DNA of 64,000 nucleotides, taken from the NCBI GenBank assembly GCA_947460175.1, contig CANHGW010000001.1, positions 62,001 to 126,000 on the forward strand. The letters are read 5' to 3'. The position numbers and the translations under genes were made by a program. The stretch is from Bacteroidota bacterium (lineage in GTDB: Bacteria > Bacteroidota > Bacteroidia > Chitinophagales > Chitinophagaceae). Below are positions 1 through 64,000 of this stretch, piece after piece (positions within the stretch are counted from its first letter, which is position 1; each line of letters opens with the position of its first letter). The notes below the pieces were generated by a model that worked only from the letters and a program-made list of their open reading frames with translations, had not been told where the DNA came from and did no database searches.

Positions 1-747
1 AATTGTATGTAAGTTTTTATTACCATCATTCATCAACAAAATATAATTACCCGAAGACAATGTTTGAGTATTAATTCTATATTGATTATTAGCATCTTGA
101 ATTGAATTCAGATTAATAATAGAACCTGTCATAGATACTGCTTTAAAGGAATGAACGGTTGCTTCAGTTTTAACAGTTACAAATTCATTAACCGGATTTG
201 GATAAACAGAAACCTCAGCTTGATTTAAATCTTTTACAGCTGTAGGTGTTGCTTGCATAAATGTTAAGTTAACTTTATTCCATTGATCACCACTAGTAGC
301 ATTGTTGTTATTTACAGCATTAGCAGACACATTCAATGTAACTACACCTCCTGCAGCAGGTGCAGTCCAGTTGAAATTAATATTGACTGTACCGCCTGTA
401 AGATTGAAAGGGCTTGTGTGATGTAGTTCAGTTCCCATAATCATTGTATTAGCTGGAGCTCCACTGATAGAACCTCCACTAAAGTTCAAATCAAAGCCTG
501 CTTTTGTTAAAGATGCTGTTGCGTTTGAAATAGTTAATGTAATAGGATAAGTTGTACCTGCTACATAGCCACCCGCAGGGATACCAGTAACAGCAATTGT
601 AGTTGCAGGATTTTGATTATTACCATGACAACTACAACCAGTAGAAGCAACACCCATTGCCCCACCAGAATTTGAAGACATTGTAATATAGGCTGTGATA
701 CAACCAAAGGCCAATAATGTTGAAAAAAGTAATTTTTTAGATTTCAT
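1..747 (-). CDS. Choice-of-anchor V domain protein with T9SS tail (3' end cut by window)
   Basis: The frame is open from an ATG at 747 to the window edge (249 codons). The N-terminus (MKSKKLLFSTLLAFGCITAY) is a signal peptide. It is followed by a Ser/Gly-rich stretch and the motif STGCSCHGNN, which marks the choice-of-anchor V (Reeler-like) family of Bacteroidota. A beta-sandwich region follows (about residues 45-165), then a Por-type sorting domain starting around VSVYPNPVNEF. The product should therefore be exported through the outer membrane by type IX secretion. Only a few C-terminal residues are missing. A plausible -7 box (TATGTTTA) lies upstream on the same strand. The molecular function of the family is not known to me. 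Confidence 0.82.
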   Translation of the reverse strand, partial: MKSKKLLFSTLLAFGCITAYITMSSNSGGAMGVASTGCSCHGNNQNPATTIAVTGIPAGGYVAGTTYPITLTISNATASLTKAGFDLNFSGGSISGAPANTMIMGTELHHTSPFNLTGGTVNINFNWTAPAAGGVVTLNVSANAVNNNNATSGDQWNKVNLTFMQATPTAVKDLNQAEVSVYPNPVNEFVTVKTEATVHSFKAVSMTGSIINLNSIQDANNQYRINTQTLSSGNYILLMNDGNKNLHTI

Positions 748-850
748 ATAAATAAGTTTTAATAAATAATGTTTAAACATACGATATTTAAGCCAAATAT
801 CAAACAAAAAGGAGATAGGATTTAAAAATTATTCCAATTTTTAACAATCT

Positions 851-1993
851 TTATGACTGCAGTATATCTCGAGCAATTACAAGTTTTTGTATTTCAGACG
901 TACCTTCTCCAATCGTACATAGTTTGCTATCACGATAGTATTTCTCTACAGGGAAATCTTTCGTATAGCCATATCCTCCAAATATCTGCACAGCTTCAGT
1001 TGCTACACGCACTGATACTTCTGATGCGTAATACTTCGCAAATGCACTTTCTTTCGTCATTTTTTCTCCGCGAATCAATTTGTCTGCTGCGTTGTATATC
1101 AACAATTCTGCTGCTTCGATTTGTGTTGCCATATCAGCCAATTTCCATTGGATAGCTTGAAAATTAGAAATAGGCTGATCAAATTGTTGACGCTCTTTTG
1201 AATATTTAATAGAAGCTTCATAAGCCCCTTTTGCAATACCAAGTGCTAAGGCGGCTATTGAAATACGACCTCCATCTAGTATAATCATTGACTGCTTAAA
1301 ACCTTCGCCAATCTCACCCAATCGTTGTGCATCTGATATTCGACAATTATCAAAAACTAATTCACATGTTTCTGAAGCGCGCATACCTAATTTATTTTCT
1401 TTCTTACCTGCTGTAAAGCCAGGCGTACCCATTTCAATTGCAAAGGCTGTTACATTATTTTTAGTTCGTGGTTCACCTGTACGACAAAGTACAACAGCTA
1501 CATTTCCCGATTTACCATGGGTAATCCAGTTTTTAGTTCCGTTGATAACCCATCCATCTCCATCTTTGGTTGCCACACACTTCATATTACTTGCGTCAGA
1601 TCCCGTATTAGCTTCTGTCAATCCCCATGCACCAATCCACTCACCACTAGCTAGTTTTGGTAAATATTTTTTCTTTAATTCAGGGCTTGCAAATTTATAA
1701 ATATGATTTGTACACAATGAATTGTGAGCAGCTACTGACAATCCTATAGAACCGCATACTTTTGCTATTTCACTTACCACAGTGATGTATTCAAAATAAC
1801 TCAATCCTGACCCTCCATATTCGGCAGGAATCAAAACACCCATCAACCCCAACTCTCCTAATTTTCGAAATACCTCAATTGGAAATTCTTGTGATTCATC
1901 CCATTCCATCATCTTAGGGCGTATGTTTTTTTCAGCAAAATCACGAATCATATCAGTTATCTGTGATTGCATTTCAGTTGGAGCAAAATTCAT
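851..1993 (-). CDS. Acyl-CoA dehydrogenase (short-chain/butyryl-CoA type)
   Basis: FAD-dependent acyl-CoA dehydrogenase that introduces the alpha-beta double bond in short-chain acyl-CoAs during fatty-acid or branched-chain amino-acid oxidation and passes electrons to ETF. The 380 residues match the family length. The N-terminal helical domain, the middle domain (GLTEANTGSDA, WITHG) and the C-terminal domain (FGGYGYTKDFPVEKYYRD) are all present. The catalytic base is predicted to be Glu363 in GEGTSEIQ, the position used by short- and medium-chain enzymes. It lies 16 bp downstream of the helix-hairpin-helix gene on the same strand. The exact substrate chain length cannot be read from sequence. 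Confidence 0.93.
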   Translation of the reverse strand: MNFAPTEMQSQITDMIRDFAEKNIRPKMMEWDESQEFPIEVFRKLGELGLMGVLIPAEYGGSGLSYFEYITVVSEIAKVCGSIGLSVAAHNSLCTNHIYKFASPELKKKYLPKLASGEWIGAWGLTEANTGSDASNMKCVATKDGDGWVINGTKNWITHGKSGNVAVVLCRTGEPRTKNNVTAFAIEMGTPGFTAGKKENKLGMRASETCELVFDNCRISDAQRLGEIGEGFKQSMIILDGGRISIAALALGIAKGAYEASIKYSKERQQFDQPISNFQAIQWKLADMATQIEAAELLIYNAADKLIRGEKMTKESAFAKYYASEVSVRVATEAVQIFGGYGYTKDFPVEKYYRDSKLCTIGEGTSEIQKLVIARDILQS

Positions 1994-2009
1994 AAAATTG
2001 TTTTTTTAA

Positions 2010-2888
2010 TTATTGAATACTTAAGTACGGTGCAATTTTACGAAATATTTCTTCATTTATCAATTGAATTTCTTTAAGTTGCTGTAGATTGTCAATATGA
2101 TAATTCTTAGCCTTTCGGTAATCAGCAATTGCGTTTGCTATATCTCCTTTCAAATATGGATGTACATTGAGCTCGTTATAGGTAGCTTCGTTTAAATTCA
2201 ATTTGCGAATTAAACCTTTATTGACTGTACAATTTCCTTTAATATTCTCATAGGTTTCGGGCGATATACCAAATACCTCTTTCAATTGTTCTACACCTGC
2301 AAATCCACCAAGTTGGCTCCTATACTTTACAATATTCATTGATAACTTGCTCCCTATACCTCGCAACTTTACTAGTTTTGCAGTATCTGCTGAGTTTAAT
2401 TCAACTTGGATATATTCTTTCGGCTTTTGTTCAAATCTAGACTGATTACTTCCAGGGATTGATATATAGGGCTCTAATTGTGCATACTCATCTTCGTGCA
2501 ATCCATAGATTCGTTTAAGGCTCTCCTTATTGTAAAACTTTCCACCTTTGTTTCTAAAATTTAAAATGGTCGCTACAAGTTTATCTCTCAATCCAAGACG
2601 TTTGAAGCCTGCTTCATCCAATGTATTTGGGTCAAAATTAAATGGCGTCAATTTGCTCGGAGTGCCATTCCTATCATTTGTTGAACCATAACTATTTTGA
2701 GTAGCACTTGAGTCTTCTTGTATTTGAGACATCAATGTTTTCAACTCATCCGATGGAAGTTCTGTATTGGGAGTAATCCATTGTGGCAATAAAAAATAGA
2801 TGACTGTCGAAATTAAAATCAATGTAACCAACAGAATGACAGCTTTAGCTTGGCCCTTTGAAAAATTAAAATAATCGTTGAAAGACAT
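2010..2888 (-). CDS. Membrane-anchored helix-hairpin-helix (ComEA-like) protein
   Basis: A single N-terminal transmembrane segment (about residues 14-36) is followed by a low-complexity linker and three copies of the ComEA-type helix-hairpin-helix fold. The clearest copies are LNSADTAKLVKLRGIGSKLS (about 165-184) and LNLNEATYNELNVHPYLKGD (about 231-250). Such domains bind DNA non-specifically; in ComEA they receive incoming DNA in the periplasm. In Bacteroidota similar 250-300-residue proteins are common outside any competence operon, so a role in DNA uptake is inference. It is followed closely by acyl-CoA dehydrogenase and preceded 14 bp away by a small membrane protein. Confidence 0.8.
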   Translation of the reverse strand: MSFNDYFNFSKGQAKAVILLVTLILISTVIYFLLPQWITPNTELPSDELKTLMSQIQEDSSATQNSYGSTNDRNGTPSKLTPFNFDPNTLDEAGFKRLGLRDKLVATILNFRNKGGKFYNKESLKRIYGLHEDEYAQLEPYISIPGSNQSRFEQKPKEYIQVELNSADTAKLVKLRGIGSKLSMNIVKYRSQLGGFAGVEQLKEVFGISPETYENIKGNCTVNKGLIRKLNLNEATYNELNVHPYLKGDIANAIADYRKAKNYHIDNLQQLKEIQLINEEIFRKIAPYLSIQ

Positions 2889-2902
2889 AACAATAATCCT
2901 TA

Positions 2903-3103
2903 TTATTTTGATCGTATATATTGAATTAAAGCAACACCTCCTACAAGATAACTACTTGCATTCAAAAGCATCCCTACAATTAACCATGGTCCAGCCCACG
3001 GCCAATGTTGCAATTTAGCAAGTGCGCCAAGCATTGTGATTGCACCTGATGACATAAACAATACGATCGAAAAAATAAGTAGGTTTTTGATGGATTTATT
3101 CAT
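2903..3103 (-). CDS. Small two-helix membrane protein, GldL-like hairpin
   Basis: The 66-residue product has two hydrophobic segments (about 7-28 and 38-60) joined by a short loop reading GALAKLQHWPWAGPWLIVGM. That loop resembles the membrane hairpin of the gliding-motor protein GldL (typical pattern GA.FKI.H.PGA...L.IG), but the cytoplasmic part of GldL is absent. It sits between fabD and the ComEA-like gene with spacings of 11 and 14 bp, so it is probably co-transcribed with them. The GldL resemblance is my reading of the motif and does not establish function. Confidence 0.65.
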   Translation of the reverse strand: MNKSIKNLLIFSIVLFMSSGAITMLGALAKLQHWPWAGPWLIVGMLLNASSYLVGGVALIQYIRSK

Positions 3104-3114
3104 GATAATGATGA

Positions 3115-4002
3115 TTAATTAATGCCATCTGTGATGGCTTCTTTGTAGATTTTTTTTACAAGCCCTTGCAATACACTTCCAGGTCCAACCTCAGTAAAGT
3201 GAGTGGCACCATCTGCTTGCATTTGCAATACACTTTGTGTCCAACGTACTGGAGCCGTTAATTGTGCTATCAAATTTTGTTTGATTTCATCGGGGTTAGA
3301 AACCGCACTTGCTGTTACATTTTGATAAACTGGGCAAATAGGTGTTGAAAATAATGTTTGTTCAATAGCTTCTTTTAATTCCATACGTGCCGGCTCCATC
3401 AAAGGCGAATGAAATGCACCACCAACTGGCAATACCAATGCTCGTTTTGCACCTGCTTCTTTCATTTTTTCGCAAGCGATTTCAATTCCTTTCAAACTAC
3501 CAGATATGACAAGCTGACCTGGACAATTATAATTAGCAGCTACAACTACTTCATCAGTAATTGAAGCACATATTTCTTCCACTTTTGCATCATCTAAATT
3601 CAACACAGCTGCCATAGTAGATGGATTAATTTCACAGGCCTTCTGCATGGCATTGGCTCGCATCGAAACTAACTTCAACGCATCTTCAAAGGCCATGGCT
3701 TTGTTTGCAACCAACGCCGTAAACTCACCCAACGAATGACCTGCTACCATATCAGGCTTCAAACCTTCTGTGGTTAAAAATAAAATCACTGAATGTAAAA
3801 AAATAGCGGGCTGAGTAACATTGGTCTGTTTCAATTCTTCGGCAGTACCATTGAACATAATATCTGAAATGCGAAAGCCTAGTATTTCGTTTGCTTTTTC
3901 AAACAATTCTTTAGCCATAGGATTTATTTCATACAACTCTTTTCCCATACCTGGAAATTGCGATCCTTGTCCAGGGAATACATATGCGTGTTTCATACTC
4001 AT
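3115..4002 (-). CDS. fabD: Malonyl-CoA:ACP transacylase FabD
   Basis: FabD moves the malonyl group from CoA to acyl carrier protein, giving the extender unit for type II fatty-acid synthesis in the cytosol. The signature GQGSQ lies at residues 11-15. The nucleophile is Ser90 in GHSLGEF and the catalytic His is His198 in AFHSPLM. The length of 295 residues is normal. Two start codons are possible (residues 1 and 3); the homologue pattern M(K)..YVFPGQG favours the ATG at 3996, two codons in. The gene heads a tight leftward group with the small membrane protein and ComEA-like genes. Confidence 0.97.
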   Translation of the reverse strand: MSMKHAYVFPGQGSQFPGMGKELYEINPMAKELFEKANEILGFRISDIMFNGTAEELKQTNVTQPAIFLHSVILFLTTEGLKPDMVAGHSLGEFTALVANKAMAFEDALKLVSMRANAMQKACEINPSTMAAVLNLDDAKVEEICASITDEVVVAANYNCPGQLVISGSLKGIEIACEKMKEAGAKRALVLPVGGAFHSPLMEPARMELKEAIEQTLFSTPICPVYQNVTASAVSNPDEIKQNLIAQLTAPVRWTQSVLQMQADGATHFTEVGPGSVLQGLVKKIYKEAITDGIN

Positions 4003-4039
4003 TATTTAGGCTGTGAATATACAAACAACTCGAATAATA

Positions 4040-4738
4040 TCACTTTTTCGAATTTGGTATTTTATGATTCTCAAACTTATCGAGTAATTCTCGTTTTGCA
4101 TCATTGGCAATCCAGCGCGACGACTTTGTATCTTGAAGAAGCAATACCTCACAGGTGCGCATGGCATGGGGATATAAATATAAATTTCGCTTACCGATTT
4201 GTCTAAGACACCAATTCAATGCTTTACGAACAAAGTTTCTATCATCCCACGCTTCCTCTTCAATCCGTTCTAAAAATTTCAGACACATATCGTCATCAGC
4301 TTTTTTATGATGCACCGCATACATGGTCATTAATACAAATCCAGTTCGCTTTACAAACTCTTCGTTGGCATGAGAATATTCAAAGGCTTTATCAAGAAAG
4401 TAACTTGTTTTTTGAAATAAATTGCCACATGTCTGATCGCATAAATCCCAGCTGTAAAAATCGTGCGTCCAAGCATCCATTTCTTTTTTGGTTAATAATT
4501 TGGGGTCGGCCAACATCGAAGCTAAAATCATCGCTTCATGAATATTACTTTGCCAAAGCTCTTTTGCTATGGCATGTCTATCTATCAATTTTTTATACTC
4601 TTTGGCTATATCTCTAAGTATTGGCATGCTAATCCCCAATGTATTATCATTGCCAATTGCAAATCGTTTCATGCCTTCTTGATTGGCTTTGTTTTCAAGT
4701 GTCTTAAGATGGACTAATATTTTATGGGCCGAACTCAT
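4040..4738 (-). CDS. AlkD-like DNA alkylation repair protein
   Basis: Member of the HEAT-repeat DNA alkylation repair family (AlkC/AlkD), monofunctional glycosylases that release N3- and N7-alkylated purines without flipping the base. Its 232 residues are predicted to be all helical. The conserved SWDLCDQ (96-102) carries the aromatic and acidic residues used in catalysis, and FVRKALNWCLRQIGKR carries the conserved Arg region facing the lesion. It is transcribed in the same direction as fabD, 37 bp upstream of it. Whether it cleaves alkylated bases or acts on another lesion is not decided by sequence. Confidence 0.85.
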   Translation of the reverse strand: MSSAHKILVHLKTLENKANQEGMKRFAIGNDNTLGISMPILRDIAKEYKKLIDRHAIAKELWQSNIHEAMILASMLADPKLLTKKEMDAWTHDFYSWDLCDQTCGNLFQKTSYFLDKAFEYSHANEEFVKRTGFVLMTMYAVHHKKADDDMCLKFLERIEEEAWDDRNFVRKALNWCLRQIGKRNLYLYPHAMRTCEVLLLQDTKSSRWIANDAKRELLDKFENHKIPNSKK

Positions 4739-4840
4739 ACAATGTAATTATTTTAGGAATTCATAAAGTTAAAAAAAACAATGATTTTGAAATAATATAT
4801 TTCAGATTATCAATTTCAAAGACTTATTGATAAAGATATA

Positions 4841-4848
4841 TACCTTTA
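4841..4848 (+). promoter_or_regulatory. Putative -7 element TACCTTTA
   Basis: Fits the Bacteroidota -7 consensus TAnnTTTG with one change. It ends 12 bp before the ATG of the WG-repeat gene. No convincing TTTG -33 box is visible. Confidence 0.45.
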
Positions 4849-4860
4849 TAAAAAAAAACT

Positions 4861-5847
4861 ATGACCCGATTTATTGTTTTCATGTTAGTTTATTCTTTAT
4901 TTGCCTTTCATGTTTCGGCTCAAAAAAAAGCATCCTATTCCGACGGCTTAACAATTTTCAAGAAGTACAACAAATTTGGATTCAAATCTAAAAGTGGACA
5001 ATTAATCATTCCTGCTATTTATGATTCAGCTTTTGCTTTCAGCGAAGGTGTTACACCTGTGAAGAAAAATGGAAAGTGGTTTTATATTGACAAAAAAGGT
5101 AAAGTTGCACATAAAGACCCTATGGATAATCGTCCTGTCTATTTTAATATGGCTCGCCCTTACTATCATGGCATAGCAGTTGTAAAATACATTGATGATG
5201 AACAAGAAAATCACATGACTGTCATTGACAAAAGTGGGTATGCCGCTTGGGTGGATTTCGGCGCTGACTCCATTGGTGATTTTGACAAAGGATATGCTAT
5301 TTTAAAAAGAGATGGAAAATATACTTTTCTTGATGCTTGTCAAGATTTTTTATTGTCTGATTATTATGATCGAGTGGATAGCTTTAGCAACGGCTATGCA
5401 AAAGTATTGTACGAAAATCAATGGCGAGTGCTGAATCCATTTGGTATTTGCATTCAAAACTGCAATGGGTTTCCTACCAAGGAGTTCAACAATGAAAGCG
5501 ATTATGCCACTATATATTTTCCATGCAATAGCAATGAATTAGATGAACTTTCGAAAAAGAAATTAATTAAATTAGCGACAGATATATCCCAAAACTCTTC
5601 AAGATATGTGATTTCGGGAAATGGATTTAGCACCTATATTGGTCAACAAAAAAGTTGGGAATACACCAATACTGTTATCAGTTATTTAGTTTCTATACAA
5701 AAAATAAATCCTGAACGATTTATATTCAATTATGGTGGTATAGAACGACCACGAACTGTTTCAATCCGCATAGCGACTGAAGGTGAGGATGGTCCAACTC
5801 TTACACCTCCTCCATTTCCAAATTGGAAAGATTGTTTAGGAAAATAA
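4861..5847 (+). CDS. Secreted WG-repeat protein with OmpA-like C-terminal region
   Basis: A signal peptide (about 1-20, ending VSAQ) is followed by WG-type beta repeats across roughly residues 30-200, for example KYNKFGFKSKSGQLIIPAIY and KKNGKWFYIDKKGKV. Residues about 218-318 look like a diverged OmpA peptidoglycan-binding domain: IYFPCNSNELDELSKKKL at its start, a helix containing INPERFIF, and RPRTVSIRI at its end. The classic Asp/Arg ligands of OmpA for diaminopimelate are not obvious. The combination suggests an envelope protein facing the periplasm. It is monocistronic and converges on pyrF. The OmpA assignment is tentative. Confidence 0.7.
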   Translation: MTRFIVFMLVYSLFAFHVSAQKKASYSDGLTIFKKYNKFGFKSKSGQLIIPAIYDSAFAFSEGVTPVKKNGKWFYIDKKGKVAHKDPMDNRPVYFNMARPYYHGIAVVKYIDDEQENHMTVIDKSGYAAWVDFGADSIGDFDKGYAILKRDGKYTFLDACQDFLLSDYYDRVDSFSNGYAKVLYENQWRVLNPFGICIQNCNGFPTKEFNNESDYATIYFPCNSNELDELSKKKLIKLATDISQNSSRYVISGNGFSTYIGQQKSWEYTNTVISYLVSIQKINPERFIFNYGGIERPRTVSIRIATEGEDGPTLTPPPFPNWKDCLGK

Positions 5848-5858
5848 CCAATTTATAC

Positions 5859-6659
5859 TTACAAATAACTAGCCATTTCTTGTTGCAATTTCATCGCTTC
5901 CTCTCTAGCTCTTTCTGCAAAATCTTCACCATTACTTGCAAAAATAATTTGACGTGATGCATTCACTAAAAGACCAACATCGGCATTCATCCCTATTTTG
6001 GATACCTCTTCTAAACTACCTCCTTGAGCACCTACTCCTGGAACAAGCAAAAAATGATTTGGAATAATTTCTCTCACTTCTTTTAACTGTGCTGTTTTAG
6101 TAGCTCCGATTACAAACATCAAATTTTCGTCGGTACCCCAAGTTGAAACTTTTTGTATCACATGTTTGAAAAGTTCCTTCTCGTCGCTTCTCAAGTATTG
6201 AAAATCAAAGGCTCCTTCGTTGGAGGTAAGTCCAAGTACTATTGTCCATTTGCCCACAAAATCCAGAAAAGGCTTCACGCTATCTTTTCCCATATAGGGT
6301 GCCACAGTAATGCTGTCAAAATGCATTGCTTCAAAAAACGCCTTAGCATATTGTGTGGATGTATTGCCAATATCACCACGCTTTGCATCAGCTATGGTAA
6401 ATATATCTTTTGGAATATAATTCAATGTTTTCTCCATGCTTTGCCAACCTTTCAGGCCATTGCTTTCATAAAACGCCGTATTGATTTTATAGCACACACA
6501 CAAATCCTTGGTAGCATCTATGATGGCTTTATTAAATTCAAATACAGGATCTTCAAGTTGTAAAAGATGCTGCGGAATTTTTGTACTATCCGAATCTAAC
6601 CCTACACAGAGGTAAGATTTTTTCGTTTTAATTTGCTGAATGAGTGCTTGCCTGTTCAT
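5859..6659 (-). CDS. pyrF: Orotidine-5'-phosphate decarboxylase (type 2)
   Basis: PyrF catalyses the last step of UMP synthesis, decarboxylating OMP. The catalytic charged array is [11 protein letters not shown] with Asp91, Lys93 and Asp96. The substrate-binding N-terminus [12 protein letters not shown] and the C-terminal phosphate-binding LLVNASRQI are also visible. The length of 266 residues matches the long (type 2) branch typical of Bacteroidota. Its ATG lies only 4 bp after the stop codon of an upstream toxin gene on the same strand, and no separate promoter is visible in the toxin's last 50 bases. It may therefore be co-transcribed with the toxin-antitoxin module. Confidence 0.95.
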
Positions 6660-6663
6660 GAAA

Positions 6664-6942
6664 TTAATAATTATGTGCAGATTTATTGTGTAGAAATGTT
6701 ATTAATATGATTTGATGATTATTGATTAAATAGATTAATGATGTATGTGGATTTAATACACATTTTCTATAGGGGGTCAGTTTCGAAACAGGACAAAACG
6801 TTTGAAATTGAATTAAATTTTTTAGTAAAGTCTCAACTTGTATTTCTAATTCAATAATTTCTTTTGCACTCCAACGTTCAAAAAGATAATCTATAATTTT
6901 TAAATATGAATTTAGAGATTCTTCTGTCCAAATTATTTCCAA
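6664..6942 (-). CDS. RelE/ParE-family toxin
   Basis: A 92-residue protein with the layout of type II RelE/ParE toxins: an N-terminal strand ([20 protein letters not shown]), two helices, then a four-stranded sheet ending [18 protein letters not shown]. The basic region [19 protein letters not shown] matches the catalytic sheet of the family. The target (ribosome-bound mRNA or gyrase) cannot be told. It lies 4 bp after its antitoxin and 4 bp before pyrF, so the order is antitoxin-toxin-pyrF on one strand. The frame is intact. Confidence 0.8.
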
Positions 6943-6946
6943 AACA

Positions 6947-7180
6947 CTAGATTAATTTTTGTTTGATATGATTTTGAATAATTTCTCTTGCTTGGTCATG
7001 TGTATAAATGTTTCCCTTTTCAAAATCTAATTCCCCATTACGAATGGCGGTCAATTCATGTTGACTAAATTCATTTATACTTTTATTCAATGAATCTAAG
7101 TAAGAAATAATTTCATTTGCAAAATCATCTGAAAGATTTTTCAATTTATTGTTAATTGTATTTATTGAAATGGGATTCAT
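6947..7180 (-). CDS. Antitoxin of RelE/ParE module
   Basis: A small (77-residue) acidic-to-neutral helical protein directly before the toxin. The N-terminal half (INTINNKLKNLSDDFANEII) is the usual helix pair of addiction-module antitoxins. The C-terminal tail (GNIYTHDQAREIIQNHIK) would be the toxin-wrapping segment. Identification rests on size, position and the presence of a recognisable toxin. The specific antitoxin family is uncertain. Confidence 0.7.
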   Translation of the reverse strand: MNPISINTINNKLKNLSDDFANEIISYLDSLNKSINEFSQHELTAIRNGELDFEKGNIYTHDQAREIIQNHIKQKLI

Positions 7181-7218
7181 AATTCAAAGTTAATAAAAGA
7201 TTTATGTAAATTTTTAAA

Positions 7219-7506
7219 TTAATATTTCTTTGCAGGTTTTCTTTTATGATGAAAAATAGAGGTAATTAAAATTAAAAAAAAATCTTCAACAACGTATATA
7301 ATACTAAAGGGAATTGTTTTCAGTATAATTTCTCTATGCTGCTTATGTTTTTTAGGAAATTGTAATGGATTTAATTTAATAACATCTAACTTCTTCGTAA
7401 ATTCTTTTACAAAATCATTTGCAGCTTTTACACTTCTACTTATTTAACAAAATACAATTTCTTCAAGTTCTTGAAGTGCTCTCTCAGCGTATTCTACAGA
7501 AAACAT
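7219..7506 (-). pseudogene. RelE/ParE toxin remnant with in-frame stop
   Basis: Reading leftwards from an ATG at 7506 gives MFSVEYAERALQELEEIVFC, then a TAA at 7444-7446, then 74 further codons in the same frame to a TAA at 7219. The second part contains KAANDFVKEFTKKLDVIKLN and ends in a strand-rich basic tail (HHKRKPAKKY), matching a plasmid-stabilisation RelE/ParE toxin of 95 residues. One substitution therefore truncates an otherwise normal toxin. It follows the damaged antitoxin by one base. Recoding of the stop is possible but less likely, since the antitoxin is also broken. Confidence 0.82.
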
Positions 7507-7507
7507 T

Positions 7508-7751
7508 TTAAGCAATTTTTCCTTTTTTCAGAATATGATTAATTCGTTTATTGGCATCTTTTTCTGATACACTTATTCCAGTTTTTTTTGTAATCGTAGT
7601 AACGCGAATCTAATTCATTCTTAAATGATTTGTTCCATTGAACATCTTCTGTAATTGAATCTTCCAACATAGTATAAATAGCCTTTACCTTTTTCAAATC
7701 AGCTGTATCAATATATGAATGAAGTTTTTCTCTTATCGCAGATACTGTCAT
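7508..7751 (-). pseudogene. Antitoxin remnant with homopolymer frameshift
   Basis: The frame from the ATG at 7751 starts well (MTVSAIREKLHSYIDTADLK) and contains VQWNKSFKNELDSRYYDYK, a usual antitoxin pattern. It then runs into a run of eight T (plus strand 7582-7589) and yields a nonsense tail ending at 7548. Removing one base from this run restores KTGISVSEKDANKRINHILK and a stop at 7508, exactly one base before the toxin ATG. Intact length would be 80 residues. This is either a real frameshift or a sequencing or phase-variation length change in the T run. Confidence 0.82.
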
Positions 7752-7789
7752 ATAGAATTTATTTTATTATTCAAAGTGACAAATTTTAA

Positions 7790-8887
7790 TTACACATTCA
7801 GTTCCACCACCTTCGTAGGATCTAAATTGGCATTACGAATAGAAATATTACGAGCTATCTGTTGTGCTACATCATCAATGGCATTCTGAGAGATTGCATC
7901 TCCATTGAGGTAGGCAGGCTTGCCTTCATCACCTCCTTCTCGGATACTCATAGTGATAGGTATTTGCCCCAGAAAAGGTATTTCAAATAAATCGGCTAAT
8001 CGCTTTCCACCATCTTTGCCGAAGATGTAATATTTATTATCGGGTAATTCCAATGGAGTGAAGTAGGCCATATTTTCTACGATTCCTAATATAGGTACTT
8101 TGATTTGCGGACCATCAAACATCATAATGGCTTTCTTGGCATCGGCCAATGCTACCTCTTGAGGTGTAGTTACGATGACAGCACCTGTAACAGGGATCGT
8201 TTGCACCATGGTCAAATGAATATCTCCTGTACCTGGTGGCAAATCAATAATCAAATAATCCAAATCACCCCATAGCACATCCGTAACGAATTGCTTCAAG
8301 GCACTACTTGCCATTGGACCACGCCATACCACTGCTTGTCTATCATCGATGAGCAATCCAATACTCATGGCTTTGATACCCATTACATCGATAGGGACTA
8401 TCATGCCTTTGCCATCTACATCCTGCATCAAGGGGCGCTCGCCTTTAATCCCGAGCATGATAGGCACCGAAGGTCCGTAAATATCGGCATCCATCAAGCC
8501 TACCTTCGCACCGCCTTTTGCTAGGGCCAATGCTAGATTAACCGAAACAGTTGATTTACCAACGCCACCTTTTCCAGATCCTACTGCAATGATATTTTTA
8601 ACATTGGGCAATACCATTTTATTGTCCTTACGGTTGCTATTTACATTGGCTGTAAAGTTGACTGTAGGAATAGCATTTTTATCGACCAAAATTTTAATAG
8701 CATTTTCGCAGGCGCCACGAATCATATCTTTCAATGGGCAAGCAGGTGTCGTTAACACAACCGTAAACGAAACGTTCATCCCATCGATTACGATGTCTTT
8801 TACCATATTCAAGGTCACCAAATCTTTTCCTAAATCGGGCTCTTGCACTTGACCCAATGCTGCCAATACCTTCTCGTGTGTAATCAT
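7790..8887 (-). CDS. mrp: Mrp/ApbC-type iron-sulfur carrier ATPase
   Basis: P-loop NTPase of the Mrp/Nbp35 family that carries Fe-S clusters to apo-proteins. The N-terminal MIP18 (DUF59) domain spans about 1-85 and contains TTPACPLKDM. The deviant Walker A GSGKGGVGKST is at 103-113, with DADIYGPSVP and IIDLPPGTGD following. The C-terminal CxxC found in many Mrp proteins is replaced by ENMAYFTPLELPDNKYYIFG, a form I recall from other Bacteroidota. Length (365) is normal. It is transcribed divergently from the carboxypeptidase-regulatory-like gene. Confidence 0.93.
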   Translation of the reverse strand: MITHEKVLAALGQVQEPDLGKDLVTLNMVKDIVIDGMNVSFTVVLTTPACPLKDMIRGACENAIKILVDKNAIPTVNFTANVNSNRKDNKMVLPNVKNIIAVGSGKGGVGKSTVSVNLALALAKGGAKVGLMDADIYGPSVPIMLGIKGERPLMQDVDGKGMIVPIDVMGIKAMSIGLLIDDRQAVVWRGPMASSALKQFVTDVLWGDLDYLIIDLPPGTGDIHLTMVQTIPVTGAVIVTTPQEVALADAKKAIMMFDGPQIKVPILGIVENMAYFTPLELPDNKYYIFGKDGGKRLADLFEIPFLGQIPITMSIREGGDEGKPAYLNGDAISQNAIDDVAQQIARNISIRNANLDPTKVVELNV

Positions 8888-8951
8888 TCTAAACTATTGT
8901 TAAATCAACGGCACAAATGTACATACAAATAATTTTATAGACGTTTTACTT

Positions 8952-8959
8952 TACCTTTG
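8952..8959 (+). promoter_or_regulatory. -7 element TACCTTTG of a leaderless promoter
   Basis: Perfect match to TAnnTTTG, ending 4 bp before the GTG start of the downstream gene. Transcription would begin at or next to the start codon. Confidence 0.6.
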
Positions 8960-8963
8960 AAAA

Positions 8964-9596
8964 GTGAGAAAACTATTATTATTTCTTATACTCCATGTAG
9001 GCTGTATTCAAATTTCACAAGCTCAATACGGCTTTGATAATATGGTGGAACTAACGGGTGTAGTAATGAGTGGTGACAGCCTTCGTTATTTACCTTTTGT
9101 AACTGTGTCTATTCCTAGCAAAGACCTTGGTACCATGTCGAGTGAGAAAGGCGTTTTTAGTCTTATTGCTGAAAAAGGCGATACGCTTGAATTTTCTTAT
9201 TTAGGCTATCGCAAAAAACGCTATATCATTCCCAAGGAGTTAAGTTCTAACCGCTATTCGGTAATACAACTCATGGTACAGGATACATTCTACCTTCCTG
9301 TCACAATTATACGACCACAACTTACGAAGGAACAATTTCAACAAGCTTTTGAGACATGGCATGTACCTGACGATAAGTATGAATCGGCTCGTAAAAACAC
9401 AGAGTTTCAAACTATGCGTATGCTTGCGTTTACATTGCCAAAAGATGGCAGGGAAAACCAACATGCTTATCAAAATATGTTAGCTCAACGCAATTATTGG
9501 GCAGGGCAACAACCTCCTATGACCATCTTTAGTCCCTTGGCTTGGATGGACTTTTTTAAGGCTTGGAAACGGGGCGATTTTAGAAGGAAGAAATAG
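8964..9596 (+). CDS. Carboxypeptidase-regulatory-like secreted protein
   Basis: Begins with GTG just after a -7 box, so the mRNA is predicted to be leaderless. Residues 1-20 are a signal peptide. A CarboxypepD_reg-like/CNA-B beta domain follows (about 27-105): VELTGVVMSGDSLRYLPFVT and DTLEFSYLGYRKKRYIIP are typical, as in the N-termini of TonB-dependent receptors. The rest is helical and ends in a basic tail (AWKRGDFRRKK). A second copy of the last 25 codons lies 2.5 kb downstream. Function unknown; it probably resides in the periplasm or outer membrane. Confidence 0.78.
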   Translation: MRKLLLFLILHVGCIQISQAQYGFDNMVELTGVVMSGDSLRYLPFVTVSIPSKDLGTMSSEKGVFSLIAEKGDTLEFSYLGYRKKRYIIPKELSSNRYSVIQLMVQDTFYLPVTIIRPQLTKEQFQQAFETWHVPDDKYESARKNTEFQTMRMLAFTLPKDGRENQHAYQNMLAQRNYWAGQQPPMTIFSPLAWMDFFKAWKRGDFRRKK

Positions 9597-9640
9597 AGTG
9601 GAAATAAACTACTCCTCGACTAATATTTGTATTTTATTTA

Positions 9641-11860
9641 TTAATTGAAAAGACTCACTCTTTTTACAAATACTTTATTGTCGACACTAATTTTAACTAG
9701 ATAAATTGCATCTGTCAAATTTTCAAAAGTTATTGGCAATATAGAAGCTCCTGATTTTAATTGGATCTTTTTTATCGACATTTGTTTGCCAAATAAATCA
9801 AAAACAGCTACAGTGACAACTTGTTCAGTTGGTAGAACAATTTCAACTTTAGAAATCCCTTTCGATGGGTTTGGATAAATATCGCCTAAAGTAATATCAA
9901 TCACTTCTAAATCATTTATTGAATTTGGTTGCCCACAGAATAATCCAGAAGGTGTATCACCAAATATAAACCAACTTCTTGTATTCGAAAGGCTATCTCT
10001 TGCACTTTGTGCATTCGTACCGTATGACATTCCTGTTCCATTAAAGTTAATGGATGAAGGGCATTGAGGATTTGCATTCCATCCAATTAATGTGTTGGAA
10101 TAATTTTCACAATCGATAGCGCTATTAGTTATAATGTTTTGCATATTGACATTCGATTTCAATTGCCAGTTTCCCAGTGATTGATTAAATGAAGTAGCTC
10201 CGGAAAACATTTCAGACATGTCATTTACTTGTGCTGTGTTCCAAGTATTTAATGCTTTATTAAAAGAAGTTGCGTTATAAAACATCAAACTCATATTATT
10301 AATTCCTGCTGTATTCCATGCATTTAAATCTTGATTAAATGAAGTTGCAGAATTGAACATGTAACTTGTATTTTTGACATTTGATACATTCCAATTATTA
10401 ACAGGTTGATTAAATTGAGAAGCTTGAAAAAAAGCAACACTCATGTCAGTTACATTACCCGTACTCCAATTAGCAATTGATTGATTAAAGTTTGTAGCAC
10501 CAGCAAAAATCCACGACATTGAAGTTACATTAGTTGTATTCCAATTACCAATAGGTTGATTAAAAACAGAAGCGTCTTTAAATAAAGAATTAAAAGAGGT
10601 AACATTTACAGTATTCCAACTGCCAATAGGTTGATTAAATGATGATGCTCCATTAAACATGGAATTCATATTGGTTACATTGGAAGTAATCCAACTTCCT
10701 ATATTTTGATTAAACGAATTTGCCATTTGAAACATTGAATTCATATTGGTTACATTGGATGTATTCCAACTCATAATATTTTGATTGAAATTGTTAGCAT
10801 AGTTAAACATAGATTCCATACTCGTTACATTTGCCGTATTCCAATTATTCAAATTTTGATTAAAAGACTGCGCATTTTGAAACATTGAATTCATTGTTGT
10901 TACATTCGATGTATTCCAATTTCCGATTGGTTGATTGAATAATTTTGCATTTTTAAACATAGCGTTCGTGCTTTGAAGGCTCCCGGTATTCCAATTACCA
11001 ATTGGCTGATTGAACAATGTATCATTTTCAAACATTGAATTCATTGTTAACACACTTGCTGTATTCCATGCACCAATAGGTTGATTAAATGCATACGCAT
11101 TCAAAAACATGAAACTCATATCACCCACATTGGATGTATTCCAATTATTGAGGTTTTGGTTAAATGACGTTGCATTTAAAAACATTGAATTCATATCTGC
11201 TACATTCGAAGTATTCCAAGTACCAATGGGTTGATTGAAATTTGTTGCACCGTGAAACATCCAATTCATTGTAATCACATTGGATGTATTCCAATTTGAA
11301 ATATCCTGATTAAAGTTAAATGCTTCATAAAACAATGCCCCCATTGTTAAAACATTCGATGTATTCCATTGATTCATATTGGCTGGTCCATTTAAACTTT
11401 TACATCCCCCAAACATAAACGACATATCATTTAATGCTGTTAGGTTAGGTACATCAGTAGCAGAAATATTCAAATTTGAGCACCCGTTAAATGCATATTG
11501 CATACTTGACCATATTACATTACCCCATTGTTCAATATCAAGAAGTCTTTTTTTGTCAAGTCCATTATCAATAAATATTCGATTAAAATTAGTAGGGCCG
11601 ATACTCAAGCGAATAGTTGCTCCCACTGGCAAGCCAGATAAATTAAAGGTAGAGCCTGAAAAAGTACCCGAACCACTTTGACCAGCAGGAATAGTCTCCC
11701 ATGTATAGTTTGTCACACCTGATGTTTCTACGTTAAAGGTTAATTGAGTTGGCCCTGAACCCAATGTATCTAAATTCCATTTTGTAATGAATGGCTGTGC
11801 AGAAACATGGAATGACAATAAAATGCAAAATGAAAATAAAAGTTTAATAAAGTTATTCAT
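9641..11860 (-). CDS. BspA/DUF285 repeat surface protein with T9SS domain (copy 1)
   Basis: Signal peptide (1-21, ending HVSAQ), a beta domain (about 22-100, [20 protein letters not shown]), then about 17 units of a 25-residue DUF285 (BspA-type leucine-rich-like) repeat. Its core is WNTSNVTxMNSMFxxAxxFN, with FNQxIG starting the next turn. A T9SS sorting domain closes the protein ([15 protein letters not shown] to VKRVSLFN). Repeats of this class form amphipathic solenoids and are used by surface adhesins. Their DNA is known as PARCEL elements, shared between mycoplasmas, Bacteroidota and protists. It is the first of three tandem paralogues on this strand. Confidence 0.9.
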
Positions 11861-11888
11861 AGTTAAGGATTAAAGTAAAATACGTTAA

Positions 11889-11896
11889 CAAAGTTA
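11889..11896 (-). promoter_or_regulatory. -7 element of DUF285 copy 1 (TAACTTTG)
   Basis: Perfect TAnnTTTG on the minus strand, 29 bp before the ATG and followed by TTAACG. The same box and following WTAAC occur at the same distance before copies 2 and 3. Confidence 0.6.
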
Positions 11897-11970
11897 ATCC
11901 TTTTTTTCACTAAATAAACAATCTTTTCAACGAAGACAATTATAGAAGATATACAACAACGTTATACTTA

Positions 11971-11978
11971 TAGTTTTG
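11971..11978 (+). promoter_or_regulatory. -7 element TAGTTTTG before the orphan 25-codon tail
   Basis: Exact TAnnTTTG followed by CTTT and then ATG, the same geometry as the leaderless promoter of the parent gene at 8952. The bases before it (ACGTT..TACTT) resemble those before the parent promoter. Confidence 0.5.
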
Positions 11979-11982
11979 CTTT

Positions 11983-12060
11983 ATGACCATCTTTAGCCCC
12001 TTGGCTTGGATGGACTTTTTTAAGGCTTGGAAGCGTGGTGATTTTAGGAGAAAAAAATAG
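11983..12060 (+). pseudogene. Orphan 3' copy of the carboxypeptidase-regulatory-like gene (possible micro-gene)
   Basis: A 79-bp segment (11982-12060) aligns without gaps to 9518-9596, the end of the gene at 8964. It encodes exactly the same last 25 residues (begins MTIFSPLAWMDFF, ends GDFRRKK) and the stop. The seven differences are all synonymous third-position changes. The ATG corresponds to an internal Met of the parent and here follows a TAnnTTTG box by four bases. It could be the relic of a paralogue with a large internal deletion, or an expressed 25-residue micro-protein. It converges on DUF285 copy 2, whose stop is 4 bp away. Confidence 0.7.
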
Positions 12061-12064
12061 GTCT

Positions 12065-13753
12065 TTATCGAATCAAATTAAACCTCAGTACTATTCGTTC
12101 TTGATCCAAATCAAGTTGAACAAAATTTAGCCCTAGGGCTAAATTGGAAGTTGGTATGTAAAATTTGTTTACCCCTTGATATACTTGGAATTGAGTTTCT
12201 TGAACAATTTTTCCATATACATCCATTATTTTTATCCTGGTATTTTGATCCAAGTTGCTTTTTATAGTTAACTGAGGGTTTCCAAAACTTGGATTTGGTG
12301 AAATACATGCCTCAGCTTGCTTGTCGTCTTCAATATTTGATAGCCCATTCGGATTACAAACATATCCTGTAGGATAGTCACCAATAAAGTTCCAACCTTT
12401 AATATTATCTAAATTTGTTCTGGAAGTCAAGGCATCTAAGCCATACAGTAAGCCATTTGCTCCAAGTGTTAAAACGTTTGGTGTCAGAACATTGGAATTC
12501 CATCCATTTAATGTTGCCGTGTAATTTGCACAGTTGAGCCCTGAATAACTTAACATACCGTACATACCTGTTACATTCTGAATATCCCAAGTACCAATGG
12601 GTTGGTTAAAGTTACTGGCTCCATAAAACATATTATCCATAGTACTAACATTTTGTGTATTCCAGTTACCCATGGGTTGGTTAAAATTGATGGCAAATTC
12701 AAACATCCAATTCATACCTACTACATTCTGTATATTCCAATTTTCTATGGGTTGGTTAAAGTTACTGGCATTGGCAAACATTCCATTCATACTGTTTACG
12801 TTCTGTGTATTCCAATTTCCTATGGATTGATTAAACATAATGGCATTACGAAACATACTAGTCATATTGATTACATTATGAGTATTCCAGTTCCCTATCG
12901 GTTGATTAAAGTTATTGGTATTGGCAAACATATTATACATATCAACTACATTTTGGGTGTTCCAATTCCCAATTGGTTGGTTAAAGTTGGCTTCATAAAA
13001 CATCCAACTCATATGCGTTACATTCTGTGTATTCCAATTTCCTATAGGTTGATTAAATGAAGTAGCAGAACGAAACATACTACTCATTTTAGTAACAAAG
13101 GAAACATCCCAATTCCCAATTGGTTGATTAAAAGATGTCGCTAATCCGAACATGAAGGTCATATCCGTTACACTTTGAGTATTCCATAAACCGATAGGAC
13201 CATTAAAACTTGAAGCTTCTCCAAATAACATCGACATATCTGTAATAGTAGATGTATTCCATGTCCCTATATTCGTTGGCCCTATCAAACTACTACATGC
13301 TCTAAACATTGCAGACATACTTGTAACAGATGTCAAATCGGGCACATCTGTTGCATTGCAATTTAAGTTTTGACAACCATAAAATGCATCTTCCATGCTT
13401 GACCATTTTACACCTCCCCACTGTTCAACATCTATTAATCTGTTTTTATCATTTCCATTATTAATATTTATTCGATTAAAATTAGTTGTATCAATAGACA
13501 ATCGTATGGTAGAACCAACTGGCAAGCCAGTTATTGTAGCTGTTGTACCAGTAAATGTTCCTGAACCATTCGTTCCTGCTGGTATAGTCTCCCAAGTATA
13601 ATCCACTACGCCTGTAGTACCAACACCAAAGCTTAATTGAGTGGCACCCGAACCTGGTATCGACAAATCCCACTTTGTAACAAACGGCTGCGCTACTGCA
13701 TTAAAAGAAATTAGAAAAAATAATGTAAGGAAAAGTTTAGTAAAGTTGTTCAT
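12065..13753 (-). CDS. BspA/DUF285 repeat surface protein with T9SS domain (copy 2)
   Basis: The start is placed at the ATG at 13753 (MNNFTKLFLTLFFLISFNAV), because the -7 box lies inside any longer frame and copies 1 and 3 begin the same way. After the signal peptide come the shared beta domain, about ten 25-residue DUF285 units ([13 protein letters not shown] is the commonest turn), a cysteine-containing cap (LNCANYTATLNGWN) and a C-terminal T9SS domain (ACISPNPSFGNPQLTIK). One unit is a residue short (FYEANFNQP). It is shorter than copies 1 and 3, as expected for unit gain and loss. Likely a cell-surface or secreted adhesin. Confidence 0.9.
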   Translation of the reverse strand: MNNFTKLFLTLFFLISFNAVAQPFVTKWDLSIPGSGATQLSFGVGTTGVVDYTWETIPAGTNGSGTFTGTTATITGLPVGSTIRLSIDTTNFNRININNGNDKNRLIDVEQWGGVKWSSMEDAFYGCQNLNCNATDVPDLTSVTSMSAMFRACSSLIGPTNIGTWNTSTITDMSMLFGEASSFNGPIGLWNTQSVTDMTFMFGLATSFNQPIGNWDVSFVTKMSSMFRSATSFNQPIGNWNTQNVTHMSWMFYEANFNQPIGNWNTQNVVDMYNMFANTNNFNQPIGNWNTHNVINMTSMFRNAIMFNQSIGNWNTQNVNSMNGMFANASNFNQPIENWNIQNVVGMNWMFEFAINFNQPMGNWNTQNVSTMDNMFYGASNFNQPIGTWDIQNVTGMYGMLSYSGLNCANYTATLNGWNSNVLTPNVLTLGANGLLYGLDALTSRTNLDNIKGWNFIGDYPTGYVCNPNGLSNIEDDKQAEACISPNPSFGNPQLTIKSNLDQNTRIKIMDVYGKIVQETQFQVYQGVNKFYIPTSNLALGLNFVQLDLDQERIVLRFNLIR

Positions 13754-13782
13754 AGCTTCTAAAGTGAGGTAAAACCTGTTAT

Positions 13783-13790
13783 CGAATTTA
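13783..13790 (-). promoter_or_regulatory. -7 element of DUF285 copy 2 (TAAATTCG)
   Basis: Minus-strand TAAATTCG followed by ATAAC, 29 bp before the ATG at 13753. It is identical to the box before copy 3. Confidence 0.5.
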
Positions 13791-13815
13791 GTGCTTTTTA
13801 GCAATAAAAAAAAGG

Positions 13816-13842
13816 ATCAAGCATGCTTTAACAAGCAGTGGA
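13816..13842. repeat. Upstream repeat shared by DUF285 copies 2 and 3 (first copy)
   Basis: Twenty-seven bases with two mismatches to 16149-16175. It begins 62 bp upstream of the start of copy 2 and contains a GCATGC palindrome. It shows that the duplicated unit included the promoter region. Confidence 0.7.
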
Positions 13843-13864
13843 AATTAAATTGTACAAAAAAACT

Positions 13865-16087
13865 TTACTCTACGATTACCTTAGCTACAAACCTTCCGCA
13901 TTTAACATAATAAACACCTTTCACAAGTGCACTTACATCAATTTCATTTTCATAGGTAGTGAGTATGAGTTGACCAAGGGTGTTGTACAATTCCTTTTTA
14001 GTATTTTGCAGAGTAGAAAACTTGGATGAAATATTGACTTTATCCTTAGCAGGATTTGGATAGATTATAATTTTATCATTATTTGAATATTCATCCAAAC
14101 CAATGCCCATTACAGTATAACATGCTGAGGTATCGGTGCAGCCATTCATCGTGACGGCCACAGCATACGAACCATTGGCAGAAGCCGTGAAATTCTGGTT
14201 TGTTTCGCCGGTGATGGCTTGGTAGGGATTGCAACGCAACCATTGGTAGCTGGCTCCAGCGGCATTGGCGCTCAGTAAGACCCCTGATTGTGAAACGGTC
14301 GTATCGACGGTGTTAATTGTGAGCACCATGGTCAGCATGCTGTCGCAACCGCTTTGACTCACCAGGGTATCGTAATAAATTCCACCGCTGCTCAGTACCT
14401 GTCCGTTGAAAAAGTAGGAACCGCAGGCGGTCACTTCGCTGACTCCCTGTTGCGGCGTGCAGCAAATACCGGTATCAAGAGAATCTCCGTTAATCATCCA
14501 GCCTTTTGTATTGATGAGAACATTTCTAGAACCTTGGGCATTGAGCAGGTATTTCAAATTCAGCGCGCCCAAATTTCGATTATACGGCACATTGGCATTT
14601 GCAGCCCAACCGTTCAATGTGGCAGAATAATTCAAGCAATCCATACCGCAATTATTCAGAAGGCCAATAAGTATCACATTTCCGGGCAACACCCAGTTAC
14701 CCAACGATTGATTAAAGGATGTAGCGCCCGAAAACATATATCGTATGTCGAAGGCGCTGTTGATATTCCAGTTGGCCAAGGGCTGATTAAATGAAGTAGC
14801 ATTTTGAAACATATAGCTCAGGTAAACTACATTCTGGGTATTCCAGTTTCCGATAGGCTGATTGAAAGTAACAGCGCCATGAAACATTGTCTGCATGGTT
14901 GTAACACTCTGCGTATTCCAGGATGCAATTGGTTGATTAAAGGACACAGCCCCACTGAACATATAACTCAAATTGGTAACATTTTGTGTATTCCAAGTGC
15001 CAATGGGTTGATTAAAGGAGATGGCACCGGCAAACATATATCCCATGTGGGTTACACTCTGTGTATTCCAGGAATTGAGTGGCTGATTAAAGGCTTGTGC
15101 AACATTGAAAACCCCATTCATATTAGTGACGCTGGCCGTATTCCAAGTCCCAACAGGCTGATTAAAACTTGATGCAAAAGCAAACAAATAGCTCATGTTG
15201 GTTACATTCTGCGTATTCCAGGCTCCAATGGGTTGATTAAAGGAAATGGCATGTTTAAACATCTTGGTCAAATCAAGCGCGTTCTGCATATTCCAGATAC
15301 CCAGGGGTTGATTAAAGGACGTCGCATATTCAAACATGGAGCGAAAATTGGTAACCGATGATACATTCCAGTTTCCGATGGGTTGATTAAACGAGGAGTC
15401 TATATAGAACATGCTTTCCATACTGGTTGCACTGCTCACGTTCCAAGTTCCGATAGGCTGATTAAATGCGTGGGCGCTACAAAACATAGAATCGAAAATC
15501 TGCACGTTCGATACATTCCAGGCGGACAGGTTCTGATTAAAAATCTTGTCACCCATAAACAGCATTTTCATCGTGGTGATGTTCGACACATTCCAGCTAT
15601 TGATATTGGCAGGGCCATTCAGCGCGTAACAAAATTTAAACATTGCATTCATGCTTGTAACACCCGACAAATCAGGTACATCTGTTGCAGAAATCGTTAA
15701 ATTATGACAATGTTCAAAAGCCCTGTGCATGGTAGTCCAGTGCACGCCACCCCATTGTACTACATCCACCAATCGGGCGGTATCCAATCCGTTGAAAACG
15801 TTGAATCCATGAAAATGCGTGGTGTCAATGGAAAGACGGATCATAGCCCCCATCGGTAATCCGCTGATTGTGGCCACTGAGCCGTTAAAGGTGCCAGAAC
15901 CATTTTGTCCAGCAGGTATCGTTTCCCAGGTATAACTCACCGATCCCGTGGTACCCACACCAAAGGTCAGTTGGGTTGGGCCGGAGCCCTGAGTTGAAAG
16001 ATTCCATTTGGTGATGAAGGGCTGTGCAACTGCATTAAAAGAAATTAGAAAACAAAATGTCAGTAATAGTTTGGTAAATTTGTTCAT
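13865..16087 (-). CDS. BspA/DUF285 repeat surface protein with Ig-like and T9SS domains (copy 3)
   Basis: The start is placed at the ATG at 16087 (MNKFTKLLLTFCFLISFNAV). The order is signal peptide, shared beta domain ([17 protein letters not shown]), about 13 DUF285 units, a cysteine cap (GMDCLNYSATLNGW), then an extra region absent from copies 1 and 2. That region has a CCTPQQGVSEVTACGSYFFN module and an Ig-like SYQWLRCNPYQAITGETN module, and is followed by the T9SS domain (IIYPNPAKDKVNISSK). Its base composition is visibly richer in G+C than copies 1 and 2, especially in the repeats and extra modules. This suggests separate acquisition or recombination with a foreign allele. Confidence 0.9.
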   Translation of the reverse strand: MNKFTKLLLTFCFLISFNAVAQPFITKWNLSTQGSGPTQLTFGVGTTGSVSYTWETIPAGQNGSGTFNGSVATISGLPMGAMIRLSIDTTHFHGFNVFNGLDTARLVDVVQWGGVHWTTMHRAFEHCHNLTISATDVPDLSGVTSMNAMFKFCYALNGPANINSWNVSNITTMKMLFMGDKIFNQNLSAWNVSNVQIFDSMFCSAHAFNQPIGTWNVSSATSMESMFYIDSSFNQPIGNWNVSSVTNFRSMFEYATSFNQPLGIWNMQNALDLTKMFKHAISFNQPIGAWNTQNVTNMSYLFAFASSFNQPVGTWNTASVTNMNGVFNVAQAFNQPLNSWNTQSVTHMGYMFAGAISFNQPIGTWNTQNVTNLSYMFSGAVSFNQPIASWNTQSVTTMQTMFHGAVTFNQPIGNWNTQNVVYLSYMFQNATSFNQPLANWNINSAFDIRYMFSGATSFNQSLGNWVLPGNVILIGLLNNCGMDCLNYSATLNGWAANANVPYNRNLGALNLKYLLNAQGSRNVLINTKGWMINGDSLDTGICCTPQQGVSEVTACGSYFFNGQVLSSGGIYYDTLVSQSGCDSMLTMVLTINTVDTTVSQSGVLLSANAAGASYQWLRCNPYQAITGETNQNFTASANGSYAVAVTMNGCTDTSACYTVMGIGLDEYSNNDKIIIYPNPAKDKVNISSKFSTLQNTKKELYNTLGQLILTTYENEIDVSALVKGVYYVKCGRFVAKVIVE

Positions 16088-16115
16088 AGCATGTTGGTTA
16101 AGCAAAAATCGTTAA

Positions 16116-16123
16116 CGAATTTA
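16116..16123 (-). promoter_or_regulatory. -7 element of DUF285 copy 3 (TAAATTCG)
   Basis: Minus-strand TAAATTCG followed by TTAACG, 28 bp before the ATG at 16087. This is the same arrangement as in copies 1 and 2. Confidence 0.5.
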
Positions 16124-16148
16124 AGGTTTATTCTTTAATAATAAAACA

Positions 16149-16175
16149 ATCAAGTATGCTTTAACAAGCAGAGGA
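16149..16175. repeat. Upstream repeat shared by DUF285 copies 2 and 3 (second copy)
   Basis: Partner of 13816-13842 with two mismatches, at nearly the same distance (61 bp) from its gene. Confidence 0.7.
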
Positions 16176-16279
16176 CTTTATACACGAATAGATTTAATGA
16201 TTAAAGACCACTTTTAATTCTTACAAGAATTGATTTTCTTGAGATCGAAAATTCTGTATAATTTCTATTTTTTTTCTAT

Positions 16280-16305
16280 AAAAAAAACGCCCGATTACTC
16301 GAGCG
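16280..16305 (-). terminator. Rho-independent terminator of secA
   Basis: On the minus strand, CGCTCGA, loop GTAA, then TCGGGCG (7 bp with one G-U pair), followed by eight T. It begins 16 bp after the secA stop. Confidence 0.85.
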
Positions 16306-16321
16306 CTTTTCAATTTTTATT

Positions 16322-19300
16322 TTACTTTCCGTGACATTGTTTATACTTCTTACCACTTCCACAAGGACATAAATCATTGCGGCCTATTTTGGGTTCAAGT
16401 CGCTTGATAGGTTCTGGCTTCGCTACCGGTGTAGATGGATCGTAATAATCATTTTCGTTGGCACCATAGTCTTCACCTGCTGCATCTATTTCTTCTTTGT
16501 TGGCGCGCATATTACTCATATCAGTTTTCTCGATACGTGCTTCGTGTATATCTTCTTCTTGTTGCATCGGGATACCACATCGCATCAGGAATGCGACAAT
16601 ATGTTTGTTGGTTTCGCCAATCATATCTTTAAACAAGTTGAAGGCTTCAAACTTGTAAATCAACAATGGATCTTTTTGTTCGTAACTCGCCAATTGCACA
16701 CTTTGTTTCATTTCATCCATTTGACGCAAATGGTTTTTCCACGATTCATCAATGAGTGCCAATGTAATTTGTCGTTCTACAGCGCTAATCAACTCTTTAC
16801 CGCCCGATTCTACAGTTTGTTTCAATGGCGTTACGATTTGTATACCACGTATCCCATCGGTAAATGGAACAGCAATATTTTGCACACGTTCGCCATTTTG
16901 AGTCAATACATTTTGCAATACAGGCGCTGTTTGTTCTTTAATGTATTCGCATTTGCTTTGGTATGTTTTGGTCAATTGTTGATACAATCGTTCGGCCAAT
17001 GCAGCTGCATCTATTTTTAAAAATTCTTGCTCGCCAATCTCAGGTTCGAAGGCGAAGTCGCGAAGTACTTCTATCTTAAATTGTTCGTAGTCACGGTTGG
17101 TATCAAACTGTGTAGCAACTAAGTTACAACTATCAAAGAAGGCATTGTCCAGGTCAAGCGCCAATCGCTCACCAAACAAGGCATTTCTACGACGTGTATA
17201 AATCACCTCACGTTGAGAGTTCATAACATCATCATATTCAAGCAATCGCTTACGTATACCAAAGTTATTTTCCTCCACTTTCTTTTGGGCTCGCTCGATA
17301 GATTTTGATATCATACTATGTTGTATCACATCGCCATCCTTATGTCCGAGTTTGTCCATCCATCCGCTCAATTTATCACTTCCAAATAGACGCATTAAAT
17401 CATCTTCAAGAGAAACAAAAAATTGAGAACTACCCGGATCACCTTGTCGACCAGCACGACCACGTAACTGACGATCCACACGTCTACTTTCATGTCGCTC
17501 GGTACCAATGATAGCTAATCCACCAGCAGTTTTTACATCAGGTGCCAATTTGATATCGGTACCACGACCAGCCATATTGGTTGCAATGGTTACAGCGCCA
17601 GTCAAACCAGCTTCAGCAACAATCTGTGCTTCTTTAGCATGTTGTTTTGCATTCAATACATTGTGTGGCACTTTGTCAAAAGCAAGCATTTTGCTAAGCA
17701 ATTCAGATACCTCTACCGAAGTAGTACCTACTAGCACAGCTCGTCCTGCTTCACGTAGTTTTTTTACTTCTTCTATGACCGCACGGAATTTTTCACGCTT
17801 GGTTTTATATACCAAATCTTGATCATCCTTACGGATTACATTAACATTGGTCGGGATATTGGTTACTTCTAATTTATAAATTTGCCAAAACTCACCTGCT
17901 TCGGTTTCGGCAGTACCTGTCATACCAGCCAATTTATGATACATACGGAAATAATTCTGTAAGGTCACTGTAGCAAAGGTTTGCGTAGCTGCTTCTACAT
18001 CCACATTCTCTTTGGCCTCAATCGCCTGATGCAATCCATCACTGTATCGACGACCATCGAGTATACGACCTGTTTGTTCATCTACGATTTTTACTTTGCC
18101 ATCCATCACCACATATTCTTTGTCTTTGTCAAACAAGGTATAGGCTTTCAGCAATTGTTGTATAGTATGAATGCGATCTGCTTTTACAGAATATTCTTGT
18201 ATGAGCGCATCCTTTAATTTTCTTTTTTCTTCAGCAGGGTGTTCACTTTGATCGATACCAGCCAATCCTGTACTGATGTCAGGCATCACAAAGAAATTAG
18301 CATCTTCGGCACTGCTTGTCAATAGTTGAATTCCTTTTGCTGTTAAATCAACTTGATTTTGTTTTTCATCAATGGTGAAATATAATTCTGCATCGACTTT
18401 CGGCATGTTTTTTTGCTGATCGGCCAAGTAGTAGTTTTCAGTTTTTTGCAATACTTGTTTGATACCGACCTCACTCAAAAATTTAATGGTAGATGAATTT
18501 TTTGGCAAGCCACGATGTGCTCTCAATAAGGCCAATCCACCACCTTCTTTATCATCATTGCCATCGGCAATTAATTTTTTAGCTTCTATCAAAAAGGCAT
18601 TTACCACTTTACGTTGTACTTCGACCAATTTCTCAATACCCGGTTTCAAGTAATGAAATTCCTGATCGTCGCCTTTCGGAACTGGACCAGAAATAATCAA
18701 TGGCGTACGCGCATCATCAATCAATACACTATCCACCTCATCGACCATGGCATAATGCAATTTGCGTTGTACCATTTCATCGGGCGTATGCACCATATTA
18801 TCACGGAGATAATCGAAACCAAATTCATTGTTGGTACCATAAGTTATATCAGCCAAGTAAGCTTGACGGCGAGCTTCTGAATTGGGTTGATGTTTATCGA
18901 TACAATCTACCGTAAGGCCCAACCATTCAAACAATGGACCATTCCATTCACTATCACGTCGGGCAAGGTAATCATTCACAGTAACGATATGTACACCTTC
19001 GCCAGCTAAGCCATTCAAGTATGCAGGCAATGTAGAAACAAGTGTTTTACCCTCACCAGTAGCCATCTCTGAAATTTTACCTTCGTGAAGGTTATAGCCC
19101 CCTATCAATTGTACATTGTAATGCACCATATTCCAAGTGACAGGCGAACCTGCTGCCAACCAAGTAGATTTAAAGGTAGTTTCATTGCCTTCAATCGTAA
19201 TATGCTGTTTGGTTACAGCCAAGGTTCTATCTAGCTCGGTAGTCGTACTTTTTAGTTCGTCATTTTCTTTTAGTCGTCGAGAGGCTTCTTTTACAGTTGC

Positions 19301-19633
19301 AAATGCCTCAGGTAGAATTTCAAGTAATACAACTTCTAGTTGTTTATCTTTTTCTTTTATCAAAGCATCTACTTGCTTGTATATTTCACTTCTTACATGA
19401 ATATCGGCTGTATTTTCAGCTTCCGCTTTTTTTGCTTCTATTTGTTCACGTACCGAATTGACATGCGCTTGTATTCTTGCTTTAAATTCTTGTGTTTTAT
19501 TTCGCAACTGATCATTGCTGAGATTGCTGTACGAAGCAAAATGTTTGTTGATACTATCAATGACAGGTTGCATTTTTTTTACATCTTTTTCAGACTTGCT
19601 TCCGCCAAAAAGTTTACTAATGAAATCTAACAT
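16322..19633 (-). CDS. secA: Preprotein translocase ATPase SecA
   Basis: Motor ATPase that drives unfolded preproteins through SecYEG. The start is set at the ATG at 19633 (MLDFISKLFGGSKSEKD), the usual SecA N-terminus, giving 1103 residues, the long form usual in Bacteroidota. Walker A MATGEGKT ends near residue 197. The DEVD box lies in VDEVDSVLIDDARTPLIISG. NMAGRGTDIKL and RQLRGRAGRQGDPG mark the second motor domain. The C-terminal zinc-binding tail GRNDLCPCGSGKKYKQCHGK is intact. It is flanked by terminators on both sides, so it is probably a single-gene unit. Confidence 0.98.
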   Translation of the reverse strand: MLDFISKLFGGSKSEKDVKKMQPVIDSINKHFASYSNLSNDQLRNKTQEFKARIQAHVNSVREQIEAKKAEAENTADIHVRSEIYKQVDALIKEKDKQLEVVLLEILPEAFATVKEASRRLKENDELKSTTTELDRTLAVTKQHITIEGNETTFKSTWLAAGSPVTWNMVHYNVQLIGGYNLHEGKISEMATGEGKTLVSTLPAYLNGLAGEGVHIVTVNDYLARRDSEWNGPLFEWLGLTVDCIDKHQPNSEARRQAYLADITYGTNNEFGFDYLRDNMVHTPDEMVQRKLHYAMVDEVDSVLIDDARTPLIISGPVPKGDDQEFHYLKPGIEKLVEVQRKVVNAFLIEAKKLIADGNDDKEGGGLALLRAHRGLPKNSSTIKFLSEVGIKQVLQKTENYYLADQQKNMPKVDAELYFTIDEKQNQVDLTAKGIQLLTSSAEDANFFVMPDISTGLAGIDQSEHPAEEKRKLKDALIQEYSVKADRIHTIQQLLKAYTLFDKDKEYVVMDGKVKIVDEQTGRILDGRRYSDGLHQAIEAKENVDVEAATQTFATVTLQNYFRMYHKLAGMTGTAETEAGEFWQIYKLEVTNIPTNVNVIRKDDQDLVYKTKREKFRAVIEEVKKLREAGRAVLVGTTSVEVSELLSKMLAFDKVPHNVLNAKQHAKEAQIVAEAGLTGAVTIATNMAGRGTDIKLAPDVKTAGGLAIIGTERHESRRVDRQLRGRAGRQGDPGSSQFFVSLEDDLMRLFGSDKLSGWMDKLGHKDGDVIQHSMISKSIERAQKKVEENNFGIRKRLLEYDDVMNSQREVIYTRRRNALFGERLALDLDNAFFDSCNLVATQFDTNRDYEQFKIEVLRDFAFEPEIGEQEFLKIDAAALAERLYQQLTKTYQSKCEYIKEQTAPVLQNVLTQNGERVQNIAVPFTDGIRGIQIVTPLKQTVESGGKELISAVERQITLALIDESWKNHLRQMDEMKQSVQLASYEQKDPLLIYKFEAFNLFKDMIGETNKHIVAFLMRCGIPMQQEEDIHEARIEKTDMSNMRANKEEIDAAGEDYGANENDYYDPSTPVAKPEPIKRLEPKIGRNDLCPCGSGKKYKQCHGK

Positions 19634-19734
19634 AAATGATCTTATTTTAAGTGCAATCGATGATTGCAATGAGTTATTTTTTATTCAAAATATGTGCCCA
19701 CCTTTATTTTCTGACAAGGTGTCACAAAAGCGTG

Positions 19735-19742
19735 CAAAGATA
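19735..19742 (-). promoter_or_regulatory. -7 element TATCTTTG of secA
   Basis: Perfect minus-strand TAnnTTTG, 101 bp upstream of the secA ATG, implying a leader of roughly 95 nt. The leader contains the short inverted repeat CACCTT/AAGGTG. Confidence 0.5.
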
Positions 19743-19788
19743 ATGGGAATGAATGATATTTTAGGGAGAATCTGCTAATTGTATTGAC

Positions 19789-19816
19789 AAAAAAAATCTC
19801 GCATTTCTGCGAGATT
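19789..19816 (-). terminator. Rho-independent terminator after the DUF5648-like gene
   Basis: On the minus strand a 9-bp perfect stem, AATCTCGCA/TGCGAGATT, with a GAAA loop, followed by a T run. It lies 18 bp after the stop codon. Confidence 0.9.
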
Positions 19817-19834
19817 CGTTGAATATTGTGTTGA

Positions 19835-20365
19835 TTATCGTTCGTACTCATTACGCATTACACCATAATATTGGAAGGTTTTCATTTTGTAACCTTTGTC
19901 CCAATATTTATCTGTATCGGTAAATTCAGGAATTGTTACCCAATCTTTACTTTTGCTTTTGTACCAACGGTAGATAGCAATATGGTTTTCTGCACGACGA
20001 ACAGGAGCATAAAATTGAAGAGACTTCAATGTATATCCTTTTTGTTGCATATCGCTATCAGTAGCTTCATCTTCCGCTACGCTAGTTTGGTCTTTTGTTA
20101 CAGGGTTAGTCCATCTGTAAACCGCTACACGATCAGCGCCTGGCGTTTTGTATGCGTAGAACAACAATGTTTTTTCTTTGTATTTCCATTGTAATAATTG
20201 ACCTTCTTGGATTTCACCTTCGGCCAATGTAACATAGTTATTATCGACTGTATTTAACCAGCGATATACTCTAATTAATTCTTGATTGTCATATTGAGCT
20301 GACGCAGATTGACCTACACTTACTAAGGCCAACAAAGCAATAATGCTGTATAATACTTTTCTCAT
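19835..20365 (-). CDS. Secreted protein of three DUF5648-like repeats
   Basis: A signal peptide (1-23, ending SASAQ) is followed by three tandem repeats of about 48 residues, with the pattern (I/V)YRW - T.. E - GY.(L/M)K..(Q)FY. They begin near IRVYRWLNTVDNNYV, VAVYRWTNPVTKDQT and IAIYRWYKSKSKDWV. This matches the DUF5648 beta-repeat, usually found in secreted proteins and often beside hydrolases. Here the protein consists of repeats only. The first repeat is the most diverged. Role unknown. It has its own terminator and is divergent from the DUF1800 gene. Confidence 0.75.
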   Translation of the reverse strand: MRKVLYSIIALLALVSVGQSASAQYDNQELIRVYRWLNTVDNNYVTLAEGEIQEGQLLQWKYKEKTLLFYAYKTPGADRVAVYRWTNPVTKDQTSVAEDEATDSDMQQKGYTLKSLQFYAPVRRAENHIAIYRWYKSKSKDWVTIPEFTDTDKYWDKGYKMKTFQYYGVMRNEYER

Positions 20366-20526
20366 ATAGCTATTTTTCTAATTTTCGAAATACAATGATA
20401 GTAAATACATTTTTAACTACACAATTTTTTTTTAGTTTTTATCTAAAACAAGCTCAAAAAACAATTCCATAAAAAAAATATTCATTTTTTCATGGGTTTA
20501 TGCAACTTTATACTAAAATAATTGTA

Positions 20527-20534
20527 TACCTTTA
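20527..20534 (+). promoter_or_regulatory. Putative -7 element TACCTTTA for the DUF1800-DUF1501 pair
   Basis: One mismatch to TAnnTTTG, 70 bp upstream of the DUF1800 start. It is the same octamer seen at 4841 and 37154. Confidence 0.4.
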
Positions 20535-20604
20535 GAATTGAAAAACAGCTTACTATGTTCAGTTTTAAGCTATATCAAGAACACAATCTTTTAAATTACT
20601 ATTT

Positions 20605-22332
20605 ATGGGCGCATTCAACAGAAAAGATTTTTTAAACGAGCTAGCTCCGACAAAGAAACAGCCTAAGCAAGGATACGACATCAACAAAGATGAACTCTTT
20701 TTGAAGTATTCTAACAAATCACTTCCCCTGAATTTAAAAAAATCAAGAGCCGGATTAAGTCAATATACGGGCGTGTGGGGCGTAGAACAAAAACTTCATT
20801 TGCTACGCAGGCTTATGTTTGGTGCCAAACCTACTGATTTAGTTACACTCAATGGCTTAACCATGAGTCAAGCTGTAGATCAAATGATTAATACAGTTCA
20901 ACCTCTTCCTGCCGAACCTGTCAATTATTATGAAAGTGTCTATCCCGATCCTACAGGCGTATTGCTAGGTAATAGTTGGGTGACTGCTCCTTATGGTGAT
21001 GGTACGGTGAATTATTATCGTTATTTATCATTTCGAGCATCTTGGATGAAAAACATATTAAACCAAGGCTTGAGTATTCAAGAAAAAATGAACTTGTTTT
21101 GGCATAATCATTTCGTGACAGAAGCCAATGTAGTAGGCGACAGTCGATTATTGTATAAATATCATAATTTACTTAGAACACACTCCTTGGGCAACTTTAA
21201 GACATTTGTAAAAGAAATCACCAAAGACCCCATGATGCTTTTTTACTTAAATGGCCATTACAATGTAAAAAATTCTCCGGACGAAAACTATGCACGTGAA
21301 TTGCAAGAGTTATTTACCACTGGAAAAGGTGCCAATATGTGGACAGAAGATGATGTGAAAGCTGTTGCTAAAGTGCTTACAGGTTTTCGAGCTGATACCA
21401 CCACATTGACTACTAACTTTGACCCAACGCGTCATGAAACGGTCAATAAAACATTCTCTGCTTTTTATAATAATACTACCATCACCGGACAAACAGGCCC
21501 AAATGGTGCCAATGAATTGGACGATTTGTTAAATATGATTTTTGCCAATGATCAGATTGTAGCGAAGCATTTGTGTAGAAAAATCTATCGCTTCTTTGTA
21601 TATTATGATATTGACACCAATATTGAATCCACCATTATTACCGGCATGGCTCAAACCTTGATTCTGAATAACTGGGAAATCAAACCCGTCTTGCGTCAGC
21701 TATTCAAAAGTGACCACTTCTATGATGCCTTGTCGATGAACTGTCTTATACGAACTCCTATGGATTTCTACCTAGGAACTGCACGTACATTCAATATACA
21801 ACTATCCCCATTAATGGATATAGTCGATTATCACAAGGCTCATTATTCATTTGCAACTATGTGTGAACAAAACGCCATGGATCCGGGAAGTCCTCCATCT
21901 GTTTCTGGCTGGCCTGCTTATTATCAAACGCCTCAATTTCATGAGATGTGGATTAATTCCGATACCTTGCCTAAGCGTATGCGAAATACCGATACGTTAT
22001 TGACAAACTTTGGCTATTATGTTTCAGCAGCATTTACACTTAAGTATGATGTGTTGGCATTTGTGGGTAGTCTTTCTACTCCTAGTGATCCCGACGCAGT
22101 CATAAATCAATGCGTTGCTTATTTCCTAGCACTTACATTATCACAAACATTAAAAGACGATTTCAAATCTATCCTCTTGGGACCTGGACAGACCAATAAT
22201 ATATATTGGACCAATGCTTGGAATGATTATATCAACAATCCTGGTAATGCTGTTTTTGCTGGTACAGTACGAACTCGTTTACAAGACATGTTTACTAAAT
22301 TATTACGAATGGCAGAGCACCATCTTTGCTAA
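20605..22332 (+). CDS. DUF1800 family protein
   Basis: 575 residues with the family's landmarks: LLRRLMFGAKP (about 66-76), the helical KMNLFWHNHF, YARELQELFTTGKG, and a C-terminal SPPSVSGWPAYYQTP. DUF1800 proteins are nearly always encoded next to a DUF1501 protein, as here (39 bp apart, same strand). The pair is found in many Bacteroidota and Planctomycetes, and I know of no firm biochemical role. The start has no clear signal peptide, but its FNRKDFLNEL resembles the twin-arginine-like RRDFLK start of the partner. Confidence 0.9.
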   Translation: MGAFNRKDFLNELAPTKKQPKQGYDINKDELFLKYSNKSLPLNLKKSRAGLSQYTGVWGVEQKLHLLRRLMFGAKPTDLVTLNGLTMSQAVDQMINTVQPLPAEPVNYYESVYPDPTGVLLGNSWVTAPYGDGTVNYYRYLSFRASWMKNILNQGLSIQEKMNLFWHNHFVTEANVVGDSRLLYKYHNLLRTHSLGNFKTFVKEITKDPMMLFYLNGHYNVKNSPDENYARELQELFTTGKGANMWTEDDVKAVAKVLTGFRADTTTLTTNFDPTRHETVNKTFSAFYNNTTITGQTGPNGANELDDLLNMIFANDQIVAKHLCRKIYRFFVYYDIDTNIESTIITGMAQTLILNNWEIKPVLRQLFKSDHFYDALSMNCLIRTPMDFYLGTARTFNIQLSPLMDIVDYHKAHYSFATMCEQNAMDPGSPPSVSGWPAYYQTPQFHEMWINSDTLPKRMRNTDTLLTNFGYYVSAAFTLKYDVLAFVGSLSTPSDPDAVINQCVAYFLALTLSQTLKDDFKSILLGPGQTNNIYWTNAWNDYINNPGNAVFAGTVRTRLQDMFTKLLRMAEHHLC

Positions 22333-22371
22333 AAACAATTTTTAAATTATTAATTCATTAATACTTCAATT

Positions 22372-23934
22372 ATGAAGAGAAGAGATTTCCTGAAAATGAG
22401 TTCGATGGCAACACTTGCCACTACAATGAACGGAATACCGGTACACGCCTTTGGAGAAAATGGCATGTTTAAAACCCGTAATACCAATGGAAACATTTTG
22501 GTTATAATACAATTATCGGGCGGAAACGACGGATTGAACACACTCATACCATTGGACAAATACAGCGAACTTTCCAATGCACGTGCCAATATATTGATCA
22601 ATCAGGCCGATGTACTCCCGCTCAATGGACAACCCAATTCAGGGTTTCATCCATCTATGACTAAGTTACAGCAACTATTTAATGCTGGTAAAATGAACAT
22701 CATACAAGGTGTAAGTTACCCTGATCCTAATTTTTCCCATTTCAGATCAACTGATATTTTATTTAGCGCATCTGATTCTACCACCTTTGTAGATACAGGA
22801 TGGATAGGTCGTTTCTTGGATAATCAATTCCCAGGCGCTCCACAGGCTTATCCCGATCCAAACTTTTTAGATCCCTTATCAATCCAAATCGGTTCTTCTG
22901 TTTCATCGATTCTCACAGGTGCGAATGGACTTAATGGACAAGCGGTATCAAGTATTTCCAATTTTTATCAAATTGTAAATGGAACGGTAGATCCTGCTCC
23001 TGCAACACCTGCAGGACATGAGTTGACATATATACGATTCATTTCACAGCAAACGCAAGCCTATACGCTTGCTTTACAACAAGCAGCTACATTGGGTAAC
23101 AATCTAGCTGTATATCCTGCAGGCAACCGATTAGCTGATCAGTTAAAAATAGTTGCCAAGTTAATATCAGGCGGACTGAAAACACCTGTATACCTTGTAA
23201 ACTTTGGCGGATTTGATACACATGACAATCAAGTGGATGCCCTCGATCATAAAACGGGCGATCATGCCGATTTATTACTCAAATTATCTGAAGCTATTGG
23301 TGCATTCCAAGAAGATCTTACATTGTTAGGCAAGGCTGATAAAGTAACTGGCTGTACATTAACCGAATTTGGACGCAGAGTAAAATCAAATGCTAGCGTA
23401 GGCACCGACCATGGTTCGGGTGGACCAATGATTGTATTTGGCGCTAAAGTAAACCCTACAATTATAGGTACAAGTCCTAATTTACCTGCAGCTGCTACCG
23501 CCAATGATAATGTGCCAATGCAATATGATTTCAGACAAATCTATACTACAATCTTGACCGATTGGTTTGGTGTGTCTGCTGCTACGTCTACCAGTATTCT
23601 CAACGGTTATTCTTCGAATAATCTACCTATCTTCAAATATGCAGTAGGCGAGCAAGATTTAACGACTCAGTCTACCCAATTATCATTGGAACAGAATTTC
23701 CCTAATCCTGTGAGAGAGCATACCATCATACGATTTACAACAAGTGGAGGCATGGTACAAATATTGTTATACGATGAAATGGGTCGTATGCTTCGCGTAC
23801 TTTACGAAAACGATGTACCTGCAGGCACCTTCGATGTAGGTGTAGATCGCAATGCATTACCTGCTGGCAATTACTATTATCAAATACATGTAGGCAATCA
23901 GAAAATGAGTAAGAAAATGGTGGTGGTGAATTAA
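22372..23934 (+). CDS. DUF1501 family protein with T9SS sorting domain
   Basis: Begins MKRRDFLKMSSMATLATTMN, a Tat-like leader typical of DUF1501. The alkaline-phosphatase-like fold of the family is suggested by VIIQLSGGNDGLNTLIPLD near the N-terminus, VNFGGFDTHDNQ in the middle, and TEFGRRVKSNASVGTDHGSG carrying conserved acidic and His residues. Residues from about 430 form a T9SS sorting domain (LEQNFPNPVREHTIIRF to NQKMSKKMVVVN). It is the distal gene of the DUF1800-DUF1501 operon, which ends in a strong terminator. Probably exported to the surface; enzymatic role unproven. Confidence 0.92.
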   Translation: MKRRDFLKMSSMATLATTMNGIPVHAFGENGMFKTRNTNGNILVIIQLSGGNDGLNTLIPLDKYSELSNARANILINQADVLPLNGQPNSGFHPSMTKLQQLFNAGKMNIIQGVSYPDPNFSHFRSTDILFSASDSTTFVDTGWIGRFLDNQFPGAPQAYPDPNFLDPLSIQIGSSVSSILTGANGLNGQAVSSISNFYQIVNGTVDPAPATPAGHELTYIRFISQQTQAYTLALQQAATLGNNLAVYPAGNRLADQLKIVAKLISGGLKTPVYLVNFGGFDTHDNQVDALDHKTGDHADLLLKLSEAIGAFQEDLTLLGKADKVTGCTLTEFGRRVKSNASVGTDHGSGGPMIVFGAKVNPTIIGTSPNLPAAATANDNVPMQYDFRQIYTTILTDWFGVSAATSTSILNGYSSNNLPIFKYAVGEQDLTTQSTQLSLEQNFPNPVREHTIIRFTTSGGMVQILLYDEMGRMLRVLYENDVPAGTFDVGVDRNALPAGNYYYQIHVGNQKMSKKMVVVN

Positions 23935-23959
23935 TACTACTCTAGAAAAATTAATTCTT

Positions 23960-23997
23960 AGTTGCGTTTATTCAATATAAACGCAACTATTTTTTTT
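23960..23997 (+). terminator. Rho-independent terminator after DUF1501 gene
   Basis: Perfect 11-bp stem AGTTGCGTTTA/TAAACGCAACT with a 7-nt loop, followed by eight T. It starts 25 bp after the stop codon. Confidence 0.92.
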
Positions 23998-24028
23998 GCC
24001 ATTGAAGTTTAACTAAATTGCACTCTCC

Positions 24029-26782
24029 ATGAGCGAAATAAATCAAGATATCATCATCAAAGGTGCACGTGTGCATAATCTTAAAAATGTAACCGTCACC
24101 ATTCCATACAATAAGTTAATCGTAGTAACAGGCGTAAGCGGATCGGGCAAGTCGTCGCTGACCATGGATACGCTGTTCGCTGAGGGGCAACGTCGGTATG
24201 TAGAAAGCTTGAGTTCGTATGCCAGACAATTTATGAAAAGCATGCAAAAGCCTGATGTAGATATGATCGAAGGTCTTTGCCCTGCTATTGCCATCGAACA
24301 AAAAGTAACGAGTAGAACCCCAAGATCTACGGTAGGTTCCATGACAGAGATCATTGATTATTTACGCTTGCTGTATGCTAAAATAGGTAGAACCTTTTCG
24401 CCCATATCAGGACAGGAAGTAACAAAGCAAGAAGTAAGTGATGTAACGAAATACATTACAACATTAAAAGCTGGATCAAAAATATTGATTTTAATTCCAA
24501 TGCAATTATCGGCCGAAAAAAATGTAACCTATTACCTCACCGACCTATTGCAAAAAGGTTTTACACGATTGTACAATATTGAAGAAAAAAATTATTTGCA
24601 AATAGAGGAATGCATTGAACAATCTACCCAGCTAGATTTTTCTAAAATTTATATTTTAATCGATCGACTGGTAAGCAAGCAGTTTGAACAAGATGAATTG
24701 CATCGCATATCGGATAGTATACAAACAGCCTTTGACGAAACCAATGGTGATGTATATCTGGAACTTGATGCTAAAAAAATGATTCACTTTTGCAATCGAT
24801 TTGAACTCGATGGCATGCGATTTGAAGAACCTACGCCTAACTTTTTTTCGTCCAACAATCCCTATGGAGCTTGTCCCGAATGCGAAGGCTTTGGCATGGT
24901 ACTTGGCATTGATCCCTCCCTTGTAATTCCAAATAAAAATCTTTCAGTATATGAAGGCGCTGTTGCTTGCTGGAGTGGTGAAAAAATGAGCGAATGGAAA
25001 ACTCAATTTATACATGAAACCAAAGGCGCATTTCCAATCCATCGACCTATAAAAGATCTTAGTAACGAAGAAATCAATCTACTTTGGAAAAGTCCTCATG
25101 GCATAGATGCCTTTTTCAATATGGTGCAAGAAAACTTGTACAAAATTCAATACCGTGTGATGCAAGCGCGTTACAGAGGCAAAACGAAATGTACATCCTG
25201 TGAGGGATCGCGTATCCGAAAAGACGCCTTGTATGTAAAAATAAATGAAACTCATATAGGACAATTGCTCGATATGCCGATAGACCAATTGAGTCTTTGG
25301 TTGAAAAACATTCAATTGAATCCTCATGATACAACAATCGGCAAACGTATATTGACCGAGCTCAATGTTCGAATAGAAACATTGCTGAATGTTGGCCTTC
25401 ATTACCTTACCTTAAATCGTACTGCCAATACATTGAGCGGCGGTGAAAGTCAACGTATACAACTCACGCGCGTAATAGGAAGTAACCTCACTGATAGTTT
25501 GTATATATTGGATGAACCTAGTATTGGGCTTCATTCGAGAGATACCGATCGATTAATCAAGGTATTGAAAAGCCTTCGTGATTTGGGCAATACCGTCATT
25601 GTAGTCGAACATGATGATCAAGTGATGCGCGAGTCGGATTACATCATTGATGTAGGACCATTTGCATCGCATCTTGGTGGAGAGATTGTAGCCACTGGTA
25701 CCTATAAAGAAATACTGAAAAACAAAAAGAGTCTAACTGGACAATACCTGAGCGGCAAGATGAAAGTCGGTATACAAAAACCAAATCGAATCGTACAGAA
25801 CAAACTCATATTAAGCAATTGCAGACAACACAATCTAAAAGATATCACTGTACAATTTCCATTGAATATGTTGTGTGTGATTACTGGTGTAAGTGGATCG
25901 GGTAAAACAAGTTTAATCAAACATATACTTTACCCTGCATTGAAAAATGCCAAAGGTGATTTCAGTATCAAACCAGGAGAGTTTGGCGAGCTCACAGGTG
26001 ACATGCAAGCAATACAGCAAGTAGAAATGGTAGATCAAAATCCAATAGGTAAATCATCTCGTTCCAATCCTGTAACCTATATCAAAGCCTATGATGAAAT
26101 TCGTGCTTTGTATGCCAATTGTAAACTATCTAAAATAAGAGGATATACTGCAGGTCATTATTCATTCAATGTAGATGGTGGACGCTGCGACGAGTGTAAA
26201 GGTGAAGGAGAAACCGTTGTAGAAATGCAATTTCTAGCTGATGTACATCTCACCTGCGAAAGTTGTAAAGGAAAGCGATTCAAAGCCGAGGTATTGGAAG
26301 TAACATACAAACAAAAAAACATTTACGATATACTTGAATTGAGTGTAGATGAAGCCGTTGTTTTTTTTGCAGATGATAAAAAAATAAAAGACAAACTTCA
26401 ACTCTTAGCTGATGTTGGATTGGGTTATATAAAGCTAGGTCAATCATCGGATACGCTGAGTGGTGGTGAAGCACAGCGAGTAAAACTTGCTTCGTTTTTG
26501 GATAAGAGTTTCAACAACAAAAAAATACTTTTCATCTTTGATGAACCTACTACAGGGCTTCATTTTCATGATATACAAAAACTCCTTACTTCCTTTCAAG
26601 CATTGATAGAAAGTGGACATTCAATCATTGTAATTGAGCATAATCCCGATGTGATACGCAATGCTGATTGGGTGATTGATCTCGGACCGGAAGGAGGCAT
26701 TGAAGGTGGTTACTTACTTTTTGAGGGAAAGCCCGAAGCGTTGAAAAAAGAAAAGAAAGGCTATACGGGAAAGTATTTGTAA
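24029..26782 (+). CDS. UvrA-like excinuclease ATPase (paralogue type)
   Basis: Two tandem ABC ATPase modules in UvrA order. Walker A GVSGSGKSS at 35-43, signature LSGGESQRIQLTRV and DEPSIGLH in the first half. GVSGSGKTSLIKH, LSGGEAQRVKLASF and DEPTTGLH in the second. The distal zinc finger (CDECKGEGE ... CESCKGKRF) is intact. In the proximal finger only ACPECEGFG is present; the first CxxC of canonical UvrA is replaced by FCNRFELDGM. With 917 residues it is slightly short. It therefore looks like one of the extra UvrA paralogues of Bacteroidota rather than the main repair subunit. Confidence 0.88.
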   Translation: MSEINQDIIIKGARVHNLKNVTVTIPYNKLIVVTGVSGSGKSSLTMDTLFAEGQRRYVESLSSYARQFMKSMQKPDVDMIEGLCPAIAIEQKVTSRTPRSTVGSMTEIIDYLRLLYAKIGRTFSPISGQEVTKQEVSDVTKYITTLKAGSKILILIPMQLSAEKNVTYYLTDLLQKGFTRLYNIEEKNYLQIEECIEQSTQLDFSKIYILIDRLVSKQFEQDELHRISDSIQTAFDETNGDVYLELDAKKMIHFCNRFELDGMRFEEPTPNFFSSNNPYGACPECEGFGMVLGIDPSLVIPNKNLSVYEGAVACWSGEKMSEWKTQFIHETKGAFPIHRPIKDLSNEEINLLWKSPHGIDAFFNMVQENLYKIQYRVMQARYRGKTKCTSCEGSRIRKDALYVKINETHIGQLLDMPIDQLSLWLKNIQLNPHDTTIGKRILTELNVRIETLLNVGLHYLTLNRTANTLSGGESQRIQLTRVIGSNLTDSLYILDEPSIGLHSRDTDRLIKVLKSLRDLGNTVIVVEHDDQVMRESDYIIDVGPFASHLGGEIVATGTYKEILKNKKSLTGQYLSGKMKVGIQKPNRIVQNKLILSNCRQHNLKDITVQFPLNMLCVITGVSGSGKTSLIKHILYPALKNAKGDFSIKPGEFGELTGDMQAIQQVEMVDQNPIGKSSRSNPVTYIKAYDEIRALYANCKLSKIRGYTAGHYSFNVDGGRCDECKGEGETVVEMQFLADVHLTCESCKGKRFKAEVLEVTYKQKNIYDILELSVDEAVVFFADDKKIKDKLQLLADVGLGYIKLGQSSDTLSGGEAQRVKLASFLDKSFNNKKILFIFDEPTTGLHFHDIQKLLTSFQALIESGHSIIVIEHNPDVIRNADWVIDLGPEGGIEGGYLLFEGKPEALKKEKKGYTGKYL

Positions 26783-27221
26783 ATCGTCCAATACTTAGAA
26801 TTTTAGTTTTACTATATGATCTTTAAAAAATTAAGTTTACAAAAAATAGATTCGTTTGATTAAGTTTCATTTCTACTTTTGTCTTGACACAAAAGTAGAG
26901 CAAAAAGTCAAGGCGATCGAAAAATAGCTAAAAATGATCATTTTTTGTCTGAAATAAAAAAGCTATTCATCTTAAATATCACCTTCATCAAGTGTTGTTA
27001 GATTAAGCAATTTTATCTTTTAAAAGCCATAAGCAATTGTTTTTATTTCTGAAGACAAAAAACATCATTTTCTTAACGCTTTTTTTCTAAGGCCTCCATA
27101 AAAGGCAGGCATTTCGTTTAAAGTATTTCACCAACAAATAATAGAATGAAGGAACAATTGAAATATTCCATCAAACATACTTGAAGCTATCTGTTAAGTT
27201 CAACTATTAGCAATGATAAAA
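26783..27221. other. Noncoding gap with structured repeat-like element
   Basis: No plausible gene is visible. It holds the structured element described separately at 26873-26912, then the self-complementary AAAATGATCATTTT at about 26932-26945 flanked by AATAGCT/AGCTATT arms, and A/T-rich sequence. Some of this may terminate uvrA or gldB transcripts, which converge here. Confidence 0.6.
26873..26912. repeat. Hairpin with potential pseudoknot, dispersed-repeat type
   Basis: CTACTTTTGT (26873-26882) pairs with ACAAAAGTAG (26889-26898), leaving the loop CTTGAC. That loop is complementary to GTCAAG at 26907-26912, which gives an H-type pseudoknot geometry. I recall closely similar sequences scattered between genes in other Bacteroidota genomes; that is memory, not a search. 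Confidence 0.6.
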
Positions 27222-28268
27222 TTATCGTGGCTTATAACCTGATTCTCTTAAAAATGTTTGGGATTCAATTTGATCCTTCAATACATCCGTCCATTTTTTT
27301 TCAGGATGCGCATCCATGTATTTACGTACTAGTTGCCATCCTATCCAACTACCAATATTACCCGGCGATTCGGCAGGCATGCCAGTAGAAGTAGGTCCGT
27401 CATTGACATAGCGAAGTATCTCTTGCCATTGTGTAGAATACAATAATTTTTGCTTTGCAAAATAACTCCACATCATACCTTCATTTTGTTGACACCACTT
27501 CAATTGTTCAGGTGAGTAACCTATCAATAATTCTTCATTGGTTTCAGGTAATGTATATTCCAAATACAATTGTTCTTTGCCTTTCATTATCATTAAATCG
27601 AGTAAGGTTTTACCTTCAGCATTCATAGGATAATTATTTTCGTAGATTGCTTTTGCTACATTGACTGGGATGTATTCTTTCTCACATCGTTCTATTTGAT
27701 AGGCTGGTATTTGCACCGAAGCATAAAAAGGATATTGCTTGCCTAAATACATATCTAGTCCAACTCCAATTGTACTATCCACTGTCACAGCACTCCAAAA
27801 ATTGAGACCTGTAATGAAATAATACACATCGCCAATTTTTTGATTTGGAAAATAATATTTGATATGCTTAAATAGTTTTGTTAATTCAGCATCAACATCT
27901 TTCACATCGGGAAATTTTACGAATACAGTATCAAACAACGCTCTGTAATCTTTATAGGTAAGAAAATGACGAACCGAATTCATAAAAACTTTATTGTCAT
28001 CTGTTTTGGAAAATCCTGTGAGCTCATTAAAATAAATTGACGAAAAATCTGGATACTTACTACCCAATGCATTCACACTCAATTCAAGATTATTGGTATC
28101 GCATTGATACAACTCTTGGTCATATCGTATACTTTTAAAATCTACCTTGATATGACTCACATCAACTTTTTTAGATTCAGTTGAATTCTTACAAGATGAA
28201 AAACTGAACATAGTCAAATAACAAACCATTAATATGAACCCCTTATATAAAAAGTATCTTTGCCCCAT
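27222..28268 (-). CDS. gldB: Gliding motility lipoprotein GldB
   Basis: The start is set at the ATG at 28268; the frame extends two codons further only through a TTG. The N-terminus is a lipoprotein signal with lipobox FSSC (Cys about residue 26). Family landmarks follow: FKSIRYDQELYQ near residue 45, FKHIKYYFPNQKIGD, GVGLDMYLGKQYPFYASVQI, and SPGNIGSWIGWQLVRKYMD near the C-terminus. GldB is a membrane lipoprotein needed for gliding and stability of the T9SS machinery in flavobacteria. gldC is not adjacent, but nadE lies close by, a neighbourhood I recall from other Bacteroidota. Confidence 0.88.
   Translation of the reverse strand: MGQRYFLYKGFILMVCYLTMFSFSSCKNSTESKKVDVSHIKVDFKSIRYDQELYQCDTNNLELSVNALGSKYPDFSSIYFNELTGFSKTDDNKVFMNSVRHFLTYKDYRALFDTVFVKFPDVKDVDAELTKLFKHIKYYFPNQKIGDVYYFITGLNFWSAVTVDSTIGVGLDMYLGKQYPFYASVQIPAYQIERCEKEYIPVNVAKAIYENNYPMNAEGKTLLDLMIMKGKEQLYLEYTLPETNEELLIGYSPEQLKWCQQNEGMMWSYFAKQKLLYSTQWQEILRYVNDGPTSTGMPAESPGNIGSWIGWQLVRKYMDAHPEKKWTDVLKDQIESQTFLRESGYKPR
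28255..28262 (+). promoter_or_regulatory. -7 element TATCTTTG inside the 5' end of gldB
   Basis: Perfect plus-strand TAnnTTTG located within the first codons of the divergent gldB gene. It would give the beta-barrel gene a leader of about 70 nt. Confidence 0.5.
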
Positions 28269-28337
28269 AATCAATTACATTATTTTGAATGCAAATTTGA
28301 TGTAATTATTCTTAACTATTTACTAAAAATTAAAAAC

Positions 28338-29081
28338 ATGAAAAAACTGCTCATTTTAGGCCTATTGTTCAACTCATTATTTGCAACAAATGTGAATGCT
28401 CAAGATTCAAAAGTGGATGAAATATTCAAAACATATCGCTTTGGTTTGTTCTTAGGACCAACGTTCAATTCATTAAGACCTACTTCATCTTCTGCTGACA
28501 ATTACTTCATTTCGAAAGGGAAAGGCAATGTAGGGTTTAGTTTTGGGATCAACGCAGATTACAATATCAATGACCGATATTCAATCTACACAGGCATCGG
28601 TATGGATTGGAGAGGTGGTTCTATTACAGCTACTGACACTTCAGTTACTTTGAAACCAGATTACCTTCGTAAAGCAGCTGTTACATACAAGCATCAATAC
28701 CTTACTATTCCATTGGGATTAAAAATGAAAGCAGCTGAGTTTGGAAAAATCAAAGTATTTGCACAAACTGGCTTTGACTTAGGTATACTTTTAAGTAACC
28801 GTGGTGATTATTCTGGTACATTGAGCAGTGGCTTAAACGTGATATCTACTAAAACAAAATTAAAAGATATCGCATCAAGTGTACCTGTCAATTTAGGTTG
28901 GCAAATTGGACCTGGTGTTGAATATGCTTTAAATGACAAAAACGCTGTATATGCTACTATCCTTTACAGAAATGGTTTTATTGATGCCACAACGCCTCAA
29001 AACAATAATAATGGTTATAAATTCAGTGATGGCAATGTACGTAGTAATACATTTGCGATTCGTTTTGGATATTATTTCTAA
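28338..29081 (+). CDS. Outer membrane beta-barrel protein (PorT-like)
   Basis: The start is set at the ATG at 28338, which begins the signal peptide MKKLLILGLLFNSLFATNVN and lies downstream of the -7 box. The mature 225 residues alternate polar and hydrophobic strands. The pattern includes FGLFLGPTFNSLRP, FGINADYNINDRYSIYTGIG, YLTIPLGLKMKA and a C-terminal aromatic (FAIRFGYYF). This fits the small outer-membrane barrel family that includes PorT. It lies between gldB and nadE and ends in a strong terminator. A role in secretion or motility is suggested only by the gldB neighbour. Confidence 0.82.
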   Translation: MKKLLILGLLFNSLFATNVNAQDSKVDEIFKTYRFGLFLGPTFNSLRPTSSSADNYFISKGKGNVGFSFGINADYNINDRYSIYTGIGMDWRGGSITATDTSVTLKPDYLRKAAVTYKHQYLTIPLGLKMKAAEFGKIKVFAQTGFDLGILLSNRGDYSGTLSSGLNVISTKTKLKDIASSVPVNLGWQIGPGVEYALNDKNAVYATILYRNGFIDATTPQNNNNGYKFSDGNVRSNTFAIRFGYYF

Positions 29082-29103
29082 TTATTCTTATGACTATATT
29101 TCA

Positions 29104-29129
29104 AGCCACGCATTGCGTGGCTTTTTTTT
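29104..29129 (+). terminator. Rho-independent terminator after beta-barrel gene
   Basis: Perfect 8-bp stem AGCCACGC/GCGTGGCT with loop ATT, followed by a run of T. The T run ends in TTTG, which could also serve as the -33 box of nadE. Confidence 0.92.
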
Positions 29130-29152
29130 GCACAGTATCCCACAAAGTATTC

Positions 29153-29160
29153 TATTTTTG
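29153..29160 (+). promoter_or_regulatory. -7 element TATTTTTG of nadE (leaderless)
   Basis: Perfect TAnnTTTG ending 5 bp before the nadE ATG. A TTTG at 29127-29130 lies 22 bp upstream and may be the -33 box. Confidence 0.6.
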
Positions 29161-29165
29161 CTTTT

Positions 29166-30848
29166 ATGAAAATCGTACTTGCTCAACAGAATTATCATAT
29201 TGGAAATTTTGAACAGAATACAAAAAAAATAATTGAAGCTATACAAGAAGCTAAAGCACAACAAGCCGACTTGATTGTATTTTCAGAGTTGAGTGTATGC
29301 GGTTACCCACCACGAGATTTTTTGGAGTTCAATGATTTTATACAACGTTGTTTAGCTGCTGTCGATGAAATCAAAATGCATGCAGATACCATTGGTGTTT
29401 TGATAGGTTGTCCTTCTTACAATAAAGTTCCTGAAGGAAAAGATTTATTCAATAGTGCTTACCTTTTATACCAACAAAAAGTGCAAGACATCGTACACAA
29501 AACCTTGTTGCCTACATACGATGTATTTGACGAAAACCGATATTTCGAGCCTTGCTATGAATGGCATGTGATGGAATTCAAGGGCAAGAAATTGGCAGTA
29601 ACCGTTTGTGAAGATATATGGAACTTAGGCAACAACCCTTTGTATCGGATTTGTCCTATGGACAAACTGATGGAATTTAATCCGGATGTGATGATCAACC
29701 TCAGTGCATCGCCATTTGATTATACGCATGTAGAAGATCGCAAAGCGATTATAAAAGCTAATGTGAGCAAATACAAAATTCCATTATTGTATTGCAATGC
29801 GGTAGGTTCGCAAACCGAAATTGTTTTTGATGGAGGTTCATTGGTGTTTGATAAAGATTGTCATTTGATACACGAAGGCAAGTATTTTGCAGAAGATTTA
29901 ATCACTGTAAACTTGCTTGACAATGGTACATTTCAAGAAACAATTCTAACAGAAGCACAACATATTCCAAATGAAGAATTAAATCCTATAACTTATCACG
30001 ACAACTTACATACTGATCGGATTCATGACGCTATCGTGATGGGCATCAAAGATTACTTTGCCAAAATGGGATTCAAAAAAGCCATCCTCGGTTCGAGTGG
30101 TGGCATTGATTCCGCAGTCACATTGGCATTGGCTTGCGAGGCCTTGGGTGCAGAAAACGTAACAGCCGTTTTAATGCCTTCTCAATATTCTACCTCACAC
30201 TCAGTTGACGATGCAGTCAAACTTTCTGAAACCTTGAAAAACCCCTATCACATCATCGAGATTAAACCCATCTTTGATGTGTTTATGACACAGCTCAAAC
30301 CTTTGTATCAAGACCTTCCATTCAATGTAGCTGAGGAAAATATACAAGCTCGTAGTAGAGGAAACTTATTGATGTCGATCGCTAATAAATTTGGACAAAT
30401 ACTCCTAAACACCACCAACAAAAGCGAATGCGCTACAGGTTATGGTACACTCTATGGCGATATGGCTGGCGGCATAGCCGTGCTTGGCGATGTATACAAA
30501 ATGCAAGTGTATGCCTTGGCCAATTACATCAATCGAAATAGAGAAATTATACCTCAAAATATTATCGATAAAGCACCTTCGGCTGAGTTGCGACCTAATC
30601 AAAAAGACAGCGACTCCCTGCCCGATTATCGCATACTCGATGCCGTATTATACCAATACATAGAGCGACGTCAAGGACCGAATGAAATCATTACACAAGG
30701 TTTTGACAAAGCCATCGTAGATCGCACATTAAAACTTGTGAATACAAACGAATACAAACGCAATCAATTTTGCCCTATCATACGTGTATCGCCTAAAGCA
30801 TTTGGTGTAGGCCGAAGAGTGCCGATAGTAGCGAAATATTTGAGTTAG
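29166..30848 (+). CDS. nadE: Glutamine-dependent NAD+ synthetase
   Basis: Last step of NAD+ synthesis: amidation of deamido-NAD+ with ammonia from glutamine. The N-terminal nitrilase-like domain (1-260) has the catalytic triad Glu41 (FSELSVCGYPPR), Lys112 (HKTLLPTYDVFDE) and Cys148 (TVCEDIW). The synthetase domain follows with the ATP-pyrophosphatase loop GSSGGIDSA at 309-317. LLNTTNKSE and GDMAGGIAVLGDVYK complete the active site. The length of 560 matches the two-domain form. The ATG directly follows a -7 box. A noncoding repeat region lies downstream. Confidence 0.97.
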   Translation: MKIVLAQQNYHIGNFEQNTKKIIEAIQEAKAQQADLIVFSELSVCGYPPRDFLEFNDFIQRCLAAVDEIKMHADTIGVLIGCPSYNKVPEGKDLFNSAYLLYQQKVQDIVHKTLLPTYDVFDENRYFEPCYEWHVMEFKGKKLAVTVCEDIWNLGNNPLYRICPMDKLMEFNPDVMINLSASPFDYTHVEDRKAIIKANVSKYKIPLLYCNAVGSQTEIVFDGGSLVFDKDCHLIHEGKYFAEDLITVNLLDNGTFQETILTEAQHIPNEELNPITYHDNLHTDRIHDAIVMGIKDYFAKMGFKKAILGSSGGIDSAVTLALACEALGAENVTAVLMPSQYSTSHSVDDAVKLSETLKNPYHIIEIKPIFDVFMTQLKPLYQDLPFNVAEENIQARSRGNLLMSIANKFGQILLNTTNKSECATGYGTLYGDMAGGIAVLGDVYKMQVYALANYINRNREIIPQNIIDKAPSAELRPNQKDSDSLPDYRILDAVLYQYIERRQGPNEIITQGFDKAIVDRTLKLVNTNEYKRNQFCPIIRVSPKAFGVGRRVPIVAKYLS

Positions 30849-30925
30849 TATTTTTTGGAGCCATGCATGACTTCTGCCTTCAACTACTTCTCGCTGTCCG
30901 CATCCGCACGGCGGAGTCGCTACCA

Positions 30926-30963
30926 TCGAGGCTAGCTTTCATCGTCTATTGCATGAATTGAGC
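30926..30963. repeat. 38-bp direct repeat, copy 1
   Basis: Begins TCGAGGCTAGCTTTCATCGT. It matches 31039-31076 with two mismatches. Confidence 0.85.
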
Positions 30964-31009
30964 TGAGAAATACATAATGACTAGGCAAAGCCTGTCGAGA
31001 ACATAGAAA

Positions 31010-31032
31010 CTGCGAAGGCACAGCCTTCGCAG
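31010..31032. other. Perfect hairpin between the two direct repeats
   Basis: CTGCGAAGGC, loop ACA, GCCTTCGCAG: a 10-bp G+C-rich stem. No T run follows on either strand, so it is not a standard terminator. Confidence 0.75.
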
Positions 31033-31038
31033 AGATGG

Positions 31039-31076
31039 TCGAGGCTAGCTTTCATCGTCTATCGCATGAATTTAGC
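31039..31076. repeat. 38-bp direct repeat, copy 2
   Basis: Second copy of 30926-30963, at a 113-bp period. The sequence after both copies is also alignable (GCAAAGCYTGT, GAACWTAGAAAC). Confidence 0.85.
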
Positions 31077-31301
31077 AGTTGAAATGCTTTATGAAAAAGC
31101 AAAGCTTGTAAAGAACTTAGAAACCTCGAAGAACTAGAATAGAAAATGACAGCTTTGAATTAAAAAATAAATGCCCTTGAGGAATATATGCATCAAATGG
31201 AAGAACAATAATGCATGGAGAATACAAATGAAAAATATTATATTTGATTTATCAATTGTATGATAATTTAAAAATTGAGGTTTCCACAAAAGTTTTACAC
31301 C

Positions 31302-33986
31302 ATGAAAAAAAATCTATTGAGCTGTTTTCTAAGCTTCATTTTTGCAGCGACAAGTATACAGGCGCAAGTGGTGCAATCAAATTTAGACGCTCAACAAAAA
31401 CTCGCGAAAGTAAACAAGCAATATTTTATTGAAAACAAAGGACAATGGCCTAAGGAAGTTCTTTACTTAACCCAAAGCGCAGGATTAAATACCTGGATTA
31501 CTACTAAAGGGATGTGGTATGAGTTTTTTAAAACAGAAGAAATAAATCCTGCTGAAAAACAAATGACCAATGAATTTGCGATGCCAGACAAGTTTGAGCA
31601 TAAAGAAACAAAACGTTGGGGACATCGAGTAGGATACACTTTAATAGGCAACAACAAAACAGTAATTACTGAAGCCAAACAAAAACAAGAAGGCTATTAC
31701 AATTACCTGATTGGAAACGACCCAAGCAAACATGCAAGTTATGTGGGTTTGTACAAAGAAGCATTGATAAAAGAAGTATATAAAGGCATTGATATGCGCT
31801 ATTATTTTGATAAAGGAAGCTTGCGCTACGATTATGTAGTAAAGCCTGGTGCCGACCCAAGGCAAATACAATTTAAGTTTGAGGGTGCCGAAAATTCTTA
31901 CTTAAACGAAAAGGGAGAATTGGTTTTTACTACTTGTTTTGGAGAAGTAAAAAATGCGGATTTATACACTTATCAAGAAGAAAATAAAATGCAAGTAAAA
32001 TCTAAATTTATTAAAACAGACGAAGGCTTCAGCTTTGATTTGGGCAACTACAACAAAAGTCAAACGCTGATTATTGATCCACTAATTTATTCGACTTATA
32101 TTGGGGGAAGTGGTTACGAAGTTGGACTTTCCATCGCCTTGGATGTTTCTGCTAACGCATATATTACTGGGCAAACTTCCTCAATTAATTTTGATACTAG
32201 CTCTGGGGCTTTTCAAACAATAAATAGTGGGAACAATGATATTTTTGTCAGTAAACTTAATGCATCAGGAACTGCCTTGATTTATTCGACTTACATAGGA
32301 GGCAGTAATAATGACCTGAGTAATTCCATCGCAGTTGATGCATTAAATAATGGATACATTACTGGGAACACTACTTCAAATAATTTTAATATTACACCTG
32401 GGTCTTTTCAAACCACTTTAGCAGGAAACAATGATATTTTTGTCAGTAAACTCAATTCCACAGGTTCGGCGCTAATTTATTCTACATTTATTGGCGGATC
32501 AAGTGACGAGGCTGCTTATTCTATCGCGCTTGATATACAGGGTAATGTATTTTTTACTGGTGCGACAAACTCTACTGATTACGATATAAGTCTTGGGGCA
32601 TTTCAACCAACCAAAGAAGGGACTAGTGACGTTTTTGTAAGCAAACTGAATGCGACTGGTAATGCATTAATCTATTCCACATATATTGGAGGAAGTAGTG
32701 GAGATAGTCGAGGACAGGCGGTCGCTATTGATGGGCTTGGAAATGCCTACATTACAGGTTATACTAATTCCAATAATTATGACATTACACCTGGAGCTTT
32801 TCAGGCAAATATCACTGGAGGCTGGGATGTTTTTGTGAGTAAACTCAATGCAACTGGAACTATATTAGTTTACTCTACATATTTAGGAGGAAGTAATTCA
32901 GACTGGGGTAATTCTATAGCAGTGGACAATTTAGGGAATGCTTATATAACTGGTATAACTTATTCATCAAATTTTGATATTATACCTGGGGCTTTTCAGG
33001 CGAATTTTGCAGGAAACTCCGATATTTTTGTTAGTAAATTCAATGCAAATGGTACGTCGCTTATCTATTCTACATATATTGGCGGAAGTAGCTATGAGGA
33101 CAGTAAAGTAATTACTCTTGATCCTTTGAATAATGCCTACGTTTCAGGTTTCACATTATCAGCAAATTACGATATTACACAAGGGGCTTTTCAAACAATT
33201 TATGCAGGAGGCGAGGATATTTTTGTAAGCAAACTCAATGCTACAGGTACAGCTTTAGTCTATTCAACATTTGTGGGTAATGCTGGTTGGGATCGTTGTT
33301 TTTCAATAGCCCTTGATGCATCAAATAACCTATATATTACAGGCTTCACTTATTCTACTAATTACTACATTACACCAGGGGCTTTTCAAACAGTAAACGG
33401 TGGGAACACGGATGTTTTTGTAACGAAGCTAGGTATACCATTTTCTTTACCTATAGAGTTAATTAGCTTTGAAGGCTTTGTAATTCAAAACGAAAACGAA
33501 ATTACCTGGAAAACTGCAGCTGAACTTAACTTTAGTCATTATGTATTAGAAAGTTCAGAGGATGGAATTAATTTCAAAATAGTTGACACCATTGTCAGTT
33601 TAGGGAATAGTAATGAAATCAATTGCTATTCCTATCAGGATAAAAAGTACTATTCTCCTACCACCTATTATCGATTAAAAAGTGTGGATATTGACGGCTC
33701 CTTTAATCATAGTAAAATCATAACGGTCAAACGCGATGAAAATTCAACGGGTGTTGTTGTTTATCCCAACCCATCAAATGGCATTTATCAAATAGATTTT
33801 AGAAATGGAAGTAACAACTATATCCAAATTGAAGTGTTAGACATGCAAGGTAATTTAATTGAAAAACAAAAACATACAAACAAAAACAACGCAAACATCG
33901 ACCTTTCAAAATATGCAAACGGGGTGTATATTCTTAAGGTAATATCGAATAATAAACAAGAAATAGTTCGTTTGGTTAAGCTGTAA
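31302..33986 (+). CDS. SBBP-repeat secreted protein with T9SS domain
   Basis: The start is set at the ATG at 31302 (MKKNLLSCFLSFIFAATSIQ, signal peptide). An N-terminal DUF7948-type domain follows (FIENKGQWPKEVLYLT, about 45-270). Seven SBBP beta-propeller repeats come next, each with a STYIGGS-like strand, a YITG strand and DIFVSKLNATG. Then comes a short domain starting PIELISFEGFVIQNENEITW that is common before sorting signals, and the T9SS domain (VVVYPNPSNGIYQIDFRN to VRLVKL). It is likely exported to the surface. Ligand unknown. It is followed by two other secreted beta-rich proteins. Confidence 0.92.
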   Translation: MKKNLLSCFLSFIFAATSIQAQVVQSNLDAQQKLAKVNKQYFIENKGQWPKEVLYLTQSAGLNTWITTKGMWYEFFKTEEINPAEKQMTNEFAMPDKFEHKETKRWGHRVGYTLIGNNKTVITEAKQKQEGYYNYLIGNDPSKHASYVGLYKEALIKEVYKGIDMRYYFDKGSLRYDYVVKPGADPRQIQFKFEGAENSYLNEKGELVFTTCFGEVKNADLYTYQEENKMQVKSKFIKTDEGFSFDLGNYNKSQTLIIDPLIYSTYIGGSGYEVGLSIALDVSANAYITGQTSSINFDTSSGAFQTINSGNNDIFVSKLNASGTALIYSTYIGGSNNDLSNSIAVDALNNGYITGNTTSNNFNITPGSFQTTLAGNNDIFVSKLNSTGSALIYSTFIGGSSDEAAYSIALDIQGNVFFTGATNSTDYDISLGAFQPTKEGTSDVFVSKLNATGNALIYSTYIGGSSGDSRGQAVAIDGLGNAYITGYTNSNNYDITPGAFQANITGGWDVFVSKLNATGTILVYSTYLGGSNSDWGNSIAVDNLGNAYITGITYSSNFDIIPGAFQANFAGNSDIFVSKFNANGTSLIYSTYIGGSSYEDSKVITLDPLNNAYVSGFTLSANYDITQGAFQTIYAGGEDIFVSKLNATGTALVYSTFVGNAGWDRCFSIALDASNNLYITGFTYSTNYYITPGAFQTVNGGNTDVFVTKLGIPFSLPIELISFEGFVIQNENEITWKTAAELNFSHYVLESSEDGINFKIVDTIVSLGNSNEINCYSYQDKKYYSPTTYYRLKSVDIDGSFNHSKIITVKRDENSTGVVVYPNPSNGIYQIDFRNGSNNYIQIEVLDMQGNLIEKQKHTNKNNANIDLSKYANGVYILKVISNNKQEIVRLVKL

Positions 33987-34191
33987 AAATACCACTTTTT
34001 TACGCAATATTTCGTTTGTCACTTAACATGGAAACATTTACGCTTGGCAAGCGAGAGCATATGCTAATGCTGATAGACTTTGAATAATTATGTATACCAA
34101 GTATGATTCTTTAGTACAAAAACCTACTAATACTTGATAATCAAAAAATAATGAATATAATTATTAAAAATAAAGTTATTTTTTTTTCTTT

Positions 34192-34206
34192 ATGATTAAA
34201 CTAAAC
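34192..34206 (+). promoter_or_regulatory. Shared upstream motif ATGATTAAACTAAAC (before trefoil-like gene)
   Basis: Lies 10 bp before the ATG at 34217. The same motif, with 0-2 extra bases, occurs twice before the next gene (34772-34788 and 34796-34810). Confidence 0.45.
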
Positions 34207-34216
34207 TTAATAAACC

Positions 34217-34702
34217 ATGAAAAACACTTTCTTTTACTTTGCAATAGTATTTGCAACTTTATTTATCTCTTCTAGCCTCTTAGCTCAAGATGTAGTTAAG
34301 TACTATTATGTAAAAAACTATTGGACTAAGACATATCTGTTTGGCGGTCAAGACTTTGGATGTGGAGGTAAAAAGGCAACTCCAGACGCTAACTCTTGGA
34401 CGTTTGAACCAGTACCTGGTCAAAAAAATACCTATTTTATAAAACACTATCAATCTGGAAATTATTTGAATATTGAAACAGGACAACTTGATTATGGACA
34501 AATTAAAAAAGGATGGTTCAGTGCGCAATGGGTGCTTGAAAAAGTGGGCAAAGAGGCTGGTGTTTATAGAATTAAAAATAGATGGAAACCTACATTGTAC
34601 TTAAACAATGAAAAAGTGAGTCAAACGAATGGCGTTGACTGTACAACTAGTAATCCGGGTTTTTGGAGTTCATATTGGCAGTTGATTGAAGATGGATTTT
34701 AA
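34217..34702 (+). CDS. Small secreted beta-trefoil-like protein
   Basis: A signal peptide (1-22, ending SLLAQ) is followed by a 138-residue domain with three similar strands-and-turn units. They are YYYVKNYWTKTYLFGG, YFIKHYQSGNYLNIETGQ and YRIKNRWKPTLYLNNEK, each ahead of a W-containing strand (NSWTFEPV, AQWVLEKV, SYWQLIEDG). Three-fold W-ended units of this size are typical of ricin-type beta-trefoils, which bind glycans or proteins. The QxW signature itself is degenerate. No enzymatic motif is present and there is no T9SS domain. Confidence 0.65.
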   Translation: MKNTFFYFAIVFATLFISSSLLAQDVVKYYYVKNYWTKTYLFGGQDFGCGGKKATPDANSWTFEPVPGQKNTYFIKHYQSGNYLNIETGQLDYGQIKKGWFSAQWVLEKVGKEAGVYRIKNRWKPTLYLNNEKVSQTNGVDCTTSNPGFWSSYWQLIEDGF

Positions 34703-34771
34703 ATTTATTTCGCAAATTTACAAGCTTCATCAAAACGCAGAATCCAGTATCTAATTCGTTATTCATTCATT

Positions 34772-34810
34772 ATGATTATAAACTAAACTCATTCAATGAT
34801 TCAACTAAAC
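34772..34810 (+). promoter_or_regulatory. Two copies of the ATGATT..AACTAAAC motif before tectonin gene
   Basis: Copies at 34772-34788 and 34796-34810, spaced 24 bp start to start. They match the motif at 34192-34206 before the preceding gene. This may be a regulator site or a duplicated promoter segment. Confidence 0.45.
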
Positions 34811-34844
34811 AAGCCATAAAATAATTCACTTTCAAAAAATAAAA

Positions 34845-35585
34845 ATGAAAAATAATTTATTAAAAACAACTGTGTTTATACTGGCTGTAATGTTTTTAAG
34901 CACTGTTTTAAAAGCACAAAGTTGGAGAAAAATAGACGGAAAGCTTATGCAAATATCAGTCGGCAACAAAAACAATGTATGGGGTGTAAATGATCAACAT
35001 GATATTTATAAGAGTACCGATGACGGCTGGACAAAACCCCAAGCTGTTGCAAAGTTAAAGCAAGTATCTGCATCTGCAGATGGAAATGTATGGGGTGTAA
35101 ATGCCGCTAATGTTTTATATCGATGGGAGAATAATGGATGGAAACGAGTTGCGACTGATAAAAAATTAAAATGTATTGCCGTAGGTTCTGCAAGTAATAT
35201 TTGGGCCTTAGATGCAAATGGGGTTGCATTGGTATATAATACCTCAAACAAGAAATTCGAATCAGCTGGAACCGACAAATGGCAGTTTGCTCAAATTGCA
35301 GTAGGCGCTGATGGTGACGTATGGGCAATAAAACAAAGTGGGAATGTATATCATTTTATAGAAAACGCTTGGATAGAACCTGAGCCCAAAGCAAGGATTA
35401 CCTGCATCTCAGTAGGTGATGCCAATCACATTTGGGGTGTAAATGCTGAAGGAATGGTTTATAATATAGTCAATGGAAAATGGAAAAAGCCTGACCCAAT
35501 TGCTAGATTAAAATGTATATCTGCTAGCTCAGACGGTCAAGTATGGGGTGTAAATCCTGCAAACTTGATTTACAAACTTGATTAA
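34845..35585 (+). CDS. Secreted tectonin beta-propeller protein
   Basis: A signal peptide (1-24, ending LKAQ) is followed by six tectonin (TECPR) blades of about 36 residues. Each blade has the pattern I.VG....(V/I)W.(V/L/I)....... YR, for example ISVGNKNNVWGVNDQHDIYK and ISVGDANHIWGVNAEGMVY. The last blade ends SSDGQVWGVNPANLIYKLD, completing a closed six-bladed propeller. Tectonins bind methylated or complex glycans and LPS in lectins of invertebrates and fungi. In bacteria they are occasional secreted proteins. The domain call is firm; the ligand is unknown. Confidence 0.87.
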   Translation: MKNNLLKTTVFILAVMFLSTVLKAQSWRKIDGKLMQISVGNKNNVWGVNDQHDIYKSTDDGWTKPQAVAKLKQVSASADGNVWGVNAANVLYRWENNGWKRVATDKKLKCIAVGSASNIWALDANGVALVYNTSNKKFESAGTDKWQFAQIAVGADGDVWAIKQSGNVYHFIENAWIEPEPKARITCISVGDANHIWGVNAEGMVYNIVNGKWKKPDPIARLKCISASSDGQVWGVNPANLIYKLD

Positions 35586-35617
35586 TATTTTTACAGATTA
35601 ATTATATAATAGTATTT

Positions 35618-35667
35618 TTTCTTCTCTCTACGAAAACAGAGCCTTCATAGAGAGGAGAAATTTTTTT
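35618..35667 (+). terminator. Rho-independent terminator after tectonin gene
   Basis: A 13-bp stem (35618-35630 with 35648-35660, one G-U pair) around a 17-nt loop, followed by a run of T. Confidence 0.85.
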
Positions 35668-35697
35668 GTACGTTTTTTTTTAATCATAGAACAAATA

Positions 35698-36870
35698 CTA
35701 ATTTGGTGTAAACCTCAATATGATTCGAAGAAACATCATACGAATAAAAAAAATACTATAAGAAAACAAAAAAAATAACTTGGGGTACTTCACGCAAAGC
35801 ACTAATACTTTCCCAATAAAAAAATCGAACTTGAAGCGTGATTGAATTGCTTTATCATATTGACTTAAATAAGCAGCTGAATAATCTTTTTGTGTCAAAC
35901 TTTGAAAGGCCCAATAAGCAGCTAACTGACCCGAACGCATGGCATGACCTACTCCAAATCCAGTAAACACATGTACAGAACCCATGGCAGAACCTGCTAT
36001 TAAAAATCGATTATCAGATAATTTTCGTGGATAGGATCCAAGCAAAATAGATTTCCCATGTGCCTTACCAATCCTATCAGCATTCGAAAAACGTTTACTC
36101 AAAATTTGCGATTGATGGATACTATTTAAAAGACAATCTTCGAGCTTAAAGTTAATTTTCTTGGCGTCTGATTTTACCATAAAAATTTCAATCATAGCGC
36201 TATCGTCAGGCAAACGAGTTGTGTATAATATATGTGAAGCTGGTTTGTTAAAGAAGTGAATTTCAGATGCGTAAGAATCATCTTGGTACACTGGATTAGA
36301 GTAATAAATACGTGAAGCCAAACATGGCACTCCATCGGAAGGATAATCTGTGAACAATTTATTCAATTGATTTATTTGTTCGCCTACACTCAAAATGACT
36401 AGCTGTGCATTTATTTGAATGGTTGAATGTTTGTCCACAAGCTCAACTCCATCTTGCATAGAATTGTAAGTACTGATTTGACAACGATCATAGTAAGTTA
36501 AATACGGAGATTCCTGTGCTTTTTTTAGTAAAGTTGAATCAAAAATACTTCGTTTGGCTTTTAAAAATGGTGTACTCTTGGGCGAAAAATCCCAACTTAA
36601 TTGCTTAGCCCCTTGTTGCCAAAAACCTTTTACCTGATGAGATTTTGCAATAATACGTTCCTGGTACAATTCATTTTCCCACTTAGGATCTATTTCTTTC
36701 AATACATGTAAGACTCTTCCAATAAAAGATTCCCCGCAAACTTTATCTTGAGGTAGTGAGCCTGCCTCTACTAAGACATGATGAATCTTATATTTTGATA
36801 AAAACAACGAAGTTGTAATGCCTGCAGGTCCTGCACCGATTATACAAATAGGTGTATTTATCTTTTGCAT
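35698..36870 (-). CDS. FAD-dependent oxidoreductase (geranylgeranyl-reductase-like)
   Basis: The N-terminal dinucleotide-binding fold ICIIGAGPAGITTSLFLSKY (8-27) is followed by a conserved KVCGES motif (about 43-48), as in the geranylgeranyl reductase and halogenase branch of the PHBH fold. The second FAD motif is FLIAGSAMGSVHVFTGFGVG. The C-terminus ends in hydrophobic segments that may attach it to the membrane. Similar Bacteroidota proteins are annotated only as NAD(P)/FAD-dependent oxidoreductase. The substrate, possibly an isoprenoid or lipid, is inference. Confidence 0.8.
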   Translation of the reverse strand: MQKINTPICIIGAGPAGITTSLFLSKYKIHHVLVEAGSLPQDKVCGESFIGRVLHVLKEIDPKWENELYQERIIAKSHQVKGFWQQGAKQLSWDFSPKSTPFLKAKRSIFDSTLLKKAQESPYLTYYDRCQISTYNSMQDGVELVDKHSTIQINAQLVILSVGEQINQLNKLFTDYPSDGVPCLASRIYYSNPVYQDDSYASEIHFFNKPASHILYTTRLPDDSAMIEIFMVKSDAKKINFKLEDCLLNSIHQSQILSKRFSNADRIGKAHGKSILLGSYPRKLSDNRFLIAGSAMGSVHVFTGFGVGHAMRSGQLAAYWAFQSLTQKDYSAAYLSQYDKAIQSRFKFDFFIGKVLVLCVKYPKLFFLFSYSIFFIRMMFLRIILRFTPN

Positions 36871-37180
36871 CGAACACTCGCTTTAGAAATCATAAAATTC
36901 AAATATAAGCGATTAAATCTTGATTTTGCATGAAGGGTAAAACCTTTAAGGCATATTATTCAGTCAGACTTATTGATTGAATACTTGAAAACTTATAAGA
37001 TGATTTAGTTCGAACATAATGTTAGGATATTATGCCAAGGTTCTTGTCCAACGCAACATCACACGTTGTCTTGAAATAATCTACATGGTAAATGAGAGAA
37101 CTCACCACGAACACTCTTTCAAAAAACCTCATTCTCAAATTCTCAAATTTACTTACCTTTATTTTCAAATATTAAACACC
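36871..37180. other. Divergent intergenic region
   Basis: No gene is visible. It lies between the leftward oxidoreductase and the rightward small helical gene. Apart from a -7 box near its right end it is A/T-rich without obvious structure. Confidence 0.6.
37154..37161 (+). promoter_or_regulatory. Putative -7 element TACCTTTA of the small helical gene
   Basis: One mismatch to TAnnTTTG, 19 bp before the ATG at 37181. It lies inside any longer reading frame, which supports the short start. Confidence 0.45.
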
Positions 37181-37393
37181 ATGGCAAACGCTAACCACGA
37201 ATTAAAAAATGTATTCGCACAAAAATTCAATGAATTTCAATTGGCAGGATTAGAGTCTTATAGCAAATACTTGAAGCAACAACAAAAGTTATCTAAATCG
37301 CACGAAAATTGGGAAAGTTATGGCAAGTACATTGAAAATGAAATCAAACGCAACGATAAAAAAATTGCTGCTTTGAACGAGAAAATGGCGTAA
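37181..37393 (+). CDS. Small helical protein of unknown function
   Basis: A 70-residue, strongly charged, almost entirely helical protein (begins MANANHELKNVFAQKFNEFQ, ends NDKKIAALNEKMA) with coiled-coil character and no signal peptide. The start is chosen at the ATG following the -7 box. The frame is open further upstream, but that sequence is not protein-like. It converges on der with only 3 bp between stops. Conserved small helical proteins of this kind are common in Bacteroidota, and I do not recognise a function. Confidence 0.65.
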   Translation: MANANHELKNVFAQKFNEFQLAGLESYSKYLKQQQKLSKSHENWESYGKYIENEIKRNDKKIAALNEKMA

Positions 37394-37396
37394 TTT

Positions 37397-38707
37397 TTAT
37401 TTCTTTCTAAAAAACAAGCGTATCGGCAAGCCTCTGAAATTGAAATGATGACGAAGTTTATTTTCTAAATAATTTTTATATGCCTCTTTAATTTCATCGG
37501 GGTGATTGCTGTAAAATGCAAATGAAGGAACTACCACTGGCAATTGTGTTACATACTTGATGGTAACCGCATTGCCTCTGTAAAATGGAGGTGGATAATG
37601 TTGAATTTCTTTCAACATAATATCGTTGATTTTAGATGTAGGGATTTTCTGAGAGCGATTCTCTACAATCTGTAATGCTTCCTCAATGGCTTTGTGTATT
37701 CTTAATTTTTCGGTTGCCGAAATAAAGATGATTGGGAAGTCGGTAAAAGGTGACATCTTATGTTTGATTTCATCTTCAATCTTTTTAGAAGTCATAGTTT
37801 CTTTTTCTACCAAGTCCCATTTATTCACTAATACCACAATCCCTTTTCCCTTGCGTGTAGCCAAGCTAAAAATATTGACATCTTGCGCTGTAACACCTTT
37901 GGTTGCATCTATCAACAACATACATACATCAGCTTCCTCCAATGCCTTCACAGCACGTATCACTGAGTAAAATTCAATATCTTCTTTTTCTTTATTTTTT
38001 TTGCGAAGTCCTGCTGTATCGATTAAAATAAATTCTTTCCCATATAATTTGTAATGGGTATGTATACTATCGCGAGTCGTACCTGCAATCTCAGATACTA
38101 TATTTCTATCTTCACCTACCAATGCATTCAATAAGGATGATTTACCAGCATTGGGTTGACCCACTATGGCGATTTTTGGCAAGTCATTGTCCAACTCATT
38201 GAAGCTTTCTTCTACCATCAAACTCGTAACCTGATCGAGCAAATCGCCCGTGCCTGAACCTGATAATGAAGAAATAAAATGCATGTGTTCAAATCCTAAA
38301 GCATAAAACTCAACTCCATCTACTTGTCTACGACTATTATCTACTTTATTGACAACAACTAGGACAGGCTTTTTACTTTTGCGAAGCAATTCGGCAAATT
38401 CTTCATCTAAAGGCGTGATACCTGTACTTACATCTACTACAAACAATATTACATGTGCTTCGCGTAAGGCTATTTCAACCTGCTGACGTATTTCACGTTC
38501 AAACACATCGGTACCATTCACGACATAACCACCCGTATCGATTACATGAAATTGCTTACCATTCCATTCGCTTTCGCCATATTGTCGATCGCGGGTTACA
38601 CCGCTTACATCATCTACAATGGCTTTACGCTCACCGATAAGACGATTAAACAAGGTTGATTTTCCGACATTCGGTCGTCCTACGACGGCTACTGTAAATA
38701 AAGACAT
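37397..38707 (-). CDS. der: Ribosome-assembly GTPase Der (EngA)
   Basis: Tandem GTPase needed for 50S subunit maturation. Start at the ATG at 38707 (MSLFTVAVVGRPNVGKST); the frame continues upstream only through the terminator hairpin of the tRNA gene. First G domain: GRPNVGKS at 10-17, DTGG, NKVD. Second G domain: GQPNAGKS at 183-190, DTAGLRKK, NKWD. The C-terminal KH-like domain (LPVVVPSFAFYSNHPDEIKE to LPIRLFFRKK) is complete. Length of 436 residues is normal. It lies downstream of tRNA-fMet. Confidence 0.97.
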   Translation of the reverse strand: MSLFTVAVVGRPNVGKSTLFNRLIGERKAIVDDVSGVTRDRQYGESEWNGKQFHVIDTGGYVVNGTDVFEREIRQQVEIALREAHVILFVVDVSTGITPLDEEFAELLRKSKKPVLVVVNKVDNSRRQVDGVEFYALGFEHMHFISSLSGSGTGDLLDQVTSLMVEESFNELDNDLPKIAIVGQPNAGKSSLLNALVGEDRNIVSEIAGTTRDSIHTHYKLYGKEFILIDTAGLRKKNKEKEDIEFYSVIRAVKALEEADVCMLLIDATKGVTAQDVNIFSLATRKGKGIVVLVNKWDLVEKETMTSKKIEDEIKHKMSPFTDFPIIFISATEKLRIHKAIEEALQIVENRSQKIPTSKINDIMLKEIQHYPPPFYRGNAVTIKYVTQLPVVVPSFAFYSNHPDEIKEAYKNYLENKLRHHFNFRGLPIRLFFRKK

Positions 38708-38717
38708 AATCGTTGAA

Positions 38718-38749
38718 ATTAAAAATGGCAAAGATAATCTTTGCCATTT
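38718..38749 (-). terminator. Terminator between tRNA-fMet and der
   Basis: On the minus strand an 11-bp stem AAATGGCAAAG/CTTTGCCATTT with a 5-nt loop, followed by a T-rich tail. It should end tRNA transcription just before der. Confidence 0.8.
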
Positions 38750-38761
38750 GATTTTTGTTAG

Positions 38762-38833
<72 letters not shown>

Positions 38834-39027
38834 GTGCAAAGGTAACCAAAAATAGTTCTCCTCCCAATTCAACTTGTTATATCGTTGTTACGAGAATGTA
38901 TGTTTTGCCTATAATGCCTATGAATAAAGCGTTTCAGTTGCATCAATAATACTTTTATAATTCCTATTTGAATAAATAAATTATTCTTTAGGTGCTTTTA
39001 ATATCAAATTAAATCAAGCTTCGTTCC

Positions 39028-39035
39028 TATCTTTG
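39028..39035 (+). promoter_or_regulatory. -7 element TATCTTTG of era (leaderless)
   Basis: Perfect TAnnTTTG ending 5 bp before the era ATG, so transcription is expected to start at about the initiation codon. Confidence 0.6.
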
Positions 39036-39040
39036 TAAAG

Positions 39041-39916
39041 ATGACAGATTATAAAAGCGGCTTCGTAGGTATTTTTGGCAAAGCCAATGCGGGTAAATCG
39101 ACCTTGCTCAATGCAATTTTAGGTGAAAAACTCGCCATCGTATCTCCCAAGGCTCAAACGACTCGAAATAAAATATTGGGTATCCTGACCGAACCTACCT
39201 ATCAAATCATCTTTTCAGATACGCCCGGATTGCTAAATTCGAAGTATAAGTTACACGAAAAAATGATGAACGAAGTGAGTATGGTAAAGCAAGGTACCGA
39301 TGTGGTATTGTACTTAATCGATGCGAATGACAATATAGAAGAAAATACTGAATTGCTCAATAAACTGAATTCGAAACAACCTACCATTCTTGTCATTAAT
39401 AAAATAGACAAAGCAAAAGCAGGAAAAATAGACGCTGTAAAAACAGCCTTTTCAAAGCTCCCTCAGGTAAAAAAAATGATTGAAATTTCTGCCTTGGAAA
39501 AAATCAATATTGAAGAATTAATGACCTCTATTGTAGATCTTTTGCCTGCCATGCCAGCCTACTATGATGAAGATACCTTAACCGATAAACCTATTCGCTT
39601 TTTTGTTTCCGAACTCATTCGAGAAAAATTATTTTTCGAATTGGATGAAGAACTACCTTATCATGCTGCTGTGCTTGTACGTCAATACGAAGAAAAAAAT
39701 ACCTTAACCAAAATCGTAGCAGACATCATCGTTAGTCGTGAATCACAGAAAGGAATTATACTTGGCAAACAAGGTTCTATGATAAAAAAAATAGGACAAC
39801 TTGCACGTGAAGACATTGAAAAATTCATCGATCGAAAAGTATTTCTCGAATTGCATGTAAAAGTGAGGAAAGACTGGCGTAACAATGATTTGTATTTAAA
39901 AGAATATGGTTATTGA
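39041..39916 (+). CDS. era: GTPase Era
   Basis: Essential GTPase that binds 16S rRNA in 30S maturation. G1 GKANAGKS at 13-20, G2 region KAQTTRNKILGI, G3 DTPG, G4 NKID. The C-terminal KH domain has VADIIVSRESQKGIILGKQG, with the conserved GxxG loop, and ends FLELHVKVRKDWRNNDLYLK. The 291 residues match the family. The stop overlaps the start of the next gene by 11 bp, implying translational coupling. Confidence 0.97.
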   Translation: MTDYKSGFVGIFGKANAGKSTLLNAILGEKLAIVSPKAQTTRNKILGILTEPTYQIIFSDTPGLLNSKYKLHEKMMNEVSMVKQGTDVVLYLIDANDNIEENTELLNKLNSKQPTILVINKIDKAKAGKIDAVKTAFSKLPQVKKMIEISALEKINIEELMTSIVDLLPAMPAYYDEDTLTDKPIRFFVSELIREKLFFELDEELPYHAAVLVRQYEEKNTLTKIVADIIVSRESQKGIILGKQGSMIKKIGQLAREDIEKFIDRKVFLELHVKVRKDWRNNDLYLKEYGY

Positions 39917-40775
39917 TCCATCCATCGAATTGATTTCATCCATCCATCATCCATTGCTATGTGAATATGGCATCCAATTGGACATGCTTCGCTTGGACTT
40001 GTTGCATCCTGCTATATCAGGCAATAAATGGTTTAAACTAAAGTACAATATAGAATATGCGCTCGAGCATAATTTTACCTGTCTTGTTTCATTTGGGGGA
40101 GCCTATTCCAATCACTTACATGCGATGGCATATGCAGGCAAAATAGCTGGGTTGAAAACTATTGGATATATACGTGGCGAAGAAGTCCAGAATCCTACAC
40201 TTATAGACTGCACAGACTGGGGCATGGAACTTCATTTTATATCTCGCAACGACTATAAAAATAAAAATGAAAATGAATTTCTTGAGACCCTTCAACAAAT
40301 GCATCCAGATGCTTACATCATACCCGAAGGAGGTAGCAACCCATTGGGATTAAAAGGTTGCCGAGAAATAGTCTCTATAACCGATACGAGTCACTACGAT
40401 ACATTCTGTTGCGCAGTTGGAACAGCTACTACCTTTATAGGTTTAGCTCAATCTATCCAAGCTCATCAATCTGCTATTGGATTTACTGCAATGAAAAATG
40501 GATCGTATTTAAATGATACAATCTCCCCAGCTGTGAAACACAATCGATGGCACTTAGAAACTGATTATCATGCTGGAGGATTTGGAAAAAAAAACAACAC
40601 TCTTGTAGATTTTATCCATTCATTTAAACTTGAACAAAATATTGAACTAGACATTGTCTATACAGCCAAAATGATGACAGGAATATTTGATTTAATCCAA
40701 CAACACAAATTTCAATCTGGCACAAAAATACTGGCCATCCATACAGGAGGCTTACAAGGAAATCGCTCTATATAA
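39906..40775 (+). CDS. PLP-dependent ACC deaminase / D-cysteine desulfhydrase-like enzyme
   Basis: Fold-type II PLP enzyme. The N-terminal DMLRLDLLHPAISGNKWFKLK carries the PLP lysine in GNKWFKLK (about 40-47). VSFGGAYSNHLHAMAYAGK holds the phosphate- and substrate-binding Ser/Asn/His. IIPEGGSNPLGLKG and a C-terminal ILAIHTGGLQG are also typical. Members of this branch deaminate ACC or release sulfide from D-cysteine, and the two cannot be separated by eye; most Bacteroidota members are probably D-cysteine desulfhydrases. With 289 residues it is a little short. It is coupled to era. Confidence 0.85.
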   Translation: MVIDPSIELISSIHHPLLCEYGIQLDMLRLDLLHPAISGNKWFKLKYNIEYALEHNFTCLVSFGGAYSNHLHAMAYAGKIAGLKTIGYIRGEEVQNPTLIDCTDWGMELHFISRNDYKNKNENEFLETLQQMHPDAYIIPEGGSNPLGLKGCREIVSITDTSHYDTFCCAVGTATTFIGLAQSIQAHQSAIGFTAMKNGSYLNDTISPAVKHNRWHLETDYHAGGFGKKNNTLVDFIHSFKLEQNIELDIVYTAKMMTGIFDLIQQHKFQSGTKILAIHTGGLQGNRSI

Positions 40776-40791
40776 TTCAAAAATTTTGGCA

Positions 40792-40820
40792 TTTGTTTAA
40801 AGTATTATTTAATATCTTCG
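40792..40820 (+). promoter_or_regulatory. Promoter TTTG-N17-TATCTTCG
   Basis: A -33 TTTG (40792-40795) and a -7 TATCTTCG (40813-40820) fit the Bacteroidota consensus with one change. The position argues that translation starts at the GTG at 40841 rather than at the TTG that is part of the -33 box. Confidence 0.55.
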
Positions 40821-40840
40821 CCCACATCAAAATAGTTCAG

Positions 40841-41536
40841 GTGAATTCATTCCGATTACTTCTTATACTCTTTTTACTTCCATTTGTTGCACAAGCACAA
40901 TACCCGGAGTTACCCTCTATGAGTGTAGTGACAGAAAATGCACAAAACAAACTGAGTTGGACATGTCAATATGATGGTGTAAAATCCATTGCCATTCAAC
41001 GTTCGGCTGATAGCGTCAAAAATTTTAATACAATTGGAGTATTAAACAATCCGAAAAAAGGGATTCAATCTTATATTGACAATAGACCCTTGGCTGGAAA
41101 AAATAACTATCGTTTACAAATTATGTTTGCGGGTGATGTAGAATGGTTTAGTAATTTATATAAAGTCATTTTGGACTCGAATGTAATTGCCAAATCGATG
41201 GAAGGTATCATTAAAACAGGCTCTACCAATGCCAATACCGACTACAACAATAGTGGCAGCGGTTCTGTCTCGACCGATTTTTACTACACTCCTTCTTCTC
41301 AAATATACACCAATCCTTACACAGGTCATATCAACATCAGCCTTAAAGATGCACTTACCAAAAAGTACTCGATACGATTCTACGATCCTAAGAAAAATGA
41401 AGTATTGCGCGTGTCACGTGTGACCAAACCAATGTTGATTTTAGACAAAAATAATTTCAATTCGCCCGGAACCTATCATTTTCAATTGTATGATGGTACA
41501 ACATTGTCTGAGACTGGATACATTACTATATACTAA
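40841..41536 (+). CDS. Secreted protein of unknown function
   Basis: GTG start placed 20 bp after the -7 box, giving MNSFRLLLILFLLPFVAQAQ, a clear signal peptide. Residues about 28-110 (NKLSWTCQYDGVKSIAIQRS, PLAGKNNYRLQIMF) resemble a fibronectin-III-like domain. A Ser/Asn/Gly-rich linker follows, then a second beta region (YTGHINISLKDALTKKYSIR to LSETGYITIY) similar in spacing to a T9SS domain but without the YPNP motif. I do not recognise a specific family. It is convergent with the next gene across a two-way terminator. Confidence 0.65.
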   Translation: MNSFRLLLILFLLPFVAQAQYPELPSMSVVTENAQNKLSWTCQYDGVKSIAIQRSADSVKNFNTIGVLNNPKKGIQSYIDNRPLAGKNNYRLQIMFAGDVEWFSNLYKVILDSNVIAKSMEGIIKTGSTNANTDYNNSGSGSVSTDFYYTPSSQIYTNPYTGHINISLKDALTKKYSIRFYDPKKNEVLRVSRVTKPMLILDKNNFNSPGTYHFQLYDGTTLSETGYITIY

Positions 41537-41568
41537 AAAATAATAACCCCAATCTGAGGTTATTATTT
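41535..41568. terminator. Bidirectional terminator
   Basis: AATAATAACC/GGTTATTATT (10 bp) around a 9-nt loop, between convergent genes. An A run on the left gives a T run on the minus strand. Confidence 0.75.
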
Positions 41569-41587
41569 ATATAAATTAAAAAACTTC

Positions 41588-42079
41588 TTAAAGTATTTCG
41601 CAGTAATCTAATTGATATAGATTCACTATATCCTTTGCATAATCCTCTGTGAAGTAAACCTTTGCTCCAAATTTTCCAAAAACTGGATATTTGTCATCGG
41701 CCGTTTCTTTGGATTTGAAATTATAGCCCACTAAATACAAATTGGGCTCTGCCTTCATTTTTATTCGATAAATTCTACGGTGAGTTGCTGTTTTAAGCCA
41801 TTCAACAATAGGTTCGGTATCAAATACTTGGTCTTTCTGCAATTTCACTCTATACAATTCCTTACCTTGATCATAGTGATCGGTAAAAATCAAATTAAAA
41901 TTGTGTACATAACATGCCAAGCAATAATTATCTTTGATTACTGCAGGTGTTTCCATGTCACCAATTATCTCAACCTCTAAACCCAATTTACTCCAAAATT
42001 GATCCAATCGCTGGTTTCTTTTTTGAATAGTTTGTTTTAAATCTTTGTCGAGCTGTCGCTTCATTGTCGTCCTTTCCAT
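41588..42079 (-). CDS. Protein of unknown function
   Basis: A 163-residue soluble protein, with a charged helical start (MKRQLDKDLKQTIQKRNQRL from the second Met at 42064) and a mixed alpha/beta body with no signal peptide or membrane segment. Notable segments are NYCLACYVHNFNLIFTDHY, with a CxxC-like spacing of CLAC, and YFTEDYAKDIVNLYQLDY. I know no family or motif for it. It has its own terminator and lies downstream of feoB. Confidence 0.6.
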   Translation of the reverse strand: MERTTMKRQLDKDLKQTIQKRNQRLDQFWSKLGLEVEIIGDMETPAVIKDNYCLACYVHNFNLIFTDHYDQGKELYRVKLQKDQVFDTEPIVEWLKTATHRRIYRIKMKAEPNLYLVGYNFKSKETADDKYPVFGKFGAKVYFTEDYAKDIVNLYQLDYCEIL

Positions 42080-42175
42080 TCTCTAACTGTGTTTAAATCA
42101 ACCGTTTATATGCAAATATAAGACCACTTAGAATGCAACATGTAAACAAAATGATAAAGATGTGATAATATGCGA

Positions 42176-44227
42176 TTAACTTAACATATTGAATATAAAG
42201 AAAGATGATAGATAGGCAATGATACCCATAAATAAAAACTGCGCTATGGGTAATGTCCAACTTCCGGTTTCTCTTTTTACAATAGCCAAGGTACTCATAC
42301 ACTGCATGGCAAAAACATAAAATACAAGCAAGGATAATCCTGTAGGAAGCGTGTAAACCTTAGTTCCATCAGGCCTTTTGGCAGTTGCCATTTTCTGAAT
42401 GAGGGTTTTATTATCCTCTTCATCTACACTATAAAGCGTAGCCATTGTTCCTACAAATACCTCGCGAGCAGCAAAAGAGGTAATGAGTGCAATGCCAATC
42501 TTCCAATCGAAGCCCAATGGCGTAATAGCTGGCTCAATAGCTTTACCTGTAATGCCTGCAAATGAATTTTCCAACGAAGTTTTTTGTACAAAAGCAGTTC
42601 CTTTGGAACCCGGACCGTACGATGATAAGCCCCAAAGAACAATAGAGATAACTAATATAATTTTACCCGCATCAAAAACAAACACTTTAGCTTTTTGTAA
42701 CATGGTAATACCCATATTACTCCATCGAGGCATCCTGTATACAGGCAATTCCATCAAGAAGATACTACGTTCTTTAACTTTAATAAATATGTTTAAAATA
42801 AAAGCAGTCAATAAAGCCATTAAAAAACCAGCGAGATAAAGCCCCATCATAACTAAGCCTTGAATATTGAAAATGCCCATGATAGAATAATTTGGGATTA
42901 CCAATGAAATTAAAATAGTATACACTGGCAATCGAGCGCTGCAACTCATAAAGGGTGTAATGAGAATCGTAATGAGTTTTTCTTTTTTATTTTCAATAGT
43001 ACGAGCAGCCATGATAGCAGGAACTGCACATGCAACCGCACTGATGAGTGGCATAACGGATTTTCCGTTTAAGCCTACACTTCGCATCAATCGATCCGAG
43101 AGGAAGCTAATACGCGACATATAACCTGAATCCTCAAGCAAGGTAATGAGACCAAATAAAATCATGATTTGAGGAATAAAAACTACAATACCATTGATTC
43201 CCGCGAGGACTCCATTGAGCAATAAATCGGTAAAAAAATTAACAGGGAGTGTATTTTTTAGATTCGAAATCAACCATCCAAATCCATTATCAATCCATTC
43301 CATTGGATATTGGGCCAACCAAAAAATACTTTGAAAAAGAAAAAACAACACAACTAATAAAAACAAGTTGCCATACAATGGATGCAAAAGAATACTATCA
43401 ATACGACGGCTAAATAACTCCTTTTTCAATGGGTCACTTTCTACCACACAAGCAGTCATGATCTTTTTAATTCTAGCATAACGCAAAAGAGTTTCTTCAG
43501 CCTGAATTTTGGTTTTATTAAATTTTATGCTAGTTAATTCCTCGGTCAATCGTGCTTTTGTTCCTTCTGTAATAATATTGAGGACAGGATATGCACTTGC
43601 AAAATGAATTGCAGAATAATCGCTCGTAACTGTTTTATATTTTTTGACAATATCAACAGCTTCTTTTGCCAAATGATAATTATCAATAAAATCTCGAATA
43701 GATGCTTCGTGTCGTTGGCTCAAGGTAGCTTCAAGTTGCTTTTTCAACTCATTGATTCCTTTGTTTTTACGTGGATTAACTGCAATAACTGGCACCCCTA
43801 ACTCTCTAGACAATCCATTCACATCAATTTGAATTCCTTTTTGACGTGCTATATCCATCATAGTGAGTACCACTACCAAAGGTTTTTTAATATCCATGAT
43901 TTGTGAGCAAAACAATAAATTCCGTTTGAGATTGGAAGCATCTACTACTACAATAACCAAATCTATTTTCACTGCTTCATCATCATCAAAAAGCACATCA
44001 AATGTAACTACCTCATCGGCACTCTTAGGGTACAAACTATATGTACCTGGCAGGTCAACCATGTTCAATACTTCACCTGAAGGTATGGTGGTTCGACCCG
44101 TTTTTTTATCAACCGTTACACCAGGGAAATTACCTACCTTTTGATTCAAACCCGTCAATGCATTGAAAAGCGAGCTTTTCCCGCAATTAGGGTTCCCAAC
44201 TAAAGCTATGTTTTTGATTTTCTTCAA
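42176..44227 (-). CDS. feoB: Ferrous iron transporter FeoB
   Basis: Fe(II) importer of the inner membrane with a cytosolic G domain. G1 GNPNCGKSS at 11-19, LPGTYSLYPKSADE (G3 and the switch region), then a GDI-like helical domain. About eight membrane helices follow, including two gate repeats around MPLISAVACAVPAIMAAR and IALITSFAAREVFVGTMATL. No ATG precedes the G1 motif; translation appears to begin at a TTG (TTG AAG AAA ATC). No feoA is adjacent, and the flanking gaps are too short to hold one. Its 683 residues are normal for Bacteroidota. Confidence 0.96.
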   Translation of the reverse strand: MKKIKNIALVGNPNCGKSSLFNALTGLNQKVGNFPGVTVDKKTGRTTIPSGEVLNMVDLPGTYSLYPKSADEVVTFDVLFDDDEAVKIDLVIVVVDASNLKRNLLFCSQIMDIKKPLVVVLTMMDIARQKGIQIDVNGLSRELGVPVIAVNPRKNKGINELKKQLEATLSQRHEASIRDFIDNYHLAKEAVDIVKKYKTVTSDYSAIHFASAYPVLNIITEGTKARLTEELTSIKFNKTKIQAEETLLRYARIKKIMTACVVESDPLKKELFSRRIDSILLHPLYGNLFLLVVLFFLFQSIFWLAQYPMEWIDNGFGWLISNLKNTLPVNFFTDLLLNGVLAGINGIVVFIPQIMILFGLITLLEDSGYMSRISFLSDRLMRSVGLNGKSVMPLISAVACAVPAIMAARTIENKKEKLITILITPFMSCSARLPVYTILISLVIPNYSIMGIFNIQGLVMMGLYLAGFLMALLTAFILNIFIKVKERSIFLMELPVYRMPRWSNMGITMLQKAKVFVFDAGKIILVISIVLWGLSSYGPGSKGTAFVQKTSLENSFAGITGKAIEPAITPLGFDWKIGIALITSFAAREVFVGTMATLYSVDEEDNKTLIQKMATAKRPDGTKVYTLPTGLSLLVFYVFAMQCMSTLAIVKRETGSWTLPIAQFLFMGIIAYLSSFFIFNMLS

Positions 44228-44352
44228 CTCTTTGATTATCGAATAAACGATTCTATTTACAAAAGTATCTATGAAAGTATGAAATCAGTTGTGCAATTGG
44301 GAAAAAGATTCTATAGTGAATAAATAGATTCTTGAAAAATATACATGAGCCT

Positions 44353-44360
44353 TATTTTTA
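44353..44360 (+). promoter_or_regulatory. Putative -7 element TATTTTTA of the epimerase gene
   Basis: One mismatch to TAnnTTTG and only 3 bp before the ATG, giving the same leaderless geometry as several other genes here. Confidence 0.4.
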
Positions 44361-44363
44361 CAC

Positions 44364-45347
44364 ATGCTTCAAATCAAGTACAAATCCATTTCGACTGAAT
44401 TTCATCATCCATTTACCACAGCACATGGGCTCAAAACCCATCAACCTGCTTTATTGGTAGCCATTACGTTCAATGGCCTCACAGGTATTGGCGAAGCCCC
44501 CGCAATTCATTATTATAATGTAAGTGTTGAAAGCATGATAGAAGAGCTGCTTCAGAAAATGCCCATACTATGTCGATACTCCTACACCGAACCTGATCGA
44601 TTTTGGCATTTTTGTCATCATCTATTTCCTACGAATCATTTTCTGGTATGTGCACTGGATATGGCCTATTGGAATATGTATGCACTTATGAAGCGAAAAA
44701 AAATAATCGAATTATGGAATACCCCTTGGGAAAATTGTCCTCTTACCGATTATACCATCGGACTGGATACACCCGAAATGATGATTGAAAAAATGAATGA
44801 AAAACCATGGCCTATCTATAAAGTAAAATTGGCTGAGAAAAACGATTTAGCCATTTTAAATAAAATGAGAACAGAAACTGACGCTATCATTCGAATCGAT
44901 GCGAATGCAGCATGGTCGCTCGAGGATGCACTTACACTATTGCCTGAGTTGGAAAAACTAAATATAGAACTAATCGAACAGCCCCTCGCCAAAGACAATT
45001 GGGAAGGCATGAAAATACTTAAAGAAAAATCCACTATTCCACTCATAGCCGATGAATCATGTGTAACTGAAGCTGATGTTGAAAAATGCTACGAAGGGTT
45101 TCATGGTATTAATATCAAACTGACAAAATGCAGTGGCATTACACCAGCCAAGCGCATGATAGAGCATGCTAAGAAATTAAACTTGAAAGTAATGATGGGT
45201 TGCATGAACGAAACCGAAATAGGAAGTGTAGCTATTGCAAACTTTTTACCCCAATTAGATTATGTAGACATGGATGGCCCTCTATTATTAAAAGTTCCTG
45301 AATTGACCCAACTTAAATATGAATACGGTGTTGTAAGTTGGTTATGA
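44364..45347 (+). CDS. Dipeptide epimerase (enolase superfamily)
   Basis: Muconate-lactonising subgroup of the enolase superfamily, L-Ala-D/L-Glu epimerase type, used in murein peptide recycling. The catalytic lysines are in YKVKL (Lys153 and Lys155) and NIKLTKCSGI (Lys252 or Lys255). The metal ligands are Asp179 (RIDANAAW), Glu205 (ELIEQP) and Asp230 (IADES). GCMNETEIGS near the C-terminus is the substrate-carboxylate region of dipeptide epimerases. The specific dipeptide cannot be fixed. It is divergent from feoB and upstream of the DUF2851 gene. Confidence 0.88.
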   Translation: MLQIKYKSISTEFHHPFTTAHGLKTHQPALLVAITFNGLTGIGEAPAIHYYNVSVESMIEELLQKMPILCRYSYTEPDRFWHFCHHLFPTNHFLVCALDMAYWNMYALMKRKKIIELWNTPWENCPLTDYTIGLDTPEMMIEKMNEKPWPIYKVKLAEKNDLAILNKMRTETDAIIRIDANAAWSLEDALTLLPELEKLNIELIEQPLAKDNWEGMKILKEKSTIPLIADESCVTEADVEKCYEGFHGINIKLTKCSGITPAKRMIEHAKKLNLKVMMGCMNETEIGSVAIANFLPQLDYVDMDGPLLLKVPELTQLKYEYGVVSWL

Positions 45348-45405
45348 TTTTTTAGTCAATATTACTTAAAAACATTAATTTCGTTTGGTCATTAATACCT
45401 ACAAC

Positions 45406-46677
45406 ATGACCGAAAAATTATTCCAATATATTTGGCAACATAGATTATTCAATCATTCAATTCAACTTCAAACGATTGAAAACGAAGATGTAATCATCAT
45501 TCATCCTGGCTCATTAAATACACATGCTGGACCTGATTTTTTAGAAGCTAAAGTGAAAATTGGTGATACCATTTGGGCAGGCAACATAGAACTTCATTTG
45601 AAAAGTAGTGATTGGAACAAGCATCTTCATCAGCATGATATCAACTACTCTAACCTTATACTACATGTAGTGTATGAATATGATGAACCCATTCAAATAT
45701 TTGAAAATAAGTCATTTCCAACCTTATCACTTAAGCAAGCAATCAATATGAACTTGATTGATAATTACGAAAAGCTAATGAACAATGCTGCATTCATTCC
45801 ATGTGCAAGCTTTATACATACTATCAAGGAAATAACTATCAGTCAACAACTCGATCGAATGCTAGCAGAGCGACTGGAAGAAAAAACAGATTATATCAAG
45901 GAACTATTGTTGAGATATAAAAATAATTGGCAGGAAGTATTTTATGTATTACTTGCCAAAGGATTTGGATTGCATATCAATCAAGATGCTTTCGAACGAT
46001 TGGCATTACAAACCCCTTTAAATCTTTTTGCTAAACACAAGCAACAACCCATACAAATCGAAGCACTCCTTTTTGGGCAAGCCGGATTTCTAGATGATTA
46101 CTTTGATGAAATTTATCCTCAATTGCTTCAAAAAGAATACGCCTATTTAAAGAAACTATATTCTCTTCATGCCATTGAAAAACATCAATGGAAATTTCTA
46201 CGACTACGACCTGCCAATTTCCCCACGCTTCGCATCGCAGAATTTGCTCAATTACTTCATGAGTCAACCCATCTTTTTTCAAAAATAGTAGAAGCCTCAA
46301 GCCTAAAAGAAATTGAACAATTACTGAAAGTAACCGTATCAAATTATTGGCTTACACACTTTACTTTTCAAGAAAAAAGCAACGAGCAAAATAAATCTAT
46401 GGGTAAAACCTTTATTCAACTACTCATCATCAATGTAATTATACCTACTATTTTCATCTATGGCAAACTACAAGGAAAAACGGCCTATAGTGATAAGGCC
46501 ATTGAATGGATAAGGCAAATTCCTGCAGAAAAAAATAGCCTTATTACACAATGGATAGTTCTTGGCATTAAACCCTCATCAGCTGCCGACACCCAAGCCT
46601 TACTTCAATTGAAAAAATACTATTGTGATAAAAAAAGATGTTTAGAATGTAGTATTGGATTTGCTCTGATGAAATAA
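45406..46677 (+). CDS. DUF2851 family protein
   Basis: Start set at the ATG at 45406 (MTEKLFQYIWQHRLF); the frame reaches further left only through a TTG in a promoter-like TAATTTCGTTTG. Family hallmarks are IIHPGSLNTHAGPDFLEAKV, WAGNIELHLKSSDWNKH and NLILHVVYEYD in the N-terminal half. KKYYCDKKRCLECSIGFALM with paired cysteines closes the C-terminus. The N-terminal part has a nuclease-like D-x-E-x-H layout, but no activity is known to me. DUF2851 is common in Bacteroidota as a single-copy gene. Confidence 0.88.
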   Translation: MTEKLFQYIWQHRLFNHSIQLQTIENEDVIIIHPGSLNTHAGPDFLEAKVKIGDTIWAGNIELHLKSSDWNKHLHQHDINYSNLILHVVYEYDEPIQIFENKSFPTLSLKQAINMNLIDNYEKLMNNAAFIPCASFIHTIKEITISQQLDRMLAERLEEKTDYIKELLLRYKNNWQEVFYVLLAKGFGLHINQDAFERLALQTPLNLFAKHKQQPIQIEALLFGQAGFLDDYFDEIYPQLLQKEYAYLKKLYSLHAIEKHQWKFLRLRPANFPTLRIAEFAQLLHESTHLFSKIVEASSLKEIEQLLKVTVSNYWLTHFTFQEKSNEQNKSMGKTFIQLLIINVIIPTIFIYGKLQGKTAYSDKAIEWIRQIPAEKNSLITQWIVLGIKPSSAADTQALLQLKKYYCDKKRCLECSIGFALMK

Positions 46678-46689
46678 TGACTTAGTAGA

Positions 46690-48330
46690 TTAATTGACTT
46701 TTACAAATCGCTTGCCATTGAAATATAACAAGGCATCTTCTTTACGAAGTGGATGCTTAAACGTCAATGTATAATTCCCCCATTCGCCTACATCGAATTT
46801 GTAATCATCATTTTCATAATCTGCAGCACCATTTGATTCGTACATCCACCAAGCACCATTTGTTTTAAGCACCATTTCATAGCTCGAATCCGAAAGTGTT
46901 TTCACAGCAAAAGAATCTTGATCAGTCACTGAGTTATACCATGCAATTTGTACCAATTGATTAAAAACATCTTTATTATAAATTGCCTGAATCGAAATAG
47001 GCAAACGGTATTTAGCTCTAAACATATAAGCGTTGTTGCAATAGGCCGGCACATTCATTAAGTATATTTTGCCCTTTATCGTATCTGGAAATTTGTTCAA
47101 GTAGGTTGTATATAATTTTGAACTATACGTACGTGCTTCCATACTTGGAAAAATAAAAAAAACATATAATCCTAACAATGAAACTAGCAAAATCCCACGA
47201 AGCCATTTATTGAAAAGAAACAAAATAAAAACAATCAATTGCATCATAAAAACAGAAGCAAAATAACTGTATCGATTATTTTCAACTTGATTAAAATACA
47301 TAAAATAAACTCGAACAAAAGGAGCAAACATGAGTAAGGAACCAAACAATAAAAAGTAGACACCAATAAGTTTGCTTTTCTCTTTGTAATAAAACCAACC
47401 CGAAATTGCAACTATCAGAACACCCCAGAGTATGAGCATTCGTTTCCAATGAATAGCCAAGCCATAGACCCACTCTCTTGTTTTCAAATCGAAAAGATGT
47501 ATCTGTCCAATAAGTTTCATCAAGTGCTGAGACAATGTTGTAATCATATAAGGCACAGTAACCACAGCGTCCATCTGACTTCGATCATGTGGAATCCAAC
47601 TGCCATTTTTAAGACGATAAAAACAAATATATACACCAACTAGAATGATTTGAGGAAGCAAGATGGTAAGCAAATAATTCGGAATCGAAATGGCACTTTT
47701 ACGAGTAACAATAAGCATTATAAACAACAGTATAAAAACAACAGGAAATAAAAACGATATCTCTAGTGTGATGAGCGAAAAAGCAAACAAGCCATGAAAC
47801 AAATAAATAGAAAAATTCCTTTTGTCTGCAACTATATAATCTACCAGCCAATTCATTCCTATCAACAAAATGCATAAGGTTGAAAAATAATGAGAAGTAG
47901 CCCCCCAAATAATATTTTCGGACTGATAAGGCGAAAGCAAAAACAACAAAGCACCAAACAACCCAATCCAACTTGATTGGCTTCCTTGAACATATTGTTG
48001 ATAGATTTTTTTAAAGACAGTAAATATCAATGTTGAATTCAGCGCATGCATTGCTGTAAAAACTAAAAACCAGCCTAACTGATTGGTTCCAAAAACTAAA
48101 TAAATGAATCCAATAATGATATAATGCCCATAATAAAAACTTTTGAATCCGTAAGATGATAGAAATCCTTTCAATCCTTCTTGTTTCATTTCCCACAAAC
48201 CGCTAATGCCATCATCAATCAACAAAGCCTTGTGAGCAGGATAATAAATCACTCCGATTACAATCCAAAAAATAAAGAACAACAGCCATCCTATCCATTT
48301 TTGTTGAAAAAGTGTTTCTAGTTGTTTCAT
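46690..48330 (-). CDS. Multi-pass membrane protein, GT-C glycosyltransferase-like
   Basis: About 11 transmembrane helices in residues 12-400, followed by a soluble C-terminal part of about 140 residues rich in beta strands. The first extracellular loop (YYPAHKALLIDDGISGLW) holds a DD pair where GT-C enzymes place their catalytic Asp. Similar layouts are annotated as ArnT-like or dolichol-type glycosyltransferases, though no family motif is decisive. It follows murF-alr on the same strand after 42 bp. Function is inferred from topology only. Confidence 0.6.
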   Translation of the reverse strand: MKQLETLFQQKWIGWLLFFIFWIVIGVIYYPAHKALLIDDGISGLWEMKQEGLKGFLSSYGFKSFYYGHYIIIGFIYLVFGTNQLGWFLVFTAMHALNSTLIFTVFKKIYQQYVQGSQSSWIGLFGALLFLLSPYQSENIIWGATSHYFSTLCILLIGMNWLVDYIVADKRNFSIYLFHGLFAFSLITLEISFLFPVVFILLFIMLIVTRKSAISIPNYLLTILLPQIILVGVYICFYRLKNGSWIPHDRSQMDAVVTVPYMITTLSQHLMKLIGQIHLFDLKTREWVYGLAIHWKRMLILWGVLIVAISGWFYYKEKSKLIGVYFLLFGSLLMFAPFVRVYFMYFNQVENNRYSYFASVFMMQLIVFILFLFNKWLRGILLVSLLGLYVFFIFPSMEARTYSSKLYTTYLNKFPDTIKGKIYLMNVPAYCNNAYMFRAKYRLPISIQAIYNKDVFNQLVQIAWYNSVTDQDSFAVKTLSDSSYEMVLKTNGAWWMYESNGAADYENDDYKFDVGEWGNYTLTFKHPLRKEDALLYFNGKRFVKVN

Positions 48331-48372
48331 CTAAAAATAAAGATAATGTGTTAGGAATAAATACAAGAATGA

Positions 48373-50868
48373 TTACTCTTCAAAATAAATTCGCTTTACA
48401 CGTTGCGAAATACCGGTCATAATTTCATAAGGTATAGTTCCAGCCCATTCTGCCAATTTAGTTACGGATAGTTCTTCTCCAAATATTATGACAGTATCTC
48501 CCTCCTTTACATCAGGAACGTCAGTAATATCTAACATACACATATCCATACATACATTTCCTACTATAGGCACTAGGTGTCCATTCAAATACATTTTACC
48601 CTGACCATTGCCTAATCGACGCGATATGCCATCGGCATATCCAATACACACTGTCCCTATTAGCGTATCTCTCTTTAGTATACCTTTACGATTGTATCCA
48701 ACAGTTTCGGTCAAGGGTACCTTTTTAATCTGAGAAATAATCGTTTTCAGTCGACTTACATTTTTCAATTTGTTGTTGATATTATTAGAGGTATCTACAC
48801 CATAAAGCCCTAAACCAAGCCTTACCATATCAAAATGCAAATCAGGATGACGAGCAATGCCCGATGAATTGCACAAATGCCGCATAAATGAATAGCTTAA
48901 TTCTTGTTTCAACTTTTCAGACATCCTTTTGAACATTGCAGCTTGATGCGTAGTAAAATCGTCCAATTCTTTTTCTTCGCTGCCCGACAAATGAGAAAAC
49001 ACAGATACCACTTTGAGTTCTTGATTATTCTTTAATACTTGAATAAGTTCATCCAACTCATTTTCTTCAAATCCTAATCGATGCATACCAGTATCCAACT
49101 TGATATGAATAGGATATTGAATCACTTCTGCAAACTGAGCCGCTTCCAACATTTTACGCAGTGTATGCATATTGTATATCTCCGCTTCCAATTTCCAATC
49201 TATTATTAAACCGAATGAATTATCATCGGCATTCATAACCATGATTGGCAAATCAATTCTATTCTTACGAAGAAAAATACCTTCATCTGCATATGCTACA
49301 GCTAAATAATCGACCCCTTCAAATTGCAATTTATTGGCCACTTCAAAGCTACCACTTCCATATGAAAATGCTTTGACCATCGCCATTACTTTGGTAGGTT
49401 TTTGTAACAATGACTGATAGGTTTTTAAATTACTGACCAACGCGTTGAGATTGATTTCTAGTACAGTCTGATGCACTCGCTCTTCCAATCGTTTGGCTAT
49501 TTTTTCAAACTCAAATTTCCTAGCTCCTTTGATTAGTATACTTTCATTGGCAAAAGAAGTGGTATCGATTTCGTGTAAAAACTCCTCAGTTGTTTTATAA
49601 AAAGAAGATTCTAATTTTCTATTCGCTCTGAAAATGCTTTTGTTTCGTATGAGGGTATCGCCAATTCCAATAAAACGATTTATTTTTTTTTGCTTTAGCA
49701 AGTCAGCCACTTCTACATACAATTCATTTTCACGACCACTTTGTAAAATATCAGATAATATCACTGTTTTATTCTCATGTTGATTTTGTTGTACCAATAA
49801 ATCCAACGCAATTGAAAATGATGAAACATCCGAATTGTAACTATCATTGATCAACGTACAATTGTTCAATCCTTTGATTAATTCTAATCGCATAGCAATA
49901 TGCGTCAGCTTAGTCATTCTCGATTGAATTTCATGTTGCTCTATATTCAAATGCAACATTAGCATCCAACAATGAATTGCATTTTCGATCGATGCATCAT
50001 CTATAAATGGTATAGTAAGATCTAGTATACTGCCTTTGTAGGATGCCTTTAAGGTAGAACGATTCAGTTGCTTCTCTACTTGCAGAATTTGCAATACAGC
50101 TTCTGTTTTCTTACTCCAATTCAACAATAAAATTTCTTTATCGTTATTCGTTTTTAACTGTGTTGCAAAATGCAACATACAATCATGTAATTCATAATAA
50201 TCTTTGTTATAAATAAGGACTGGACAATTTTTAAACAAATTGAGTTTCTCATTGATCTTATGTCGTTGATTTAAAAAACCTTCATTATGTGTTTCTCCAA
50301 TATTGGTAAAAATGCCAATAGTAGGTTTAATAATTTTTTCCAGTTGAATCATTTCATCCGCCTGCGAAATGCCCGCCTCAAACAATGCTAAATTATGCTC
50401 TTCGTTTATTTGCCATACCGACAATGGGACGCCAATCTGTGAATTAAAACTTTTAGGACTTCGGACTATTTTATAATCCATTTCGAGTAGCTGATAGAGC
50501 CATTCTTTTACCACCGTCTTTCCATTGCTGCCAGTAATGCCAACTACCGGAATAGTATATTTACTTCTGTGCCAAGCCACCAACTGTTGCAAGGCCGTCA
50601 ATGTGTTTTCTACCTTGATTATCCATGCGTGTGAATAAGAGATAGTATCTATTGATTCGCTCACTAAAAAAACACGTACGCCCGCTTTGTATATTTCTGG
50701 CAAAAATTGATGAGCATTTCTTCGTTCGGTTACAAGTGGTATGAACATAGAACTAGCTGGATGAGCCAAGCGTCTACTATCGAGCAATAAATTATCAATT
50801 ACACAATCTTCCCCACGTGAGAGCAATTCCCCTTTTACCACATTAGCTATTTCGTTGGCATTAATCAT
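48373..50868 (-). CDS. Bifunctional MurF / alanine racemase
   Basis: Fusion typical of Bacteroidota. Residues 1 to about 455 are MurF, which adds D-Ala-D-Ala to UDP-MurNAc-tripeptide: Walker A GITGSNGKT at 110-118, FTNIGETHNEGF and NDSYNSDVSS. Residues about 465-831 are alanine racemase, which supplies D-Ala: PLP lysine Lys499 in MVKAFSYGSG, IKLDTGMHRLG, and the C-terminal Tyr region IGYADGISRRLGNG. One polypeptide thus makes and uses D-Ala. Its ATG overlaps the TerC stop by 8 bp, implying coupling. Confidence 0.96.
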   Translation of the reverse strand: MINANEIANVVKGELLSRGEDCVIDNLLLDSRRLAHPASSMFIPLVTERRNAHQFLPEIYKAGVRVFLVSESIDTISYSHAWIIKVENTLTALQQLVAWHRSKYTIPVVGITGSNGKTVVKEWLYQLLEMDYKIVRSPKSFNSQIGVPLSVWQINEEHNLALFEAGISQADEMIQLEKIIKPTIGIFTNIGETHNEGFLNQRHKINEKLNLFKNCPVLIYNKDYYELHDCMLHFATQLKTNNDKEILLLNWSKKTEAVLQILQVEKQLNRSTLKASYKGSILDLTIPFIDDASIENAIHCWMLMLHLNIEQHEIQSRMTKLTHIAMRLELIKGLNNCTLINDSYNSDVSSFSIALDLLVQQNQHENKTVILSDILQSGRENELYVEVADLLKQKKINRFIGIGDTLIRNKSIFRANRKLESSFYKTTEEFLHEIDTTSFANESILIKGARKFEFEKIAKRLEERVHQTVLEINLNALVSNLKTYQSLLQKPTKVMAMVKAFSYGSGSFEVANKLQFEGVDYLAVAYADEGIFLRKNRIDLPIMVMNADDNSFGLIIDWKLEAEIYNMHTLRKMLEAAQFAEVIQYPIHIKLDTGMHRLGFEENELDELIQVLKNNQELKVVSVFSHLSGSEEKELDDFTTHQAAMFKRMSEKLKQELSYSFMRHLCNSSGIARHPDLHFDMVRLGLGLYGVDTSNNINNKLKNVSRLKTIISQIKKVPLTETVGYNRKGILKRDTLIGTVCIGYADGISRRLGNGQGKMYLNGHLVPIVGNVCMDMCMLDITDVPDVKEGDTVIIFGEELSVTKLAEWAGTIPYEIMTGISQRVKRIYFEE

Positions 50869-51805
50869 GTAACTTTTCTAGTTTACTGTTTTTTCTATTA
50901 TGATAAATTGAGTAAAATATTGCAGACGAAATACAAGTTACAATAACTACCAATGACACCCAAACAGGCATATGAATATCAATAATTTCTAAAAACATTT
51001 TTGCCCCAATAAAAATTAATACTACAGCAATACCTTGTTGAAGAAAGTCAAACTTATCGGCCGCTTTTTGTAAAATAAAAAACAATGCCCTGAGACCCAA
51101 CACAGCAAATATATTGGAGGAAAACACGACTAAATTATCGGTTGTAATTGCAAACACAGCCGGTATAGAGTCTAATGCAAATACAATATCGGTGATACCT
51201 ATCATCAATACTACCAAGGCAATTTTAGTAAAATAGGTTTTACCTAATCGATTCACAGTATAACTCCCCTCGGCTTCTTCTTCAGTATATCGCAAGTACT
51301 TTCGTATGAATTTATATATTTTGCCATCGCGAACATCATTTTCTTCTTCTTGATTTTCAAAAAATAATTTCACCCCGGTATACAACAGCAATGCGCCAAA
51401 AACATACATCAACCAATGGAATTGTTGAATAAGCACAATACCTATTGCTATAAAAATTATTCTAAATAAAATGGCTAATACAACACCTATCATCAATACC
51501 CTTCCTATGTATTGACTTCGAACCTGTAGCGATGAAAATATCATCACAAACACAAATATATTATCGATTGACAAGGCCATTTCCATGAAATAGGCCGATA
51601 GATAATTCAACGAAGTATGCGAGTCATAATTGACAAAAAGGTATACAAAATAAGCCAATGCAATACTAACCCAAAATAAATATTGAAAAGAGGCACTTTT
51701 GATAGAAACGTCTTTACCCTTTTTACTGAACACAAACAAATCCAATATAAATGAAAGGATTAAAGCGACAATAAAAATAAGATAACTGATTAAATCTTTA
51801 TTCAT
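50861..51805 (-). CDS. TerC family membrane protein
   Basis: Nine or so membrane helices with the TerC hallmarks ALSIDNIFVFVMIF and FALDSIPAVFAITTDNLVVF, each carrying a membrane-embedded Asp. A cytosolic loop (ENQEEENDVRDGKIYKFIRK) separates the halves. TerC/Alx proteins export Mn2+ or metallate exoenzymes in studied bacteria. The start is the ATG at 51805, because TAGCTTTG lies directly before it and within any longer frame. It overlaps murF-alr downstream. Confidence 0.9.
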   Translation of the reverse strand: MNKDLISYLIFIVALILSFILDLFVFSKKGKDVSIKSASFQYLFWVSIALAYFVYLFVNYDSHTSLNYLSAYFMEMALSIDNIFVFVMIFSSLQVRSQYIGRVLMIGVVLAILFRIIFIAIGIVLIQQFHWLMYVFGALLLYTGVKLFFENQEEENDVRDGKIYKFIRKYLRYTEEEAEGSYTVNRLGKTYFTKIALVVLMIGITDIVFALDSIPAVFAITTDNLVVFSSNIFAVLGLRALFFILQKAADKFDFLQQGIAVVLIFIGAKMFLEIIDIHMPVWVSLVVIVTCISSAIFYSIYHNRKNSKLEKLHD

Positions 51806-51811
51806 AAACGG

Positions 51812-51819
51812 CAAAGCTA
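51812..51819 (-). promoter_or_regulatory. -7 element TAGCTTTG of terC (leaderless)
   Basis: Perfect TAnnTTTG on the minus strand, 6 bp before the ATG at 51805. Confidence 0.55.
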
Positions 51820-51859
51820 TTGGTTATAGGGAGGGATATCAAATAAAATTTTTAATTCA

Positions 51860-52855
51860 CTATTGATCCGCTTCATAAAACTCTGGAAAAGAACGAAGCA
51901 TTTTCTCTGCATTCTTTCGACTTAAAATTAAAAAATCTTTTTGATTGAGTAAACCAAAAAATGAATCGAAATCGTATTCTATACCTCCTACTTTAAATAT
52001 GCCCTTAGTCCCTTTGTCGGGCGGCTTAAAGAAAATGATTAATTGCTGTGGATTACAATTAGCACGCTTTATGGTAACTGTCGCCATTTGTCGCCCATTT
52101 TTGATTACACTGTCCTTTTCAAGATATCGTTCTTCAAAACCAGTACAATAAACTTCGTTGAGTATTTTTAAATAAGTATTGACTCTTTTCAGATTCAATG
52201 GCTTGTCAATGACTGTATTTCCTTTCATTACAGGATTTCCATTGACCATACTGAGTGTAAAAGAATATTGAATAGAATCTTTGTAATTGACTTCTACTGA
52301 TTCAATTGCATTATTGGAATATAATATTTTACGATCACGCCAATCATTTAATCGTGTAAAATAACGCACCCCAAGAAACATATTGCGCATCGGAATTTTT
52401 ACAATATAAGGGCGCTTAGCACCTTCGGTCAACATATACGTTACATTGTTGTATCCAGCATTGCGAGCAACATAAAATGTATGTGTTTTTTCTTTTTCGT
52501 GATAAATCTCCACTTTCGTGCTATTGGCACTCAATTCTCGAATGGCTGCGTCATGATATCCTGTTGGTACAGGTTGTTCGGCCTTTTGCAATGCCAATGC
52601 TTCCAACATAAAGTCTACGGCATCTTTGCGAACTGCCAATGAATCGTTTAGTACCCATCCTTGATCCTTTCTGGAAATCTTTACATTATCTCCCAACAGA
52701 TCGGTGAGGAAAATACTTGTAATACGACTAGTATCTTTTACATTGAAATTAGCTTCTGAAGTGTCGTACAATTCTGATTTTTCACGGAACACGAAGTAAT
52801 AGGTTAAAAAACTGAGAACTAGTAAAATAAACAGATACAGCAGATTTCGTTTCAT
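51860..52855 (-). CDS. DUF4340 family membrane-anchored protein
   Basis: An N-terminal membrane helix (MKRNLLYLFILLVLSFLTYY) is followed by about 300 periplasmic residues made of two related beta-rich modules, with conserved GWVLNDSLAVRKDAVDFML, YMLTEGAKRPYIVKIP and NDWRDRKILYS. These fit DUF4340, a family often encoded beside the GldA/GldFG-type ABC transporter. No transporter gene is near here. It starts directly after a -7 box and is followed by terC on the same strand, which has its own promoter. Confidence 0.8.
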   Translation of the reverse strand: MKRNLLYLFILLVLSFLTYYFVFREKSELYDTSEANFNVKDTSRITSIFLTDLLGDNVKISRKDQGWVLNDSLAVRKDAVDFMLEALALQKAEQPVPTGYHDAAIRELSANSTKVEIYHEKEKTHTFYVARNAGYNNVTYMLTEGAKRPYIVKIPMRNMFLGVRYFTRLNDWRDRKILYSNNAIESVEVNYKDSIQYSFTLSMVNGNPVMKGNTVIDKPLNLKRVNTYLKILNEVYCTGFEERYLEKDSVIKNGRQMATVTIKRANCNPQQLIIFFKPPDKGTKGIFKVGGIEYDFDSFFGLLNQKDFLILSRKNAEKMLRSFPEFYEADQ

Positions 52856-52859
52856 GGTG

Positions 52860-52867
52860 CAAAAGTA
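52860..52867 (-). promoter_or_regulatory. -7 element TACTTTTG of the DUF4340 gene (leaderless)
   Basis: Perfect minus-strand TAnnTTTG, followed by CACC and the ATG. Confidence 0.6.
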
Positions 52868-53013
52868 GCTTTTTTTCAGCTATCATTTTAGTTGTAAATG
52901 GATGTAAAGTATATTGATAACTTGCATTGGATTAAAGAAATAATCGCTCAAATAAAGTTAATTCTGTATATCTTGATATGTTTAGCCTAGATTAAAAGCT
53001 ATGGCTTTTTTAA

Positions 53014-53832
53014 TTAAAATCGGAATCCTAAATTAATACCAGCACCTCTAAGTCCCAATGAATTCATATTACCTTTGATTCTAAGCTCATTGCCTGTAAC
53101 CGAATATGAATAGTTCTTGATAAAGGTTGATAGTGGTTCTTTGGTAGAAGCTAAAAAATCATTCACTTCCAACTGATCTGATGCTGATAAGGTTTGACTT
53201 GTTTTAGAACTAATATCGATATTGGTAGTGGAGTAGTGACCTCCTAAAATGAACCAATCGAGCGATATACTATTTCCGATTTTAAAATTGGCTCCAATCA
53301 TAATGCCACCACCAATCGTGGTAAAACTGCCTTTCGTATTAATTGTCTGAGCTTTGTTATTATCATCGGTATAGTTAATTGGGAAGTTGATACTCATATT
53401 CCGCACACGAGCATAAGGTGCTATATAAAAACCTCGAAGTGCTTCTTTTACATAAAAACGAAATTCGGGGGTAACAGCCCAACTGCTAATTTTAAGATTT
53501 TTAAATATATTAATTGTATCTGTAGAATAATCAGACAATTGACTTGTACCAGGAATTGTACCTTCGAGCATATATCGCCCCTGCAATGCAAATGAAATTT
53601 TAGAGGACAACGCTCGTTCGTACTGCACTCCAATATTTTTATATGCCAAGGATGACAAATTGAGTTTGATGATATTTTTTTTAGTTAAACTTCCACCTTC
53701 AGATTCAGAACCAGTTTCACCTGCGATACCTGTACGAATCACTCGTAAGCGACCATCTTCATAAATAGTACGTTGCGCTAACAATGGAGTTGCAGAGATC
53801 AACAATAAACTAATACCAATTAAATATTTCAT
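53014..53832 (-). CDS. Outer membrane beta-barrel protein (DUF3575-like)
   Basis: A signal peptide (1-19, ending PLLAQ) is followed by a short Gly/Ser-rich stretch, then IIKLNLSSLAYKNIGVQYER, the typical first strand of DUF3575-type barrels. Further amphipathic strands run to a C-terminal aromatic (GAGINLGFRF). Eight to ten strands are predicted by alternation. The central loop (TDDNNKAQTINTKGSFTTIG) would face outside. Role unknown. The gene has its own promoter box and diverges from valS. Confidence 0.75.
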   Translation of the reverse strand: MKYLIGISLLLISATPLLAQRTIYEDGRLRVIRTGIAGETGSESEGGSLTKKNIIKLNLSSLAYKNIGVQYERALSSKISFALQGRYMLEGTIPGTSQLSDYSTDTINIFKNLKISSWAVTPEFRFYVKEALRGFYIAPYARVRNMSINFPINYTDDNNKAQTINTKGSFTTIGGGIMIGANFKIGNSISLDWFILGGHYSTTNIDISSKTSQTLSASDQLEVNDFLASTKEPLSTFIKNYSYSVTGNELRIKGNMNSLGLRGAGINLGFRF

Positions 53833-53836
53833 AATT

Positions 53837-53844
53837 CAAAAATA
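53837..53844 (-). promoter_or_regulatory. -7 element TATTTTTG of the beta-barrel gene (leaderless)
   Basis: Perfect minus-strand TAnnTTTG, followed by AATT and the ATG. Confidence 0.6.
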
Positions 53845-54058
53845 TGGGCAAAAGTAAGTTAAACCACTAATTTATCGAATAAATTTTAACTATACTCTAA
53901 TCATATTGGATTAAACAAAAGGTAAAAAAGAGCTAAAATGTACTTATCGATTTAACTAACCATATCATATTTCGATTGAATCAAATATAATTTAACCAAT
54001 CAAGAAAACATTTGATGTCAGTATCTTCTCAAATTCTCTTTTTATCCAAATGTCCTTT

Positions 54059-54066
54059 TATCTTTG
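54059..54066 (+). promoter_or_regulatory. -7 element TATCTTTG of valS (leaderless)
   Basis: Perfect TAnnTTTG ending 7 bp before the ATG at 54074. It overlaps the first codons of the longer possible frame and so argues against that start. Confidence 0.6.
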
Positions 54067-54073
54067 CAGCCTT

Positions 54074-56851
54074 ATGGAATTGTCTAAAAATTATATCCCG
54101 CAGGAAGCAGAAAACAAATGGTACGAACATTGGGTTAAGAGTGGCTACTTTAGCTCTACACCCAACGAAAAGCCAGCTTATACTATTGTAATACCTCCCC
54201 CGAATGTAACAGGTGTATTGCATATGGGGCATTGCTTGAATAATACAATTCAGGATATATTGATACGTCGCGCTCGTATGCAGGGCTATAATGCCTGTTG
54301 GGTGCCTGGCACCGATCATGCATCTATCGCTACCGAAGCCAAAGTAGTACAAATGTTGCGTGAAAAAGGTATCACCAAATCATCCTTAACCCGTGAAGAA
54401 TTTTTAGCTTATGCATGGGAATGGAAAGAAAAGTATGGTGGAATCATTTTACAACAATTACGCAAATTAGGCTGTTCACTCGATTGGGATCGTACTTCAT
54501 TCACCATGGATGATGATTATTACCAAGCCGTGATAAAAATATTTGTACAACTGTACAACGATGGCATTATCTATCGTGGGCTTCGTATGGTCAATTGGGA
54601 CCCTGCTAGCAAAACAGCTTTGAGTGATGAAGAGGTTATATTTAAAGAAATAGATTCTAAGCTTTACTATGTTAAATACCCATTTGTAAATTCCAATTCT
54701 AAAAATCCAAATTCCAACACTGATCCCTCAACTCTCAACCCTCAACTCTCAACTACCAACTCTCAACTACCAACTCCCAACTACATCATGGTGGCTACCA
54801 CCCGGCCAGAAACAATCTTGGGCGATGTGGCTATTTGTGTGAATCCAACTGATGAACGTTACAAGGATTGGATAGGCAAAGAGGTCATTGTACCAATTAT
54901 AAATCGTACAATTAAAATTATAGCTGATGAATATGTAGATGCTGAATTTGGAACTGGGGCCTTGAAAATTACACCTGCACATGATAAGAATGACAATGAA
55001 ATAGGTCGTAAACACAACCTCAAAACGATTGACACACTCGATGCCGATGGTAAGTTTGCCACAGAACAACTCATGGACGAACAACCCAATGAATTGGTTA
55101 TGAGTTATCATGGTATGGATCGATTTGATTTACGAAAAAAAATAGTAGAAGATATTGCTGCGCTAGGATTGATAGAAAAAATTGAAGACTATAAAGGACA
55201 AGTAGGTACGAGCGAACGTACAGGTGCTATTATCGAATCACGCTTGAGTATGCAGTGGTTTATGGATATGAAAACTTTTTTGGGCAAACATCCCGAAACA
55301 TTGTCTGCTGTGATGAATGATGAAATTAAATTTCATCCTGCTAAGCTTAAAAACACCTATAATCATTGGCTCGAAAATATCAAAGATTGGTGTATTAGTC
55401 GGCAGCTCTGGTGGGGACAACAAATACCAGCTTGGTATGACGAGAATGGAACTTTTGTAGTGGCAGAAAACCTTGAAACTGCTCAGAAGTTGTATGTAGA
55501 ACGTTGTAAGTTGAACGATACAACTTACAACCCAGAACTCTCAACCCTCAACTTGAAACAAGACGAAGATTGCCTCGATACATGGTTTTCTTCTTGGCTG
55601 TGGCCAATGGAAGTTTTCAAAGGTATTAGTCATCCCAACAATGCTGAAGTGAATTATTATTATCCCACAACTACCTTGGTTACTGGTCAAGATATCATTT
55701 TCTTTTGGGTAGCGCGTATGATCATGGCTGGGTTTGAATTCAAACAACAAATACCATTCAAGGATGTGTATTTTACTGGTATGGTGCGTGATAAGCAAGG
55801 CCGCAAAATGAGTAAGCAATTGGGCAATAGTCCCGACTTGCTTGGCTTGATAGATCAATATGGTGCAGATGCAGTTCGCTTTGGTATTATGATTGCTTCA
55901 CCTGCTGGCAACGATTTATTGTTTGATGAAAGTGGATTGGAACAAGGCAAATTATTTGGCAATAAACTTTGGAATGCATTGAAACTGCTTCATATCTTAA
56001 ACGAAAAAGAAAAGCAAGTGGACGATACAAGCGAATCTACTTTTGCAAGTTTATGGTTTGAACAGCGATTGAATGAAGTCAACATTTCAATAGAACAAGA
56101 TATAAAAGAATTTAAATTGAGCGAAGCGCTCAAGAAGATTTATTCATTGATATGGGACGATTATTGTAGCTGGTATTTGGAATGGATTAAGCCTCCGCAG
56201 GACCAACCAATCAACCAATACAATATTGAAAAAGCATTTTTCTTTTTTGAAGAATTAATGAAAATGCTCCATCCTTTTATGCCTTTTATTACCGAAGAAA
56301 TTTATCATTCATTAAATGATAGAAAAGAAGGAGATGATATTACAGTTTCGCAGTTGGCAATACACAACATGCAATCTATAGACGAACGTCGTACAATATT
56401 AAATCAAGGTGATGTATTGCAAAAAATGATTACATCGATTCGTGATGTACGTATAAAACAAAATTTAAAACCCAAAGACGAAATAGAATTACAATTACCA
56501 ATTGCGTACCAAAACGAATTGAATCCAATCATTAAGACGTTGCAAAAACAAAGTTTCGCAACTTCAGTTTCATTTGTAAGTGAGCCTGTCGAAAAGTCAA
56601 TTACATTTATGGTAGACAAAATGCAATGTAGTTTTACGACTGAAAAAGAAATCGACACTACGCAACAAAAGGAACAATTGGAAAAAGAACGAGACTACTT
56701 GAATGGATTCCTACTAAGTGTAGAAAAGAAACTCAGTAATGAACGTTTTATACAAAATGCGAAACCAGAAATTATTGAAATAGAAGTTAAAAAGAAGAAT
56801 GATGCCATTGAAAAATTGAAAATCATTGAAGAAAGTCTTAACTTGCTTTAG
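54074..56851 (+). CDS. valS: Valyl-tRNA synthetase
   Basis: Charges tRNA-Val. Start MELSKNYIPQEAENKWYEHW at 54074. Class I signatures are PPPNVTGVLHMGH (HMGH at 50-53) and KMSKQLGNSPDL (KMSKS with Gln last). The editing domain has VATTRPETILGDVAI, DEDCLDTWFSSWLWP precedes the KMSKS half, and a coiled-coil tRNA-binding arm closes the protein. Total 925 residues. Two inserts of low-complexity Asn/Thr/Ser/Pro sequence lie in surface loops, one just before VATTRPET and one before QDEDCLDTW. Both derive from 7-bp DNA repeats. The core motifs are undisturbed, so the enzyme should be active. Confidence 0.96.
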   Translation: MELSKNYIPQEAENKWYEHWVKSGYFSSTPNEKPAYTIVIPPPNVTGVLHMGHCLNNTIQDILIRRARMQGYNACWVPGTDHASIATEAKVVQMLREKGITKSSLTREEFLAYAWEWKEKYGGIILQQLRKLGCSLDWDRTSFTMDDDYYQAVIKIFVQLYNDGIIYRGLRMVNWDPASKTALSDEEVIFKEIDSKLYYVKYPFVNSNSKNPNSNTDPSTLNPQLSTTNSQLPTPNYIMVATTRPETILGDVAICVNPTDERYKDWIGKEVIVPIINRTIKIIADEYVDAEFGTGALKITPAHDKNDNEIGRKHNLKTIDTLDADGKFATEQLMDEQPNELVMSYHGMDRFDLRKKIVEDIAALGLIEKIEDYKGQVGTSERTGAIIESRLSMQWFMDMKTFLGKHPETLSAVMNDEIKFHPAKLKNTYNHWLENIKDWCISRQLWWGQQIPAWYDENGTFVVAENLETAQKLYVERCKLNDTTYNPELSTLNLKQDEDCLDTWFSSWLWPMEVFKGISHPNNAEVNYYYPTTTLVTGQDIIFFWVARMIMAGFEFKQQIPFKDVYFTGMVRDKQGRKMSKQLGNSPDLLGLIDQYGADAVRFGIMIASPAGNDLLFDESGLEQGKLFGNKLWNALKLLHILNEKEKQVDDTSESTFASLWFEQRLNEVNISIEQDIKEFKLSEALKKIYSLIWDDYCSWYLEWIKPPQDQPINQYNIEKAFFFFEELMKMLHPFMPFITEEIYHSLNDRKEGDDITVSQLAIHNMQSIDERRTILNQGDVLQKMITSIRDVRIKQNLKPKDEIELQLPIAYQNELNPIIKTLQKQSFATSVSFVSEPVEKSITFMVDKMQCSFTTEKEIDTTQQKEQLEKERDYLNGFLLSVEKKLSNERFIQNAKPEIIEIEVKKKNDAIEKLKIIEESLNLL
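54688..54784. repeat. Heptanucleotide repeat inside valS (first insert)
   Basis: About four imperfect AAATTCC-type heptads (54688-54715) are followed by eight consecutive CAACTCT-type heptads (54729-54784). Translated, the second part gives a seven-residue repeat, STLNPQL then STTNSQL. The insert lengthens a loop at the base of the editing domain. Confidence 0.85.
55503..55555. repeat. Heptanucleotide repeat and palindrome inside valS (second insert)
   Basis: GTTGTAAGTTG (55503-55513) and CAACTTACAAC (55521-55531) form a perfect 11-bp inverted repeat. From 55521 five heptads of the CAACTCT family run to 55555. The coded residues (NDTTYNPELSTLNL) fill a loop before the DEDCLDTW motif. Confidence 0.8.
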
Positions 56852-56859
56852 TATTTGAT

Positions 56860-57327
56860 ATGAAAAAGAAACTTTTTAAACTATTTGCAGGGCTTTGTTT
56901 GTCATTCGTTCTAATTTCATTCACCTCTGGCGAAGGAGATGAACGACAAAATGCGTCGAAATCTAAATTCATTACCTATTTAGGTTGTGCAATCACAGAT
57001 TCGGTATTTGTAGACAAAAATTTGTTTGATAGTTTAGTCGCATTACCCATTTGTGCCAAGGATAGTAACAACAACTATTGCAAAGTACAGAGCTTCGAAA
57101 TTACCTATGCCGAACGTGGGCTTTATCAAGATTCGACAGGACTACCTATTGTTGTAACTGACTACTCATCCGTTACATGTAAAGGTGATACAATACCTAC
57201 AGCATGGAAACAAATTTTTCATGACAGAAGTTACAAGGGCGATACCATTTATTTCGACAAGATTATAGCCAAATCACCTGATCAGAAAATGCGATTATGC
57301 AAAGGGTTGAAGTTTGTAATAAAATAA
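56860..57327 (+). CDS. Secreted protein with GldM-C-terminus-like domain
   Basis: A signal peptide (about 1-24) is followed by 130 residues. Their end, SYKGDTIYFDKIIAKSPDQK then MRLCKGLKFVIK, resembles the C-terminal domain of the T9SS/gliding motor shaft GldM/PorM (pattern GD.VYF..I.AKGPDG..R.L..L.F.IK). The preceding VQSFEITYAERGLYQD fits the start of that domain. Four cysteines (about 47, 69, 78 and 107) could make disulfides. It begins 8 bp after the valS stop. The GldM likeness is my reading; alternatively it is simply an uncharacterised periplasmic protein. Confidence 0.65.
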   Translation: MKKKLFKLFAGLCLSFVLISFTSGEGDERQNASKSKFITYLGCAITDSVFVDKNLFDSLVALPICAKDSNNNYCKVQSFEITYAERGLYQDSTGLPIVVTDYSSVTCKGDTIPTAWKQIFHDRSYKGDTIYFDKIIAKSPDQKMRLCKGLKFVIK

Positions 57328-57339
57328 ATATACGATTCA

Positions 57340-57942
57340 ATGCATCTTTCTAAACATCCTCATCTTTATATCATAGCAGGATGTAATGGTGCGGGAAAAA
57401 CAACTGCGAGTGAAACAATTTTACCAGAGATTTTGCAATGCAAGGAATTTGTAAATGCAGACAATATAGCACGTGGTTTATCTCCATTTAACGTGGAGTC
57501 TGTTGCATTCGAATCAGGCAGAATCATGCTTACTCGAATTAATGAATTATTACACTCAACAACAGATTTTGCTTTTGAAACAACCCTTTCATCACGAACC
57601 TATGTTTCGTTGGTGAAACAAGCTAAAATGCTAGGATATAAAGTAACGCTGTTATTCGTTTGGCTCGAAAATATACAAATTGCATATGACAGAGTCGCAT
57701 TAAGAGTAAAAAAAGGTGGGCATAATATTCCTTTAGTCGTTATAGAAAGGAGGTACCAACGTGGTCTTAATAATTTTTTCAATTTATATATTCCAATTGT
57801 CGATTCATGGTTATTAGTTAATAATTCAAATGATCGACTAGAACGAATAGCCTATGGTGAAAAAAATTTTGCTGAGAATATAGAAAATCAATATCTTTGG
57901 AATCAAATAAATTCAAATTATAATGGGTACAACAGTCAGTAA
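57340..57942 (+). CDS. Zeta-toxin-like P-loop kinase
   Basis: Walker A AGCNGAGKTT at 13-22, then the family motif FVNADNIARGLSPF (about 44-57) with the substrate-contact Asp, ETTLSSRTYVSLVKQAK, and a basic RVKKGGHNIPLVVIERRYQR that fits the lid region. Zeta toxins phosphorylate UDP-N-acetylglucosamine. This shorter branch (about 200 residues) has unknown targets. The gene overlaps a small downstream gene by 20 bp, a toxin-first order unlike epsilon-zeta, where the antitoxin comes first. Confidence 0.83.
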   Translation: MHLSKHPHLYIIAGCNGAGKTTASETILPEILQCKEFVNADNIARGLSPFNVESVAFESGRIMLTRINELLHSTTDFAFETTLSSRTYVSLVKQAKMLGYKVTLLFVWLENIQIAYDRVALRVKKGGHNIPLVVIERRYQRGLNNFFNLYIPIVDSWLLVNNSNDRLERIAYGEKNFAENIENQYLWNQINSNYNGYNSQ

Positions 57943-58117
57943 AGAACATATGGACTTTATAGAAAAGGTTACTCTGGGATTTAAAATTTCGTATGAAAAA
58001 TTAGTACGAGAGTCGGCACTTCACAATGAATCATTGGTGATGAGTGTCAATGGTGTTTCTACACAAATACCTGCAACTGAATTACTTAAACGGCTAGAAG
58101 AAAAAGAACAGAAATAA
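57923..58117 (+). CDS. Small partner of the zeta-like kinase (candidate antitoxin)
   Basis: A 64-residue mainly helical protein (MGTTVSKEHMDFIEKVTLGF, ending in a charged ELLKRLEEKEQK). The start lies 20 bp inside the end of the kinase gene, so translation is coupled. Position, size and charge fit an antitoxin or a target-specifying partner. No DNA-binding motif is evident. A short central SLVMSVNGVSTQIPA strand pair may be the binding face. Function is inference from the pair. Confidence 0.6.
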   Translation: MGTTVSKEHMDFIEKVTLGFKISYEKLVRESALHNESLVMSVNGVSTQIPATELLKRLEEKEQK

Positions 58118-58124
58118 ACTAGTT

Positions 58125-59513
58125 CTATTTCAATTCTTCATATAAACGAGTCGTATCACCTAATTGAAAATATTGTTTATTCAAGGTCGAAATCTTTTCC
58201 TTTTCGCCGGCCCGAAACCAGTATTCATCTGTTGCGATTGGATTCACTTCGGAAATCTTTTCTTCTATTGGAAAAATGGTCACTTGCTTAGTATAGTGTT
58301 TCATTGAGGACATCATCAAACTATAATAAGGTATATCCCAATCCATCATCTGTTGCAGTTCAGGATAACTTGATTTGAAAATATAAAATTTACTGCCTTG
58401 TTGAAACTGTCCTTTTTGTATCCATGCTTCTACCATAGCTTGTTTAGCAGTATAAAATTCGGCTATCTCTTTTTGCTTCCACATTCGATTGAAAATAACA
58501 ACAAGTAACAAAAAGGTGAAGCATCCTTTCACCATCTTATTCGATAGGTTTGCATAAAAGTCCAATATAAACGGTATGAAAACGATGGGAACTATCAAAT
58601 AATAAACTTGTTCGTGGTAACGAGTAAGTTCTTCGATATTATAACTAAAATTAATCAACAACATTGCTCCAGCAAAAAAGGAAGCAACAATAAAAAATTT
58701 CAACAACGATTTTGAATAAATATAATAACTTAAGATAACAACAAGCCCAATCAAAACTTCATAATAATGTGAGAATAGAAATTGAATGCGACGAATAATA
58801 TGCTCTTTCTGAAATAACATTTCATAGGTCTTATTATGTTTCAAATCAAATATCCAATTCATTTTACCACTTTCATACTCGCTAGCAGTCAGTTTTTTAA
58901 ATAAAATAAACAATGGGATTAGAAGAAGGTATGGAATATACTTTTTGATATTTCTATATTCGATATAATCTAAAGCCAATATAAAAATTGCAAGTACAGC
59001 ATTGAACGGGTGGCTCATTATTATCATTGCAAACAAGAATAACGACAGTATATTGGATTTAATGGATATCCTACTATGTTGTTTTAGTACAAAATAAAAT
59101 AAAACGGCTAGGGCTGTCCCATAATATTGTTCAAAAATAGGGCATACAAAACCATACACAACACCTATTAATTGCAACAGCAATAACAATAACCATGGAT
59201 AGATTGATTTATATTTTTTAAATAATACGAACCCTATCAAATAAAAGTATACAACATGCCATACAGAAAAAACAATTACTATTACCTTCAATGGTGCGCC
59301 CATATTGCTTAATAGATACACTGGAAGCTCTGCAATAGCCAATACATACCGTTGGTGTTCAACATGAAACTGTTGCTGATTAAGTGTTTTAAAGAAATAG
59401 TAACTCGTATCACTTAACAATCGCTCTTGAAAAAACAGTATAGTCATTGCAATAAGAAACAAATACGAGACTTGTATAATCCAAAAAAGTATTGAACGAT
59501 GTTGTACTAACAT
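58125..59513 (-). CDS. Multi-pass membrane protein of unknown function
   Basis: Roughly ten transmembrane helices fill residues 8-350. A soluble C-terminal part of about 110 residues follows (starts near EAWIQKGQFQQGSKFYIFKS). The first loop contains a long aromatic segment (SYYFFKTLNQQQFHVEHQRY) and a conserved-looking ELPVYLLSNMG. The topology resembles GT-C glycosyltransferases and O-antigen ligase-like proteins, but no catalytic motif is certain. It converges on the kinase pair with 7 bp between stops. Confidence 0.6.
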   Translation of the reverse strand: MLVQHRSILFWIIQVSYLFLIAMTILFFQERLLSDTSYYFFKTLNQQQFHVEHQRYVLAIAELPVYLLSNMGAPLKVIVIVFSVWHVVYFYLIGFVLFKKYKSIYPWLLLLLLQLIGVVYGFVCPIFEQYYGTALAVLFYFVLKQHSRISIKSNILSLFLFAMIIMSHPFNAVLAIFILALDYIEYRNIKKYIPYLLLIPLFILFKKLTASEYESGKMNWIFDLKHNKTYEMLFQKEHIIRRIQFLFSHYYEVLIGLVVILSYYIYSKSLLKFFIVASFFAGAMLLINFSYNIEELTRYHEQVYYLIVPIVFIPFILDFYANLSNKMVKGCFTFLLLVVIFNRMWKQKEIAEFYTAKQAMVEAWIQKGQFQQGSKFYIFKSSYPELQQMMDWDIPYYSLMMSSMKHYTKQVTIFPIEEKISEVNPIATDEYWFRAGEKEKISTLNKQYFQLGDTTRLYEELK

Positions 59514-59547
59514 ATATCAAAGATAATACGCCAAAGTATCGAAAATT

Positions 59548-59577
59548 AAAAAAAAGACCATCCTTGCAAAGATGGCC
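59548..59577 (-). terminator. Terminator after the lipoprotein gene
   Basis: On the minus strand GGCCATC/GATGGTC (7 bp, one G-U pair) followed by a T run, 30 bp after the stop codon. Confidence 0.8.
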
Positions 59578-59607
59578 TTTTGGTTGATTTGGTTAGAAAA
59601 AAAAATC

Positions 59608-60354
59608 TTATTCGATCGTAATCGTACGTGTAAGTGCAACTTCATTGATAGTATAAATTTGCTTTCCACCCAATGTATGTGATGTCATATTCCATGGTGC
59701 AATAATGATTACGCCTGTTCCTTTACCCGCACTTTGAATTTCAGACGCACTGAATGTAACTGAACTCGTATTTCCTGCCATTCGTTTTATAATCGTAGTG
59801 GATGAGCCGCTTAATTGAAAATACACAGAATCAGAATTTGAAATAGAACCTACTGTACTTAACGTAAAGCTATTGGCCGAATTAATTGTGGTAGCACTTC
59901 CACTGATATCATCTGCAACTGGCATTCCTTGAGCAGATGCATCATACGTAAATCCCGACAATGACCCCCCACCTACTACTGACCAATCAATATTACTTGA
60001 CAAATCTATTCCTGTAATATCAGTTGCACTTGGTGTGTAAACATAACTATTGTTTGATTGTTTTGTCAACGCTTTAGTATTCAAGGTTACTGCACCAGCA
60101 TCATTGTATGATCCTGTTGATAAATTGCCGAAAACAGCTACTCCTGTACCTAATGTAGTTGTAATTGGGAAACCTCCCACAGTCATTTTTGAAACTGTTT
60201 GTACAGCCACCAAGGCCCCGTCACCTCCTGCTGGGATTGGTGTAGTAGCACTTGTATTGTTATTGGCGGGAGTTGTATTAGGTGTTGTCGCTTTTTTATC
60301 GCATGAAGCAAATAAGAGTATTCCTAAAGACATTTCTAAAAATAATTTTTTCAT
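59608..60354 (-). CDS. Ser/Thr/Gly-rich lipoprotein of unknown function
   Basis: The start is set at the ATG at 60354 (MKKLFLEMSLGILLFASCDK), which gives a lipoprotein signal with lipobox FASC. A Thr/Asn/Pro linker (about 19-45) leads to a beta-rich domain of about 200 residues with many Ser, Thr and Gly and no Cys. Strand-like units such as GGFPITTTLGTGVAVFGNLS and NSFTLSTVGSISNSDSVYFQ suggest an Ig-like or beta-sandwich surface protein. No family recognised. It follows ctaB on the same strand but with a 115-bp gap. Confidence 0.7.
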   Translation of the reverse strand: MKKLFLEMSLGILLFASCDKKATTPNTTPANNNTSATTPIPAGGDGALVAVQTVSKMTVGGFPITTTLGTGVAVFGNLSTGSYNDAGAVTLNTKALTKQSNNSYVYTPSATDITGIDLSSNIDWSVVGGGSLSGFTYDASAQGMPVADDISGSATTINSANSFTLSTVGSISNSDSVYFQLSGSSTTIIKRMAGNTSSVTFSASEIQSAGKGTGVIIIAPWNMTSHTLGGKQIYTINEVALTRTITIE

Positions 60355-60469
60355 AAGAATTGGTTTTTGTTTGAATATAAATTTCAATACAAATGTCCAA
60401 CGAATATTGAATTGCTGCAATACCATGAAGAGGGTATTTTACAAAAAGAGGAGAACGAAATTATTATTT

Positions 60470-61333
60470 TTAAACATACTTATCTACCACCAATGTAATC
60501 AACACCAACGGCAGGTAAACAAACGATGCGAACATCACTTGTCTAGCATTCGAATCTGAATTATCTTTTAGAAATAAGATAGATTTATATAACATCCAAC
60601 ATCCACCCAATAAAAGCCCTATTACGGAAATAAATCCACCTAACCCTACTACCATTGGTAATGCGCTCAATGGAATTAAAATTGCACTATATAACACACA
60701 TTGCGAAGCTGTAAATTGGCCTACTTTTCCTTTACTTGGCAACATTTTCATGCCTGCTTTTTCATAATCCTCATGACCTATCCAAGCTATGGCCCAAAAA
60801 TGAGGGAACTGCCAAAAAAATTGTATGATGAATAAGGTCCATGCCGCAAGGCTTCCCATATGATTTGTAGCAGCAACCCACCCAATCAAACAAGGCAATG
60901 ATCCCGGAATGGCACCAACCAAAACAGAAATAGGGGATATCCGTTTTAACGGGGTGTATATAAACGTATATAAAACATAACAGAATAAGGCTAACAGCGC
61001 ACTTTTTATATTGAAACTATACAGAATGATCAAGCCCAACACCAATGTGATTGCTGAAAATATAATTGCCTCTATTACACTCATACGAGTATCGGGCAAT
61101 GGTCTATTCATTGTCCGCTTCATCAATTTATCAGTATCTCTTTCTAGAATCTCATTGGATGCATTTGCCGCAGCTGTAACTAATATTCCACCCAATAATA
61201 ATAAAATTACACTCTTGAATTCCACCTTAAGCTCAGGTACTATTACATAACCAACTACACTCGAAAAAACTACGAGCATACTCAAGTTGAGTTTCATTAA
61301 TTGCTGATAGTCTTTTAATTTTTGTATAAACAA
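60470..61333 (-). CDS. ctaB: Protoheme IX farnesyltransferase (heme O synthase)
   Basis: UbiA-family membrane prenyltransferase that adds a farnesyl group to heme b to make heme O for the terminal oxidase. It has the first Asp-rich motif NEILERDTDKLMKRTMNRPL and the second region around WAIAWIGHEDYEKAGMKMLP, with about nine helices. Start: a TTG at 61333 (with GAGGAAG just before it) places KLKDYQQLMKLNLSMLVVFS at the usual N-terminal distance; the first ATG is at 61297. It is downstream of coxA, as expected for oxidase assembly. Confidence 0.94.
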   Translation of the reverse strand: MFIQKLKDYQQLMKLNLSMLVVFSSVVGYVIVPELKVEFKSVILLLLGGILVTAAANASNEILERDTDKLMKRTMNRPLPDTRMSVIEAIIFSAITLVLGLIILYSFNIKSALLALFCYVLYTFIYTPLKRISPISVLVGAIPGSLPCLIGWVAATNHMGSLAAWTLFIIQFFWQFPHFWAIAWIGHEDYEKAGMKMLPSKGKVGQFTASQCVLYSAILIPLSALPMVVGLGGFISVIGLLLGGCWMLYKSILFLKDNSDSNARQVMFASFVYLPLVLITLVVDKYV

Positions 61334-61368
61334 CTTCCTCTATATTATATGTTCAACTTTAAAACAAA

Positions 61369-61410
61369 ATTCCAAATTCCAACTTGAAGTAATCCGTTGG
61401 AATTTGGAAT
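61369..61410 (-). terminator. Long perfect hairpin between coxA and ctaB
   Basis: A 15-bp perfect stem ATTCCAAATTCCAAC/GTTGGAATTTGGAAT around a 12-nt loop, followed on the minus strand by TTTTGTTTT. The arms consist of the same ATTCC heptads seen in the valS insert. Confidence 0.75.
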
Positions 61411-61434
61411 TAGTTTATTAATTATTATTTCAAT

Positions 61435-63267
61435 TTAATGTGCTTCTTCTCCGTCTTTTAAAGGCACTGTTTGAGGGATAAAATCATTTCCATTTCCATC
61501 ATCTTTGTAATCATATGCCCAACGATGTACTTCAGGTATTTCTCCATCCCAGTTACCATGACCTGGCAAAATAGGTGTAGTCCACTCTAATGAATTAGCT
61601 TTCCATGGATTTGGATCAGTCACTTTTTTACCTTTCCATACACTTACAAAATAGTTGAATACAAAAAGTAGTTGAGCAAAGAATACAATGATAGCAGCAA
61701 CTGAGATCATTTTATTTAAGTCTCCAAATTGATTGAACGATTCCCAACTGCTAAAGTCATAATAACGACGTGGCATACCTGAAACACCTTCATAGTGCAT
61801 AGGCCAAAATATAACATACGAACCAATGAATGTGATGAAGAAGTGAATATAGCCCATTGTATTATTCATAAATCGACCATACATTTTAGGAAACCAATGA
61901 TATACACCTGCAAACATTCCAAAGAATGCTGAGATACCCATTACGATATGAAAGTGTGCAATTACAAAGTATGTATCATGTAAGTGAATATCCAATGCTG
62001 AGTTTCCTAAAAATAAACCAGTCAAACCACCAGATATGAATAAGGATACAAACCCAATTGCAAATAACATAGGAACTGTGAAACGAATATTTCCTTTGAA
62101 GATAGTCGTCAACCAGTTAAATACTTTTACGGCCGATGGAATGGCAATAAGCAACGTTAGTAATACAAATACACCACCTAAGAATGGACTCATTCCAGTT
62201 ACAAACATATGATGTGCCCATACTAAGAATGCTAGAACTGTAATTCCTATAAGCGATAATATCATAGCAAGGTATCCAAAGATTGGTTTTCTTGAATGGG
62301 TAGATAAAATTTCTGATGCCATACCCATAGCTGGTAACATAATGATATAAACCTCTGGATGTCCTAAGAACCAGAATAAATGTTGATACAAAATTGGTGA
62401 TCCACCTACATTTGGTAATGCTTTTCCTGCAATGTAAATTTCAGATAAATAGAAACTTGTACCAGCATGACGATCCATTAATAACAACACTGCTGCTGAA
62501 AGTAATACAGGGAAAGAAAGTACTCCTAAAATAGCAGTGAATAAGAATGCCCATATTGTTAAAGGCATACGTGTCATACTCATGCCTGTTGTACGCATGT
62601 TTAAGATAGTTACGATATAGTTTAAACCACCTAACAATGAAGACACAACAAATAATGCCATACTAATTAACCATAAATCCATACCAATACCAGAACCCAT
62701 TGAAGCTTCTTTCAATGCACTCAAAGGAGGATAGGTAGTCCAACCACCTGATGCTGGTCCTGTAGAAACAAATAAAGATGCAAACATAACCAAACCTGCA
62801 ACTGCAAAAAACCAATAAGAAAGCATATTCAAGAAGGGCGAGGCCATATCACGAGCACCTATCTGCAAGGGGATTAAGAAATTACTAAATGTACCACTTA
62901 AGCCAGCCGTTAATACGAAAAATACTAATACTGTACCATGAATAGTTATTAATCCATAATACATTTCAGGATCAATAATACCTCCTGGAGCCCAGTCACC
63001 TAAAAAGTAACTTAGTACTTTAAATGATTCTCCTGGATAACCCAATTGAAGACGAAAAAGTACAGACATTAAGCCTCCAACTATTGCCCAAAAAATACCA
63101 GTCACTAAAAACTGACGCGATATGATTTTATGGTCCATGCTGAACACATACTTTGAAAAAAAGTGTTGTTTGTGCTCATGATGATCGTGATGTCCATGAT
63201 CATCATGTCCATGATCGGAATGATGGGTATGTACCTCGTGTTGATGTAATGTAGCTTCGTTACTCAT
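61435..63267 (-). CDS. Cytochrome c oxidase subunit I
   Basis: Catalytic subunit of the haem-copper oxidase with 12 or more helices. The CuB/haem ligands are visible. GHPEVYIIMLP contains the cross-linked His-Tyr pair. AHHMFVTGM supplies two CuB histidines. HDTYFVIAHFHIVMG holds the haem-iron ligands, and the low-spin haem His lies in TIHGTVLVFFVL. The HPEVY motif places it in the A-type family. Unusual is the N-terminus: 14 of the first 35 residues are histidine, before FFSKYVFSMDHK. It lies 13 bp downstream of subunit II. Confidence 0.96.
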   Translation of the reverse strand: MSNEATLHQHEVHTHHSDHGHDDHGHHDHHEHKQHFFSKYVFSMDHKIISRQFLVTGIFWAIVGGLMSVLFRLQLGYPGESFKVLSYFLGDWAPGGIIDPEMYYGLITIHGTVLVFFVLTAGLSGTFSNFLIPLQIGARDMASPFLNMLSYWFFAVAGLVMFASLFVSTGPASGGWTTYPPLSALKEASMGSGIGMDLWLISMALFVVSSLLGGLNYIVTILNMRTTGMSMTRMPLTIWAFLFTAILGVLSFPVLLSAAVLLLMDRHAGTSFYLSEIYIAGKALPNVGGSPILYQHLFWFLGHPEVYIIMLPAMGMASEILSTHSRKPIFGYLAMILSLIGITVLAFLVWAHHMFVTGMSPFLGGVFVLLTLLIAIPSAVKVFNWLTTIFKGNIRFTVPMLFAIGFVSLFISGGLTGLFLGNSALDIHLHDTYFVIAHFHIVMGISAFFGMFAGVYHWFPKMYGRFMNNTMGYIHFFITFIGSYVIFWPMHYEGVSGMPRRYYDFSSWESFNQFGDLNKMISVAAIIVFFAQLLFVFNYFVSVWKGKKVTDPNPWKANSLEWTTPILPGHGNWDGEIPEVHRWAYDYKDDGNGNDFIPQTVPLKDGEEAH

Positions 63268-63280
63268 TTTATATTCTTAT

Positions 63281-64000
63281 TTATTTCATTGTTATTTTTT
63301 TTGCAGAATCTGCAGGGGCTTCCACTGGTTTAGCAGCTGGAAATTCATCAGGGTGATTTTGAACATAATATGATTGCTGTTTAGCCATCCATGCATCATG
63401 TTCTGCTTGTGTTTCAACTACTACGACCGCTCTCATAGAGTAATGTCCTTTACCGCACATTTGATCGCAAGATATTTCATATACAAATTCTTCATTCCCA
63501 GTTTTAGCTTTCATTTCTGTAGTTGTAACTGTTGGTGTAAACCAAAGTCTTGTTGTAATTCCTGGTACGGCATCCATTTTCATTCTGAAATGTGATAATC
63601 CAACATCATGAATAACATCACGAGAACCAATAATTAATTCAACAGGTTTCCCTTTAATTAATCTTAATTCACCATTCTGTACAATAATGTCATCCATATT
63701 GGCTTTGTCTTTCCAATCCTGTCCTAACACATTATCTTTATCATTGATATTTGTAAAATATCGTTTGCCTAAAACACCATCAGCCCCAGGATAACGAGAT
63801 ATCCAGTTGAATTGTTTTCCAACAATCTCAATTTGCATTGCACCTTTTGGCGCATCTCCAGTCATTTGGAACCAAGATTTTAAACCAATAGCTACCAATA
63901 CCGCCATTGCTAAGGCTGGAACTGTTGTCCAGATCATCTCTAACTTGTTGCTATGAGAGAAAAACAATGGTTTACGGTTTTCATCACGTTGATATTTAAA
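63281..64000 (-). CDS. Cytochrome c oxidase subunit II (5' end beyond window)
   Basis: The frame is open to the right edge (240 codons; the edge codons read FKYQRDENRKPL). A membrane helix (MIWTTVPALAMAVLVAIGLK) is followed by the cupredoxin domain with the CuA site YEISCDQMCGKGHYSM: two Cys, His and Met ligands are present. The residue between the cysteines that is usually Glu is Gln here. The first transmembrane helix and signal lie outside the window. No haem c motif follows, so it is not the caa3-type fusion within the visible part. Confidence 0.95.
   Translation of the reverse strand, partial: FKYQRDENRKPLFFSHSNKLEMIWTTVPALAMAVLVAIGLKSWFQMTGDAPKGAMQIEIVGKQFNWISRYPGADGVLGKRYFTNINDKDNVLGQDWKDKANMDDIIVQNGELRLIKGKPVELIIGSRDVIHDVGLSHFRMKMDAVPGITTRLWFTPTVTTTEMKAKTGNEEFVYEISCDQMCGKGHYSMRAVVVVETQAEHDAWMAKQQSYYVQNHPDEFPAAKPVEAPADSAKKITMK

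Follow-up and report, generated by a model that had tools for sequence, protein, structure and literature searches.

A gene 3' end repeated with only silent differences beside DUF285 genes, most likely a recent orphan and a trace of gene exchange

How the last 25 codons of a gene can come to stand a second time on their own, behind a promoter-like box and without a single amino acid change, is the question raised by a locus in the window that we analyzed, a stretch of 64,000 nucleotides from a genome of the Chitinophagaceae. The initial annotation had offered two answers, a paralogue with a recent internal deletion or a selected 25-residue micro-protein. We found that the second copy, here called the orphan, is most likely an ordinary gene end that was recently orphaned, and a trace of gene exchange beside an array of DUF285 genes. 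It looks like a leftover of a DNA insertion or deletion, and not like a conserved mini-gene. In a literature search, we failed to find any paper on the present locus, although one may still exist.

The 3' end of one gene is repeated between two DUF285 genes

The parent gene (8964-9596, plus strand) is an open reading frame of 210 aa with a CarbopepD_reg_2 domain (Pfam PF13715, E 1.1e-9). By eye, its N-terminus resembles a signal peptide, and its conserved C-terminal tail ends in WKRGDFRRKK; structure prediction from 3 sequences gave a model of low confidence (mean pLDDT 45). The end of the gene, i.e., a T followed by the last 25 codons and the stop (9518-9596, plus strand), is repeated at 11982-12060 over 79 nt, of which 72 are identical, with no indel. 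The orphan proper, MTIFSPLAWMDFFKAWKRGDFRRKK, is the 25-codon tail with its stop codon (11983-12060, plus strand), exactly where the initial annotation had placed a recurrence of the parent tail. As expected of a displaced tail, only the 3' end of the parent was copied, nearby and on the same strand. The likeness starts one base before the ATG and stops at the stop codon, being sharp on both sides, and we found no 11-mer common to the sequences upstream of the two tails. Within 7800-17500, leaving aside the DUF285 genes with the flanks upstream of them, no other direct repeat of at least 30 nt was detected. We also took 47 window ORFs of at least 70 aa, with overlapping ones thinned, and searched their last 25 codons against the window (E ≤ 1e-3). 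The parent tail alone had a copy, and the present genome contains one full parent copy and the orphan. Separately, 20 of the 21 bases at the junction (11968-11988) recur antisense within a pseudouridine synthase frame (PF00849; G000:C23:12735-12755); considered as the source of the promoter segment, this match on contig C23 has an E of 0.02 and was taken as chance.

A repeat of this kind could be an assembly artefact, as the genome is a draft, probably metagenome-derived, in 108 contigs, three of the relatives are MAGs, and the one identical stretch of 35 nt that the two tails have in common could confuse a short-word assembler. However, the repeat unit is far from the ends of its 231-kb contig, both tails are complete, and the lack of a common 11-mer upstream of them also speaks against an artefact, which we consider very unlikely.

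Three DUF285 genes, all on the minus strand and with secretion tails, lie downstream of the parent. Gene A (9641-11860, 739 aa, Por_Secre_tail) separates the two tails. Gene B (12065-13753), with its likely start, MNNF, at 13753 in an ORF that reaches 13804, has a stop codon that starts 5 bases beyond the orphan stop. Gene C (13865-16087) has its likely start, MNKF, at 16087 in an ORF that reaches 16105. The likely 5' flank of gene A (11861-11937, minus strand) was placed by aligning it by eye with the upstream sequences of genes B and C; its outer edge is not established because the identities (63-70%) do not exceed those of a shuffled control (A vs. C: mean 63, maximum 76). It is followed by the segment that precedes the orphan and bears the leaderless promoter-like box (11938-11982, plus strand; left edge uncertain). 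We found no terminator-like site near the orphan, and the RNA structure scores at the orphan (z of 0.74 for the plus strand and of -1.01 for the minus strand) make no case for structure.

The order tail, gene A, tail, gene B has the outline that a tandem duplication of a "tail plus DUF285 gene" unit within the lineage would leave. Yet the sequences beyond the two stop codons are unlike, and the identity of genes A and B is only 58% in the N-terminal part (about 400 residues) and 40% in the C-terminal part, whereas the tails are 91% identical as DNA, making such a duplication extremely improbable.

Genes B and C have in common an 84-nt upstream block (13764-13847 and 16097-16180, 71% identity), one copy of which contains, by eye, the palindrome AAGCATGCTT. 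Elsewhere in the window, 6664-7180 contains a ParE-like toxin ORF (PF05016, E 6.9e-5, just over its cut-off) next to a 77-aa ORF without a clear family, and the two may form a toxin-antitoxin pair.

The two tails appear to have diverged under coding constraint

Seven differences separate the tails, and all of them are in third positions and silent, as the initial annotation had reported. Its estimate that about a quarter of random changes would be silent corresponds to the top of the range that we calculated, since a single random change in the tail is silent with a probability of 38/225 = 0.17, or of 0.26 at an eight-fold transition bias. At these values, the chance of seven silent changes out of seven is P = 4e-6 to 7e-5. 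The Nei-Gojobori method gave 7 synonymous changes at 12.5 sites (dS 1.03) and none at 62.5 replacement sites (dN 0), supporting the earlier view that both tails diverged while under coding constraint.

Had the orphan drifted freely for one tenth of its branch, about 3.2 replacements would be expected, and the probability of finding none is 0.04; this probability falls to 0.0016 for one fifth of the branch and to 1e-7 for half of it, at 16 expected replacements. Because even one tenth leaves a chance of only 0.04, the orphan was coding until recently, or still is, and until a short time ago it very probably belonged to a functional gene of full length. The synonymous share of the differences between the parent tail and the tails of nine relatives was 0.67, in comparisons that are saturated, and this share predicts seven silent changes out of seven at a P of 0.06.

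Timing from a dS of about 1 is rough because there are so few synonymous sites, 12.5 in all, and the split would seem to be older than the strain level. The synonymous counts were 7/12.5 between the orphan and the parent, 7.5/12.8 between the orphan and the relative G011, and 8/13.5 between the parent and the relative G003. Both tails of the present genome carry an Asp (MDFF) at a position that is Glu in all 10 genus relatives compared, which is expected if the two tails are each other's closest kin. Which of them is the native tail cannot be named, because both are about equally far from the relatives.

The orphan begins at a putative leaderless start

The box TAGTTTTG (11971-11978, plus strand) stands 4 nt before the orphan ATG and is followed by CTTT and then by the ATG at 11983. 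The parent starts with TACCTTTG-N4-GTG, the arrangement to which the initial annotation had likened that of the orphan. The flavobacterial -7 box, TANNTTTG, spans -12 to -5 (PMC6847099, PMC9723704), so the 4-nt spacer puts +1 on the A of the ATG, and the putative TAGTTTTG-N4-ATG start fits the leaderless spacing. The orphan shares this 4-nt spacer with the leaderless Bacteroidota starts behind TANNTTTG that the same reports describe. A G at -10 is rare in the boxes of Flavobacterium johnsoniae, being virtually absent at that position (PMC6847099); TAGTTTTG has a G there, and the identical box is found in 3 genus relatives. The window contains six TANNTTTG-N4-ATG sites, four of which start ORFs of 77 aa or more; the other two are a 1-codon frame inside gene A and the orphan. 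Given that the box occupies 20 of 11,506 intergenic strand-positions, the exact spacing would occur by chance in about 0.2% of cases.

Upstream of the box, the picture is mixed. The sequences ACGTTATACTT and ACGTTTTACTT are identical at 10 of 11 positions, and ACGTTxTACTT stands before both boxes, the orphan's and the parent's. The orphan upstream sequence resembled the parent promoter more than did any of 11 leaderless-start controls, and a start-anchored shuffle test that took in the box gave a P of 0.01. However, 408 of 10,722 intergenic 18-mers (3.8%) equaled the orphan's score against the parent promoter, a free local alignment of the two upstream regions gave a P of 0.53, and against the promoters of relatives, 3 of 11 controls equaled the orphan. 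The initial annotation had found the bases before the box to resemble the parent promoter; this held in the anchored comparisons and was lost in the wider ones, and the likeness beyond the box appears weak and uncertain.

These features bear on a deletion, by which a full second parent copy with its own leaderless promoter, inherited as an old paralogue or acquired, would have lain between genes A and B and lost its body from the start codon to Met186, perhaps across two TATG matches, leaving promoter and tail. This would account at once for the box, its distance of 4 nt, and an ATG that is in frame, and it explains the start better than an insertion does. A TANNTTTG-N4-GTG arrangement precedes the parent not only here but in 8 genus relatives (in G004 the letters are the same, but the GTG is one base out of frame; the 5' end of the G011 parent was left out of the promoter comparison), and the ACGTTxTACTT sequence points the same way, although the weakness of the likeness in the wider tests counts against it. 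In addition, the genus relatives examined start with GTG, and the deletion therefore requires the assumption that the start codon offered a TATG match.

The same start could instead belong to a selected leaderless micro-gene, the 25-residue peptide being made and kept, e.g., for binding a partner of the parent tail. Consistent with this, the in-frame ATG lies at the edge of the homology behind a leaderless box, no amino acid has changed, most TANNTTTG-N4-ATG sites of the window (four of six, as above) start sizable ORFs, and WKRGD is invariant in an alignment of 25 parent-family sequences. The peptide has a charge of +5 and an amphipathic center, and it is the most conserved part of an apparently exported parent protein. 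Yet it shows no signal peptide by eye, whereas the parent seems to have one, and the G at -10 also argues against a micro-gene, even if three relatives share the box.

A free-standing tail was not found in relatives

We found the parent to be matched in 98 of 99 genomes, including the present one, at E ≤ 0.001, in some through the shared domain only. The 25-residue tail was matched in 378 of 394 family genomes, again including the present one, at E ≤ 0.5; these 394 were sampled from a larger group. Of the family genomes other than the present one, 35 had at least two tail matches, and G370 alone had a second one below E 0.01; both of its tail copies run into contig edges. Besides the orphan, the sole short frame among the matches listed is a tail frame of 32 aa at a contig end of G324. 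The parent is nearly always single-copy across the family.

No free-standing tail was detected in the 13 other genus genomes by a search with the parent protein and a search with the orphan DNA, the latter alone being insensitive because it missed full genes such as that of G003. Among the family matches listed, there was likewise no clear free-standing copy besides the orphan. A clear free-standing copy being seen here only, this distribution speaks against a conserved micro-gene, as the free-standing ORF that would mark a conserved small protein was found neither in the other genus genomes nor among the family matches listed. The micro-protein proposed initially thus gains no comparative support, and with no signal peptide to add to it, we regard a selected micro-gene as unlikely. 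It is also rather improbable that the fusion of box and tail created a new expressed leaderless micro-gene that selection has kept since.

The deletion fares somewhat differently. We failed to find a full second parent copy in the present genome or in 14 genus genomes, and this lack, together with the nearly constant single copy of the parent, counts against it; the paralogue of the initial annotation is a tentative possibility of which we saw no sign in the relatives. We detected no relative of the parent in viral contigs, and the sampled genomes included no second genome of the same species and no donor or intermediate haplotype. In one relative (locus L065, G011:C19, 7525-8137), the parent is split into two frames by a sequencing error or as a decayed gene.

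The DNA downstream of the parent differs from that of relatives

An apbC-like gene adjoins the parent in 10 of 10 genus neighborhoods. In none of these neighborhoods was a DUF285 match (E ≤ 1e-6) found near the parent, that of G009 covering just 1.2 kb downstream. The DNA between the tails is absent at the same place in the sampled relatives, as would be the case for DNA that has displaced a tail. A gene-A-like match (E ≤ 1e-40, at most 11 candidates scored per genome) was present in 11 of 99 genomes, including the present one; in the other 10, the match and the parent are far apart or on different contigs, or, as in G001 and G006, a clear parent is lacking. By eye, the gene after the parent in G002, G005, G004, and G012 is a small one. 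It has no good match in the present genome (best E 0.275, with the G005 protein), which indicates that the region downstream of the parent has changed and that the DNA there was exchanged in the present lineage.

A second orphan 3' end was found at a DUF285 locus of G002 (L080, G002:C253, 9849-9932, minus strand). It contains a 47-nt stretch with 81% identity to the 3' end of the DUF285 gene at 7252-9816, upstream of which this stretch lies. Its frame has 27 open codons but no known start and is close to a contig end. Three of 14 residues are replaced, so this remnant is older or less constrained. Since it belongs to the DUF285 gene itself, it reflects gene turnover, an event different from that of the orphan. 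Among the 10 DUF285 loci of relatives that were searched, G002 alone had a gene-tail repeat, and the other repeats were tandem repeats or, by eye, a terminator-like hairpin in G009. DUF285 loci seem to leave tails elsewhere too.

An insertion may have stranded the tail of a diverged allele

At a probability of about 0.5, we favor the explanation that the orphan is the 3' end of a diverged second parent allele and was recently stranded by the joining-in of DUF285 DNA. Two working alleles would have diverged, and silent-only differences would have gathered, before the recombination event. Donor DNA from a sister lineage, which we infer to have carried either the parent 3' end with gene A or the parent 3' end with genes B and C, would have recombined by homology on one side at the parent locus, and the other side would have been joined illegitimately, perhaps at a TATG match. 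One functional tail would have stayed on the parent, and the second would have been stranded between genes A and B. The copied tail, its silent-only divergence, the sharp homology edges, and the presence of DUF285 genes where sampled relatives have none are observed; the donor, the direction of the exchange, its mechanism, and a lack of function of the orphan are what we infer. The TAGTTTTG-CTTT-ATG fusion is probably a by-product, even if RNA and peptide may be made from it.

An insertion accounts for the data by a single event of a known kind and does not require an old paralogue. Counted against it, the spacing of box and ATG would be a coincidence if the donor DNA lacked a genuine leaderless start at this point, no donor or intermediate haplotype was found in the sampled genomes, and seven of seven silent changes are predicted at only P 0.06 by the synonymous share. 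By synonymous counts, moreover, the orphan is hardly closer to the parent than to G011. No result decides between the insertion and the deletion, which we regard as the less probable of the two.

The closest known system is icdC, the displaced icd 3' end next to prophage e14 in Escherichia coli K-12, which has 165 bp with 12 changes, 2 of them replacements (PMC11148124). There, too, a tail is duplicated across an insertion with an intact frame and mostly silent differences, and both tails of the present locus are intact in frame and differ silently (7 of 7, no indel). Unlike the e14 prophage, however, the DNA between the present tails shows no integrase or mobile element, DUF285 gene A being the sole gene seen there, and it is thus not a site-specific element of the e14 kind. 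The orphan also differs from icdC in beginning at an ATG behind a promoter-like box. A second parallel is provided by the shifted 3' ends at type VI secretion (T6SS) effector loci, as in Vibrio, and at Rhs loci, for which homology-facilitated illegitimate recombination has been proposed (PMC5361080). As suggested here, new DNA lies in the 3' part of a gene and the old 3' end has moved downstream (PMC5361080). In contrast to those loci, the parent has no known role as an effector, its C-terminal end is strongly conserved and not variable, the cargo is a DUF285 protein, and no series of intermediates was found.

If tails are stranded in this manner, a gene fragment with silent-only changes can arise without a present function, as alleles diverge and recombination then strands one tail. 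Such fragments would be traces of a recent exchange of genes at a locus, in this case next to genes for DUF285 surface proteins, and can pass for micro-genes when one genome alone is examined. If the fusion of promoter and ATG is expressed, the orphan would be a very young candidate small protein, and if this is true, a stray promoter and the tail of a gene would have given rise to a micro-gene in a single step.

Relation of the parent to BamP

The parent was also considered as a BamP. It scored 29.1 bits against a cut-off of 230 bits for NCBIfam NF053692 and is not a member, and in a whole-genome search with this model, three other places outscored it. A 245-aa frame at G000:C70:3964-4455 scored 47.6 bits against BamP. 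Detectable BamP homologues are reported to be restricted to the Flavobacteriaceae (PMC12611786). A BamP match at E ≤ 0.001 was found in 21 of 25 aligned parent-family sequences, and the parent profile matched a solved BamP chain at an E of 0.0071.
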